Below are positions 1 through 50,532 of a DNA stretch of 50,532 bases, piece after piece. Made by a program: the position numbers and the translations under genes. The notes beneath the pieces are model-generated. The model did not search any database. It was not told the DNA's origin and worked only from the letters and a program-made list of their open reading frames with translations. Position 1 is the stretch's first letter. The number at the start of each line of letters is the position of its first letter. Origin of the DNA: Thiorhodospira sibirica ATCC 700588 (GTDB taxonomy: Bacteria > Pseudomonadota > Gammaproteobacteria > Ectothiorhodospirales > Ectothiorhodospiraceae); NCBI RefSeq assembly GCF_000227725.2, contig NZ_MU255056.1, forward strand, positions 2,675,658 through 2,726,189. Direction: 5' to 3'.

Positions 1-1
1 A

Positions 2-160
2 GGGTTTGTTTTGTTGCCGCGACGCTGGGTTGTTGAGCGGACCTTTGGCTGGCTGAACCACTCACGCCGTCTGAGCAAGGACTACGAGCGCTTGATGTCG
101 AGCAGCGAAGCCTGGATTTATCTCGCAATGATTCGACTGATGGCTAACCGCTTGGTTTGA
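2..160 (+). pseudogene. IS5-family transposase, C-terminal end (cut by window edge)
   Basis: The first bases read as the last 52 codons of a DDE transposase and end in TGA. The stretch [20 protein letters not shown] contains the catalytic glutamate region (W-V-V-E-R-T-F) typical of IS5-type transposases, followed by the usual helical C terminus ending N-R-L-V. The N-terminal part lies outside the window, so I cannot tell whether the full gene is intact. Bases after the stop (about 165-190) probably carry the element's right end, next to the IS4-type remnant that follows. Family assignment is by motif only. Confidence 0.75.
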
Positions 161-161
161 G

Positions 162-1089
162 GCGGTAGTTTCCAAACAGCTTCTGAGACGCTTGCTGAAG
201 AACCCGTTGGTGTGTCCAACCGAGATCATGCAGCCGTTGGCGATGGCCGAACTGGCGCAGGCGGCCCGTCACGATCAGACGGTGTGCCTGAGTCTGGATC
301 AAACCGATTTTGGGGATCGGATGGCGTTGCTGGTGTTGGCCTTGCGCGTGGGCGAGCGGGCGTTGCCGTTGGTTTGGTGGGCCAGGAAAGGCGCGGCGAA
401 CATCGGCTGTGCGGGCCAGAAGCCCTCCTGGAGACGGTGTTGGCTTGGCTGCCGGCTGGGGCGCGGGTGCTGCTGTTGGCGGATCGGTTCTACCCATCGG
501 CGACGTTGTTCGCGTGGTTGCATGCGCACGAATGGGGCTACCGGTTGCGCTTGAAGGGGAATCTGCGGTGGACACCGGCGTGGCGGAGACCACGACCGGG
601 GATTTGGCCAAGGGTGTGCGAGAAGCGTATTTCCGGGTGTGCGCCTGTTCGCCTCTGGGGTGGTGACCCACCTGGGAATTGTGCATGAATCCGGTCATCC
701 GGAGCCGTGGATGATTGCCATGGATGCGGATTCGACCCGTGCGCGCGTACTGGACTATGCCACGCGCTGGGGCATCGAGCCGATGTTCTCCGACTTCAAG
801 GGGCGAGGATTTGGCTTGGGGGATTCGCACCTGCGCCCTGCGGATCGTTTGGAACGCCGGGTGTTGATCATGGCCTTGGCGATGTATGGGTGTGTGCGCA
901 TTGGGCGCGAACAGGCGTGCCACCCTCCGACCCCGCTCGAAAAAAAACCAAGCACAGGACGATCCGAACCACTGGAGCTTCCGCAAGCTCGCCCGCAGCC
1001 TGGTTTCGTGGTTCACACGTGGCTTGCGCTACCTGATGCGCTGTCTGCAAAACGACCTGCCGCTGCCGGCTTTTCGTGCCCGTGAGTAA
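162..1089 (+). pseudogene. IS4-type transposase, multiply frameshifted
   Basis: One transposase can be followed through four reading-frame changes. About 162-410 gives the DDE motif around L-S-L-D-Q-T-D-F-G-D. About 410-570 gives the V-L-L-L-A-D-R-F-Y-P block. About 570-640 is a short linker. About 640-920 gives W-G-I-E-P-M-F-S-D-F-K-G-R-G-F, with the catalytic glutamate, and about 920-1089 the basic C terminus ending F-R-A-R-E. The breaks lie near 410, 570, 640 and 925, so no functional protein can be made. The N terminus appears lost where the preceding IS5 element abuts. This is an old, decaying insertion downstream of cheA, convergent with it. Confidence 0.75.
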
Positions 1090-1160
1090 ATTGATAGGTG
1101 GTAAGGGGCGCAGGGTTGCATGGCGCTCCATAGAATGCGGCATCAAGATGATGCCGTCAC

Positions 1161-1290
1161 GAAAAACTCCCCTCCTTTTTAAGGAGGGGTGGCGCGCAGC
1201 GCCGGGGTGGTTTAAAAAGCCTTAAAACCAACCCCCTCCCCGCCTGCGGCGGGACTCCCCCTTGGCAGGAGGGAGAGTTTTTGACGTGGC
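1161..1290 (+). repeat. Interspersed repeat, copy 1
   Basis: This 130-base unit is made of three GC-rich hairpin segments (CTCCTTTTTAAGGAG, GGCGCGCAGCGCC, CCCCGCCTGCGGCGGG) between A5 and T5 tracts, and it ends GTTTTTGACGTGGC. A second copy lies inverted at 30774-30910. Both sit between convergent genes. It encodes no protein. It may act as a bidirectional terminator or be a small non-autonomous element. A separate small hairpin, CGGCATC/GATGCCG, precedes it at 1138-1156. Confidence 0.8.
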
Positions 1291-1291
1291 G

Positions 1292-4036
1292 CTATGTGGT
1301 GGTATTGAGGGCGGTTATGCGGGTGTATTCCTGCATCCCTAAGACCAGGGTGCGCAGGTCTAAGACCAGTAGCACTGAGCCGTTGCCCAGCAGGGCGGTG
1401 CCGGAAAAGCCGTGGAGTTTGCCCAGAAAGCCTTCCATGGGTTTGAGGATGATTTCGATGCCTTCATGAAAGGCATCGACGATGACGCCGACCAGTTCTT
1501 CGCCGATACGAATCACCAAGACCGGGAGTTCTTCGCGTGCCCGGTGGTTTTCATGCAGATCAAGCAGTCGTGCCAGACGCACTAATGGCACGACCTGTTC
1601 GCGTAGCACAAAGGTTTCCTGGTGTTTGATGATATTGATGGCTCGCGGGTTGATTTTGACGGTTTCGGAAACCACGTCAATGGGTACGCCAAAGCGCTGT
1701 TCGGCGACGGTGACGCCCATTACCTGGGTGACGGTCATGGACAGCGGCAGACTGAGTTTGACCTGGGTTCCCTGACCCAGTGTGCTGCTCAGTCGCAGGC
1801 TGCCGCCGGAGGCGTTGACTGCCTGGCGCACCACATCCATGCCCACGCCGCGCCCGGAAAGGTCTGACACAATGGCCGCTGTGGAAAAACCGGGCAGCAA
1901 GACCAGTTGAATGGCCTCTTCATCGGTGATTGCTTCCAGGCGTTCTTCGGATAATAAGCCCTTTTCAAAGGCTTTGAGTTTGACAATCTGGGGGTCAATG
2001 CCCTTGCCATCGTCGGTGATGTCAATGATCACCCGGTCGTTGTCCGGGTAAGCCTTGATGCGGATGGTGCCTTCCTCGGGTTTGCCGGCGGCCTTGCGCT
2101 GCTCGGGCAGTTCGATGCCATGATCAATGCTGTTGCGCAGGATATGGATCAAGGGATCGGCCAGCGACTCGATGATGTTTTTATCGGCCTCGGTTTCCTC
2201 GCCTTCTACCACCAGATTGATGCGTTTGTTGAGCTTGCGGGACAAATCGCGCACCAGGCGCGGAAAACGCTGAAAAATATTAGAAACAGGGAGCATCCGC
2301 ACCTGCATGATGGCGCCTTGCAATTCCTGGCTGATGCGATGCACGATGCTGTATTGCTCCTTGATCTCGCGGGATAATTCGCGCACGCCGAATTGTTGCT
2401 CGGCGCGGTTGGCCAGATAGGGCAGGGCATTTTTGGCCACCACCAGCTCGCCGATGAGATCCATGAGCAGGTCAATGCGCGCCTGATCAATCTTTAATAC
2501 CTTGGGAATCAATTGTTCGCGGCGTGTCCCATCGGCGGCGCTGGCCGCACTGCCGCCTTCGGCTTTGTGGCTGATGGGGCTGGTGCTCTCCTCGGCGGTG
2601 TCTTCTTCCAGGGGGAGATGCATGGCAATATCGCTTAAGATGTCGCCGAGCAGATTCACCAGGGTTTCGCTGCTTTTGTGTTCCAGGGCGCTTTCGCGGC
2701 ATTCTGCGACCTCATCAACCAGATCGACCAGCCCCACATAGCGCAGCGCGTTGCTGACGGTTTCGCTCATTGACAAAATCCGCCCGCGCCAGCATTCCTC
2801 TTCCACCGGAATCACCAAAATGGCCAACTGCGTTTGCAACAGGGCGGCAAAGCTGGCCCATTCTGCGGGGCTGACCTCGCGTGTTTTATGAAGTGTGACG
2901 GTGCCCTGTGTCGAGGATGCCCGCGCTGAGGAATCTGCCGCTGTCTGTTCATCGGCATGCCTTTGCAGGGGTATCCAGTCCGGAGCTTGCTGGGTACGCA
3001 TCGCATCGAGCAAAGCCTGTAGCACGGGGCGCTCGGGCTGGGTCTTGAGCAGGCACTGTAGCCAACGCAGGATGGAGGCGGGCCAGGATTCGGGATTGGC
3101 CAATGCCAGCAGCGTCTGGGCGGCACGTTCCAGGCTGGCCAGATCGTTTTGCGCAAGCCATGTTTGTGCCTCTTCCATAAAGTCTTCATAGACCGGCCCC
3201 TCGTTCGGGGTGCCGGTGGGGATGACATAATCCAGTGCATGCAGCGGGGTGATTTCAACTGCTTCGGCCATGTAACGGAAATGTTCCACCAAGGCGCTGC
3301 GTTCACTATCACAGACCAGGCGCAAATCCAGGCTGCACTGATAGGGGTCGAGTTCTGTCGGGGGCGGTAAGGGGGCGGTCAGGGCAATCGCCCGACCAAC
3401 CACCCCAGGGGCATTGCAGACCACAAACAGGGGGTCTTCACCGCTAAAAAAAGCGTCGCGTATGGGGCGGTAACGTACTCCGAACAGGGGTGACGAGGGT
3501 TCACCGTCGGGGCGGCCTTCGGCATCGACGCCCAGGGTGCGCAGATAAAACCCCACGCGCTGGCTTTCGGGCAGGTCTTTAAGCCACGCCACCGATTTGA
3601 CCGGCGGGGCACTCGCCGTTGCAGAGCTTAGGTCGGCCTCCTCATCGCTTTCTTTGGGCACCAGGGCGCGCAGCCGAACGGCCAAGGCCTGCGAAGGCTC
3701 CTCGGCATCCGCTGGCAGCGCCTCGTCGGTTTCCAGGACATCAATCCACAAAGACACCAGATCGAAGGTGGCCAGCAATAAATCACCGATTTCGGCGCTG
3801 TAGCTCAGGCGATGGTCACGCAAGGCATCCAGCAAATCCTCCGCCGCATGCACCAGCCGCGTCATGGGGAGAAAATCAAACAGGCCCGAGGCCCCTTTGA
3901 TGGTGTGTACGGCGCGAAAGACCTCATCAATCACCGCGCTATCATCGGGGTGACGCTCCAGTTGCAACAAACCACGACCGGTGGTTTCCAGCAGGTCACG
4001 GCTTTCGCTGATAAATTGTGCCAGTATCGGTGTCAT
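1292..4036 (-). CDS. cheA: Chemotaxis histidine kinase CheA
   Basis: This histidine kinase autophosphorylates and passes phosphate to CheY and CheB. It is 914 residues long, larger than the usual 650-750. An N-terminal Hpt domain carries the phosphorylated histidine in AVHTIKGASG (His44). A long, poorly conserved central part (about 130-510) includes a second helical Hpt-like segment without an obvious site histidine. Then come the dimerisation helices (K-I-D-Q-A-R-I-D-L-L-M-D), the ATPase N box (ILRNSIDHGIE), the G boxes (DDGKGID, GRGVGMDVV), and a C-terminal CheW-like domain. I see no clear P2 domain for CheY docking. It is the last gene of the che operon, 11 bases after cheY. Confidence 0.95.
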   Translation of the reverse strand: MTPILAQFISESRDLLETTGRGLLQLERHPDDSAVIDEVFRAVHTIKGASGLFDFLPMTRLVHAAEDLLDALRDHRLSYSAEIGDLLLATFDLVSLWIDVLETDEALPADAEEPSQALAVRLRALVPKESDEEADLSSATASAPPVKSVAWLKDLPESQRVGFYLRTLGVDAEGRPDGEPSSPLFGVRYRPIRDAFFSGEDPLFVVCNAPGVVGRAIALTAPLPPPTELDPYQCSLDLRLVCDSERSALVEHFRYMAEAVEITPLHALDYVIPTGTPNEGPVYEDFMEEAQTWLAQNDLASLERAAQTLLALANPESWPASILRWLQCLLKTQPERPVLQALLDAMRTQQAPDWIPLQRHADEQTAADSSARASSTQGTVTLHKTREVSPAEWASFAALLQTQLAILVIPVEEECWRGRILSMSETVSNALRYVGLVDLVDEVAECRESALEHKSSETLVNLLGDILSDIAMHLPLEEDTAEESTSPISHKAEGGSAASAADGTRREQLIPKVLKIDQARIDLLMDLIGELVVAKNALPYLANRAEQQFGVRELSREIKEQYSIVHRISQELQGAIMQVRMLPVSNIFQRFPRLVRDLSRKLNKRINLVVEGEETEADKNIIESLADPLIHILRNSIDHGIELPEQRKAAGKPEEGTIRIKAYPDNDRVIIDITDDGKGIDPQIVKLKAFEKGLLSEERLEAITDEEAIQLVLLPGFSTAAIVSDLSGRGVGMDVVRQAVNASGGSLRLSSTLGQGTQVKLSLPLSMTVTQVMGVTVAEQRFGVPIDVVSETVKINPRAINIIKHQETFVLREQVVPLVRLARLLDLHENHRAREELPVLVIRIGEELVGVIVDAFHEGIEIILKPMEGFLGKLHGFSGTALLGNGSVLLVLDLRTLVLGMQEYTRITALNTTT

Positions 4037-4047
4037 GGAAATTAGCC

Positions 4048-4416
4048 TTAGCCTTCCCCGGTGAGCATGCGCACCTCAAGGATGAGTTTGTCTGGATTGA
4101 CGGGCTTGACCAGATAATCATTGGCGCCAGCGGCAAAGGCACGGTTGGCGTCTTTTTTTTTGGCCTCGGTGCTGATCATGACGATGGGAATATGCGCCAA
4201 GGTCCGCTCCTGGCGAAATTTGGTCACGGTGGTATAGCCATCCATGACCGGCATATTCACGTCGCACAGCACGAGATCGAAGTGGTGTGAGAGCGCTTTT
4301 TCCAGACCTTCCAGGCCGTTGGTGGCCTCATCGACATAAAAGCCCTCGGCTTCCAGCACTTGACGCACATATAAACGCACGGTGGCGGCATCATCAATCA
4401 CCAGGATTTGTTTCAT
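4048..4416 (-). CDS. cheY: CheY-type response regulator
   Basis: This is a stand-alone receiver domain of about 122 residues. The acidic pocket (DD in LVIDDAATVR), the phosphoacceptor Asp in LCDVNMPVMDG, the switch Thr/Ser region (V-M-I-S-T-E) and the Lys in LVKPV are all present, so it should be phosphorylatable. Lying between cheR and cheA, it is the natural output of CheA and may bind FliM or an alternative target. The start is ambiguous: ATG at 4416 has an AGGGG ribosome binding site with good spacing, while ATG at 4422, two codons upstream, does not. The upstream cheR stop is only 9 bases away. Confidence 0.92.
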   Translation of the reverse strand: MKQILVIDDAATVRLYVRQVLEAEGFYVDEATNGLEGLEKALSHHFDLVLCDVNMPVMDGYTTVTKFRQERTLAHIPIVMISTEAKKKDANRAFAAGANDYLVKPVNPDKLILEVRMLTGEG

Positions 4417-4425
4417 CACCATCCC

Positions 4426-5271
4426 CTACAGCGGTTTTTGGTACACGATGGCCTCTGGAAACTTGCGCACCGTAAACAACGAAGAAATGCGGCTCATCGA
4501 TTCCGAATGCCCCAGACAGATAAACCCGCCGGGATTGAGCGCACCAAAAAACACTTCTGCGGCCTCGCGCCGCGAAATATCATCAAAATAAATCAACAAG
4601 TTGCGGCAAAAGATGATGTCAAAGCCCCGGTATTGTCGAGTGGTGGCGCGATCCGAGAGATTCACCTGGGTAAATTCCACCGAGCCACGCAAATCCTCAA
4701 TGATCTGATGTTCCTGATTCCCGACCGGTTTGAAATATTTGCGCAACAGGTTGGGCGGGAGATTCTGTAAAGAGCGGGTGCCATAGCGCCCTTCTCGTGC
4801 CAGATCAAGGATTTTGGTATCAATATCCGAGGCGACGATCTCGATATCCCATTCATCCACCTGCGGCCAGTATTCCAGCAGCCAGATGGCAATGGAGTAA
4901 GGCTCTTCCCCCGAGGAGCTGGGAATCGACCAGATCTTGATCGGGCGCTTGGCGGCGCGATAGGCGGTAAGCTCGGGCAGCATTGAACGCACCATGCAGC
5001 GAAACTGGTAATCCTCGCGAAAGAAATAAGTCTCGTTGACCGTCATCGCGTTGATCAGGGTTTGCAATTCCCGTCCTGATGCCTCAAAGCGCAGATTCAT
5101 GAAATAGGCATGAAAGCTGTCTACGCCGGTTTTGGCCATGCGCTCTAAAATGCGCTTATCGACGAAATAGCGCTTGCTTTCTTCAAAGTAAATGCCTGTC
5201 TTACGATAAAAATATTCCCGAAACTTAAGAAATTCTTCATTCGTGATCACAGGCTCAGGCTGGCCATGCAT
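4426..5271 (-). CDS. cheR: Chemoreceptor methyltransferase CheR
   Basis: This enzyme transfers methyl groups from S-adenosylmethionine to glutamates of the receptor. It is 281 residues, normal for the family. The N-terminal helical domain contains NAMTVNETYFFRE. The SAM-binding loop reads WSIPSSSGEEPYSIA, where the common form is W-S-A-G-C-S-T-G-E-E-P. D-I-I-F-C-R-N-L-L-I-Y-F follows. The ATG at 5271 is chosen because GGGGGTG sits just upstream. A longer in-frame reading would overlap the neighbouring HEAT gene and lacks conservation. It lies between the HEAT-repeat gene and cheY. Confidence 0.94.
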   Translation of the reverse strand: MHGQPEPVITNEEFLKFREYFYRKTGIYFEESKRYFVDKRILERMAKTGVDSFHAYFMNLRFEASGRELQTLINAMTVNETYFFREDYQFRCMVRSMLPELTAYRAAKRPIKIWSIPSSSGEEPYSIAIWLLEYWPQVDEWDIEIVASDIDTKILDLAREGRYGTRSLQNLPPNLLRKYFKPVGNQEHQIIEDLRGSVEFTQVNLSDRATTRQYRGFDIIFCRNLLIYFDDISRREAAEVFFGALNPGGFICLGHSESMSRISSLFTVRKFPEAIVYQKPL

Positions 5272-5329
5272 AACACCCCCACCGCCGCGTTTCAGGTCTG
5301 TATCAAGATACAAGCAGGCATCTCTCCGC

Positions 5330-5959
5330 TCAGTTTGGATTGGCGCCACGGATCCGTCGGATCGCGATATCGGCGGCGAAGCGTAAAAATGGGTCATTGG
5401 CAAACCGTCCCGGCAAGGCGTCAATGCTTGCAATCATTTCTGGTGAGCCCACCTCGGCCAATAAATCCACGGCGGTGGCGCACACGTTGATGTGAGTGTC
5501 TTCCTCAATGACCCCCAGCAGCCACTCCGGGGTCATCGGGTGACATAAGGATTCGAGCACATTCACGGTAAAAATACGCACATCGGAATCCGGGTCATGC
5601 AACATATCCTGCATATATGGGGCCAAGGCATCGGGCATCTGGCGCAGCGCCTCAATGACTCCATTGCGCAAGGCCGCATCTTCGCTTTTTAACAGCGGAA
5701 TCAGCCCCTTGACGGCGGCATTGTTATTGATGCGGATGAGGCTGGTAAACAGGGCATCGCGCACCGCCATGTTTTGCTCTTCTTCCAGACAGCGGCACAG
5801 GATTTCGGCGGCCTCGCTGTGTTCGCTCAGATCCAGCGCGGCCCAGCGGCGAATATCAGGTTTATCGGAACGCAATTGTTCCAGCAAGCCCGACAGATCA
5901 CGCGCACTGTGACGGTGTTCCTCCGGGGGCGCTGAAACCGTTTTTTTGATCAAAGCCAT
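5330..5959 (-). CDS. HEAT-repeat protein of the chemosensory operon
   Basis: This 209-residue, mostly helical protein has about four to five HEAT/armadillo-like repeats. They can be seen as recurring segments such as DIRRWAALDLSEH, MAVRDALFTSLIRIN, ALRNGVIEALRQM and DVRIFTVNVLESL. No catalytic motif, signal peptide or membrane segment is visible. It sits between cheB and cheR with a GAGG ribosome binding site. HEAT proteins occur in some chemosensory clusters and are thought to be adaptors, which is the most I can infer. It may hold CheR or CheB on the array. Confidence 0.8.
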   Translation of the reverse strand: MALIKKTVSAPPEEHRHSARDLSGLLEQLRSDKPDIRRWAALDLSEHSEAAEILCRCLEEEQNMAVRDALFTSLIRINNNAAVKGLIPLLKSEDAALRNGVIEALRQMPDALAPYMQDMLHDPDSDVRIFTVNVLESLCHPMTPEWLLGVIEEDTHINVCATAVDLLAEVGSPEMIASIDALPGRFANDPFLRFAADIAIRRIRGANPN

Positions 5960-6058
5960 GTGTACGACCTCAACGTAATAGGGATTGCCGGTCAGTAGTA
6001 AGGTATGCCGCCACCGTCATGCGCTTATTTGCTCCGGCGATGTGACACCGGCCCCGCA

Positions 6059-7132
6059 CTAGGCCGAGGCCCAGCGATTCAGATGGCGCGCCACCTCATC
6101 ACTGCGGCAGATAACATCCGCCCCGCCACGGGCAATCAATTCCGCCGGCATCCCAAAGACCACCGCCGAATCCTCCGATTCAGCGATACAGCGCCCGCCG
6201 CGTTTGCGCACCTCGGTCATGGCATCGGCCCCATCATAGCCCATGCCGGTGAGCATCACGCCGATTAACTGTTCAGCCGGATAATGCTCCAGGGCACTGC
6301 GCACCATCAGCTCGACCGACGGATGCCACAGATGCTGCGAAGATTCCGGACGCGGCAACAGCATCGGCCCGCTAGAGCGGCGGGTAAACACCAGATCCCC
6401 GCCCCCACGGGCGACGTAGATATAGCCCGGCTGTACTGGCGTAAGCGCCGTGACCTCCACCACCTCCAGCGCACATAAATCATTCATCCGCTGGGCAAAG
6501 GTGTGGGTGAAATTCGGGGGCATGTGCTGGCAGACCACCACCGGGAAGGGATAATCCGCCCCCAGCAGCGGTAAAATCTCTTCTAAAGTACGCGGCCCGC
6601 CGGTGGAAACACCGATCAACACCACATGCATCTCCAGCTTGCCCGAGGTTTTTGCCGTGGTGCTGCGGGTGGTGCGGGTTGAGGCCGCCTTGGTATTGGC
6701 CTCGCGAATCCGTTGCGTGAGTCCTTTCACGCTGCGCAACTTGGCCCGGGCCGCTGCTCGCACCTTGGCGACAATCTCCTGACCGACCTTGTCGATGTTA
6801 AGCGAAATGGTGCCGCCGGGCTTGGCGACATAATCAATCGCCCCCATATTCAGGGCCTCAAAGGTCGCCAAGGCACCCTTTTCTGTCAGCGAAGACACCA
6901 TGATCACTGGCGTGGGCCGCTCCACCATGATATGTGACAGGCAGGTCAGCCCGTCCATCTCCGGCATATTGATATCCAGGGTGATCACATCCGGCTCAAA
7001 GGATTTAAGCTCCTCCAGGGCCTCCTTACCATTACGGCAGGTGGCGATGCGAAAATTACCCTCTGCCTCAAACAGCGTCACCAGATGACGGCGCATCAAG
7101 GCCGAGTCTTCGACAATCAACAGCTTGATCAC
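6059..7132 (-). CDS. cheB: Chemoreceptor methylesterase CheB
   Basis: This enzyme removes methyl groups from the receptor when phosphorylated by CheA. It is 357 residues. The N-terminal receiver domain has its phosphoacceptor at Asp53 in ITLDINMPEMDG and its Lys in YVAKPGG. A variable Thr/Lys/Arg-rich linker (about 135-167) follows. The C-terminal esterase domain shows the Ser176 (IGVSTGGPRTL), His203 (CQHMPPNF) and Asp300 (TGMGYDGADAM) triad. The start is GTG at 7132, overlapping the cheW stop as GTGA, so the two are translationally coupled. Confidence 0.96.
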   Translation of the reverse strand: MIKLLIVEDSALMRRHLVTLFEAEGNFRIATCRNGKEALEELKSFEPDVITLDINMPEMDGLTCLSHIMVERPTPVIMVSSLTEKGALATFEALNMGAIDYVAKPGGTISLNIDKVGQEIVAKVRAAARAKLRSVKGLTQRIREANTKAASTRTTRSTTAKTSGKLEMHVVLIGVSTGGPRTLEEILPLLGADYPFPVVVCQHMPPNFTHTFAQRMNDLCALEVVEVTALTPVQPGYIYVARGGGDLVFTRRSSGPMLLPRPESSQHLWHPSVELMVRSALEHYPAEQLIGVMLTGMGYDGADAMTEVRKRGGRCIAESEDSAVVFGMPAELIARGGADVICRSDEVARHLNRWASA

Positions 7133-8964
7133 AGCGCATCCTCGGCAGATTGAGCCACGGCATCAGCGGGTTCAGCCGGTGCCGGGGCTGCCGGTTTGGC
7201 CGGAGGTGCTGGCGGTGGGGCCGCCTCTGCGGGTTTAACTGGCACTGCAGGTTTAGCCGAGGCGGCTGCCGGCGCTGCGGGTTTGGCCGGAGGTGCTGGC
7301 GGTGGTGCCGCCTCTGCAGGTTTAACCGGCGCTGCCGGTGTCGGGCTGGCGGGTTTTTCTACCGACGCGCGCGCTGCACCGTTGGCACCGTTACCATTGC
7401 CATTAAAGCCTTGGCCGACCGCAACCTTGGATAAGACCTCAATCTCGTGGGCATCCATCATCTGGTCCACATCCAGCAGCAGGATCATGCGATGCTGCGC
7501 TTCCAGATTGGCGACGCGCTGAATGATTTCGGCCTGTTCGCTGGAAAGGCGCGGGGCGGGGCCTATAACGGCCTTGGGCACCTTCAGCACCTCCGAGACA
7601 GAATCGACGATAAAGCCGGTGCGCGTCCCGTTGATCAAAAACACCATGATGCGCTGGCGGTCATTGCGGGTCATATCCGGCAGACCGAAACGCCGCCGCT
7701 GATCCACCACCGGCAACACCGTGCCGCGCAGATTAATGACCCCTTCGACAAAGACCGGCGCCTTGGGAACCCGCGTCAAGACCTCGGGCACGCGCACAAT
7801 CTCCTGTACAGAAGCAATCGGCACGCCGAATTCCTCATGCGCCAGCCGAAACACCACCATCTGCTCATCATCATCCATCACATAACTGCTCTCATCATCC
7901 AGGGTGCCCTCGTGGGCGGTGTCTTCGGTGTCTTTCATGGATTCCACAGTCTTGATGGCCTCATGAATGCTCTTGTGATTAAACATGCGCTCGGCGGATA
8001 AAATGGACACCAGGCGCTTGCCGCCATCAATGCGGCAGATCGATTCGATCTCCTGAATATCCTGATTGCGCGCCAGCAGCCCCGGCATCTCATCGACAAT
8101 CGAGCGTTGCACCCGCAACACCTCGTTGACCGTATCCATCACAATCCCCACCGACACGCCTTCATCCAGCGAAATCACCACAATGCGATTATGCTCAGAC
8201 AAGGCCTCCATCGGCAGATTAAACATCAGCCGCAGACTGACCAACGGCAACAGGCGATTGCGCAGCGTCATGATACCCAGCACATGCGAGCGGGAATTGG
8301 GTACCTGCATGATATGCTCAGGCACCTGCACAATCTCTTGCACCCGCTCAATGGCAATGGCGTATTCCTGCTCGGCCACGACAAAACTCACCAACTGCAA
8401 CTCATCGTTATTGGCGCGGCCAAGCATATCGTGATGCTGCGCACTCCCGCCCTGCATCAAGGCCAGGCTGGAAGCATCGCGCATATTTGCGGAAAGCTCG
8501 GCAAATTCACGCTCAATCAGGGCGGAAAAATCCAGAATCATGATCATCTCATGACCGCCGGCGTTATTGATCACCCCTTCGAGAAAATCGCTGTTGACGG
8601 TGGACTGAATGCTGGTCACATCTTCAATGTGTTGAGGTTCCACCGAAATCACGCTGGCCACCCGGTCAACCACAAAGCCGACCGGGATACCATGATCAAT
8701 CACCAGCACACGGGTACTGTCATCATCTTCACGCACCGAAAAATTAAAGATATGGCGCAGGCTGATGATCGGTAGCACCTGCCCGCGCAGGTTGGAAAGC
8801 CCTTTTAAACTGGGCGGTGACAAGGGAACGGCCATCACCTCCGGGGCACGAATGATCTCACGCACCGGGGCCATGGGCACGGCAAAGACCTCCTTATCCA
8901 CCAAAAAGGTGACAAACTGGCGGTTTTCGCCTTGTTCCGATAAATCCTCTGTGCTGGCTTGCAT
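7129..8964 (-). CDS. cheW: Triple-domain CheW coupling protein with Ala/Pro-rich tail
   Basis: CheW couples receptors to CheA. Here a 611-residue protein strings three CheW domains together (about 15-155, 190-330 and 370-500). Each has the R-G-x-x-L-P or equivalent core: NLRGQVLPIISL, TLRNRLLPLVSL, NLRGTVLPVVD. The middle domain has R-N-R in place of R-G-x. A Gly/Asn linker leads to a tail of about 80 residues rich in Ala, Pro and Lys, built from a 29-residue repeat (87 bases, 7193 and 7280). Single CheW proteins have about 160 residues, so this is an unusual scaffold. It is coupled to cheB and follows the MCP gene; GGGAGAAG precedes the ATG. Confidence 0.92.
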   Translation of the reverse strand: MQASTEDLSEQGENRQFVTFLVDKEVFAVPMAPVREIIRAPEVMAVPLSPPSLKGLSNLRGQVLPIISLRHIFNFSVREDDDSTRVLVIDHGIPVGFVVDRVASVISVEPQHIEDVTSIQSTVNSDFLEGVINNAGGHEMIMILDFSALIEREFAELSANMRDASSLALMQGGSAQHHDMLGRANNDELQLVSFVVAEQEYAIAIERVQEIVQVPEHIMQVPNSRSHVLGIMTLRNRLLPLVSLRLMFNLPMEALSEHNRIVVISLDEGVSVGIVMDTVNEVLRVQRSIVDEMPGLLARNQDIQEIESICRIDGGKRLVSILSAERMFNHKSIHEAIKTVESMKDTEDTAHEGTLDDESSYVMDDDEQMVVFRLAHEEFGVPIASVQEIVRVPEVLTRVPKAPVFVEGVINLRGTVLPVVDQRRRFGLPDMTRNDRQRIMVFLINGTRTGFIVDSVSEVLKVPKAVIGPAPRLSSEQAEIIQRVANLEAQHRMILLLDVDQMMDAHEIEVLSKVAVGQGFNGNGNGANGAARASVEKPASPTPAAPVKPAEAAPPPAPPAKPAAPAAASAKPAVPVKPAEAAPPPAPPAKPAAPAPAEPADAVAQSAEDAL

Positions 8965-8999
8965 ATTCTTCTCCCGAAGGCATCGGTAAATGGCGATGA

Positions 9000-10925
9000 T
9001 CAGGCATTGCTTTGCAGTTCATCGGCCAGCGAGGCAATCTCCTCAATGGCCGCTGCCAGTTCTTCCGCCCCCTGTGCCTGCTGCTTGCTGGCGGCTGCGG
9101 CCTGGCCCGATGCCTGCTCGGCCTCAGCGGCTGCCGCCGCAATCTGATCCGCGCCTTTTTTGGCCTCAATCAACTGCTCGACGATGCTTGCCGAACCGGC
9201 AGAAATGGTGCGATTACCCTTCAATACCTCGGTCATCTCGACTTCCATGCTTCCCAGGTTTTTGGTGATGGCAGCGGTTTTTTCCACCTCGGAGGTGGTA
9301 TTGGCGGTAATATCATCCAGATCATGGCGCACCATCGCAATCTGATCCTGCACCGATTTCACCAGATCCTTGATACGATCCGCATTTTCGGCGGAATCAT
9401 GCGCCAGATTGCGAATATCGGTGCTGACCACCGCAAAGCCTTTGCCAAACTCACCGGCACGGGCGGCCTCAATGGCCCCGTTGACCGCCAGCATATTGGT
9501 CTGAATCGACACTGTGGTAATCGCATCGACAATCTTGTCAATGCGCCGCGACACCATCTCCAGGGCATTGATCTGATCACGGCTTCTGCGCGCCTCATCC
9601 AGCGCCTTGGTAATCCCGTCGACCAGATTGTCCACGGACTCCTTGTTTTCATTCATAACGGCTGCCATGGTTTCGCATTTTTTCACCGCATCAGTGGAAC
9701 GCTGGTCGGAGAGCTTGGCCCCCTTTTCAATCTGCGCTACTGCCGCACTGGATTCTTGCGAGGCGGCTGCCTGCTGCTGTGCGCCTTTGCGGATCTGATC
9801 AATGGCCGCCATAATCTGCGCCGATGAACGATTGATTTCCTGCACCGCTGAAGATAATTGCTCGGCGGCGGAGGCCACCTCTTCGGCGCTTTTGCTAATG
9901 TCAGTACTGTTTTTGAGATCCTCGGCCAGCTCGGAGAGATTTTGCGCGGCCTGTTCTGACTCCATCAGGGCCTGGGTTTGCTCGCCAACGGTTTTTACGG
10001 CCTCTTCACAGGCGGAGGACTGCTCTTCAGCGGCAGCGGCAATGTCTTCAGCGCCTTTTTGCGCATCTTTGCCCGCCCGTTCAGATTCCTGCGAGGTGCG
10101 CAAAATATCCTGGGCACCTTTCACAATGGAGTCCAGATCGGAGCGCATCTGGTTGAGTTGGGCGATGATCGTCGAACTTTTTTCGACCTCTTTGGAGACG
10201 GTATCCGCCGAACGGTTGATGCCCTCGGCGATGACCTTGACCTCCTTTTGAATCTGCGTCACCAGATCCTGAATATCCTTGGCGCTTTTTTCCGAGGTTT
10301 CGGCCAAGGTACGCACCTCATCGGCTACCACCGCAAAGCCCTTGCCATGCTGCCCGGCGCGGGCCGCCTCAATCGCCGCATTCAGCGCCAACAGGTTAGT
10401 CTGATCGGCAATCCGCGCCACCGCCTTGACAATATCACCGATATTGGCCGCCTGACGCTCCAGCTCCTCAACCCGCTTGACCGAACCGCTTTGCTGTTCA
10501 GCCGCCGCCCGCACCGCGACGACGGTCTTCTCAATCTCTGAGGCCACCGACTGCACCAGAGTCTGCAACGACTCGGAGCGGTGCATAGAATTGCGCGCTG
10601 CCTCTGAGGTTTCTAAAATATTGCGCGCAATCAGTGTCATGGCGCGCTGCGATTCCTGTGCCGCGCCGGAGGCCTGCTCGGCACCGCTGGCGATTTGATC
10701 CATCGCCCGTTTGAGTTCTTCAGCGGCAGAACTGGCCTCATTGATACCGCTGGAAAGCTGCACACTGGCTGAGGCAATGCGCTCCGCCACCTGCTGCTGT
10801 TTGGCCAGTGTGCGCGCCTTGCGGCGCTGTTCGTCCGCCATACGTTGCGACTGGCGCTGGGCGGCATCCTCAGATGCCTCATGCCCGCTGGCCAATCGAC
10901 CCTGATTTTTCTTTACTAAAGTCAT
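9000..10925 (-). CDS. Soluble chemoreceptor with two tandem MCP signalling domains
   Basis: This 641-residue protein has no membrane segment, signal peptide or recognisable sensor domain. Nearly all of it is coiled coil. Two signalling-hairpin tips are present: [17 protein letters not shown] near residue 175 and [17 protein letters not shown] near residue 475. They are exactly 300 residues apart. The flanking segments also align at a 300-residue offset ([10 protein letters not shown] with [10 protein letters not shown]), so the gene is an internal duplication. No C-terminal CheR-tethering pentapeptide is seen. The ATG at 10925 is preceded by AAGGGGG. It is the first gene of the che operon. 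Input may come through a partner protein or cytoplasmic state. Confidence 0.93.
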
Positions 10926-11095
10926 AACGGCCCCCTTGTGACCTGATTCAAGCACGTTTCGCCAAACATCTCAAAAGCCTTAATCCCGACACCCACGCTC
11001 GCCGTATAACTCCCTGCACAGCGGCGCTACACACCCTGCAAAGCAAGGCCCTGCCACCGCAGCTACCCAGGAAACGAGGAAAGAAAAGATCGCCA

Positions 11096-11143
11096 CCTGC
11101 CTGCGCCGCGCCTGCCTGCCGCGACGCACGCGGCGCAGGCAGG
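11096..11143. repeat. Long GC-rich inverted repeat (CCTGCCTGCGCCGC arms)
   Basis: The 14-base arms 11096-11109 and 11130-11143 are perfectly complementary, and the loop contains further CCTGCCTGCC sequence. A related palindrome lies 80 bases away. There is no T-run after either arm, so this is not a standard terminator. Confidence 0.8.
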
Positions 11144-11221
11144 AATGCGTGTTGTGTGCCCGGATAGTTAAGCCAACCGCCTTAACTTAATCATTTTTGA
11201 TGCAAAATACCCGCCAAACCC

Positions 11222-11245
11222 CCTGCCTGCGCCGCGGCAGGCAGG
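11222..11245. repeat. Second CCTGCCTGC palindrome
   Basis: The arms CCTGCCTGC (11222-11230) and GCAGGCAGG (11237-11245) form a perfect 9-base stem around a six-base loop. The arm sequence is shared with the palindrome at 11096-11143, which suggests a small local repeat family. Confidence 0.8.
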
Positions 11246-11624
11246 CAAGTACGCCCCAAACAGGCCGGTAGCGCCAAGCGCTGCGGATGGCATCTTCACG
11301 GAGCGTGACAAACAGCGGCCCACGCCTGCGCAGATGAGGCAGATATTGCCGCTTGATCCAAGCGCTTGCTGCGTGTTTTTCTGATTTTGGATGATCTGGG
11401 CAAAGCATACAGCGACGACACTCTGGTGCTATGTGATGTATCGGCCAGACGGCCAAATAGTTGAATGGGCATTATAACGCCCCATAGAAAATAATGATCC
11501 TGCCTGTTATGGCGCAGCAGGGCTTGACTTCAGGTGATATCCCCCAGAGGTGCCATGAAACTTTAGTCGTTAATCGGTTATCATAGCCGCCCCTAACACA
11601 GCAAATTGACTCGTTCACTACATC

Positions 11625-14414
11625 ATGCTCACCGGTATCATCAAAAAGATTTTCGGCAGTCGCAACGATCGCATCGTTAAACGCTATAGCAAGCACGTTG
11701 CCCAGATCAACGCGCTGGAAAGCCAGTATCAAGGGCTTGATCTGGCTGCACTGGCGCACAAGACCACGGAATTTCGGCAGCGTCTGCAACAAGGCGAGGC
11801 GCTGGATGCCTTGCTGCCGGAGGCCTTTGCGGTGGTTCGCGAGATGGGCCAGCGAGTCTTGGAGATGCGCCATTTTGACGTGCAGCTGATCGGCGGCATG
11901 GTGTTGCATGATGGGCGTATTGCCGAGATGCGCACCGGTGAGGGTAAAACCCTGGTGGCCACGCTGGCGGCGTATTTGAATGCTTTGCCTGGTCAAGGCG
12001 TGCATGTGATTACAGTCAATGATTATCTGGCGCGCCGCGACGCGGTATGGATGGGGCGCTTGTATCATGCGCTGGGACTCAGCGTCGGGGTGATCAATTC
12101 CTCCGGCGGGCTGGGGCCGGATATGGCCTCGTATCTTTATGACCCGGAGTATCAGCCGGAAAACGGTCAGGGCTTTGCCCATCTGCGCCCGGTCAGCCGT
12201 AAAGAGGCCTATGCGGCAGATATTATTTACGGCACCAATAACGAATACGGTTTTGATTATCTGCGCGATAACATGGCCTTTCGCGCCGAGGAGCGGGTGC
12301 AGCGCGGGCTGAATTACGCCATCGTGGACGAGGTGGACTCGATTCTGATCGACGAGGCGCGCACGCCGTTGATCATTTCGGGCGCTACCAACGAAAACTC
12401 CGATCTGTATCAGCGCATGAATGCCATCGTGCCCAAGCTCTCACGTCAGGAAGAGGAGGAGGGTGCGGGGGATTACAGCGTGGATGAAAAGCTGCGTCAG
12501 GTCTTTTTGACCGAAGAGGGTCAGGAAAAGAGCGAGCAGCTTTTACAGGAGGCGGACATCCTGCAGCCGGGGCAGGGGCTGTATGATGCGGCCAGCATTT
12601 TGGTGTTGTATCACCTGAATGCGGCACTGCGCGCCCATGCCCTGTTTCAGCGCGATGTGCATTATCTGGTGCGCGATAACCAGGTGCAGATCATTGATGA
12701 ATTCACGGGCCGCATCATGAGCGGGCGGCGCTGGTCTGAGGGACTGCACCAGGCCATTGAGGCCAAGGAAGGGGTCACGATTCAGCGCGAAAATCAAACG
12801 CTGGCCTCCATCACCTTCCAGAATTATTTCCGCCTGTATCAGAAGCTGTCCGGCATGACCGGGACCGCTGACACCGAGGCCTTTGAGTTTCAGCAGATTT
12901 ATGGGCTGGAAGTGGTGATTATCCCGACCAATAAGCCGATGATCCGCAATGATATGCAGGATCTGGTGTATCTGACCCAGGAAGAAAAATTCCAGGCCAT
13001 CATTGAAGACATCAAGGACTGTCAGCAGCGCGAGCAGCCAGTGCTGGTGGGCACGGCCTCGGTGGAGACCTCGGAATATCTGGCCGGTTTACTGAAAAAA
13101 GCCGGGATCAAGCATCAGGTGCTCAATGCCAAGCAGCATGATAAAGAGGCGCTGGTGGTTGCCCAGGCGGGTCGTCCAGGCGCGGTAACCATTGCCACCA
13201 ATATGGCCGGACGCGGTACCGATATTGTGCTGGGCGGCAGCCTGGAGGCCGAACTGGAAGATCTGGGCTCAGGGCTTGATGCTGCCAAGCTTGCCCAGGT
13301 CAAAGCCGACTGGCAGGCTCGTCATCAGCAGGTGTTGGACGCCGGTGGTCTGCATATTATCGGTTCGGAACGCCACGAATCCCGCCGTATCGACAACCAG
13401 CTGCGCGGCCGTGCGGGGCGTCAGGGCGATCCGGGTTCTTCGCGTTTCTTTTTGTCACTGGATGACAATCTGATGCGCATCTTTGCCTCTGACAAGATCA
13501 AGCACATGATGCAGCGCCTGGGCATGGAAAAAGGCGAGGCCATTGAGAATGCCTTGGTGACGCGGGCGATTGAAAACGCCCAGCGCAAGGTCGAGGCGCA
13601 TAACTTTGATATCCGCAAAACCTTGCTGGATTATGATGATGTCGCCAACGATCAGCGCAAGGTGGTCTATGAACAGCGCCGCGAGCTGTTAGAAGTCGAT
13701 GATATCAAGGAAACCATTGAGGCGATCCGCCACGATGTGGTTGACGGTGTTATCAGTCAATATGTCCCCGAGCAAAGCCTTGAAGAACAGTGGGATATTC
13801 CTGGCCTGACCCAGGCCCTGCAGCATGAATTCGGGCAAACGCTGGAGCTGGCCACTTGGCTGGCCGAAGACGATGAACTCAATGAAGAGTCGCTGCGGGC
13901 GCGGATTCATGCAGCCATTGCCCAGGCGATAGAAGATAAAGAGGCGGCAGTGAGTGCCGAGATTTTGCGGCGAGTGGAAAAGGATGTGATGCTGCAAGTG
14001 CTGGATACGCAGTGGAAAGACCACCTGGCGGCGATGGATTATCTGCGCCAGAGTATCGGTCTGCGTGGCTATGCGCAGCGCAATCCCAAGCAGGAATACA
14101 AGCGTGAAGCCTTTGAGATGTTTCAGGCCCTGCTGGAGCGCATCAAGCATGATGCCATCTCCATGCTCTTGCGCATTCAGGTGCGTTCCGCCCAGGATAT
14201 TGAGCGTATGGAGGCACAGACCCAGCAGGCGCAGAATCTGCAATACCAGCACGCCAGTCCGCAAGGGCCGTTGTCCGCTTCAGAGACGAATCAGGACGAG
14301 GACAACACCCCGGCGCAGCCCTACAAGCGCGATACGCCCAAAGTCGGGCGCAATGATCCCTGCTGGTGTGGTTCCGGTAAAAAATTCAAGCAATGTCATG
14401 GCAAATTATCGTAA
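11625..14414 (+). CDS. secA: Preprotein translocase ATPase SecA
   Basis: This is the motor ATPase that pushes unfolded preproteins through SecYEG. At 929 residues it is full length. Visible are the Walker A motif ([13 protein letters not shown]), the [14 protein letters not shown] helicase motif, the preprotein cross-linking region, [13 protein letters not shown], and the C-terminal zinc finger [13 protein letters not shown]. It stands alone, divergent from the che operon, without lpxC or the small gene that often precede it. The ATG has no obvious Shine-Dalgarno sequence, but homology to the M-L[14 protein letters not shown] N terminus fixes the start. Confidence 0.98.
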
Positions 14415-14723
14415 ACGAGAGGACGCATGACGGTGCGTAGCGACACCTTGGGCGGTGTCGCCTACCACGCTTTTGCATGGAACATGCGCAATGAGTGGCT
14501 GACGTGGGTCACAGGGGCTTGTTCTGAGATGGCATCGAATACGCTACATGGCGGCATTAGCACGCCAACACAGGAATGGCTCCCAGAATCATGGTTTTTT
14601 CGCTATCATCATCGTGTTTGTGCAAAAATAGCTGTTTAGCCCTCCGCCAAAAAACTCAACGGACGGATCAACGTATGGGCAGTCACGGCAACACGCCAAC
14701 CTCTAAATCCACCGCAAGCTCTG
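14415..14723. other. 309-base gap between secA and hflD
   Basis: No gene is supported. The gap begins with a hairpin at 14440-14461 (GCGACACC, loop ttgggc, GGTGTCGC) that could end the secA transcript although no T-run follows. A 70-codon open frame (14427-14639) has a passable GAGAGG site but overlaps this hairpin and resembles nothing I know. The hflD promoter should lie near 14590-14700; I see no strong consensus. Confidence 0.5.
14440..14461 (+). repeat. GCGACACC/GGTGTCGC hairpin downstream of secA
   Basis: A perfect 8-base stem with a six-base loop. The same stem sequence forms the terminator stem after fliJ at 30909-30929, so this palindrome recurs in gene tails. Confidence 0.75.
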
Positions 14724-15395
14724 ATGCTTGCCAGCCAACCGCTTGATTTAACGACTGTGGAATCGAATCACTATAATCGTACGCTGGCCTTAGCGGCAGT
14801 TTTTCAAAGTGCCTACCTGGTCAGGGAGGTTGCCTGGAATGGGCAGTGTGATCAAGCGCTGCTGGACATCATGATTTCCAGTCTGCTGACCTTTGAGGCG
14901 CAAAGCATTGAGCATGTCTATGATGGCGTGCATCATCTGCGCAAGGGACTGGAAGTGTGTGCGGCGATTTTGCTCGAATCGGGCAGCTCGGATCCAGAGC
15001 ATGTGGAAATCGCCCGTTATGTTGTGGTGCTGTTATTTTTGCAGCGTAAGCTGATGAAGCGCCCGGATATGCTGGACACGGTGCGGGTGGGTATTGAAGC
15101 CGCTCAGGCGCAAACGGAATACTTTGATAAATTGCATGAAAATGTCATTGCCCGGCTGGCAGAGACCTATCAGAGCACGATCAGCCAGATTGGCCCACGG
15201 ATTATGGTGCAAGGGGATCAGGTACATCTGGGACAGCGTGACAAAGCGGACAAGATTCGCGCCCTCTTACTTGCAGGGATTCGTGCGGCAGTGCTGTGGC
15301 AACAGGCGGGCGGCAGTCAGTGGCGCATGCTGTTTTCCCGCAAGGCGATGCAGCAAGAGGCGGCACAGATTTTGGCGCGTCTGGACAGTGCCTAA
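14724..15395 (+). CDS. hflD: HflD-family protein (DUF489)
   Basis: This 223-residue, mostly helical protein matches the HflD/YcfC family. In E. coli that membrane-associated protein modulates lambda CII stability; its wider role is unclear. Recognisable blocks are YNRTLALAAVFQSAYLV near the N terminus, L-F-L-Q-R-K-L in the middle, and the strongly conserved C-terminal IRALLLAGIRAAVLWQQAGG and M-L-F-S-R. Length is close to the usual 205-215 residues with a slightly longer N terminus. The ribosome binding site is weak, so the exact start is uncertain. The usual neighbours mnmA and purB are absent. glgB follows after 137 bases. Confidence 0.9.
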   Translation: MLASQPLDLTTVESNHYNRTLALAAVFQSAYLVREVAWNGQCDQALLDIMISSLLTFEAQSIEHVYDGVHHLRKGLEVCAAILLESGSSDPEHVEIARYVVVLLFLQRKLMKRPDMLDTVRVGIEAAQAQTEYFDKLHENVIARLAETYQSTISQIGPRIMVQGDQVHLGQRDKADKIRALLLAGIRAAVLWQQAGGSQWRMLFSRKAMQQEAAQILARLDSA

Positions 15396-15532
15396 AGCGT
15401 GGCATCCTTGCGCTTGGTTGCGTGGGACGGTCGGCTTGGCTAGACTGCAGACTTAAGCCTTGCTCAAGGCAGCATCATTTCCAGCAACGTTCACATTATC
15501 TAGGATAATCAGATCCACGGGATACCCAGCAA

Positions 15533-17725
15533 ATGCGTGCAATAAACGGCGAACTGCAAAGAATTATCGACGCCCGCCACCATGATCCGTTCAGTCTGTT
15601 GGGCTGGCATCCATTGGCAGGTGATCGCGCCGTTGTCAGAGCCTATCTTCCTGGCGCGCACGAGGTCGTGCTCGCCGATATCAACGCCCCGATGAAGCCT
15701 GTCGGCTCTACGGACATGTTTGAATGGAAAGGAAAAAAAGACGCCTTACCGATGCCGTATCGCATCCGCTGGAGCGATGGCCACGGCCATGAGCACATCG
15801 CGCACGATCCTTACTGCTTTCCGCCGCAGATCTCGGAGTTCGATCTGCATCTGTTCAATGAAGGTCGCCATTGGCACGCCTACCGCTTTTTGGGGGCGCA
15901 CCTGCATTGCGTAGATGGCATTGATGGGGTGTTGTTTGCGGTCTGGGCACCCAGTGCCGAGCGGGTCAGCGTGATCGGCTCCTTTAATCAGTGGGACGGG
16001 CGCCGTCATCCGATGCGGGTGCGCGGGGGCAGCGGCGTGTGGGAGCTATTTATTCCGGGGCTGCAGGCCGATTGCCTGTATAAATATGAGATTCGCCAGC
16101 GCGACAGCGGGCAGATTCTGCTTAAATCCGATCCCTATGGCCAGCAGTTTGAGCTGCGGCCGCACACGGCCTGTGTGGTCACCGCGCCGAGCAAATTTGC
16201 CTGGGAAGATCAGGCCTGGTTACAGGCCCGTGGGGAAGATAACTGGCTCAAACAGCCCATGTCCATCTATGAGGTGCATCTAGGCTCCTGGCGGCGCGAT
16301 GCCAACGGCCAGTTTCTGGATTATCGCACCCTGGCCCATGAGCTGGTGGCCTATGTCAAGCAGATGGGCTTTACCCACATTGAGCTATTGCCGATCACCG
16401 AGCATCCCTACGATGCTTCCTGGGGCTACCAGACCACCGGTTACTATGCTCCGACCTCGCGCTTTGGCAAACCCGACGATCTGCGCTATTTTATCAATCA
16501 ATGTCACCTCAATGGCATCGGCGTATTGCTGGACTGGGCACCGGGCCATTTTCCCAAGGATGCGCACGGACTGGCGCGTTTTGACGGCTCTGCCCTGTAT
16601 GAACATGAAGACCCCCGGCTGGGCGAACACCGCGACTGGGGCACCTTGATTTTCAATTACGGGCGCAATGAAGTCCGCAATTTTCTGGTGTCCAGTGCCA
16701 TGTACTGGGTCGAGGAATTTCATATTGATGGCCTGCGGGTGGATGCCGTGGCCTCCATCCTCTATCTGGATTACTCCCGCGAGGCCGATGACTGGCTGCC
16801 GAATAAATACGGTGGCAATGAAAACCTCGACGCCATTGATTTTCTGCGTGAACTCAATGGCACCGTCCAGGGCCAGCATCCGGGTGCTTTGATCATTGCC
16901 GAGGAATCCACCGCCTGGCCACAGGTGACGCGCCCGGCCTGGCTGGGCGGGCTGGGCTTTGCGATGAAGTGGAACATGGGCTGGATGCATGACACCCTGG
17001 AGTACTTCAAGCACGATCCCGTACACCGTCACTATCATCACGACCAGCTTACCTTCGGTCTGCTCTACGCCTTTACGGAGAACTTTGTCCTGCCCTTCTC
17101 GCATGATGAAGTGGTCCACGGCAAACGCAGCCTGCTCTACCGGATGCCGGGCGATGAATGGCAGCGCTTTGCCAACCTGCGCCTGCTGTACACCTATATG
17201 TACACCTATCCGGGCAAAAAATTATTATTCATGGGCTGTGAATTTGCCCAAGGGCGGGAGTGGGATGCCGCCGCCGCGCTGGACTGGTATGTTCTGGATT
17301 ATCCCTTGCATCAGGGGATGCAGCGTCTGGTGAGTGATCTCAATCACCTGTATCGTGACCAGGAGGCCTTGCACCGGCATGATTTTGACTGGCAGGGCTT
17401 TGCCTGGATTGATTGCCATGATGCGGCCCAGTCGGTGATCTCCTTTGTGCGCAAAAGCGAACGCGGCCAGACCATTCTGGTGGTGTTGAATTTTACCCCG
17501 GTGGTGCGCCATGACTACCGCATCGGTGTACCTAAGCCCGGCTGCTATCGTGAATTGCTTAACTCAGATTCCATGTACTACGGCGGCAGTAATGTGGGCA
17601 ATTTAAGCCTGCACAGCGAACCGCAGGCCTGGATGGGACATCCCCATTCCATCAACCTGACCCTGCCACCTCTGGGGGCCTTGGTGCTATGCTGTGACGC
17701 TGCCACCGACGAGCCTTGTGCATAA
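15533..17725 (+). CDS. glgB: 1,4-alpha-glucan branching enzyme
   Basis: GlgB makes the alpha-1,6 branches of glycogen. The 730-residue protein has the full N-terminal carbohydrate-binding part (N1 and CBM48: [32 protein letters not shown]). The GH13 barrel has its nucleophile Asp in [20 protein letters not shown], general acid Glu in [10 protein letters not shown], and transition-state Asp in [16 protein letters not shown]-terminal beta domain ends the protein. No other glycogen gene is adjacent. A phosphoglucomutase lies about 26 kb away in this window. The Shine-Dalgarno sequence is weak, but the N terminus fits the family. Confidence 0.97.
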
Positions 17726-17819
17726 TGTTGCGCAGCGCCAATGCTAAGCACAAATAGACACATGTGCATTCGTGGTTCAAACCCCCGCATGGAAAGCGAT
17801 TCGCACGGGTACTGATTTG

Positions 17820-18185
17820 ATGCGTGATCCGGATACATCGCCCGCGATCTTTGTTCCGACGCAATTACTCTCACGCTTGATGGGGGATCAGGCCTTTGCT
17901 GAGCTGCTCTTGGATGCCTTCTTGGAAGACACCCCCAAACAGCTGCAGCGCTTGGCAGAACAGGCCCGGCAAGGTCAACTGATGGAAGTCAAGCGCCTGG
18001 CGCATTCGCTCAAAGGGGCCGCCGGCAACGTGAATGCCCCGCGCTTGCAGGCGTGTGCGCAGGTCATCGAACACGCCGCAGATAGCGGCAATACCGTCGA
18101 AGTTTGCGCAAAACTTCCCGAATTAACGGGACATTTTCACGAACTGGCGCACGCCATTGAAACCTTCAAAAGGCAACGCCGCTAA
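17820..18185 (+). CDS. Hpt-domain phosphotransfer protein
   Basis: This small protein of about 121 residues is essentially one histidine phosphotransfer domain. The phosphohistidine sits in RLAHSLKGAAGNV, the canonical H-S-x-K-G motif. No kinase or receiver is fused. It is followed after 44 bases by a stand-alone receiver gene, so the two probably form a phosphorelay module with a kinase encoded elsewhere. The start is uncertain: the ATG at 17820 is preferred over an in-frame GTG at 17772, but neither has a strong ribosome binding site. Confidence 0.85.
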   Translation: MRDPDTSPAIFVPTQLLSRLMGDQAFAELLLDAFLEDTPKQLQRLAEQARQGQLMEVKRLAHSLKGAAGNVNAPRLQACAQVIEHAADSGNTVEVCAKLPELTGHFHELAHAIETFKRQRR

Positions 18186-18229
18186 CGGGCTTTGCTGTGA
18201 TAGAGACACGGCAGTAGATAGGCTTTTGC

Positions 18230-18622
18230 ATGAGAACATTGATCGTCGAAGATGACCTGACCAGCCGCTTGCTGCTGCAAACGATTTTACAAGATTATGG
18301 CACCACCCATGTTGCCGTCGATGGGCTTGAGGCGGTTGAGGCGGTGCGCCTGGCCATTTTGTCCGGTGAGCCTTATGAGCTGATCTGTCTGGACATCATG
18401 CTGCCTGAGTTAAGCGGACATGATGCGCTCAAACAGATTCGGGCGCTGGAAGAGACCCATGGCATCTTTTCTCCCGCTAATGCGAAAGTCATCATGGTGA
18501 GTGCGCTCAATGACCTGAAAAATATTCATGTGGCTTTTCATAATTTGTGTGATGCCTACCTCACCAAACCGATTGCCAAGATTCACTTGCTTGAAGAACT
18601 CAAAAATCTCAAGCTGATCTAG
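18230..18622 (+). CDS. Stand-alone receiver-domain response regulator
   Basis: This is a 130-residue CheY-like protein with no output domain. The acidic pair (VEDD), phosphoacceptor Asp55 in ICLDIMLPELSG, the switch Ser in M-V-S-A, and Lys113 in YLTKPI are intact, so it should be phosphorylatable. It lies between the Hpt gene and fleQ. Its likely partner is the Hpt protein; the ultimate target is unknown. The position next to fleQ makes flagellar regulation a reasonable guess, but nothing in the sequence proves it. Confidence 0.88.
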   Translation: MRTLIVEDDLTSRLLLQTILQDYGTTHVAVDGLEAVEAVRLAILSGEPYELICLDIMLPELSGHDALKQIRALEETHGIFSPANAKVIMVSALNDLKNIHVAFHNLCDAYLTKPIAKIHLLEELKNLKLI

Positions 18623-18793
18623 GGGGCCAAGGCGTGCAAGCGTCGCCAGCCGCAGTGAGTGATCGAGATTCATGCATTTTTGCTTTTTTATCTTAAAATA
18701 AGGAGCGGGCAAAAACGGACTGAGGTGCATTCATGGTGTGCCACAGGCTTTGGCGCGCACGCGATACTTAAAACAACATCATGGCTGGTAACG

Positions 18794-20269
18794 ATGTCAT
18801 CTGATCACACCGCTGACAGTATGCATAAACGGCATTCCCTTTCATTAGAACCCGAGCAGGTGCTGGTGATTGCCGATGATGATCAACGTATTGACCAAAT
18901 CCGCATTGTCCTTGAGTTTATGGATGTGCGTCCGGTTCTGGTCAGTGCCCGACAATGGCAGGTTTCCGTCAATGGGCAAGATACAACATGGCTTGCCGCC
19001 TTGGTCAGTGATTGCGCCCAGGTGGATCTGGCAAAGCTGCTGACAGAGCTTAACCGTTGGAGTCCGCGCTTACCGCTGGCGCTCATCGGTGAAGATCCGC
19101 CAACTCCCGAAGATGTCCGTCTATCCACTCAGGTGGTCCGCTGTCTAAGCTATCCCCTGCGTCATCCTGAACTGGCCGATGCCTTGCGCCGTGCCCGCTA
19201 TTTCTGGATCAGTGGCGATGCCACGCAGACCCAACGGCAGACAGAACTGATGCACTCCCTGGTGGGACGTAGCCAGACCATGCAACGCCTGCGCTATTTG
19301 ATCTGTCAGGTGGCCGAATCGGATGCCAACGTCCTGGTCTTAGGCGAGACCGGCACGGGCAAGGAGGTCGTGGCGCGCAATATTCATTCGCTCTCCAGTC
19401 GGCACAACAAGCCTTTTGTCGCGGTCAACTGCGGTGCCATCCCCCCCGATCTGCTGGAAAGCGAACTGTTCGGCCACGAAAAGGGGGCTTTTACCGGCGC
19501 GATCACCTCGCGCCAGGGGCGTTTTGAACTGGCCAATGGCGGCACTTTATTCCTTGATGAAATCGGCGACATGCCCTTGCCGATGCAGGTCAAGTTATTG
19601 CGGGTCTTGCAGGAAAAAACCTTTGAACGGGTGGGCAGTAATAAAGCCTTAACCACCGATGCGCGCATCATCGCCGCCACCCACCGTGATCTGGATACCT
19701 GCATCAAGGAGGGGAGCTTTCGTGAAGACCTGTATTACCGGCTGAGTGTCTTTCCGATTGAAACTCCGCCGCTTCGCAATCGCAGTGAGGATCTCCCCTT
19801 ATTGATCAGTGAACTGGTGGCGCGCCTGGAAAGTGCGGGCCGTGGCAGTGTGCGGGTGTCCAGCGGGGCCTTGCAGGTGCTGGCGCGCTATGAATGGCCA
19901 GGGAATGTGCGCGAACTGGCCAATCTGATTGAGCGTCTGGCGATCATGCATCCTGGCGAGACGGTCGAGGTGGCCGATCTGCCGCGCAAATTCCGCGAAC
20001 ACCTCGACGAGAGCACCCTCTCCGAGCTGTCCCAGAATCAGTCCATCTCCGGGCCTTTGGCCCTGCCTGCCGGGCGCTTACCGGAATCGGGCATTGATCT
20101 GAAAGAATACATCAGCGAACTGGAAATGCACATGATTCGCCAGGCCCTTGACGAAAGTGCCGGCGTGGTCGCCCATGCCGCCAAGCTGTTGGGAATGCGG
20201 CGCACGACCTTGGTAGAAAAGATGCGTAAATTTGGCATCCAGCGCGATGATGAAATGACGGGAATTTGA
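18794..20269 (+). CDS. fleQ: Sigma-54-dependent flagellar master regulator FleQ
   Basis: FleQ/FlrA proteins activate class II flagellar genes with sigma-54 RNA polymerase. The 491-residue protein has an N-terminal FleQ domain (receiver-like but lacking the phosphorylation site), and a AAA+ domain with Walker A G-E-T-G-T-G-K, the sigma-54 loop GAFTGA and L-D-E-I-G-D-M. A C-terminal Fis-type helix-turn-helix ([16 protein letters not shown]) follows. The ATG at 18794 starts M-S-S-D-H. The reading frame runs upstream to 18659, but that extension looks non-coding. It is followed by fleR, whose sigma-54 promoter begins 77 bases after the fleQ stop. Assignment to FleQ rather than another enhancer-binding protein rests on the N terminus and gene order. 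Confidence 0.9.
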
Positions 20270-20345
20270 CGGGCCGTGCGCCCGCCGCCCACTCATTACC
20301 GCTTCCTCCCTCCTGAGTTATTGTCTTTAAAGCCAAAATCATTCT

Positions 20346-20361
20346 TGGCACACAATCTGCT
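20346..20361 (+). promoter_or_regulatory. Sigma-54 promoter upstream of fleR
   Basis: TGGCACACAATCTGCT matches the consensus T-G-G-C-A-C-r-n4-T-T-G-C-w at every position but one (C for T just before T-G-C), with correct GG to GC spacing. Transcription would start near 20372, giving a leader of about 167 bases before fleR. Confidence 0.8.
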
Positions 20362-20374
20362 TAAAAGCATATAA

Positions 20375-20388
20375 ACGTCATTTGACGT
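20375..20388. promoter_or_regulatory. Palindrome just downstream of the fleR promoter, possible FleQ site
   Basis: ACGTCATTTGACGT is a perfect palindrome with GTCA/TGAC arms, a few bases after the predicted start site. FleQ boxes have GTCA and TGAC arms and are known to work downstream of some sigma-54 promoters. Here the arm spacing is shorter than the usual box, so the assignment is tentative. Confidence 0.45.
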
Positions 20389-20538
20389 ATCGGTATCTAC
20401 CTGGGTACGCCATCCCCAAAGCGCCATACAGCGGTCTTTTGCGGATATGCGACCACTTCTTGATCTGCGAAATCATGCAAGAAGGGTAGGTCACAGAAGT
20501 ATGTGCAACGGGTAGTTCAAGTGGAGCCAAGAGAACTC

Positions 20539-21921
20539 ATGAATTCCAAAAGCGTATTGATTGCGGATGAAGACGAGGATTGGCGTGTCCGGCTCGGTGA
20601 GGCCCTCTCCGGTGAGCGTTACCGGGTGATTGACACGGCCGACGCGGCTCAAGTCCCGGCCATTCTAGAGCGTGAAACCATTCACGTCGTCGTCGCTGCG
20701 CTCAAAGGTCGTGGACTTGACGGCATCAGTTTACTGCGTCGTCTGCGGCGGCGTGGTGGTTTACTGGCCCCGGTACTATTGACCAGTCACGCCACCGGCA
20801 TTGGGGTAGCCGTGGAAGCGATGCGCGAAGGGGCTGCCGATTTTGTCCTCAAGACCGCAGGCACCGAGGCCGTGGTCGAAGCGATTCGCCGCCTGATCGG
20901 AGGCATGCCAGATACTTCCACCGTGGATTTAATCGCCAAAGATCCCAAGAGTATGCAGCTACTCTCCCTGGCTGCCAAAGTCGCCGCCTCGGAGGCTACC
21001 GTGATGCTCAACGGCGAATCCGGGGTTGGCAAAGAAGTGTATGCCCGCTTCATCCATGCCCATTCCAGCCGTTGTGACGGTCCTTTTGTCGCCATCAACT
21101 GTGCAGCGATCCCGGAAAATATGCTCGAAGCAGTGCTGTTCGGGCATGAGCGGGGCGCCTTTACCGGGGCCTATGAAGCCCGCGCCGGGAAGTTTGAGCA
21201 GGCTCAGGGCGGTACTTTGCTGCTGGATGAGGTGTCCGAGATGGACATGGGCCTGCAGGCAAAGCTGTTGCGTGTCTTGCAGGAGCGCGAGGTGGAACGT
21301 CTCGGCGGACGCCGCGTGATCTCTTTGGATGTGCGCGTGCTGGCAACCTCTAATCGCAATCTGCGCCAGAGTGTCGAAAGCGGCCATCTGCGCGAGGATT
21401 TGTATTATCGCCTGAATGTTTTTCCCCTGTGGATTCCACCGTTGCGCGACCGTCCCGACGACATCCTGCCGTTGGCACAGCGCATGATTGAACTGCACGC
21501 CCGTGGCACCCGCCAACCCCAACTGACTTCATCCGCCATGGCGCGTTTGCTGGATCATCCCTGGCCGGGCAACGTGCGCGAACTCGATAACGTCATTCAG
21601 CGTGCCTTGATTCTGGCACCCGGTGAGCGTCTGGATGCCAGCGTCATCCGCTTTGAGCCGATGGGCAATGAGCCTGTCTCCGTCATCAGCGCCTTCGATG
21701 ATCTCGATGATCTAGATTTCGATCACGATGAGGATGAAGATGATTTGCCGGGCTATCTGGATATGGATTTGCGCTCGCGTGAAGAGCGCCTGATCCTTGA
21801 AGCTCTGCGCGCAGAAAGCGGCAAGCGCAAGGAGGCAGCCGCCCGCTTAGGGATCAGCCCGCGCACTCTGCGCTACAAACTCGCCCGGCTGCGTGAGGCC
21901 GGTGTGGCCATACCCGGCTAA
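20539..21921 (+). CDS. fleR: FleR-type sigma-54 activator with degenerate receiver
   Basis: FleR/FlrC activates class III flagellar genes. The 460-residue protein has a receiver-like domain (1-125), a AAA+ domain (NGESGVGKEV Walker A, GAFTGAYEARAGKF, LLLDEVSEMD), a very acidic linker near residue 395 (D-D-L-D-D-L-D-F-D-H-D-E-D-E-D-D), and a Fis-type helix-turn-helix (AAARLGISPRTLRYKL). The phosphoacceptor aspartate is replaced: the site reads HVVVAALKGRGLDG, where family members have V-V-S-D-V-x-M-P-G-M-D-G. The acidic pocket, switch Thr and Lys remain. No fleS kinase gene lies between fleQ and this gene. ATG at 20539 follows AAGAGAA. Confidence 0.88.
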   Translation: MNSKSVLIADEDEDWRVRLGEALSGERYRVIDTADAAQVPAILERETIHVVVAALKGRGLDGISLLRRLRRRGGLLAPVLLTSHATGIGVAVEAMREGAADFVLKTAGTEAVVEAIRRLIGGMPDTSTVDLIAKDPKSMQLLSLAAKVAASEATVMLNGESGVGKEVYARFIHAHSSRCDGPFVAINCAAIPENMLEAVLFGHERGAFTGAYEARAGKFEQAQGGTLLLDEVSEMDMGLQAKLLRVLQEREVERLGGRRVISLDVRVLATSNRNLRQSVESGHLREDLYYRLNVFPLWIPPLRDRPDDILPLAQRMIELHARGTRQPQLTSSAMARLLDHPWPGNVRELDNVIQRALILAPGERLDASVIRFEPMGNEPVSVISAFDDLDDLDFDHDEDEDDLPGYLDMDLRSREERLILEALRAESGKRKEAAARLGISPRTLRYKLARLREAGVAIPG

Positions 21922-21933
21922 GCAAAAAGCCCT

Positions 21934-21955
21934 GCCGTGGCGATATCACCACGGC
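21934..21955 (+). terminator. Hairpin after fleR
   Basis: GCCGTGG and CCACGGC form a 7-base stem around cgatatca just after the fleR stop. No T-run follows, so intrinsic termination is doubtful. A second small hairpin (CCCCGC/GCGGG) follows near 21974-21988. Confidence 0.4.
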
Positions 21956-22028
21956 CCAAACACCTTAGAAAATCCCCGCTTCGGCGGGACTTACCAAGCA
22001 ACCTACGTTCAAACAGGAGATTATCCTA

Positions 22029-22346
22029 ATGAGTCAGCAAATTAACGACGTTGTATTCCAAATGCGCCATCTGGCCCACCAATCCGGTCTGGAGGTTGAG
22101 CTGCCCGCTGCGCGTGATGATGGCGTCAGTTTTGCATCAGCCCTTAAGTATTCGCTGGATCAGGTCAATGCCCTCCAGCAAGAGTCCAACCAGCTCTCCA
22201 CCCGTTTTGAGCTGGGTGATCCAGAGGTGGATCTGGGTGAGGTCATGGTCGCCATGCAAAAATCCAGTCTGTCGTTTACCGCGCTCACTCAGGTTCGCAA
22301 CAAGCTGTTAGAGGCGTATCAAGACATCATCAAGATGCCGATTTAG
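22029..22346 (+). CDS. fliE: Flagellar hook-basal body protein FliE
   Basis: FliE links the MS ring to the proximal rod and is exported early. The 105-residue protein fits the family: an M-S-Q N terminus, F-A-S-A-L-K in the middle, and the conserved C-terminal block F-E-L-G-D-P-E-V-D-L-G-E-V-M-V-A-M-Q-K and the F-T-A-L-T-Q-V-R-N-K-L-L-E-A-Y helix. AGGAG lies 9 bases before the ATG. It opens the fliEFGHIJ series. I see no convincing sigma-54 promoter in the 107 bases after fleR; the best candidate (21985-22000) keeps only GG, AC and GC. Confidence 0.95.
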   Translation: MSQQINDVVFQMRHLAHQSGLEVELPAARDDGVSFASALKYSLDQVNALQQESNQLSTRFELGDPEVDLGEVMVAMQKSSLSFTALTQVRNKLLEAYQDIIKMPI

Positions 22347-22455
22347 GCCCAAATCCATGCCCGGCGCCGTCCTGAATACAGGCGGCCCGGCAGTTCAGGT
22401 TTTCACATTACTCACAATTATTCGCCATTAAGAAAAGAGCAAAGAGGCAAAATCC

Positions 22456-24108
22456 ATGGCCACCGCATTAAGCACCGTGCTGAACGACCAGGTACAAGGC
22501 TTTACCAAGCTGCCGGCACAGCAGCAGGTAGGCATCATGGTAGCTGCCGCCGCCGTGGTGGCCTTGGTTATCACTCTGTTTATCTGGATCACCCGTCCAA
22601 CCTATGCACCGCTGTACAATAATCTCAGCGAACAAGATGCCGCACAGATCACCGAGGCATTAAGGATCAACGGGGTAAACTACCGTCTGGATCCAGCCAC
22701 GGGCGCCATCATGGTGCCGGAAAGCAATATCCATGAGGCACGCCTGCAAATGGCCTCCGCCGGGCTGCCCAAAACCCCCGGCTTTGGCTTTGAGATTTTA
22801 GAGCGTGATCAGGGGCTGGGCACCAGTCGCATGGTGGAAACGGCCCGCTATCATCATGCCCTGGAAGGTGAGCTGGCACGCACCATCAGCACCATCGCCA
22901 GCGTGGAAAGCGCCAGGGTGCATCTGGCCTTACCGCGTGACTCCGTGTTTGTACGCGAACGCACCAAAGCCACAGCCTCGGTCATCGTGACCCTGCTGTC
23001 GGGGCGCTCACTCAATGAACAACAGGTCACCGGCATCGTGAATCTGGTGGCCTCCAGCATCGCCACCCTCGACCCGGAAAACGTCACCGTGGTGGATCAA
23101 CAGGGCCGCCTGCTGACCAATCACGATGATAAGGATGAAATGAGCCTGCGGGCGGATCATCTGGAATACGCACAACGGGTTGAAGAAGGCTTTGAACGGC
23201 GTATTGTGCAAATCTTAAGTCCGCTGGTAGGTCTTGAAGGCGTCCGCGCTCAAGTGACTGCTGATCTTGATTTTTCACGGGTTGAGCGCACCCAGGAGGC
23301 CTATGACCCGCAGTTTTCGGCACTGCGCAGCGAACAGATCAGCGAAGAAGAAACCCGTGGCATGATCGGTATCATGGGGGTTCCGGGTGCGTTGGTGAAT
23401 CAACCGCCTCCCGGTGGCGCCATTGCCCAGGGTGAAGGCGTGGAAGGCCAGCCTGAGCCAGAACTGCCCAGCAGCATGAGCCGTCGCAGTACCCGTAATT
23501 TTGAAGTGGATCGTACCATCAGCCATATCCGCGAAGCCCCCGGTTCCTTGCGCCGCCTGTCGGTCGCCGTGGTGGTCGATCATCGCCAGGTGGCCAATGC
23601 AGAAGGGGTCTTGGTACGTGAAGCCTGGCCTGCCGAGGAAATGGAGCGTATCAATGCCTTGGTGCGCGATGCGGTCGGCTTTGATGCACGGCGCGGAGAT
23701 AGCGTCAATGTGATCAATGCCTCCTTTAGGCCCGCGCCGGTGGAGATGATGGCCGAACAGCCCTGGTGGCGTGAAGCCTGGATTCAGGAACTGGCCAAAA
23801 CCGCTTTAGGTGCCTTGCTGATCCTGATTCTGATTCTGGCGGTCCTGCGTCCCTTGTTACGCACCTTGGCTGAAAAAGGCGCCGCAGAACGTGAAGCCCT
23901 TGAACAAATGGCCCTGGAGGACCAGATGGAAGATGACCAATTAACGCTGGGCCATGATGGTGAACATGCCCAGGGGCAGCTTGAAAGCCCTGAGAAAAAA
24001 GCCGAAAGCTTTCAGGATAATCTGGAACTGGTGCGCAATTTAGTGCGCGAAGATCCCAAACGTGTGGCCCAGGTGATTAAAGTCTGGATCGCCACCGACG
24101 CAGCCTAA
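22456..24108 (+). CDS. fliF: Flagellar MS-ring protein FliF
   Basis: FliF forms the membrane ring of the basal body and houses the export gate. The 550-residue protein has a first membrane segment near residues 25-46 (VGIMVAAAAVVALVITLFIW) and the ring-building motifs YAPLYNNLSEQDA and ARVHLALPRDSVFVRER. A second membrane segment (about 450-470, A-L-L-I-L-I-L-I-L-A-V) leads to the acidic C-terminal tail that binds FliG. GAGG precedes the ATG. fliG follows after 11 bases. Confidence 0.97.
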   Translation: MATALSTVLNDQVQGFTKLPAQQQVGIMVAAAAVVALVITLFIWITRPTYAPLYNNLSEQDAAQITEALRINGVNYRLDPATGAIMVPESNIHEARLQMASAGLPKTPGFGFEILERDQGLGTSRMVETARYHHALEGELARTISTIASVESARVHLALPRDSVFVRERTKATASVIVTLLSGRSLNEQQVTGIVNLVASSIATLDPENVTVVDQQGRLLTNHDDKDEMSLRADHLEYAQRVEEGFERRIVQILSPLVGLEGVRAQVTADLDFSRVERTQEAYDPQFSALRSEQISEEETRGMIGIMGVPGALVNQPPPGGAIAQGEGVEGQPEPELPSSMSRRSTRNFEVDRTISHIREAPGSLRRLSVAVVVDHRQVANAEGVLVREAWPAEEMERINALVRDAVGFDARRGDSVNVINASFRPAPVEMMAEQPWWREAWIQELAKTALGALLILILILAVLRPLLRTLAEKGAAEREALEQMALEDQMEDDQLTLGHDGEHAQGQLESPEKKAESFQDNLELVRNLVREDPKRVAQVIKVWIATDAA

Positions 24109-24119
24109 GAGAGTGTGCT

Positions 24120-25172
24120 ATGGAACCTGAAAATGCCACCCCGGTAACCCAAGGGGCAGAAACCATCCTAAATAAAAGCCGCCTCAATGGCGCCGAACGC
24201 GCCGCCGTGTTGATGATGAGTTTGGGCGAAGAGGTTGCGGCTGAAGTGCTCAAGCACATGGGACCCAAGGAAGTGCAGCGCATCGGGGCCACCATGGCCG
24301 CCTTGCAAAACATTACCAAAACCGACATCGGCCATGTGGTGGATGACTTTATCCGCCTGGTCGAGGAACAAACCGCGCTAGGCATCGGTTCAGATGAATA
24401 CATCCGGCGCATGCTGGTCACCGCGCTCGGTGAGGATAAGGCCGGCAGTCTGATTGATCGCATCCTGCTGGGGCGCAATTCCAAGGGTCTGGAGGCGCTT
24501 AAATGGATGGATCCACGCGCAGTGGCAGAAATCATCAGTCTGGAACATCCGCAGATCATCGCCATTGTCTTGACGCATCTGGAGCCCGATCATGCCGCCG
24601 AGGTGTTATCCAATCTGCCCGAGCGTCATCAACCTGACGTAATCATGCGCATTGCCACGCTCAACGGCATTCAGCCCAATGCGCTCAAAGAACTTGACGA
24701 TATTCTGGAAAAACAGTTTGCCGGGGAAAATGTTGCCCGTACCTCGAATATCGGTGGCGTCAAAACGGCGGCAGAAATCCTTAACTTTGTCGATCCCTCC
24801 AAGGAATCGATCATCATGGACAGCATCCGTCAGGCCGATGACGATTTGGGCCAGACCATTGAAGATTTGATGTTTGTGTTCGATAACCTGGTTGATGTGG
24901 ATGATCGTGGCATTCAGGCACTGCTGCGTGAAATCTCCTCCGATGCGCTGGTTATGGCGCTCAAAGGGGCAGACGAACCGCTCAAGCAAAAGATTTTCCG
25001 CAATATGTCCAAGCGTGCCGGCGAAATGCTGCGCGATGACTTGGAGGCCAAAGGGCCGGTTCGTCTTAGCGAAGTCGAAGCCGCTCAAAAAGAAATTATT
25101 GCCATTGCCCGCCGCATGGCCGAGGAAGGCGAACTGGTCTTGGGCGGCAAGGGTGGCGAACAAATGCTCTAG
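24120..25172 (+). CDS. fliG: Flagellar motor switch protein FliG
   Basis: FliG is the rotor component that meets the stator and couples the C ring to FliF. At 350 residues it is a little longer than the E. coli protein (331) owing to extra residues at both ends. The N-terminal domain (GAERAAVLMMSLGEEVAAEV), the middle EHPQIIAIVLTHLEPDHAA motif, the T-S-N-I-G-G-V linker, and the charged C-terminal torque helix (LMFVFDNLVDVDDRGIQALL) are all present. It lies between fliF and fliH in the expected order. Confidence 0.97.
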   Translation: MEPENATPVTQGAETILNKSRLNGAERAAVLMMSLGEEVAAEVLKHMGPKEVQRIGATMAALQNITKTDIGHVVDDFIRLVEEQTALGIGSDEYIRRMLVTALGEDKAGSLIDRILLGRNSKGLEALKWMDPRAVAEIISLEHPQIIAIVLTHLEPDHAAEVLSNLPERHQPDVIMRIATLNGIQPNALKELDDILEKQFAGENVARTSNIGGVKTAAEILNFVDPSKESIIMDSIRQADDDLGQTIEDLMFVFDNLVDVDDRGIQALLREISSDALVMALKGADEPLKQKIFRNMSKRAGEMLRDDLEAKGPVRLSEVEAAQKEIIAIARRMAEEGELVLGGKGGEQML

Positions 25173-25218
25173 GCGCTAAGGCAAACGCCTGGCGTGGCTA
25201 TTGATGAGGATATATGAA

Positions 25219-28200
25219 ATGACAGGCGTGATTCCTGAAAAATCGGCTGAGGCTGACAATGTACAGCGCTGGCAGGCCCCCGAATTGAGTGAAAAACCCA
25301 CCAAAGCAAAGACCCCTCCCAAGGAGGACGCTGAAGCGGTGGAACCTGCCCCGGCTACCCCGGAACCGCATCGGCTGACCGCCGAGCAGATCGCCGAGAT
25401 CCAAAAACAGGCCTATGACGAGGCCTACAGCCAAGGCCATGCCGAGGGTATGGTCAAGGGTGAACAGGATGGAATAGCGGCAGGCAATAAAAAGATTCAG
25501 GCGGCCGAGGCGAAACTGCGCGAGGCGGAAAAACAGACCCAGGCGGTTGCCCACACCTTCCAGACGCTGATGCACAATCTGGCCGATCCGGTGGCAACCC
25601 TGGATGAGGCCCTGGAAAAAGAAATTGTCGCCCTGGCAATTGCTGTGGCGCGGCAGTTACTGCGACGTGAAATCCGCCAGGATCCCAAGCAGATCATCGC
25701 CGTGGTGCGTGAGGCGCTGCGCGCCCTGCCCAGCGCAGAACGCAACCCCCGGCTGCACCTGCACCCTGATGAGGCCAAAGTGGTGCGCGACACCTTGCAT
25801 CTGCAGGATGGCGGTCATGCCTGGTCTGTGGTTGAAGACCCGGCCATGACCCGTGGCGGCGTGCGAGTGGAAACCGAACGCTCCTACATCGACGCCACCC
25901 TGGAATCACGCTTTAATGCCGTGGTGGCGGCCATTTGGGGCGGCGAACGTCAGGCCGACATGCTCCCCGCCAATGCCATGGCGGAAGATGACAAACTCGA
26001 AGGCCTGGAAAAAATTGATCTGCCGCCTCCCTTAGCCCCGCCTGCGCCGCTGGAAAGCGCCCAGGAGGCTGAACCGGAGCCAGCCCCTGAAGCAGAGCAG
26101 ATCCCCACGGAGGCCATGGACACAAACGCCGAGGCCGAGGCGCTGCCCGATGATCTGCCGCTCGAAAAAATCGAGATCGCCCCCAAGGCGAAAGCAAAGC
26201 CGGTGGAGGACACGGAAGAAACCGAGCCGCAACCTGACTTTGGAGCCTTGTTAAACGAGGAACTCGGCCCGGATTATCCGCTGGAGCCGATTGACTACAA
26301 AAGCGCGGGCAAAGCACCGGCTGAGCCGGTCGAAGCGCTTTCGGATGATGTTCCCACGCCAACCGATCCTGTGGCAGACGCGGTGGATGAACTCCCGGAA
26401 AGCAGCGAGGCCGTGGCGGAAGACGCGCTGCCTGCAGAAGAACTCCCTGCCGAAATGGCAGAAGCCGAGACGTATGCCGAAGAACCGGCGGCAGAGACAG
26501 AGGCGCTGACCGATGCCGAACTGCCGGAAAGCGAAGCAGTGGAAGCCTATCAAGAAGCAGATGAAACCGCTGCGGTTGAGGCCGTTGCAGAAGAAGAACA
26601 AGCTGCGGAAATAGCCGAGGCTGAAGCCTACGCGGAAGAACCGGCGGCAGAAAGTGAAGCGGTAGAAGCCTATCAAGAAGCAGATGAACCTGCCGTTGCT
26701 GAAGAAGAACAGCCCGCAGAAATAGTCGAGGCTGAAGCCTACGCGGAAGAGCCTGCGGCAGAAAGCGAAACACTGACGGAAGCTGAACTACCCGAAAGCG
26801 AAGCAGTAGAAGCCTATCAAGAAGTGGCCGAAACTGCCGTCGCTGAGGATGAAGCTGCTACGGTCGAGGCCGTTGCGGAAGAAGAACTACCCGCAGAAGA
26901 AGTTTCTGCCGAGATGGCCGAGGCTGAAACCTACGCGGAAGAACCGGCGACAGAGACAGAGGCGCTGGCCGAGGCCGAACTGCCGGAAAGTGAAGCAGTA
27001 GAAGCCTATCAAGAAGCAGATGAAACCGCCGTTGCTGAAGAAGAACAGCCCGCAGAAATAGCCGAGGCTGAAGCCTATGCCGAAGAACCGGCGGCAGAGA
27101 CAGAGGCGCTGGCCGAGGCCGAACTGCCGGAAAGCGAAGCAGTAGAAGCCTATCAAGAAGTGGCCGAAACTGCCGTCGCTGAGGATGAAGCTGCTACGGT
27201 CGAGGCCGTTGCGGAAGAAGAACTACCCGCAGAAGAAGTTCCTGCCGAGATGGCTGGAGCGGAAGCTTATACCGAAGAAGCGGCAGCAGACAGCGAAGTC
27301 TTGACCGAGGAATTACCTGAAGTAGAAGCGGTAGACCCTTATCAAGAAGTCGCTGAAACGGCGGTTGATGATGAAGCCGTAGAAGCAGCGCCCGAAGAAG
27401 CTTATAGTGAAGAAGCGGCAGCAGACAGTGAAGCCTTGGCTGAAGCCGAACCCGAGGTCGCTGAAGATGACCGGCAAGCCGATGAAGCCATGCTGGAAGA
27501 AGCCATGTCTGCTGAACTGGGTGAAGATATCGCCTATGCCGAAGAACCGGCGGCAGAAAGCGAAGCAGTAGAAGCCTATCAAGAAGTGGCCGAAACTGCC
27601 GTCGCTGAGGATGAAGCCGCCGCCGTTGAGGCCGTTGCGGAAGAAGAACGACCCGCAGAAGAAATCCCTGCCGAGATGGCAGAAACCGAGGCTTATGTCG
27701 AAGAACCGTCGGCAGAGAGCGAAGTACAGACAGAAGCCGAATTGCCCGAAAGCGAGGCCGTAGAAGCCTATCAAGAAGTCACTGACAGCGCTGATGTCGT
27801 AGAAGCTGCACCCGAAGAGGCCTTGCCTGCTGAAATGACGGAGCAGGATGCGCCGACAGAGCCTAGCGCGGTCGCCAAGGCCGAGTTGGATCCTGATCCA
27901 CCGATCTGGCCAGAGACGGATACCCCGTCAGATGCTGAGGTAGCGCTGAGCGCAGACACCGGTCCCGCACTGGATGAAAATCCGGATTTTTGGCCAGACA
28001 TTGACACGGTTGAGCCCGATTTTGATGAAGACCGGCCAGAAACGCCAACGGCGTCAGGCATCCCTGCTGAAATGGCAAACTCCGTTGCCAGCGCGCTCAC
28101 CGAGCAAGCAGCGGCACCCGAGGCAGCACCTGCCGCCCTGGCCGCAAAACCCGCAACGCCTGCGCCTAAACCAGCAGCACCCGCCGCCGCCCCGGCCGCA

Positions 28201-28623
28201 AAACCGGCAGCGCCTGCAGCTAAACCAGCAGCAGCACCCGCCGCCCCGGCCGCTAAACCGGCAGCGCCTGCGCCTAAACCAGCAGCACCCGCCGCCCTGG
28301 CCGCTAAACCGGCAGCGCCTGCGCCTAAACCAGCGGCACCCGTTGCCCCGGCCGCCAAACCGGCAGCGCCTGCAGCTAAACCAGCAGCACCCGCCGCCCC
28401 GGCCGCAAAACCGGCAGCGCCTGCAGCTAAGCCAGCGGCACCTGCCGCCCCGGCCGCCAAACCGGCAGCGCCTGCGCCTAGACCAGCAGCACCCGCCGCC
28501 CCGGCCGCCAAACCGGCAGCGCCTGCAGCTAAGCCAGCGGCACCTGCCGCCCCGGCCGCCAAACCGGCAGCACCCGCCGCCAAACCAGCGGCCAGGCCGC
28601 CAGCACCACCGCCACAAGGCTGA
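25219..28623 (+). CDS. fliH: FliH with giant repetitive C-terminal extension
   Basis: FliH regulates the export ATPase FliI. Residues 1-250 look like an ordinary FliH: the N-terminal aromatic motif VQRWQAPEL, the Q-x-x-A-Y-x-x-A-Y-x-x-G helix (AYDEAYSQGHAEGMVKGEQDG), and the C-terminal FliI-binding domain (AVARQLLRREIRQDPKQI, HPDEAKVVRD). After that the same frame runs on for about 880 residues. About 250-960 is Glu/Ala-rich and repetitive (units like AEAYAEEPAAESEAVEAYQE), and about 960-1134 is nine K-P-A-A-P-A units. Normal FliH has 200-300 residues. ATG at 25219 follows GAGGA. Base and codon use in the tail are strongly biased but in frame throughout. Confidence 0.9.
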   Translation: MTGVIPEKSAEADNVQRWQAPELSEKPTKAKTPPKEDAEAVEPAPATPEPHRLTAEQIAEIQKQAYDEAYSQGHAEGMVKGEQDGIAAGNKKIQAAEAKLREAEKQTQAVAHTFQTLMHNLADPVATLDEALEKEIVALAIAVARQLLRREIRQDPKQIIAVVREALRALPSAERNPRLHLHPDEAKVVRDTLHLQDGGHAWSVVEDPAMTRGGVRVETERSYIDATLESRFNAVVAAIWGGERQADMLPANAMAEDDKLEGLEKIDLPPPLAPPAPLESAQEAEPEPAPEAEQIPTEAMDTNAEAEALPDDLPLEKIEIAPKAKAKPVEDTEETEPQPDFGALLNEELGPDYPLEPIDYKSAGKAPAEPVEALSDDVPTPTDPVADAVDELPESSEAVAEDALPAEELPAEMAEAETYAEEPAAETEALTDAELPESEAVEAYQEADETAAVEAVAEEEQAAEIAEAEAYAEEPAAESEAVEAYQEADEPAVAEEEQPAEIVEAEAYAEEPAAESETLTEAELPESEAVEAYQEVAETAVAEDEAATVEAVAEEELPAEEVSAEMAEAETYAEEPATETEALAEAELPESEAVEAYQEADETAVAEEEQPAEIAEAEAYAEEPAAETEALAEAELPESEAVEAYQEVAETAVAEDEAATVEAVAEEELPAEEVPAEMAGAEAYTEEAAADSEVLTEELPEVEAVDPYQEVAETAVDDEAVEAAPEEAYSEEAAADSEALAEAEPEVAEDDRQADEAMLEEAMSAELGEDIAYAEEPAAESEAVEAYQEVAETAVAEDEAAAVEAVAEEERPAEEIPAEMAETEAYVEEPSAESEVQTEAELPESEAVEAYQEVTDSADVVEAAPEEALPAEMTEQDAPTEPSAVAKAELDPDPPIWPETDTPSDAEVALSADTGPALDENPDFWPDIDTVEPDFDEDRPETPTASGIPAEMANSVASALTEQAAAPEAAPAALAAKPATPAPKPAAPAAAPAAKPAAPAAKPAAAPAAPAAKPAAPAPKPAAPAALAAKPAAPAPKPAAPVAPAAKPAAPAAKPAAPAAPAAKPAAPAAKPAAPAAPAAKPAAPAPRPAAPAAPAAKPAAPAAKPAAPAAPAAKPAAPAAKPAARPPAPPPQG
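26440..27850 (+). repeat. Acidic coding repeats inside fliH
   Basis: Glu/Ala/Val/Tyr repeats run through this part of fliH. A stretch of 111 bases at 26794-26904 is repeated without change at 27130-27240, an offset of 336 bases (112 codons). Shorter units (EAVEAYQEVAETAVAEDEA and relatives) recur several times. The near-identity at DNA level points to recent duplication or gene conversion. Confidence 0.9.
28120..28610 (+). repeat. Lys/Pro/Ala coding repeats at the end of fliH
   Basis: Nine units of 17-18 codons of the form A-A-K-P-A-A-P-A-x-K-P-A-A-P-A-x follow each other, with 51-base periodicity and only a few substitutions. They encode a basic, proline-rich, presumably extended tail. Confidence 0.92.
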
Positions 28624-28653
28624 TGGTTTAGGGCGAGACACCATTCAACGACA

Positions 28654-28676
28654 CCACCCACACAAGCGGTGGGTGG
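28654..28676 (+). repeat. Hairpin in the fliH-fliI gap
   Basis: CCACCCAC and GTGGGTGG form a perfect 8-base stem around a seven-base loop. It lies in a 185-base gap that is unusually long for this tightly packed gene series. No T-run follows. Confidence 0.7.
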
Positions 28677-28808
28677 ACGGTTTCAACAAACGAAGGTGGC
28701 TGAATCGACGCGTGAGGGCCACTGTTATTCATTCAGCACAACAGGAGGGTGGGCTACTGAGCCACATTCGCAACGCCGCAACAAGCCGCCAGTGTGCCCA
28801 CAAAACTT

Positions 28809-30215
28809 ATGAATCAGTTAGTCACCGAAACCCAGACCTTGCCCAGCGAGCTTGCGCCAATACAGCGTAATGCACGCATCGCCGGGCATTTAGAACGCTA
28901 TCGCAAGCGCGCCGAGCAAACCAAGCCGATGATGGCCGAGGGCCGCCTGGTGCGGATGATTGGTTTAACCCTGGAAGCAGAAGGCTGCCAGGTTCCCGTG
29001 GGCGGACGCTGCAAGGTGGTTTCCGCCGGCGGCCATGAGCTTGAAACCGAGGTCGTCGGCTTTTCCGGGCAGCGCACCCTACTCATGGCCGTGGGCGAAC
29101 TGGTGGGCCTAACCCCTGGAGCGCGAGTCATTCCCACGCTCAGCGCCAGCGATACCCCGGTCGGTGAAGCCCTGCTGGGACGGGTTCTGGATGGTGCGGG
29201 GCGCCCGCTGGATGGACAACCCCCGCCGCAATGCGATACCCGCGTACCGCTACTGGGGCGCTCCATCAATCCCTTGGCCCGCCGCCCGATCAGTGAACCC
29301 CTGGATGTCGGTGTGCGCGCTATCAACGGTTTATTGACCGTGGGACGTGGGCAACGCATGGGCCTGTTTGCGGGCAGCGGCGTGGGCAAAAGTGTGCTCT
29401 TAGGCATGATGACCCGCTACACCGTTGCCGATATTACCGTCGTCGCGCTCATCGGCGAACGAGGCCGCGAAGTCAATGAATTCGTGCAAAATATTCTCGG
29501 CAAAGAGGGGCTGGCGCGGGCCGTGGTGGTCGCTGTACCGGCGGATCACTCACCCTTGATGCGCCTGCATGGCGCGATGTTAGCGACCAGCATCGCCGAA
29601 TACTTCCGCGATCAGGGCATGAATGTCTTGTTATTGATGGACTCACTGACCCGCTTTGCCCAGGCCCAGCGCGAGATTGCCCTGGCCATTGGAGAGCCAC
29701 CCGCCACCAAGGGCTATACCCCCTCGGTGTTTGCCAAATTGCCGCAACTGGTTGAGCGGGCAGGCAATGGCGATCACGGCGGCGGCTCCATCACCGCATT
29801 TTATACCGTGCTCACCGAAGGCGATGATGTCAATGACCCGATTGCCGATGCAGCGCGGGCCATTCTCGACGGACATGTGGTGCTGTCTCGCGAAATCGCC
29901 GAAGGCGGACGCTATCCAGCCATTGATATTGAGGCTTCCATCAGCCGCGTGATGAATGAAATCGCCCCGCAGGCCCAGATCCAGGCCGCCCGGCGCTTCA
30001 AGCAACTATATGCCACCTTCAGGCGCAATCGTGACCTGATCAGCGTAGGGGCCTATCAGAAAGGTGCCGATCCGCGGGTTGATGAGGCCATCGGCTTTTA
30101 TCCGCTGCTAGAACACTATCTGCAACAGGATCTGCGTGAAGGCGTACAATTCAATGAAAGCATCATCTCGCTGGAGCGTCTGGTGGGCGATTCAGCCCCA
30201 GGCGGTGCCCGCTAG
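28809..30215 (+). CDS. fliI: Flagellar export ATPase FliI
   Basis: FliI is the type III export ATPase related to the F1 beta subunit. The 468-residue protein has Walker [12 protein letters not shown], the Walker B region [12 protein letters not shown], the family signature [15 protein letters not shown], and a C-terminal helical domain. The ATG at 28809 gives a standard N terminus; a GTG five codons upstream is possible. The Shine-Dalgarno sequence is weak. It is separated from fliH by 185 bases, so it may depend on its own translation signals. Confidence 0.96.
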
Positions 30216-30277
30216 ACGATCCATGACACGCCCCGGCCATCCGCTTGTGGGCGGTCGTAAAGACTTGGAGGCAAAAC

Positions 30278-30736
30278 ATGACCAACAACCGCTCCAGACG
30301 CATGGAACCGGTGGTGCAAGTGGCCCACGAGCGCCAGCAATCCGCAGCACGCCGCCTTGGCGACCGTCAGCGAGCGCTGGACAGCCACCTGCACCGCCTG
30401 GAAGAATTGGAAAGCTTTCAGCAAGAATACCTGCGCCGTTTTGATGCCGATGTCGGCGGTGGAATGTCCGGCATCGGCATCCGCGACTACCGGCTGTTTT
30501 TATCGCGCATCAACGAAGCGATTGAACAACAAGCGCAGATGATTGAACTGGCCCGCAAGGAAGTTGAAGCCTCACGCCATCAATGGATGCAAACCAAAAT
30601 CAAAAGTGACGCGATTAACAAAGCCGTCGATCGTTTCCGCAAGGAAGAATATCAAGTCAGCGAACGCCGCGAACAATATGAAAACGACGAACGCTGCCAG
30701 CAGCTCTTCTTAAGAAAAAACAACATCACCTCATAG
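30278..30736 (+). CDS. fliJ: Flagellar export chaperone FliJ
   Basis: FliJ is the small coiled-coil stalk protein of the export ATPase and a chaperone escort. The 152-residue protein is almost entirely charged helix. It has a typical N terminus (M-T-N-N-R-S-R-R-M-E-P-V-V-Q-V-A) and the F-R-K-E-E-Y C-terminal motif. GGAGG precedes the ATG at 30278. It ends the fli series here: fliK and later genes are not in this window. A strong terminator follows at 30909-30936. Confidence 0.93.
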   Translation: MTNNRSRRMEPVVQVAHERQQSAARRLGDRQRALDSHLHRLEELESFQQEYLRRFDADVGGGMSGIGIRDYRLFLSRINEAIEQQAQMIELARKEVEASRHQWMQTKIKSDAINKAVDRFRKEEYQVSERREQYENDERCQQLFLRKNNITS

Positions 30737-30773
30737 CCTTACCGGGAGCGCGGAGCTAAAGCTCCGCAGCCGT

Positions 30774-30910
30774 GAAAAACTCTCCCCCTGCCAAGGGGGA
30801 GTCCCGCCGCAGGCGGGGAGGGGGTCAGGTTCTCAGGTGTTTGCTTTTTACAACCACCCCGCCGCTACGCGGCACCCCTCCTTAAATAAGGAGGGGGTTT
30901 TTGACGTGGC
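30774..30910 (-). repeat. Interspersed repeat, copy 2 (inverted)
   Basis: Read on the minus strand this is the same unit as 1161-1290: CTCC..AAGGAG hairpin, GCCGC..GCGGC hairpin, spacer, then CCCCGCCTGCGGCGGG and CCCCCTTGGCAGGGGG. The flanking A5/T5 tracts and the GACGTGGC end are shared. It lies between the convergent genes fliJ and the merR-type gene. Confidence 0.85.
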
Positions 30911-30936
30911 GACACCTTCCAGGTGTCGCTTTTTTT
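30909..30936 (+). terminator. Intrinsic terminator of the fli operon
   Basis: GCGACACC, loop ttcca, GGTGTCGC is followed directly by seven T residues. It ends the plus-strand fliE-fliJ transcript. A second hairpin, GCGGCATC/GATGCCGC with loop tggaa (30939-30959), follows towards the merR gene end. Confidence 0.9.
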
Positions 30937-30974
30937 CAGCGGCATCTGGAAGATGCCGCCACGTTTCTTGCCGT

Positions 30975-31337
30975 TCAGGATTTAGGTCGCAGCACTTGCA
31001 AGATATCCTCCAGTTCGATGCGCATCTGGCGGATGATTTGCTTGCTTTTGGAGACATCATCTTTGGCCTGATTGCCCGCAAGCTTTTGGCGTGCGCCGCC
31101 GATGGTGTAGCCCTGCTCGTATAGCAGGCTGCGAATCTGGCGTATCAGGATCACGTCCTGGCGCTGATAATAGCGCCGGTTGCCACGCCGTTTCGCTGGT
31201 TTGAGCGAGGGGAATTCTTGCTCCCAGTAGCGCAATACATGCGGCTTGACGCCGCACAGTTCGCTGACCTCGCCAATCGTAAAGTACCGCTTGCCGGGAA
31301 TGACCGGCAGCTCTTTGTTATTACCGGCTTCCAACAT
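30975..31337 (-). CDS. MerR-family transcriptional regulator
   Basis: This small MerR-type DNA-binding protein has 120 residues. The N-terminal winged helix-turn-helix is clear: [25 protein letters not shown], then R-R-G-N-R-R-Y-Y. The C-terminal part is a short helix without the cysteines of metal-sensing members, so an effector is not predicted. It is the last gene of the thrS-ihfA operon and overlaps the ihfA end by 17 bases, an arrangement seen in many gammaproteobacteria. Confidence 0.92.
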
Positions 31338-31617
31338 AGGTTTCTACCCGCGCCTTGAGTTTTTGCCCGGGACGGAAAGTCACCACCCGGCGGGCTGAGA
31401 TCGGAATCTCTTCACCGGTTTTGGGGTTGCGTCCAGGACGTTGGTTTTTATCTCTTAATGTAAAGTTTCCAAATCCAGACAATTTCACCTGCTCGCCCTG
31501 CTCCAGGGCACAACGAAGCTCCTCAAAGAAAAACTCGACAAACTCCTTGGCCTCGCGTTTGTTGAGACCCTGCTCATTAAAGAGCTTTTCTGCCATATCG
31601 GCCTTAGTGAGAGCCAT
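31321..31617 (-). CDS. ihfA: Integration host factor alpha subunit
   Basis: IHF alpha binds and bends DNA with the beta subunit. It acts at sigma-54 promoters, which matters here given the fleR and nifB promoters. The 98-residue protein matches the family closely: [13 protein letters not shown] start, [20 protein letters not shown], and the arm [17 protein letters not shown]. It distinguishes itself from HU by this arm and the E-A-K-E-F-V helix. ATG at 31617 lies just after the pheT stop, so translation is probably coupled. Confidence 0.97.
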
Positions 31618-31619
31618 GC

Positions 31620-34001
31620 TCAACCCCTTAAACGAATGCCTAAATGTTGTGCTAATTGTTGCGTAATCTGTGCCATGATGGCATCGACTTCCGTATCTGT
31701 AAGAGTGCGTGATAAGTCTTGTAAAATCAAGCCTAAAGCAAGACTTTTACAGGCATCAGGCAAACCTTTTCCAGTATACACATCAAACAGCACAATGTCT
31801 TTGACCTCTTTGGGTGCAAAGGTGCGTACTGCGTTGATCACGGTATCGGCACTTAGCGTTTGATCGACCAGCAGTGCCAAGTCCCGACGAATCAGCGGAA
31901 AGCGTGATTGTTCCTGATAACGCACCTGGGTGCTGCGTCTGAGGCGATCCAGCGCTATCTCAAATACATAGACCGCGCCGGGCAGATCCAGTTGTGCCTG
32001 TACCTGGGGATGCAAGGCCCCCAGACAGCCGATGGGCTGTTCATCCAGCAGCAGGCGCGCACTTTGCCCAGGGTGTAAGGCCGGATGGGTCTGTGCCTGA
32101 TAAACGACCCTCTGTTCCAGACCCGCCAGCGCCAGCACGGCTTGCAGATCGCCCTTGAGATCAAAAAAGTCCACCGGACGCGCCGCACTGCCCCATTGTT
32201 CCGGCAACACCGGTCCGCACACCAGCACGGCGAGCTGGGCCTGTTGTTGCAGTCCCTGCGGCGTGGGCACAAAACTCAGCCCGGTTTCAAACAGGCGAAT
32301 CCGCTCTTGCTGGCGATTGAGATTGTATTGTGCCGCCTTGATCAGGCCCGGCCAGAGCGTGGTGCGCATCGCGGCCATTTCGCTGGAAATCGGATTGACC
32401 AGGGACAGCGGCGATTGCTCGGGCGCTAACAGGGCTTCAATCGCCGGGTCTACAAAGCTATAGGTAATCGCCTCCCGATAGCCTCGCGCACTGAGGCTGC
32501 GGCGGATGGCGTGGATGGAGACCTGGCGTTCATCCTGCGCCCGGATACTGGCTTGCAGCGGCGGCATCTGGCGCGGGAGCTGATCATAGCCGTAAACGCG
32601 GGCCACCTCTTCGATCAGATCTTCCTCAATCGCCAGATCAAAGCGGAAACTCGGCGGCCAGACTTGCCATGTTGCTGTCTGCGCAGACTCCAGACGACAG
32701 CCCAAGGCCTGTAACAGGCGCTGCATCTGTGCGCTGGGGATCTGTGCGCCCAACAGTTGCTCCACCCGCGCAGGCCGTAAGGCAATCGCGGCGGGTTGGG
32801 CGATGCCTTGCGGCGCGATTACATCATGTACCGGCCCGGCCTGTCCGCCGACAATCTCCAGCAAAAGGGCAGTGGCACGCTCTAAGGCCTGCACCGGCAG
32901 TTGCGGATCAACGCCGCGCTCGAAACGGTGCGAGGCATCGGTGTGCAGACCATGACTGCGGGCGCGTCCAGCTATCGCCTGTGGACTGAAATGGGCGCTT
33001 TCCAGAAAGACATCGCGGGTGGTTTCGTCCACACCGCTCATATCGCCGCCCATAATCCCGGCCAGGGCCAATGGCCCTCGCCCATCGGCAATGAGCAAAT
33101 CTGCCTCGCTGAGCTCAATCTCTTGCCCGGCCAGCAGCTGCAGGCGCTCACCAACGCGGGCACGACGTACCACAATGCCTTCATGCAGATGCGCCAGATC
33201 AAAAGCGTGCATCGGCTGGCCGAGTTCCAGCATCACATAATTGGTGACATCGACCAAGGGGCCCAAACTGCGAATCCCGCAGCGGCGCAGGCGCTCCCGC
33301 ATCCACAGCGGGGTGGGCGCTTGCGGATTGACCCCACGGATCACCCGCCCGGCATAACGCGGACAATCCTGCGGCGCCTCCAGCGTGATCGGGAAGGTTT
33401 CGGTAATGGTCGGCGGCACGGGAGTTATCGCCAAAGGGATCAAAGGCCGCTCAACCAGGGTAGCCACCTCACGCGCCACCCCGGAAATACTCAGACAATC
33501 CGCCCGGTTGGGGGTCAGATCAATCTCCAGCACCACATCATCCAGGCCCAGCAGGGTGCGGACATCCATCCCCGGCGGACTGTCATGCGGCAGACCCAGC
33601 AGACCATCGCTGCTTTCCGCAAGCCCCAGCTCTTTGGCAGAACACAACATGCCAAAGGATTCCACACCGCGCAGCTTGGCCTTTTTGATCTGAAAATTAT
33701 CCGGCAACACCGCACCGACACGGGCCAAGGGGGCATACATGCCCTCATGCACATTCGGGGCGCCGCAGACCACCTGCTGCAGTGTGCCGCTGCCATCGTC
33801 AACCTCACATACCCGCAACTTATCCGCATCAGGATGCGCCTGGACGCGCTGTACACGCCCGACCACCACGCCGCTAAATTCGGCGGCCACGGGTGTAATG
33901 GCATCCAGCTCAAGCCCGGCCATGGTCAGCCGGTGCCCCAGTGCCTCGGGTGTCAGGCCATGATCCACCCAGCTTTGTAGCCATTCGTTACTGATTTTCA
34001 A
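31620..34001 (-). CDS. pheT: Phenylalanine-tRNA ligase beta subunit
   Basis: This is the beta chain of the alpha2-beta2 synthetase. The 793-residue protein is full length: an N-terminal tRNA-binding OB fold ([25 protein letters not shown]), B3/4 editing domain, B5 domain, the catalytic-like core ([17 protein letters not shown]), and the C-terminal ferredoxin-like anticodon-binding domain. It lies 159 bases downstream of pheS, a somewhat longer gap than usual. Confidence 0.97.
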
Positions 34002-34160
34002 ATAATTCTCTCCGGCAAAATGCGTAGCACACGTTCAGCGGACATCGTGACCGTCTCATACATCAGCGGGCGGTGTGCCTGGCGGATGTGGCTGGATGTC
34101 CCGCAACGAGCGGTGCCGTCAATAAATTACAGACAAGTGGCGTGATCAAGCCCGGATCGG

Positions 34161-35324
<1,164 letters not shown>

Positions 35325-35379
35325 TTATCTGTGCCGCATACGGCCTAAAAGCCTGTGATCCGCGTGGGATGCCAGGCAC

Positions 35380-35742
35380 TCAGACTGCCGCAACCGCCGC
35401 CTTGGCCTTGGCGGCAATCTGCCCGAAGGCCTCAATATCATGCACCGCCAAATCCGCCAACACCTTGCGATCAATCTCGATATTGGCCTTATGCAGACCG
35501 TCCATCAGGCGGCTATAGGACAGCCCGAACTGGCGCGCTGCGGCATTGATACGCACAATCCACAGGGCGCGAAACTGACGCTTACGCTGGCGGCGGTCAC
35601 GATAGGCATATTGACCGGCTTTGGTTACCGCCTGCTTGGCAACCCGGTAGACGTTTTTACGCGCACCATAATAACCTTTGGCCTGCTTTAAAACCTTCTT
35701 GTGACGGGCGTGAGCGGTCACACCTCTTTTTACTCTTGGCAT
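35380..35742 (-). CDS. rplT: Large ribosomal subunit protein bL20
   Basis: L20 is needed early in 50S assembly and represses its own operon. The 120-residue protein is close to the family at every step: [53 protein letters not shown]. It follows rpmI by 16 bases. The C terminus is Ala/Lys-rich. Confidence 0.98.
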
Positions 35743-35758
35743 TGACTAGCGACTCCCG

Positions 35759-35956
35759 TTATAGATTTGGCAACATCTTGCGCACAGCGGCCACATCGCA
35801 GGCAGCCACCAAGGTGGTGTCACGCAGTTGACGCTTACGCTTGGGGCTCTTTTTGGTCAGAATGTGGCGTCTATGCGACTGATTGCGCTTAAAGCCACCT
35901 GAACCGGTAGGCTTGAAACGCTTGGACGCGCCACTGTTATTTTTTACTTTGGGCAT
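35759..35956 (-). CDS. rpmI: Large ribosomal subunit protein bL35
   Basis: L35 is a small basic 50S protein. The 65-residue sequence begins [20 protein letters not shown] and contains [23 protein letters not shown], as expected. The ATG at 35956 has a perfect AAGGAG site. The reading frame continues upstream, but that region is the infC-rpmI leader with a hairpin (36050-36085), not protein. Confidence 0.98.
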
Positions 35957-36049
35957 GTTGAGCTCCTTAAACACTAAAGGCAATGCACACAACAGCGTGT
36001 GCGGAAAACCCACGTCGGCCGCCCGTGCGCCGTGCGTGGAATAAAAAGC

Positions 36050-36085
36050 AAAAGCCGCGCGGGGCTTACGCTTCACGCGGCTTTT
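36050..36085 (-). promoter_or_regulatory. Leader hairpin upstream of rpmI-rplT
   Basis: On the minus strand AAAAGCCGCG and CGCGGCTTTT form a 10-base stem with a 16-base loop, followed by a T-rich stretch. It lies in the 227-base infC-rpmI spacer, where L20 controls translation in E. coli. It may be an attenuator or partial terminator. Confidence 0.7.
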
Positions 36086-36183
36086 ACTCGATGATAATGA
36101 CAAGCCGATCATACAACTCAACGCGGGATGCCCGGCCAATAGCCCGGCGCGCCCCATACCAAGAACCGCTTAGCGCTCAGGCA

Positions 36184-36702
36184 TCAGCGCTTTTTCGGCG
36201 CAAACACCATCACCATCTGGCGGCCTTCCATTTTGGGACGCTGTTCCACCGTGACCAGATCGCCCAGATCCGTCTCGATCCGGTTAAGCAGTTTACCCCC
36301 CAACTCCTGATGGCGCATTTCACGGCCACGGAAACGGATGGTCACCTTGGCCTTGTCGCCATCATTGAGAAAACGTATCAGGCTGCGCAGCTTGACCTGG
36401 TAATCCCCCTCGTCGGTGCCGGGTCGAAACTTGATTTCTTTAAGCTGCACCTGCTTTTGATTTTTTTTGGCGACTTGCGCTTTTTTGCTCAGTTCAAACT
36501 TGAATTTGCCGTAGTCCATGACCCGGCAAACCGGCGGATCGGCATTGGGCACGATCTCCACCAAATCAAGCTCCGCCTCATCGGCAATCTTTTGTGCCTC
36601 ACGCACGGGCAAAATACCTACATTTTCGCCATCGGCGCCGATCAGGCGCACGCGCGGACAGGTAATCTGATCGTTGAGGCGGTTTTCTTTTCCGGTACTG
36701 AT
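36184..36702 (-). CDS. infC: Translation initiation factor IF-3, ATC start
   Basis: IF-3 binds 30S subunits and rejects non-standard start codons. The homology begins [13 protein letters not shown], so the start must be the ATC at 36702, eight bases after GGAGG (36711-36715 in plus coordinates). No ATG or GTG fits; the first GTG (36651) would cut off the conserved N terminus. The 172-residue protein has [20 protein letters not shown], and the C-terminal domain ending M-V-M-V-F-A-P-K. Rare start codons are the known basis of infC autoregulation. The gap to the thrS stop is 3 bases. Confidence 0.95.
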
Positions 36703-36705
36703 GCT

Positions 36706-38637
36706 TTAATCCTCCAAAACAAAATGAGTCTGCGGGACACGCTCAGGCTCAAGACGCACAATCAGCTCATCGAGATTCATGCTTCCCCAGTCTTCGCCGC
36801 TGCGCGTGCGCACCGCCACCGTGTGGGTTTCTTCTTCCCGATCGCCCACAATCAAGAGATACGGGATGCGTTGTAATGTATGCTCGCGGATTTTAAAGCC
36901 AATTTTCTCGTTTCTCAAGTCAATTGCAGCGCGTAGCCCCTGCTTTTGCAGACGCGCCTGCAAGGCCCTGGCATAAGCATCCTGACGATCCGTAATCGTC
37001 AGTACCGCCACCTGCACCGGCGCCAGCCACAACGGGAATACCCCGGCATAATGCTCAATCAATACCCCAAAGAAACGCTCCAAAGACCCCAGCAAGGCCC
37101 GATGAATCATAATCGGACGCTGGCGGCTGTTGTCTTCGGCCACATATTCCATGTCAAAGCGTTCCGGCAGATTAAAATCAAGCTGCACCGTCGAGCACTG
37201 CCATTGGCGCCCAATCGCATCGCGAATCTTGATATCAATCTTCGGCCCATAAAAGGCTCCGCCACCGGCATCAATGGCAAACGCCAGTCCTTTTTTCTCC
37301 AAGGCCGCCGTCAGGGCCTGGGTTGCATGTTCCCAGATCGCCGCAGAACCCACCGCCTTATCCGGGCGCGTTGACAGGTTAATATCAAAATCCTCAAAGC
37401 CAAAGGCCCGCAATACCCCCAAGGTCAGCTCAAGAATGCGTAAAATCTCGCCCTCGATCTGATCCTCACGGCAAAAAATATGCGCATCATCCTGCGTAAA
37501 GCCGCGCACCCGCATCAAACCATGCAAAGCCCCCGACATCTCGCGCCGATACACCGTCCCCATTTCGGCCCAGCGCAGGGGCAAATCACGATACGAGCGC
37601 AAACGATCCTTATACACCAGCACATGAAACGGGCAATTCATCGGCTTGAGCTGGAAGGACTGATGCTCATCCTCCATCGGCTCATACATCGACTCGGCAT
37701 AAAAATCCGCATGCCCCGAGGTTTTCCATAAGGCCAGATTGGCAATATGCGGGGTATACAACAACTCATAGCCGGCGCGCTCGTGCATGGTATACCAAAA
37801 CTGCTCAATCACCCGCCGCATCCGGGCACCATGAGGATGCCAAAACACCAATCCACCCCCAGCGGCCTCCTGCACCGAAAACAGATTCAACTCCGTACCG
37901 ATACGCCGATGATCTCGCCGCTCCGCCTCCGCCAAGCGCTGCAAATAATCATCCAGCTGCTGCTTATTGGCCCACGCCGTGCCATAAATGCGCTGCAACA
38001 TCTCATTTTGCGAATCACCGCGCCAATAGGCCCCAGCCACCTTGGTCAGTTTGAAGGCCTTAAGCTTACCGGTACTGGGTACATGCGGCCCGCGACACAA
38101 ATCCACAAAATCATCCTGACGATATAAAGACAAGGCCTGATCCCTGGGAATATCCTCAATAATCTTAGCCTTGTAGTGCTCACCCTGGGCCTGGAAAAAC
38201 GCCACCGCCGCCGCAGGCTCCATCACTTCCCGGCTCAAGGGAATATCCGCCTTCACCAGCGCCTTCATCTTCGCCTCAATCCGTTCTAAATCCTCCGGAT
38301 GGAATGGCCGCTCAAAGGCAAAATCATAATAAAAGCCATCCTCAATCACCGGCCCAATGGTCACCTGTGCTGTCGGAAAAAGGCTTTTCACCGCATGGGC
38401 CAGCAAATGCGCGGTAGAATGGCGAATAATCTCCAGCCCCTGTGGATCACGCTCGGTAATCAAGGCCAGCGAGGCATCCACAGCAATCACATAGCTGGTA
38501 TCCACCAGCCGCCCATCCACGCATCCCGCCAACGCTGCTTTGGCAAGACCAGGACCAATCGCCAACGCGACGTCAGCTACAGAAACCGGATGATCAAAAC
38601 TACGCTGATTCCCATCGGGAAGGGTAACAACAGGCAT
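36706..38637 (-). CDS. thrS: Threonine-tRNA ligase
   Basis: ThrRS charges tRNA-Thr. The 643-residue protein has the N-terminal TGS domain ([20 protein letters not shown]), the editing domain with the zinc-like H-S-x-A-H-L-L-A-H motif ([12 protein letters not shown]), the class II core with [21 protein letters not shown], and [11 protein letters not shown]. The C-terminal anticodon domain follows. ATG at 38637 follows AGGAG. Its upstream region is interrupted by an insertion sequence whose first base is about 155 bases away, so its promoter may have been displaced. Confidence 0.97.
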
Positions 38638-38763
38638 GCAAACACATCTCCTGCGCCGACCTGTACGCGGGGCCGTGCGCCATTGGCTCAAAATAACAAA
38701 CCGGCAACCGCCAACACAGCGGGCCAGAAAAAGGTCGATCAGGGTATCACAGCGCCCGCTAAA

Positions 38764-38785
38764 TTGACATTGTTTGCGCAAGACG
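38764..38785. repeat. Left flanking direct repeat of the IS (22 bases)
   Basis: The 22 bases beginning TTGACATTGTTTGCG and ending AAGACG are repeated exactly at 40223-40244 on the other side of the insertion. They are best read as a long target-site duplication. Six bases (tgttag) separate this copy from the terminal inverted repeat. Confidence 0.85.
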
Positions 38786-38791
38786 TGTTAG

Positions 38792-40222
38792 CCCAAAGCA
38801 GTAATGTCCCCTTCGTCCAATTCTAAAATGTCCCCTTTATATTTAAGCGGGAGGGGCACGCATGACGAAGGAGCACATTACGATGAGTCACAAAGAAATT
38901 GACCGACTAGAGATGATTCAGGCGGTGGCGAACAAGCATCTGCGGCAGGCCGAGGCGGCCCAGCGCCTGGGGTTGAGCGTGCGCCAGGTCAAGCGCCTGG
39001 TTCGCCGCTATCGTGAGCATGGGGCGACAGGGCTACGCAGTGGCCACCGTGGCCGACGTCCCAATAACGCCATTGCCGAGACAGTACGCCAGGAGGTGCT
39101 CGCCTTGGTCAAGACGCACTACACCGACTTTGGCCCCACCCTGGCCTGCGAAAAGCTGGCCGAGCGCCATGGTCATCATCTCTCGGTCGAGACCCTGCGC
39201 CAGTGGATGGTGGCCGATGGGCTATGGCAGCCCAAGCAACGCAAGCAAGCCCGCATTCATCAGCGCCGTCCACGCCGCCCCTGCCTGGGGGAGCTCATTC
39301 AAATCGACGGCTCGCCCCATGACTGGTTTGAGGTGCGCGGCCCGCGCTGTACCCTCATGGTGTTCATCGACGACGCCACAGGGCGCCTGATGGCCCTGCG
39401 CTTCGTGCCCGCCGAAACCACCCAGGCCTACATGGAGACCCTACAGCAATACCTGGATCAGCACGGACGTCCGGTGGCCCTCTACTCAGACAAACACAGC
39501 ATCTTCCGTGTCAATCATCCTGAGCACGACGGGGAGCTGACCCAGTTTTCCCGCGCCCTCAAGACCCTCGACATCGCCGCCATTCATGCCAACACGCCTC
39601 AGGCCAAGGGGCGCGTGGAGCGGGCCAACCAGACCCTGCAAGACCGTTTGGTCAAGGAGCTGCGCCTGCGTGAGATCTCGGACATCGACGCCGCCAACGC
39701 CTTCCTCCCCACCTTCATGGCCGACTTCAACGCCCGCTTCGCCGTCGAGCCACAAAGCCCCCAGGATGCCCACCGACCGGTGCTGCACAGCCCCGAGGAG
39801 CAGGCCCTCATCCTTTGCCTGCACCATACCCGTAAGCTCTCCAAGAACCTTTGCTTCCAGTTCAAGAACCGGGAATATCAGCTTCAGGGACAGGGCAAGG
39901 GCTACCGCCTGCGGGGTGCCACCCTCACCGTCTGCGAGGCCTTCGACGGCACCATCACCCTCCTGCACCAGGGGCACATCATGCCTTACCGTCTGTTGGC
40001 TGAGGGCGAACCGCCCACACCGCTGGATGATGAAAAAAGTGTCCACCACAGCGTCGACCAGGCCAAGGCAAAACAGACCGCCAAGCCAACCTACAAACCG
40101 GCGCCGGACCACCCTTGGAGAGGTCGGGGCAACATCACTCCGGCACCAGCCCAAACACCATAACCACGCATTCTACGGGGGACACTTCTGCTTTGCACAA
40201 AAGGGGACTTTTCTGAATTGGG
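38792..40222 (+). mobile_element. Insertion sequence, ISNCY/IS1202-like, with long target duplication
   Basis: The element of about 1431 bases carries one intact transposase gene. The terminal inverted repeats are CCCAAAGCAGTAATGTCCCC at the left and, reading inwards from the right, CCCAATTCAGAAAAGTCCCC, with 18 of 22 positions equal including the following TT. A second pair of internal motifs (TGTCCCC) repeats in both ends, likely transposase sites. It lies between thrS and the lpxH-like gene. Long duplications are known for IS1202-type elements; the family call is tentative. Confidence 0.8.
38862..40163 (+). CDS. DDE transposase (ISNCY/IS1202-like)
   Basis: This 433-residue transposase has an N-terminal helix-turn-helix (LRQAEAAQRLGLSVRQVKRL) and a second basic helical region, then an RNase H-type rve core. 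The catalytic residues are Asp in LIQIDGSPHDWF, Asp in ALYSDKHSIFRV and Glu in AKGRVERANQTLQD. The C terminus is a basic, proline-rich tail. GGGAGGGG precedes the ATG. The frame is intact and the terminal repeats are preserved, so the element may still be active. It is divergent from thrS. Confidence 0.92.
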   Translation: MTKEHITMSHKEIDRLEMIQAVANKHLRQAEAAQRLGLSVRQVKRLVRRYREHGATGLRSGHRGRRPNNAIAETVRQEVLALVKTHYTDFGPTLACEKLAERHGHHLSVETLRQWMVADGLWQPKQRKQARIHQRRPRRPCLGELIQIDGSPHDWFEVRGPRCTLMVFIDDATGRLMALRFVPAETTQAYMETLQQYLDQHGRPVALYSDKHSIFRVNHPEHDGELTQFSRALKTLDIAAIHANTPQAKGRVERANQTLQDRLVKELRLREISDIDAANAFLPTFMADFNARFAVEPQSPQDAHRPVLHSPEEQALILCLHHTRKLSKNLCFQFKNREYQLQGQGKGYRLRGATLTVCEAFDGTITLLHQGHIMPYRLLAEGEPPTPLDDEKSVHHSVDQAKAKQTAKPTYKPAPDHPWRGRGNITPAPAQTP

Positions 40223-40244
40223 TTGACATTGTTTGCGCAAGACG
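40223..40244. repeat. Right flanking direct repeat of the IS (22 bases)
   Basis: This is an exact copy of 38764-38785 and begins directly after the right inverted repeat. After it the two flanks differ (CCCTCG here, TGTTAG at the left). Confidence 0.85.
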
Positions 40245-40396
40245 CCCTCGCCCCCACCCGCCTTATTTGGCCGTTGGCTCGGATTTTTTGCCAGCGAACC
40301 TTGCCATGTAAACGTCAACAAAAAGAGATCAAGCTGTCATACGCGCTTGTGCATACTTCCCCGCCATAATCTATCAGCGAATCATGAGGCGGTTTG

Positions 40397-41182
40397 ATGA
40401 TGCACTATCGCAGCGTATTTATCTCGGATGTTCATCTGGGCACGCGTGAATGCCGCGCTGGGGAGTTATTGCAGTTTTTGCAGTCCATGCACTGCGAAAC
40501 GCTCTATCTGGTGGGGGATATTCTGGATCTGTGGGATATGCACCAGCGGGTTTATTGGCCCGCCACGCATACGCAGATCGTGCAGACGATACTCGATAAG
40601 GCGCGCCAGGGAACGCGGGTGATTTATATCCCCGGCAATCACGACGCGGCGGTGCGGGCGCTGGTGGGTAAGCAGATTTATGGGGTGGAGATTGCCGCCC
40701 ATGCCGTACATACCACCGCCGACGGGCGCCGTTTCTGGGTCAGTCATGGCGATGAATTTGATACTCAGTTGACGGTTAACCCGCTGCTCAAAGCGGTTGC
40801 AGATCAGTTTTATCAGGGTCTGATCCGGCTCAACCGGCTGTATAACGGCTGGCGGCAGCGCCGGGCCAAGCCGTATTGGTCCTTGTCGCTGTACCTGAAG
40901 GAACGCCTGCCCAGTGTGCGCCGCTATATTCAGCAATTTGAGCAGGCGGCGGCCGCTGAGGCTAAAGCGCGTCGGTGTGATGGTTACATCGGCGGGCATA
41001 TCCATAAGGCCGGGATGAGCCTGATGGAGCACAGTCTGTATTGCAATATCGGTGACTGGGTAGAGCATTGCAGCGCCCTGGTTGAAGATGCCCAAGGCCA
41101 CTTGCAGATCCTGTGCTGGCATGAACAGCACCGCCTACACAGCAGCCCACGGATCGCCGAGTTGCAATCGGCTGATGTTTAA
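40397..41182 (+). CDS. UDP-2,3-diacylglucosamine pyrophosphatase-like metallophosphoesterase (LpxH type)
   Basis: This calcineurin-like phosphoesterase belongs to the LpxH/COG2908 group, whose characterised members cleave UDP-2,3-diacylglucosamine in lipid A synthesis. The 261-residue protein shows all metal motifs: FISDVHLG, GDILDLWDM, PGNHDA, VSHGDEFD and GGHIHKAG. No signal peptide is seen, consistent with a cytosolic, membrane-associated enzyme. ATG at 40397 has GAGG at good spacing. It is the first gene to the right of the insertion sequence, and its stop overlaps the draG-like stop by 3-4 bases on the opposite strand. A second, true LpxH may exist elsewhere. Confidence 0.85.
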   Translation: MMHYRSVFISDVHLGTRECRAGELLQFLQSMHCETLYLVGDILDLWDMHQRVYWPATHTQIVQTILDKARQGTRVIYIPGNHDAAVRALVGKQIYGVEIAAHAVHTTADGRRFWVSHGDEFDTQLTVNPLLKAVADQFYQGLIRLNRLYNGWRQRRAKPYWSLSLYLKERLPSVRRYIQQFEQAAAAEAKARRCDGYIGGHIHKAGMSLMEHSLYCNIGDWVEHCSALVEDAQGHLQILCWHEQHRLHSSPRIAELQSADV

Positions 41183-42105
41183 TCCGTGTCCTGACTGGCC
41201 GGGTATAACTCGGCGCTTTGCAGATTTAGCATCAACAGGGCCGGGGTTTGCCGCTCAATCTCGGCGCGAATGCGGGGGTCGAGTTTTTTAAGCCAGGCAC
41301 CGGGAATCCCCTCAAGGCCATAAAAAGCCCCGGCGATCATGCCGGCAATCGCGCCGGTGGTGTCAGCATCACCGCCGCGATTGACCACTTCAATCAGGCA
41401 TTGCTCAAAGGATTCGGTATCAAACAGGCCCTGAAAGACGGTCTGCAGGGTGTGCACGATGTAGCCGCTGGGATTGTCGCTGCGGCGTCGGCGAAAATTG
41501 AACTCCGGATGCAGCGCGACCAGCTTCTGGGCCATCCCCAGCAGGGTATTGATGTCGTTCAGCCCGCGCAAGGAGGCTTGCACCATCAGACTGACGGTCT
41601 CGCAGGCAGCATCGGAGAGCGCATGATGATGGGTGATATGTGCCTGCACCTGGCAGGCGTGACGCACAAAGGCGGTATCGGCCTCCAGCGTCGCCAGCGC
41701 CACCGGCAAAACCCGCATACACGCCCCATTACCCGCGTCATTGTCGCTATACGGCATCTGCGTATGGCCGGTGTTGCGGTAATGCACGATGCCCCGGCGC
41801 ACCGTATGCCCCACATCGACCGGCTTGGCGCGCAGCCAGTCGCTGAAAGCCTCGGCCATTGCGGTGGCATCCAGCGCACCGGCACTCAAAAGCGCCTGAC
41901 CCAGGGCCAGGGCCATGGTGGTGTCATCCGTGACCTGACCGGGTTTCAGATGCAGCCAGCCGCCGCCGCGAATCTGGGAATGTACGCCATATTCTGCCTG
42001 AATCTCGCGCGGCATCATGAATTCCACCGTCGCCCCCAAGGCATCCCCCAGCGCCAGCCCCAAATAGGCCCCCAGGGCGCGTGATTCGATGCTGGCCGGG
42101 GGCAT
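41179..42105 (-). CDS. draG: ADP-ribosylglycohydrolase, DraG-like
   Basis: DraG removes ADP-ribose from the Fe protein of nitrogenase and so reactivates it. The 308-residue protein has the dinuclear-metal motifs of the family: GLALGDALGATVEF, QVTDDTTMALALG, and the C-terminal NRGGDADTTGAIAGMIAGAFYG. It starts 3 bases after the nifB stop, with a GAGG that overlaps that stop, so translation is coupled. That linkage supports a nitrogenase role. DraT, the partner transferase, is not in this window. Other ADP-ribosylglycohydrolases have other targets, so the symbol is an inference from context. Confidence 0.85.
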   Translation of the reverse strand: MPPASIESRALGAYLGLALGDALGATVEFMMPREIQAEYGVHSQIRGGGWLHLKPGQVTDDTTMALALGQALLSAGALDATAMAEAFSDWLRAKPVDVGHTVRRGIVHYRNTGHTQMPYSDNDAGNGACMRVLPVALATLEADTAFVRHACQVQAHITHHHALSDAACETVSLMVQASLRGLNDINTLLGMAQKLVALHPEFNFRRRRSDNPSGYIVHTLQTVFQGLFDTESFEQCLIEVVNRGGDADTTGAIAGMIAGAFYGLEGIPGAWLKKLDPRIRAEIERQTPALLMLNLQSAELYPASQDTD

Positions 42106-42108
42106 TCC

Positions 42109-43665
42109 TCAAGCCGCCGTGGTGCTGCAATTGGCCAAGGCAGCGGCTTTGTTCATCAACTCACGATAGATGCCGATCACCGCCTGTTCGATCATCAGAC
42201 CATCATGTTCGCCGCTGGGCAGGATTCCGGCAGCTTCCAGCCCTTGCCATGCCTCAAAGCCCACTTTGGCACACAGCACCGCCGCGCAATCATGCAGGGT
42301 GTCGATAATCCGCTCCAGGGCACTGACACCCGCGCCATCCGGGGATGATCCGGCGCAATAGGGTAAAACCTCGCGCGTTTCCAGCGGCCAGATGCCCTCC
42401 GGGGTGGCCTGATAAATCATAAAGCTCGTTGCCCGACCAAAATGCTCGCTGACCCGACCATCACCAAGACTGGCCACCGCCACCCGCACCGGGCGCAGAT
42501 GCGCACCCGTGAGCGGCGGAATAATGGCCACGGTCTCGGAGCGGGCGGCTGACAGGCTATTGCACTGACAGCCCGCTGTGGCCCTGTTTCCCTTGGCCGG
42601 TTTAGTGCGTCCCAGGCGTGAAATATCAATCACCGCTGAGGAGGCTGTACCGGGCGAGGCCGGGGTGTGCAGACTGCGCTTGATGGCCGCTTGTACCGCC
42701 GCCCGCTGGGGTTGTGCCTGGGCGTAGTCAATCTCGACATGCTCAATCTGTGCAAGGGTGAAGTCTTCATGACGATCCTCGCCCAACATCCCGACGGCAT
42801 CTGCCCGACACTGTTGGCAATGACTCATGATCTGCATATCTTGCCCGCAGCGCGCCTGCAAATCCGCCAGCGCCTCTGGGGTAGGCTCGGCCTGACCGTT
42901 GAGGCCGTAAAAGGTGCCGTGTTCGGGGCGCGCAATCAGCGGGATGATATTGTGCAAAAACGCGCCCTGTTCACGCATCTTTGCGGCAACCTCAACCAGA
43001 TGCGCATCGTTAATACCGGGAATCATCACCGAGTTAATCTTGACGAGAATGCCCCGCGCCACCAGCATCGCCAGCCCTTGCAGCTGCTGCTCGATTAAAA
43101 TCCGTGCCGCCTCCACCCCATACACCCGCCGCTTATTCCAGATAATCCAGGGATAAATCTGCGCACCGATCTCAGGGTCCAGGCAATTGATGGTAATGGT
43201 CACATGACTGACCTGATAGCGAGCCAGCTGCTCCACACTTTCGGGCAAGGCCAGGCCGTTGGTCGAGATACACAGACGCAAATCCGGGGCGGCCGTGGCC
43301 AGTCCTTCCAGGGTTGCAAAGGTGCGCGCCGGATTAGCCAGCGGGTCGCCCGGCCCGGCAATCCCCACCACCGTCATATTCGGGATCTGGCTGGCCACCA
43401 CCAGCGCCTTATGCACCGCCTGCTCTGGCTTGAGCACCTCAGACACCACGCCTGGGCGCGACTCATTGCTGCAGTCATATTTACGATTGCAATAGTGACA
43501 CTGGATATTACAGGCGGGTGCCACCGCCAGATGCATCCGGGCAAAGTGCTGGTGCGCCTCGGGTGAGAAACAGGGATGATCCTCAATCTGTGCAGCCACT
43601 GCATCAGGAAGCAAGCGCGTAACACCAGAATGTGAGGAGGTGCTGGATACAGGGGTAAGTGCCAT
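42109..43665 (-). CDS. nifB: Nitrogenase cofactor biosynthesis protein NifB with NifX-like domain
   Basis: NifB is a radical SAM enzyme that builds the 8Fe-9S-C precursor (NifB-co) of the nitrogenase cofactor. The 518-residue protein has the radical SAM cysteines in ACNIQCHYCNRKYDC (C52, C56, C59), the G-I-A-G-P-G-D-P-L-A motif, and further cysteines in a C-Q-C motif. From about residue 395 a NifX/NafY-like domain follows (V-R-V-A-V-A-S-L-G-D-G-R-V-S-E-H-F-G-R-A). This fusion is common in proteobacteria. ATG at 43665 is preceded by GGAGAA. It is under a NifA/sigma-54 type promoter and is co-transcribed with draG. No other nif gene is present here. Confidence 0.97.
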   Translation of the reverse strand: MALTPVSSTSSHSGVTRLLPDAVAAQIEDHPCFSPEAHQHFARMHLAVAPACNIQCHYCNRKYDCSNESRPGVVSEVLKPEQAVHKALVVASQIPNMTVVGIAGPGDPLANPARTFATLEGLATAAPDLRLCISTNGLALPESVEQLARYQVSHVTITINCLDPEIGAQIYPWIIWNKRRVYGVEAARILIEQQLQGLAMLVARGILVKINSVMIPGINDAHLVEVAAKMREQGAFLHNIIPLIARPEHGTFYGLNGQAEPTPEALADLQARCGQDMQIMSHCQQCRADAVGMLGEDRHEDFTLAQIEHVEIDYAQAQPQRAAVQAAIKRSLHTPASPGTASSAVIDISRLGRTKPAKGNRATAGCQCNSLSAARSETVAIIPPLTGAHLRPVRVAVASLGDGRVSEHFGRATSFMIYQATPEGIWPLETREVLPYCAGSSPDGAGVSALERIIDTLHDCAAVLCAKVGFEAWQGLEAAGILPSGEHDGLMIEQAVIGIYRELMNKAAALANCSTTAA

Positions 43666-43739
43666 TGAATGTTCTCCGCCATAGCACCTTAAAACCACGA
43701 TGCTTATTGTTGTTGAATGCGTACCTTAATGGCGGGGAT

Positions 43740-43754
43740 GCAAGGGCTGTGCCC
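43740..43754 (-). promoter_or_regulatory. Sigma-54 promoter of nifB
   Basis: On the minus strand GGGCACAGCCCTTGC matches T-G-G-C-A-C-n5-T-T-G-C except for the first base, with GG and GC at the correct 12-base distance. Transcription would start near 43729, about 65 bases upstream of the nifB ATG. Confidence 0.85.
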
Positions 43755-43809
43755 TGAGAATTTTCAAAATAAAATATTATTTTTAAAGTTATTTTTAAAA
43801 CAAACGCTT

Positions 43810-43825
43810 TGTTGCAAACGCGACA
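43810..43825. promoter_or_regulatory. NifA upstream activator sequence
   Basis: TGTTGCAAACGCGACA fits the NifA site TGT-n10-ACA exactly. It lies about 89 bases upstream of the predicted nifB start site. An AT-rich stretch between it and the promoter (about 43757-43800) could hold an IHF bend. Confidence 0.85.
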
Positions 43826-43853
43826 CGGGCAGCCATTTCTCGTACGGCTGTGA

Positions 43854-45590
<1,737 letters not shown>

Positions 45591-45653
45591 AAACCTTGCC
45601 TCGTGCCTGACCGTTCGGGAGATTATCCCAAGTCCCCATTTGCTTTTATCCCG

Positions 45654-47450
45654 TTAACGCGGCAGGCTGCTGTTGACGATGCTAACGGTGCCATTGGATA
45701 TGCTCAGGGCGATGGGGGCTGGCTGTGCAGCGCCGATGGATACCGGAGGCGTTAGGCCCTGTGCATTGACGGGCAGGGTTAAAACCGGCAGGGTGTGAGT
45801 ATCTGCAAACACCTCCACCCGCCCGGTTCTGGCATTAAAAACATAGCGGTAGGCCAAGCCTGGATACAGCGAAAATTGCGCTCTGTGGGCGATGGCGGCC
45901 TGGGGTTCTACCCGCGCTGTGGCGCTACTGAGCACAACCTGGATGTCTTCATAGCGTGCATTGGGTGTGGGTAACAGCCTCACCGGGTTATGGATGGTCA
46001 AATAATGCGCGCCGCTCTCTAAATACCTGCTGGATGGCTGTGCTGCAGGGGGCTCTGGCAAGGCACTGCGATAGGCTGCAATCACATGGCGCGTGCTGTT
46101 GAGGGTGCGTGCGTTATCACCCTCACTGGCATGGCCAGTGGGAACTCCGGCATAGTAGACCTGCGGATTGGAAAAATAGGGCACCAGTGTGTGCGTGCGC
46201 CGGTCTGCATAAAATTCGCCGTCTTCATAGGCCATCACGGAGCTGTAATACTGGCCGTCCTGTCCGCGCCAGCGCCAGCCGGCAGAATAGGAAAACAGTC
46301 CCGGACCGGCTTGATAGTTTTGCTGTTTATGGTGGTCTGCTCCCTTGTTATGCCCCAGCTCATGGATCAAGGTGTAGCTGTTGTGTGCCTGCTGTATGCG
46401 GATCAGACTGAAGGCATAATCGGGTTCACCACGGGCATCTTCGAGCTGCCAGGCAATCCCGCCAACATCTTCGGCTTGGGCAAATAAAGTCACCAGATCG
46501 GCACCATATTGATCACGCCAGCGGTGTGCCTCGTTCATTGATGCGCTGCATTGGATCTCATAAGGGGCATGATCTGGGTCAAAGGTTAAGCAATCCAGGT
46601 CGGTTTCCGCATTCCCGCTTTCCGTGTAATTGATCTGGGCGCTGTGTACCAGATTCAGACGAATGCCGATCTCACTGTTATCCAAAACCAGCTGACTGCG
46701 CTGCATGGCCTGACTGATGACGTGGCTAATACTGGTAGCTGAGCGATTCGCCCACCGCTGGGCCGCCGGGGTGTATAACACCATCAGATCAATGACCACC
46801 GGGGCCGTTGCAAGGCTAAAACGCGGTGTACTTTCCAGCAATGGCAAGGCGGCAGGCCGTCGCTGTGATACCGGCACGCGCCGTGCAGGGGCGGAGGGCA
46901 GGCGATCTGCTGTATGCAAGATCCGCTCTTCCAGCCGATGCCAGGACTCGTCTTGACCGCGCCGCAGTACATACTCCTGAGAACGTTCGGGAATCAGGAG
47001 ATGTGCCAGCATGGCTTGCGTGTCAAATGAAAGCAGCATGATGCCATCTGCCGTGTCTTTGATAGGCCCGCGAAGGCTGCGAATACCGTTGATATCCACG
47101 GCAACGGATTCAATCTCCGCCCAAAGCTGGATATCATCAAATAATCCCAGATAGACCTGATCGCCCACACCCAGGCGATCCGGGACGAATACCTCCGGAT
47201 TGATCTGCACCGCCCGCTGGCGTTTAACCGCTTGGGATGTTTGAACATCCAGCGTCGCCTCCGGCAAGGTCAAGGCTTTTTTTGAAGCCTCCGGAATTTC
47301 AGCTTCCAGCAACAGCGCAATGCCCGGCTGCGTTAATCCCAGCGCCGATGCGGGCAAAATCAGCCACATCAGTATCAGGCAATGCAGAACCATCCGTGTA
47401 CGCCCGGTTATCCAGCGTGGAAATACAGGCCATTGATGTAGCGTGCTCAT
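45654..47450 (-). CDS. Secreted zinc metalloprotease
   Basis: The protein has an N-terminal signal peptide with a basic start and a hydrophobic core (MVLHCLILMWLILPASALG), so it is exported. The catalytic zinc site is L-I-H-E-L-G-H-N-K-G-A-D-H-H, a metzincin-like H-E-x-x-H-x-x-G-x-x-H motif, followed by a Met-turn candidate in S-V-M-A-Y. A propeptide-like region of about 220 residues precedes it, and a beta-rich C terminus of about 130 residues follows. It is about 598 residues from the ATG at 47450 (GAGG upstream); an earlier ATG at 47462 is possible. It is a single gene with an IS607-type element directly upstream. The substrate is unknown. Confidence 0.8.
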   Translation of the reverse strand: MSTLHQWPVFPRWITGRTRMVLHCLILMWLILPASALGLTQPGIALLLEAEIPEASKKALTLPEATLDVQTSQAVKRQRAVQINPEVFVPDRLGVGDQVYLGLFDDIQLWAEIESVAVDINGIRSLRGPIKDTADGIMLLSFDTQAMLAHLLIPERSQEYVLRRGQDESWHRLEERILHTADRLPSAPARRVPVSQRRPAALPLLESTPRFSLATAPVVIDLMVLYTPAAQRWANRSATSISHVISQAMQRSQLVLDNSEIGIRLNLVHSAQINYTESGNAETDLDCLTFDPDHAPYEIQCSASMNEAHRWRDQYGADLVTLFAQAEDVGGIAWQLEDARGEPDYAFSLIRIQQAHNSYTLIHELGHNKGADHHKQQNYQAGPGLFSYSAGWRWRGQDGQYYSSVMAYEDGEFYADRRTHTLVPYFSNPQVYYAGVPTGHASEGDNARTLNSTRHVIAAYRSALPEPPAAQPSSRYLESGAHYLTIHNPVRLLPTPNARYEDIQVVLSSATARVEPQAAIAHRAQFSLYPGLAYRYVFNARTGRVEVFADTHTLPVLTLPVNAQGLTPPVSIGAAQPAPIALSISNGTVSIVNSSLPR

Positions 47451-47603
47451 GAGATACCTCATCAGGGTTCTGCAGCACGGGGTTTGCAAAGGGAACCCCA
47501 CGCTGAATGGTTTGGAAGCCTTCATCACAGCCAAGGCTGAAGCTTATCGCCGCTCATAAATGCCTCAGATAATCACGAAAATCTGTGACAATCTTTGGCA
47601 TGT

Positions 47604-48767
47604 TCACGCCGTCAACACCCATGCTGCCGAAGCAGTCTGACTTGGCTCTTGCGTGCGTTTAACGTCCGGCCTGAGCGCGTCCAGACGATCCAGACCATAA
47701 CGGTCTAAATTTTTTGCGGCATTGAGATCACGATCCATTACATGCCCACAGTCACACGCCATTGTGCGCTGATTCAGTGGCATGTCATGGATTTTCCCGC
47801 AGGCGTGACAGGTCTTTGAAGACGGATAGAACCGATTCGCAAAGATCACGGTCACGCCGCGCCACGCCGCTTTGTATTCAATTTGTCGCCGCAATTCGCC
47901 AAAGCCAGCATCGGCAATAGCGCGGGCAAGACAATGGTTTTTGATCATCCCGGAGACATTCAGGTCTTCCAGGGTAATGACCTGATAGGTGCGGGTCAGC
48001 TTATCGGAAAGCTCATGTAAAACGGCCTTACGTTGATGGCTGATCCGCTGGTGCAGTCGTGCAACGGAGAGCTTGGCTTTCGCGCTCCGACGACTACCCT
48101 TCACTTTGCGCGACAGGTTCCGTTGCCGCCGCTTTAAATATTTGAGGTGTTTCTTAAGGCGCTGATTGGCGGGGATGACTTCGCCGGTGCTTAATGTCGC
48201 TAAATCCTTGATACCCAGATCAACACCGACTGAAGCGTGTTCGGGGGCGTGTGGGTTGTATTCGTCAGTGTCTACCAGAATAGAAGCATAGAACCGGCCT
48301 GCCCGCTTGCTGATCGTGACCTGTTTGGTCTGCCCGGTAAAGCGCAAGCCTTGGCGCATCTTGATGCGGGTCTTGAGCTTTTCAATGCGCAGTGTGCGCC
48401 CGTCTACGTCGCACTTGCCTGACTCGCGCAGGGCAAAGGAGTCATGGAGGTCTTTTTTCTTGAAGCGGGGATAGCCTGGCTTGTTGGCCTTGGCTTTCAC
48501 GCGCCGAAAGAAATGCTTGAATGCGTTGTCAAGATCATCAATCGCGTTGCGCGTTACCCGGCTGGACACTTCCGCATACCACGAAAATTGAACGCGCAAT
48601 ACCTGGATATAATACGGATACGCTGCGGCTTTTGACCATTTTACGCCGTCCTGACTGAAATAATGCAGCAGTTGGTTGTCGCAGTGCCGACGCGCGCCAC
48701 AGGCCCGATTAAGATAATCGGCTTGCTCAGGGGTTGGGCGCAGTTCAATCTTGTTTGCGATGAGCAT
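47604..48767 (-). CDS. tnpB: TnpB, RNA-guided nuclease of the IS607 element
   Basis: TnpB proteins are RuvC-type nucleases guided by an RNA from the element's right end, and are ancestors of Cas12. The 387-residue protein keeps the RuvC residues Asp183 (VGVDLGIKDLA), Glu267 (ITLEDLNVSGM) and the D-R-D-L-N-A-A-K-N motif near 345-350. It also has the zinc finger C-H-A-C..C-D-C. So the nuclease looks active. The start overlaps the tnpA end. The guide RNA would cover the 3' end of this gene and the bases beyond it (about 47560-47750, minus strand). Confidence 0.93.
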   Translation of the reverse strand: MLIANKIELRPTPEQADYLNRACGARRHCDNQLLHYFSQDGVKWSKAAAYPYYIQVLRVQFSWYAEVSSRVTRNAIDDLDNAFKHFFRRVKAKANKPGYPRFKKKDLHDSFALRESGKCDVDGRTLRIEKLKTRIKMRQGLRFTGQTKQVTISKRAGRFYASILVDTDEYNPHAPEHASVGVDLGIKDLATLSTGEVIPANQRLKKHLKYLKRRQRNLSRKVKGSRRSAKAKLSVARLHQRISHQRKAVLHELSDKLTRTYQVITLEDLNVSGMIKNHCLARAIADAGFGELRRQIEYKAAWRGVTVIFANRFYPSSKTCHACGKIHDMPLNQRTMACDCGHVMDRDLNAAKNLDRYGLDRLDALRPDVKRTQEPSQTASAAWVLTA

Positions 48768-49398
48768 TATGGAGTCCGAGGTCTTCTGCGATCACGTCTG
48801 CCGAGGCTTGCAGGTCTTGCAGCAGCTTGCGGTGTTTCTTGGAGCGACTGCCATAGAGGCGCGCGGAAAAGACCGTAATGATTTCTAAAACATCCTGTGC
48901 CAAATCTTCCTCAAACGAGGGTTGTTCGCCTTTATGGATGATGACAATCTCAATGCCTTGCATCTCACACAAGGCAAAGACAAGCTCTGAACCGAAGCGT
49001 AACAGCCGATCCTTGTGGGTAATGACCAGCCGCCGCATTTGCCGCCGCAAGATCATTTCTAATAGGCGTTGCAGTCCTTTTTTGCGGTCATTCATGCCCG
49101 ATCCAAGGTCACGGATGACCTCTGCCCGCCATCCCTTAGCCGCGCAGTACGTTTCTAACATTTCTTGCTGGCGGTCGAGGTCGGCTTTCTGGTCATGACT
49201 GGATACGCGGGCGTAACAAATGGTCGGCGCGTCTACATCACCTAGACCAAGCAGGTGCGCGGTGTCGTAGTAGCGTGTACCGCCTTTGGTCTTACGCGCA
49301 GGGAGCAATTCTCCGGTGGCCTCCCATCGACGCAAAGCGTCTATGGAACACCCCAGGAGTTTTGCGGCCTCGCCTATCTTAACTAATCGCTTTTCCAT
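48745..49398 (-). CDS. tnpA: IS607-family serine recombinase TnpA
   Basis: This 217-residue protein is the small serine transposase of IS607-like elements. An N-terminal MerR-like helix-turn-helix (KIGEAAKLLGCSIDALRRWE) precedes the catalytic domain with the nucleophile Ser in C-Y-A-R-V-S-S-H-D-Q. Then come D-L-G-S-G-M-N-D-R-K-K-G and the T-H-K-D-R-L-L-R-F-G block. The frame is complete. The mechanism is serine-mediated strand exchange with little target specificity. Confidence 0.94.
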   Translation of the reverse strand: MEKRLVKIGEAAKLLGCSIDALRRWEATGELLPARKTKGGTRYYDTAHLLGLGDVDAPTICYARVSSHDQKADLDRQQEMLETYCAAKGWRAEVIRDLGSGMNDRKKGLQRLLEMILRRQMRRLVITHKDRLLRFGSELVFALCEMQGIEIVIIHKGEQPSFEEDLAQDVLEIITVFSARLYGSRSKKHRKLLQDLQASADVIAEDLGLHNAHRKQD

Positions 49399-49598
49399 TA
49401 TCGTAGATTATCAGAGGTAATCAGAGGTTGTAAGCGTCAGTTAAAAACCCCCGACCGGACAACGTTGTCTCAAACGCAAGCTGGATGCTTTGCCGTTCAC
49501 AGCGGGCGAGTTCTCGCAAAAAAAGATGCCCTGCCGCAATGCGCCCAGATTCAGGCGCCAAGGGCGACAGACCTGTTCGCGTCGTGATTCATCAGTTT

Positions 49599-49657
49599 GC
49601 GCTATCCCTCCCCGGCCTGAAGGCCGGGGAGGGATAGCGCAGCACGCAAAGCGTGCT
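49599..49657. repeat. Two adjacent perfect hairpins
   Basis: The arms 49599-49618 and 49621-49640 are perfectly complementary over 20 bases with a two-base loop (GCGCTATCCCTCCCC... and its complement). Directly after it AGCACGC, aaa, GCGTGCT (49641-49657) forms a second perfect hairpin. Such structures are common at ends of TnpB-type elements. Confidence 0.9.
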
Positions 49658-49719
49658 CCTGTTCCCGACGCCTCCTCTTTGGTAGCTTGCTCTCTTTAAT
49701 AGATGGATGCTATCTTTAT

Positions 49720-49866
49720 TTCAACCGCCGGGCTGGCGGGGTTAGTCTGTGGAGAAACTGTAAGTCCGATGTCTCTTTGAGGCATTTGGCAGGTCGCGGC
49801 GAAGCAGAAAGCTCTCAGCAGCAATGCTGGGAATCCCCGTCCTTCTAGGGCGGGGAGGATGTCAAG
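49720..49866 (+). mobile_element. Right end of a second TnpB-type (IS200/IS605-like) element
   Basis: Frames here still read as the end of a TnpB/OrfB protein (T-A-G-L-A-G-L-V-C-G-E-T-V, then after a frameshift V-A-A-K-Q-K-A-L-S-S-N-A-G-N-P-R-P-S). The DNA ends with the hairpin CCCCG..CGGGG and GGGAGGATGTCAA, typical of such right ends. The rest of the gene is missing. It borders the methyltransferase remnant directly. Family call by resemblance only. Confidence 0.65.
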
Positions 49867-50146
49867 TTAATTTTCCTCGTTTTGTCTGCGTGGTGGTCAT
49901 TTGGGTGTATAGGTCGAAGAGTTTTTCGAGGCGTTCCGTGTCGTTTTTGAAGCGGCGGCCGATGTAGATGCGTTCTATGATTTCGTCGTTGTAGTCGTGG
50001 GCGGCGCGTAGGTCGGCGGGCATGGTGTCGGGGTTGTAGAGTTCGGCGATGGTGGCGGGGAAGTGGTGTTCTCGGGTCAGGAGCAAAAAACAGTTCTTGA
50101 TTTTTTCTTCATTATTTATCAGAATTCTCCATTGTAGATAGGTTAT
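49862..50146 (-). pseudogene. DNA methyltransferase, C-terminal remnant
   Basis: About 95 codons are open, with an upstream stop at 50147-50149 and no plausible start. The segment F-P-A-T-I-A-E-L-Y-N-P-D-T-M-P-A-D-L-R-A-A-H, followed by I-G-R-R-F-K-N-D-T-E-R-L-E-K-L-F-D-L-Y, resembles the extreme C terminus of large adenine-specific DNA methyltransferases of the type IIG/MmeI-like class. The catalytic domain is gone. The last codons run into the right end of the mobile element, so that insertion may have broken or flanked the gene. Confidence 0.7.
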
Positions 50147-50350
50147 CTACAAACGCGAAGGTTTCGCGTTCTATGGTCGGGGTCGAAGTCGAATCGCAAA
50201 GTTGTTCTCTGTTCAGGATGAACGCCGAGGCCACTTTTATGGCGCAAGCTGGGTTTCGACGGCTGAAACCGCCCATGTTGCCGGTGTTGACCGGCCATTC
50301 GGTTGGGACTGCTCAACCAGGACTCCAGTTGCTCGCCCGCAAGGGTGTTA
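50147..50350. other. Unassigned stretch between methyltransferase remnant and IS5 fragment
   Basis: I see no recognisable gene. A small hairpin AACGCGAA/TTCGCGTT lies at 50152-50170. An open frame on the plus strand (50173-50373) shows no family features. It is likely scar DNA from insertions. Confidence 0.5.
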
Positions 50351-50530
50351 TCAACGGAGAGCGAAGTGCCTAAAAATCGCATAAGCAACTTTGTTTAGGT
50401 TTTTAGGAGCAGCCATAAATTGTAAGCTCGTGTTGAGCTTGCGCTCAGCGTTTTTCCAAAGTCGCCGGTGCTTTTCCAGCCAGGCGAAGCTGCGCTCTAC
50501 CACCCAGCGCGTGGGGATGACCTTGAAGGT
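50351..50530 (-). pseudogene. IS5-family transposase, C-terminal part (window edge)
   Basis: On the minus strand the window edge reads T-F-K-V-I-P-T-R-W-V-V-E-R-S-F-A-W-L-E-K-H-R-R-L-W-K-N, the glutamate region of an IS5-type transposase, then L-N-T-S-L-Q-F. After that the frame no longer matches; the adjacent frame gives L-W-L-L-L-K-T and a stop at 50395-50397, which looks like the normal end. A frameshift near the C terminus is therefore likely. It is a different subtype from the fragment at 2-160. Confidence 0.75.
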
Positions 50531-50532
50531 AT

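Follow-up and report, generated by a model that had tools for sequence, protein, structure and literature searches.

The F9 class of chemosensory systems has been described in Vibrio cholerae, where its signature pair consists of a 'concatenated triple CheW', VC1402, and DosM, VC1403, a receptor with two signalling domains (PMC7534058). For cluster I of this species a double-layered array was observed by electron cryotomography, in which CheA (VC1397) and CheW (VC1402) form two baseplates sandwiching the receptors and DosM is a rod with one tip per end, reaching both layers (PMC7534058). This array lies entirely in the cytoplasm, has a height of 35 nm and can form without CheA (PMC7534058). 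The names DosM and CheW3 were given in PMC9321776; there, 64 of 2781 species had a complete F9 cluster, scattered in distribution, and horizontal transfer was inferred to be frequent. The literature searched gave neither a structure nor biochemical data for any CheW3. The per-domain signatures, the DosM tip residues and the recurrent HEAT and STAS-like genes described below were not found in the open literature; some of these details may stand in Briegel et al. 2016, which both F9 papers (PMC7534058, PMC9321776) cite.

We analysed a 50,532-nucleotide stretch of the Thiorhodospira sibirica ATCC 700588 genome (NZ_MU255056.1), hereafter the window, and found in it a seven-gene operon in the order dosM-cheW3-cheB-HEAT-cheR-cheY-cheA, with all genes on the (-) strand. 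The ORF list and Pfam agree on a protein of 611 aa, CheW3 (7129..8964, ATG start), in which three CheW domains follow one another, lying beside the double-tip cytoplasmic receptor DosM (9000..10925; identified by Pfam, alignment with relatives and AlphaFold) and overlapping cheB (6059..7132; ORF list and Pfam) by 4 nt. Downstream are a gene for a HEAT-repeat protein (5330..5959; Pfam and the loci of relatives), cheR (4426..5271, with a probable start at 5271 by homology and an ORF open to 5433), cheY (4048..4422) and cheA (1292..4036, with Hpt, dimerisation, ATPase and CheW/P5 domains), the last three assigned from the ORF list and Pfam. The first-pass annotation, made from the letters and their open reading frames, had described this neighbourhood as a triple-CheW protein next to a double-hairpin receptor and cheB, both receptor and adaptor being multivalent and encoded in one operon with a HEAT protein; Pfam bears this out with two MCPsignal stretches, three CheW stretches and a HEAT match. 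The window thus carries the full F9 gene set as named in PMC9321776, and rearrangement is confined to the 3' end of the operon.

The only Pfam domain that CheW3 matched was CheW, in three separate stretches (314.7 bits, E 6e-95). The three domains, joined by linkers of about 30 residues, span aa 12-156 (8497..8931), aa 186-333 (7966..8409) and aa 365-512 (7429..7872), all on the (-) strand, and scored 112.0, 98.9 and 129.5 bits, respectively, in a genome-wide CheW scan; by Pfam and alignment, domain 3 is the closest of the three to an ordinary CheW. Across the whole genome, 18 CheW domains were found. Alignment and conservation counts identified an N-L-R-G core in domain 1, which domain 3 shares, versus L234-R235-N236-R237 (8254..8265, (-)) in domain 2, so that R-N-R stands there in place of R62-G63-V64 of E. 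coli CheW, as the first-pass annotation had read it. The protein ends in a Pro/Ala-rich tail of about 100 residues (7132..7428, (-)) that was not found in 12 aligned relatives; positions 7180-7339 within it carry a tandem repeat of 87 bp. A scan of genome contigs with the single CheW3 protein gave a spurious match to this tail only, and viral contigs searched with CheW3 gave no match. An AlphaFold model of CheW3 with six close relatives had a pLDDT of 31.5 and was not used.

DosM contains two MCPsignal stretches and no sensory domain by Pfam. Of two candidate starts, the GTG at 10955 and the ATG at 10925, the second is the probable one, because relatives begin there. AlphaFold predicts long helices (mean pLDDT 90) with a break at 339-341 separating two signalling halves; the relative direction of the two hairpins is not readable from the model summary alone. 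The tips begin at residues 184 and 484. Tip 1 (10299..10406, (-), ending ...ADEVRTLAE) and tip 2 (9399..9506, (-), ending ...STDIRNLAH) are set apart in an alignment of 26 DosM proteins by fixed or nearly fixed residues, which in Tsr numbering are D373, L377, L380, A382, D401, E402 and V403 in tip 1, versus I373 (or V/L), M377, V380, G382, T/S/A401, D402 and I403 in tip 2. Among the latter, M377, V380, G382, D402 and I403 are present in all 26.

The CheA of the window shares 47-50% identity with the CheAs of two other F9 loci (L089 and L090), compared with about 35-38% with two other CheAs of its own genome, and by these identities it is nearest to CheAs from loci of the F9 kind. It gave no Pfam match to P2, in agreement with the earlier description of a CheA without clear P2, but this is a weak point since P2 is recovered by HMMER in fewer than 20% of CheAs and far more often by profile-profile searches (PMC10782961). 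A second chemosensory cluster, encoding a 711-aa CheA, a 555-aa MCP and a 190-aa CheW, lies about 5 kb outside the window (L059:1254-6147, G000:C4).

Two further genes recur in F9 loci. The HEAT gene stands between cheB and cheR in nearly all of them, except in loci of the Rhizobium, Novosphingobium and Sphingobium type, and no mention of the HEAT protein was found in the F9 literature searched. In nearly all F9 loci tested, cheA is directly followed by a gene for a STAS-like protein of about 78-87 aa, which has weak STAS_2 matches below the Pfam cut-off (E 2e-4 to 0.08; one of five proteins gave no match). In the window this gene is absent 3' of cheA, where insertion-sequence-like repeated DNA is found instead (1..1105, no strand assigned). 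A homologue of 82 aa is encoded about 1.63 Mb away (G000:C4:1043610-1043858; L109:5611-5859), near a transposase-like ORF whose end matches positions 1-187 of the window at 98.9%, and the C-terminus of the window CheA is about 18 aa longer than usual. An insertion-sequence-associated rearrangement at the cheA end would explain both the displaced STAS-like gene and the extended CheA. With its operon rearranged at the 3' end, the F9 system of this genome may be impaired.

Relatives belonging to three proteobacterial classes have the order dosM-cheW3-cheB-HEAT-cheR-cheY-cheA too, as do most other genomes with enough DNA flanking cheW3; the order is complete on plasmids of Methylosinus, Eleftheria, Methylobacterium, Sphaerotilus and Azospirillum, and Rhizobium, Novosphingobium and Sphingobium carry the version without the HEAT gene. 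F9 loci were present in 5 of 46 other genomes of the order, and CheW3 in 9 of 398 genomes of a phylum-wide sample. The first-pass annotation had proposed to test whether triple-CheW proteins accompany tandem receptors. Among 369 genomes sampled evenly from the class, CheW3 occurred in 11, DosM in 9 and both in 9 (hypergeometric P 1.7e-16), and DosM was never found without CheW3. In one of the two genomes with CheW3 only (L094), the contig stops within the locus, and the last part of DosM can still be seen. The other (L091, 8263-9702) has an F9 operon in which CheW3 lacks its first ~50 residues and no DosM lies upstream, which represents either a decayed set or an assembly error. The window CheW3 aligns over its full length with CheW3 proteins at many DosM loci at 50-64% identity, and the window DosM is likewise homologous over its full length to DosM at other such loci. 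Both proteins are closer to those of L089, a genome of another family (64% for CheW3, 69% for DosM), than to relatives in their own family (about 57% and about 63%), as expected after horizontal transfer.

Taken together, the window protein is almost certainly a CheW3, the adaptor of a chemosensory system of class F9, an assignment tied to VC1402 and VC1403 through published descriptions. The earlier suggestion of a distinct array type was right in that these features mark a type of their own; this type has, however, already been published as F9 (PMC7534058, PMC9321776), and the locus is a further example of a described array class rather than a new one.

The three CheW domains were compared position by position over 28 CheW3 proteins, using E. 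coli CheW numbering. In each domain, at least 25 of 28 proteins retain R62 and E38. Position 63 is glycine in domains 1 and 3 of all 28 proteins and in domain 2 of only 8; the core glycine is thus lost from domain 2 in 20 proteins, 11 of which have asparagine, and position 64 of this domain is arginine in 22. The changed core pointed out by the first-pass annotation in one protein is therefore a conserved, position-specific feature. A structural role for this domain, as that annotation suggested, is a possibility to be set against its retention of R62 and E38 in 27 of 28 proteins. Position 107, where simulations of the E. coli complex pair D107 of CheW with R404 of the receptor (PMC6954272), is glutamate in domain 2 (21/28) and domain 3 (24/28) and mostly serine or arginine in domain 1. 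R140, which has been linked to interface 2 (PMC6954272), occurs in domain 2 (25/28) and domain 3 (26/28) and in none of the 28 first domains, where the alignment is gappy. The F9 CheW domains do not keep R117 and F122 themselves, two residues at which changes disrupt interface 2 in E. coli (PMC5181776). In a tree of 76 domains, built from few columns and with open forks, domains 1 and 3 each cluster by position and domain 2 nearly so. Because the domains group by position, the triplication is old, and the parts of CheW3 have since diverged in a position-specific manner. Judged by their residues, the domains are not equivalent to one another: domain 3 is ordinary, domain 1 lacks the R140/D107-type residues by interface 2, and domain 2 lacks the core glycine but retains R62 and E38. 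From the conservation of these differing signatures, each domain probably makes a contact of its own with the ring or the receptor.

Loss of the core glycine, mostly to asparagine, and the frequent R64 would also suit a middle domain that is simply a spacer, setting the distance between domains 1 and 3 and binding neither receptor nor CheA-P5. We consider this unlikely, since domain 2 retains R62 (27/28), E38 (27/28), G57 (28/28), G99 (28/28) and R140, which a mere spacer should not hold, and the glycine itself persists in the 8 proteins counted above. Alternatively, the middle domain might replace CheA-P5 in the ring, giving CheA-free rings a P5-like member, as P5 domains can also miss the core glycine (LREQ in the window CheA, LRDR and IRDK in others); but in the tree the P5 domains, including the other P5s of the genome, cluster apart (98/94), with domain 2 placed among the CheW domains, and this very improbable idea was dropped.

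Triple-CheW proteins also exist without DosM. In Ruegeria sp. TM1040, a cheR-cheD-cheW3 cluster with a single-tip receptor containing four PAS domains lies on the megaplasmid (L105:3864-9491), and in Marinitoga okinawensis the protein is encoded on the 28-kb plasmid pMO1 (L053:8992-10299) alongside single-tip receptors and genes for GGDEF and HD phosphodiesterase proteins. Both resemble the window protein in having three CheW domains and differ from it in adjoining single-tip receptors rather than DosM. They share 23-26% identity with the window CheW3, their domains show no one-to-one match to F9 domains 1, 2 and 3 in a tree of low resolution, and an independent origin is therefore likely. Single-tip receptors as partners, named in the first-pass annotation as evidence against its reading, are thus seen with these unrelated proteins and not in the F9 lineage. 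Although such proteins show that CheW can be triplicated elsewhere, it is scarcely credible that the window protein is an unrelated or recent triplication, given its 50-64% full-length identity to CheW3 at DosM loci, the same kind of operon and domains orthologous by position.

For the F9 reading, by analogy with the V. cholerae array seen by cryotomography and by homology, two baseplates of CheA and CheW3 would sandwich the receptor layer, with DosM spanning both. The three CheW domains joined in one chain would, as the likeliest arrangement, take up adjacent CheW places in the six-membered rings of a baseplate, a placement in which our confidence is about evenly balanced. One CheW3 could then supply all three CheW places of a ring that contains CheA, or three of the six in a ring of CheW alone, and the adaptor positions would thereby be pre-linked, so that the array might form without CheA. 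A more tentative and rather doubtful extension is that F9 arrays are asymmetric, with non-equivalent DosM tips, specialised CheW3 domains and the HEAT and STAS-like proteins as regular parts; if so, the two baseplates would not mirror each other but be unlike in composition or activity.

The interest of the locus, an F9 set outside Vibrio in a class scattered across many bacteria, lies in its position-specific residues and extra genes and not in the existence of CheW3. Positions 63/64 of CheW3 domain 2, positions 107/140 of domain 1, and positions 373, 377, 380, 382 and 401-403 of the DosM tips are candidate targets for mutation. These residues and the two extra genes, drawn from 26-28 relatives, make the building of a double array by a joined adaptor and a two-ended receptor testable.

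Compared with cluster I of V. cholerae, the Thiorhodospira locus likewise clusters a soluble receptor with two signalling domains, a triple CheW, cheA, cheY, cheR and cheB, and the V. cholerae locus numbers of cheA, cheW and dosM leave space for an equal seven-gene block. It differs in that its CheW3 ends in the Pro/Ala tail absent from relatives and the 3' end of its operon is broken by rearrangement. The partial F9 sets of Nitratiruptor and Nautilia share the signature pair of DosM and CheW3 but are without F9 cheA and cheY (PMC9321776), both of which the Thiorhodospira locus has. E. coli CheW (PDB 2ho9/6s1k) aligns over its whole length to domain 3 (E 7e-22) and has the same N-L-R-G core; in contrast to the joined adaptor of Thiorhodospira, it is a single domain, with one protein per ring position.
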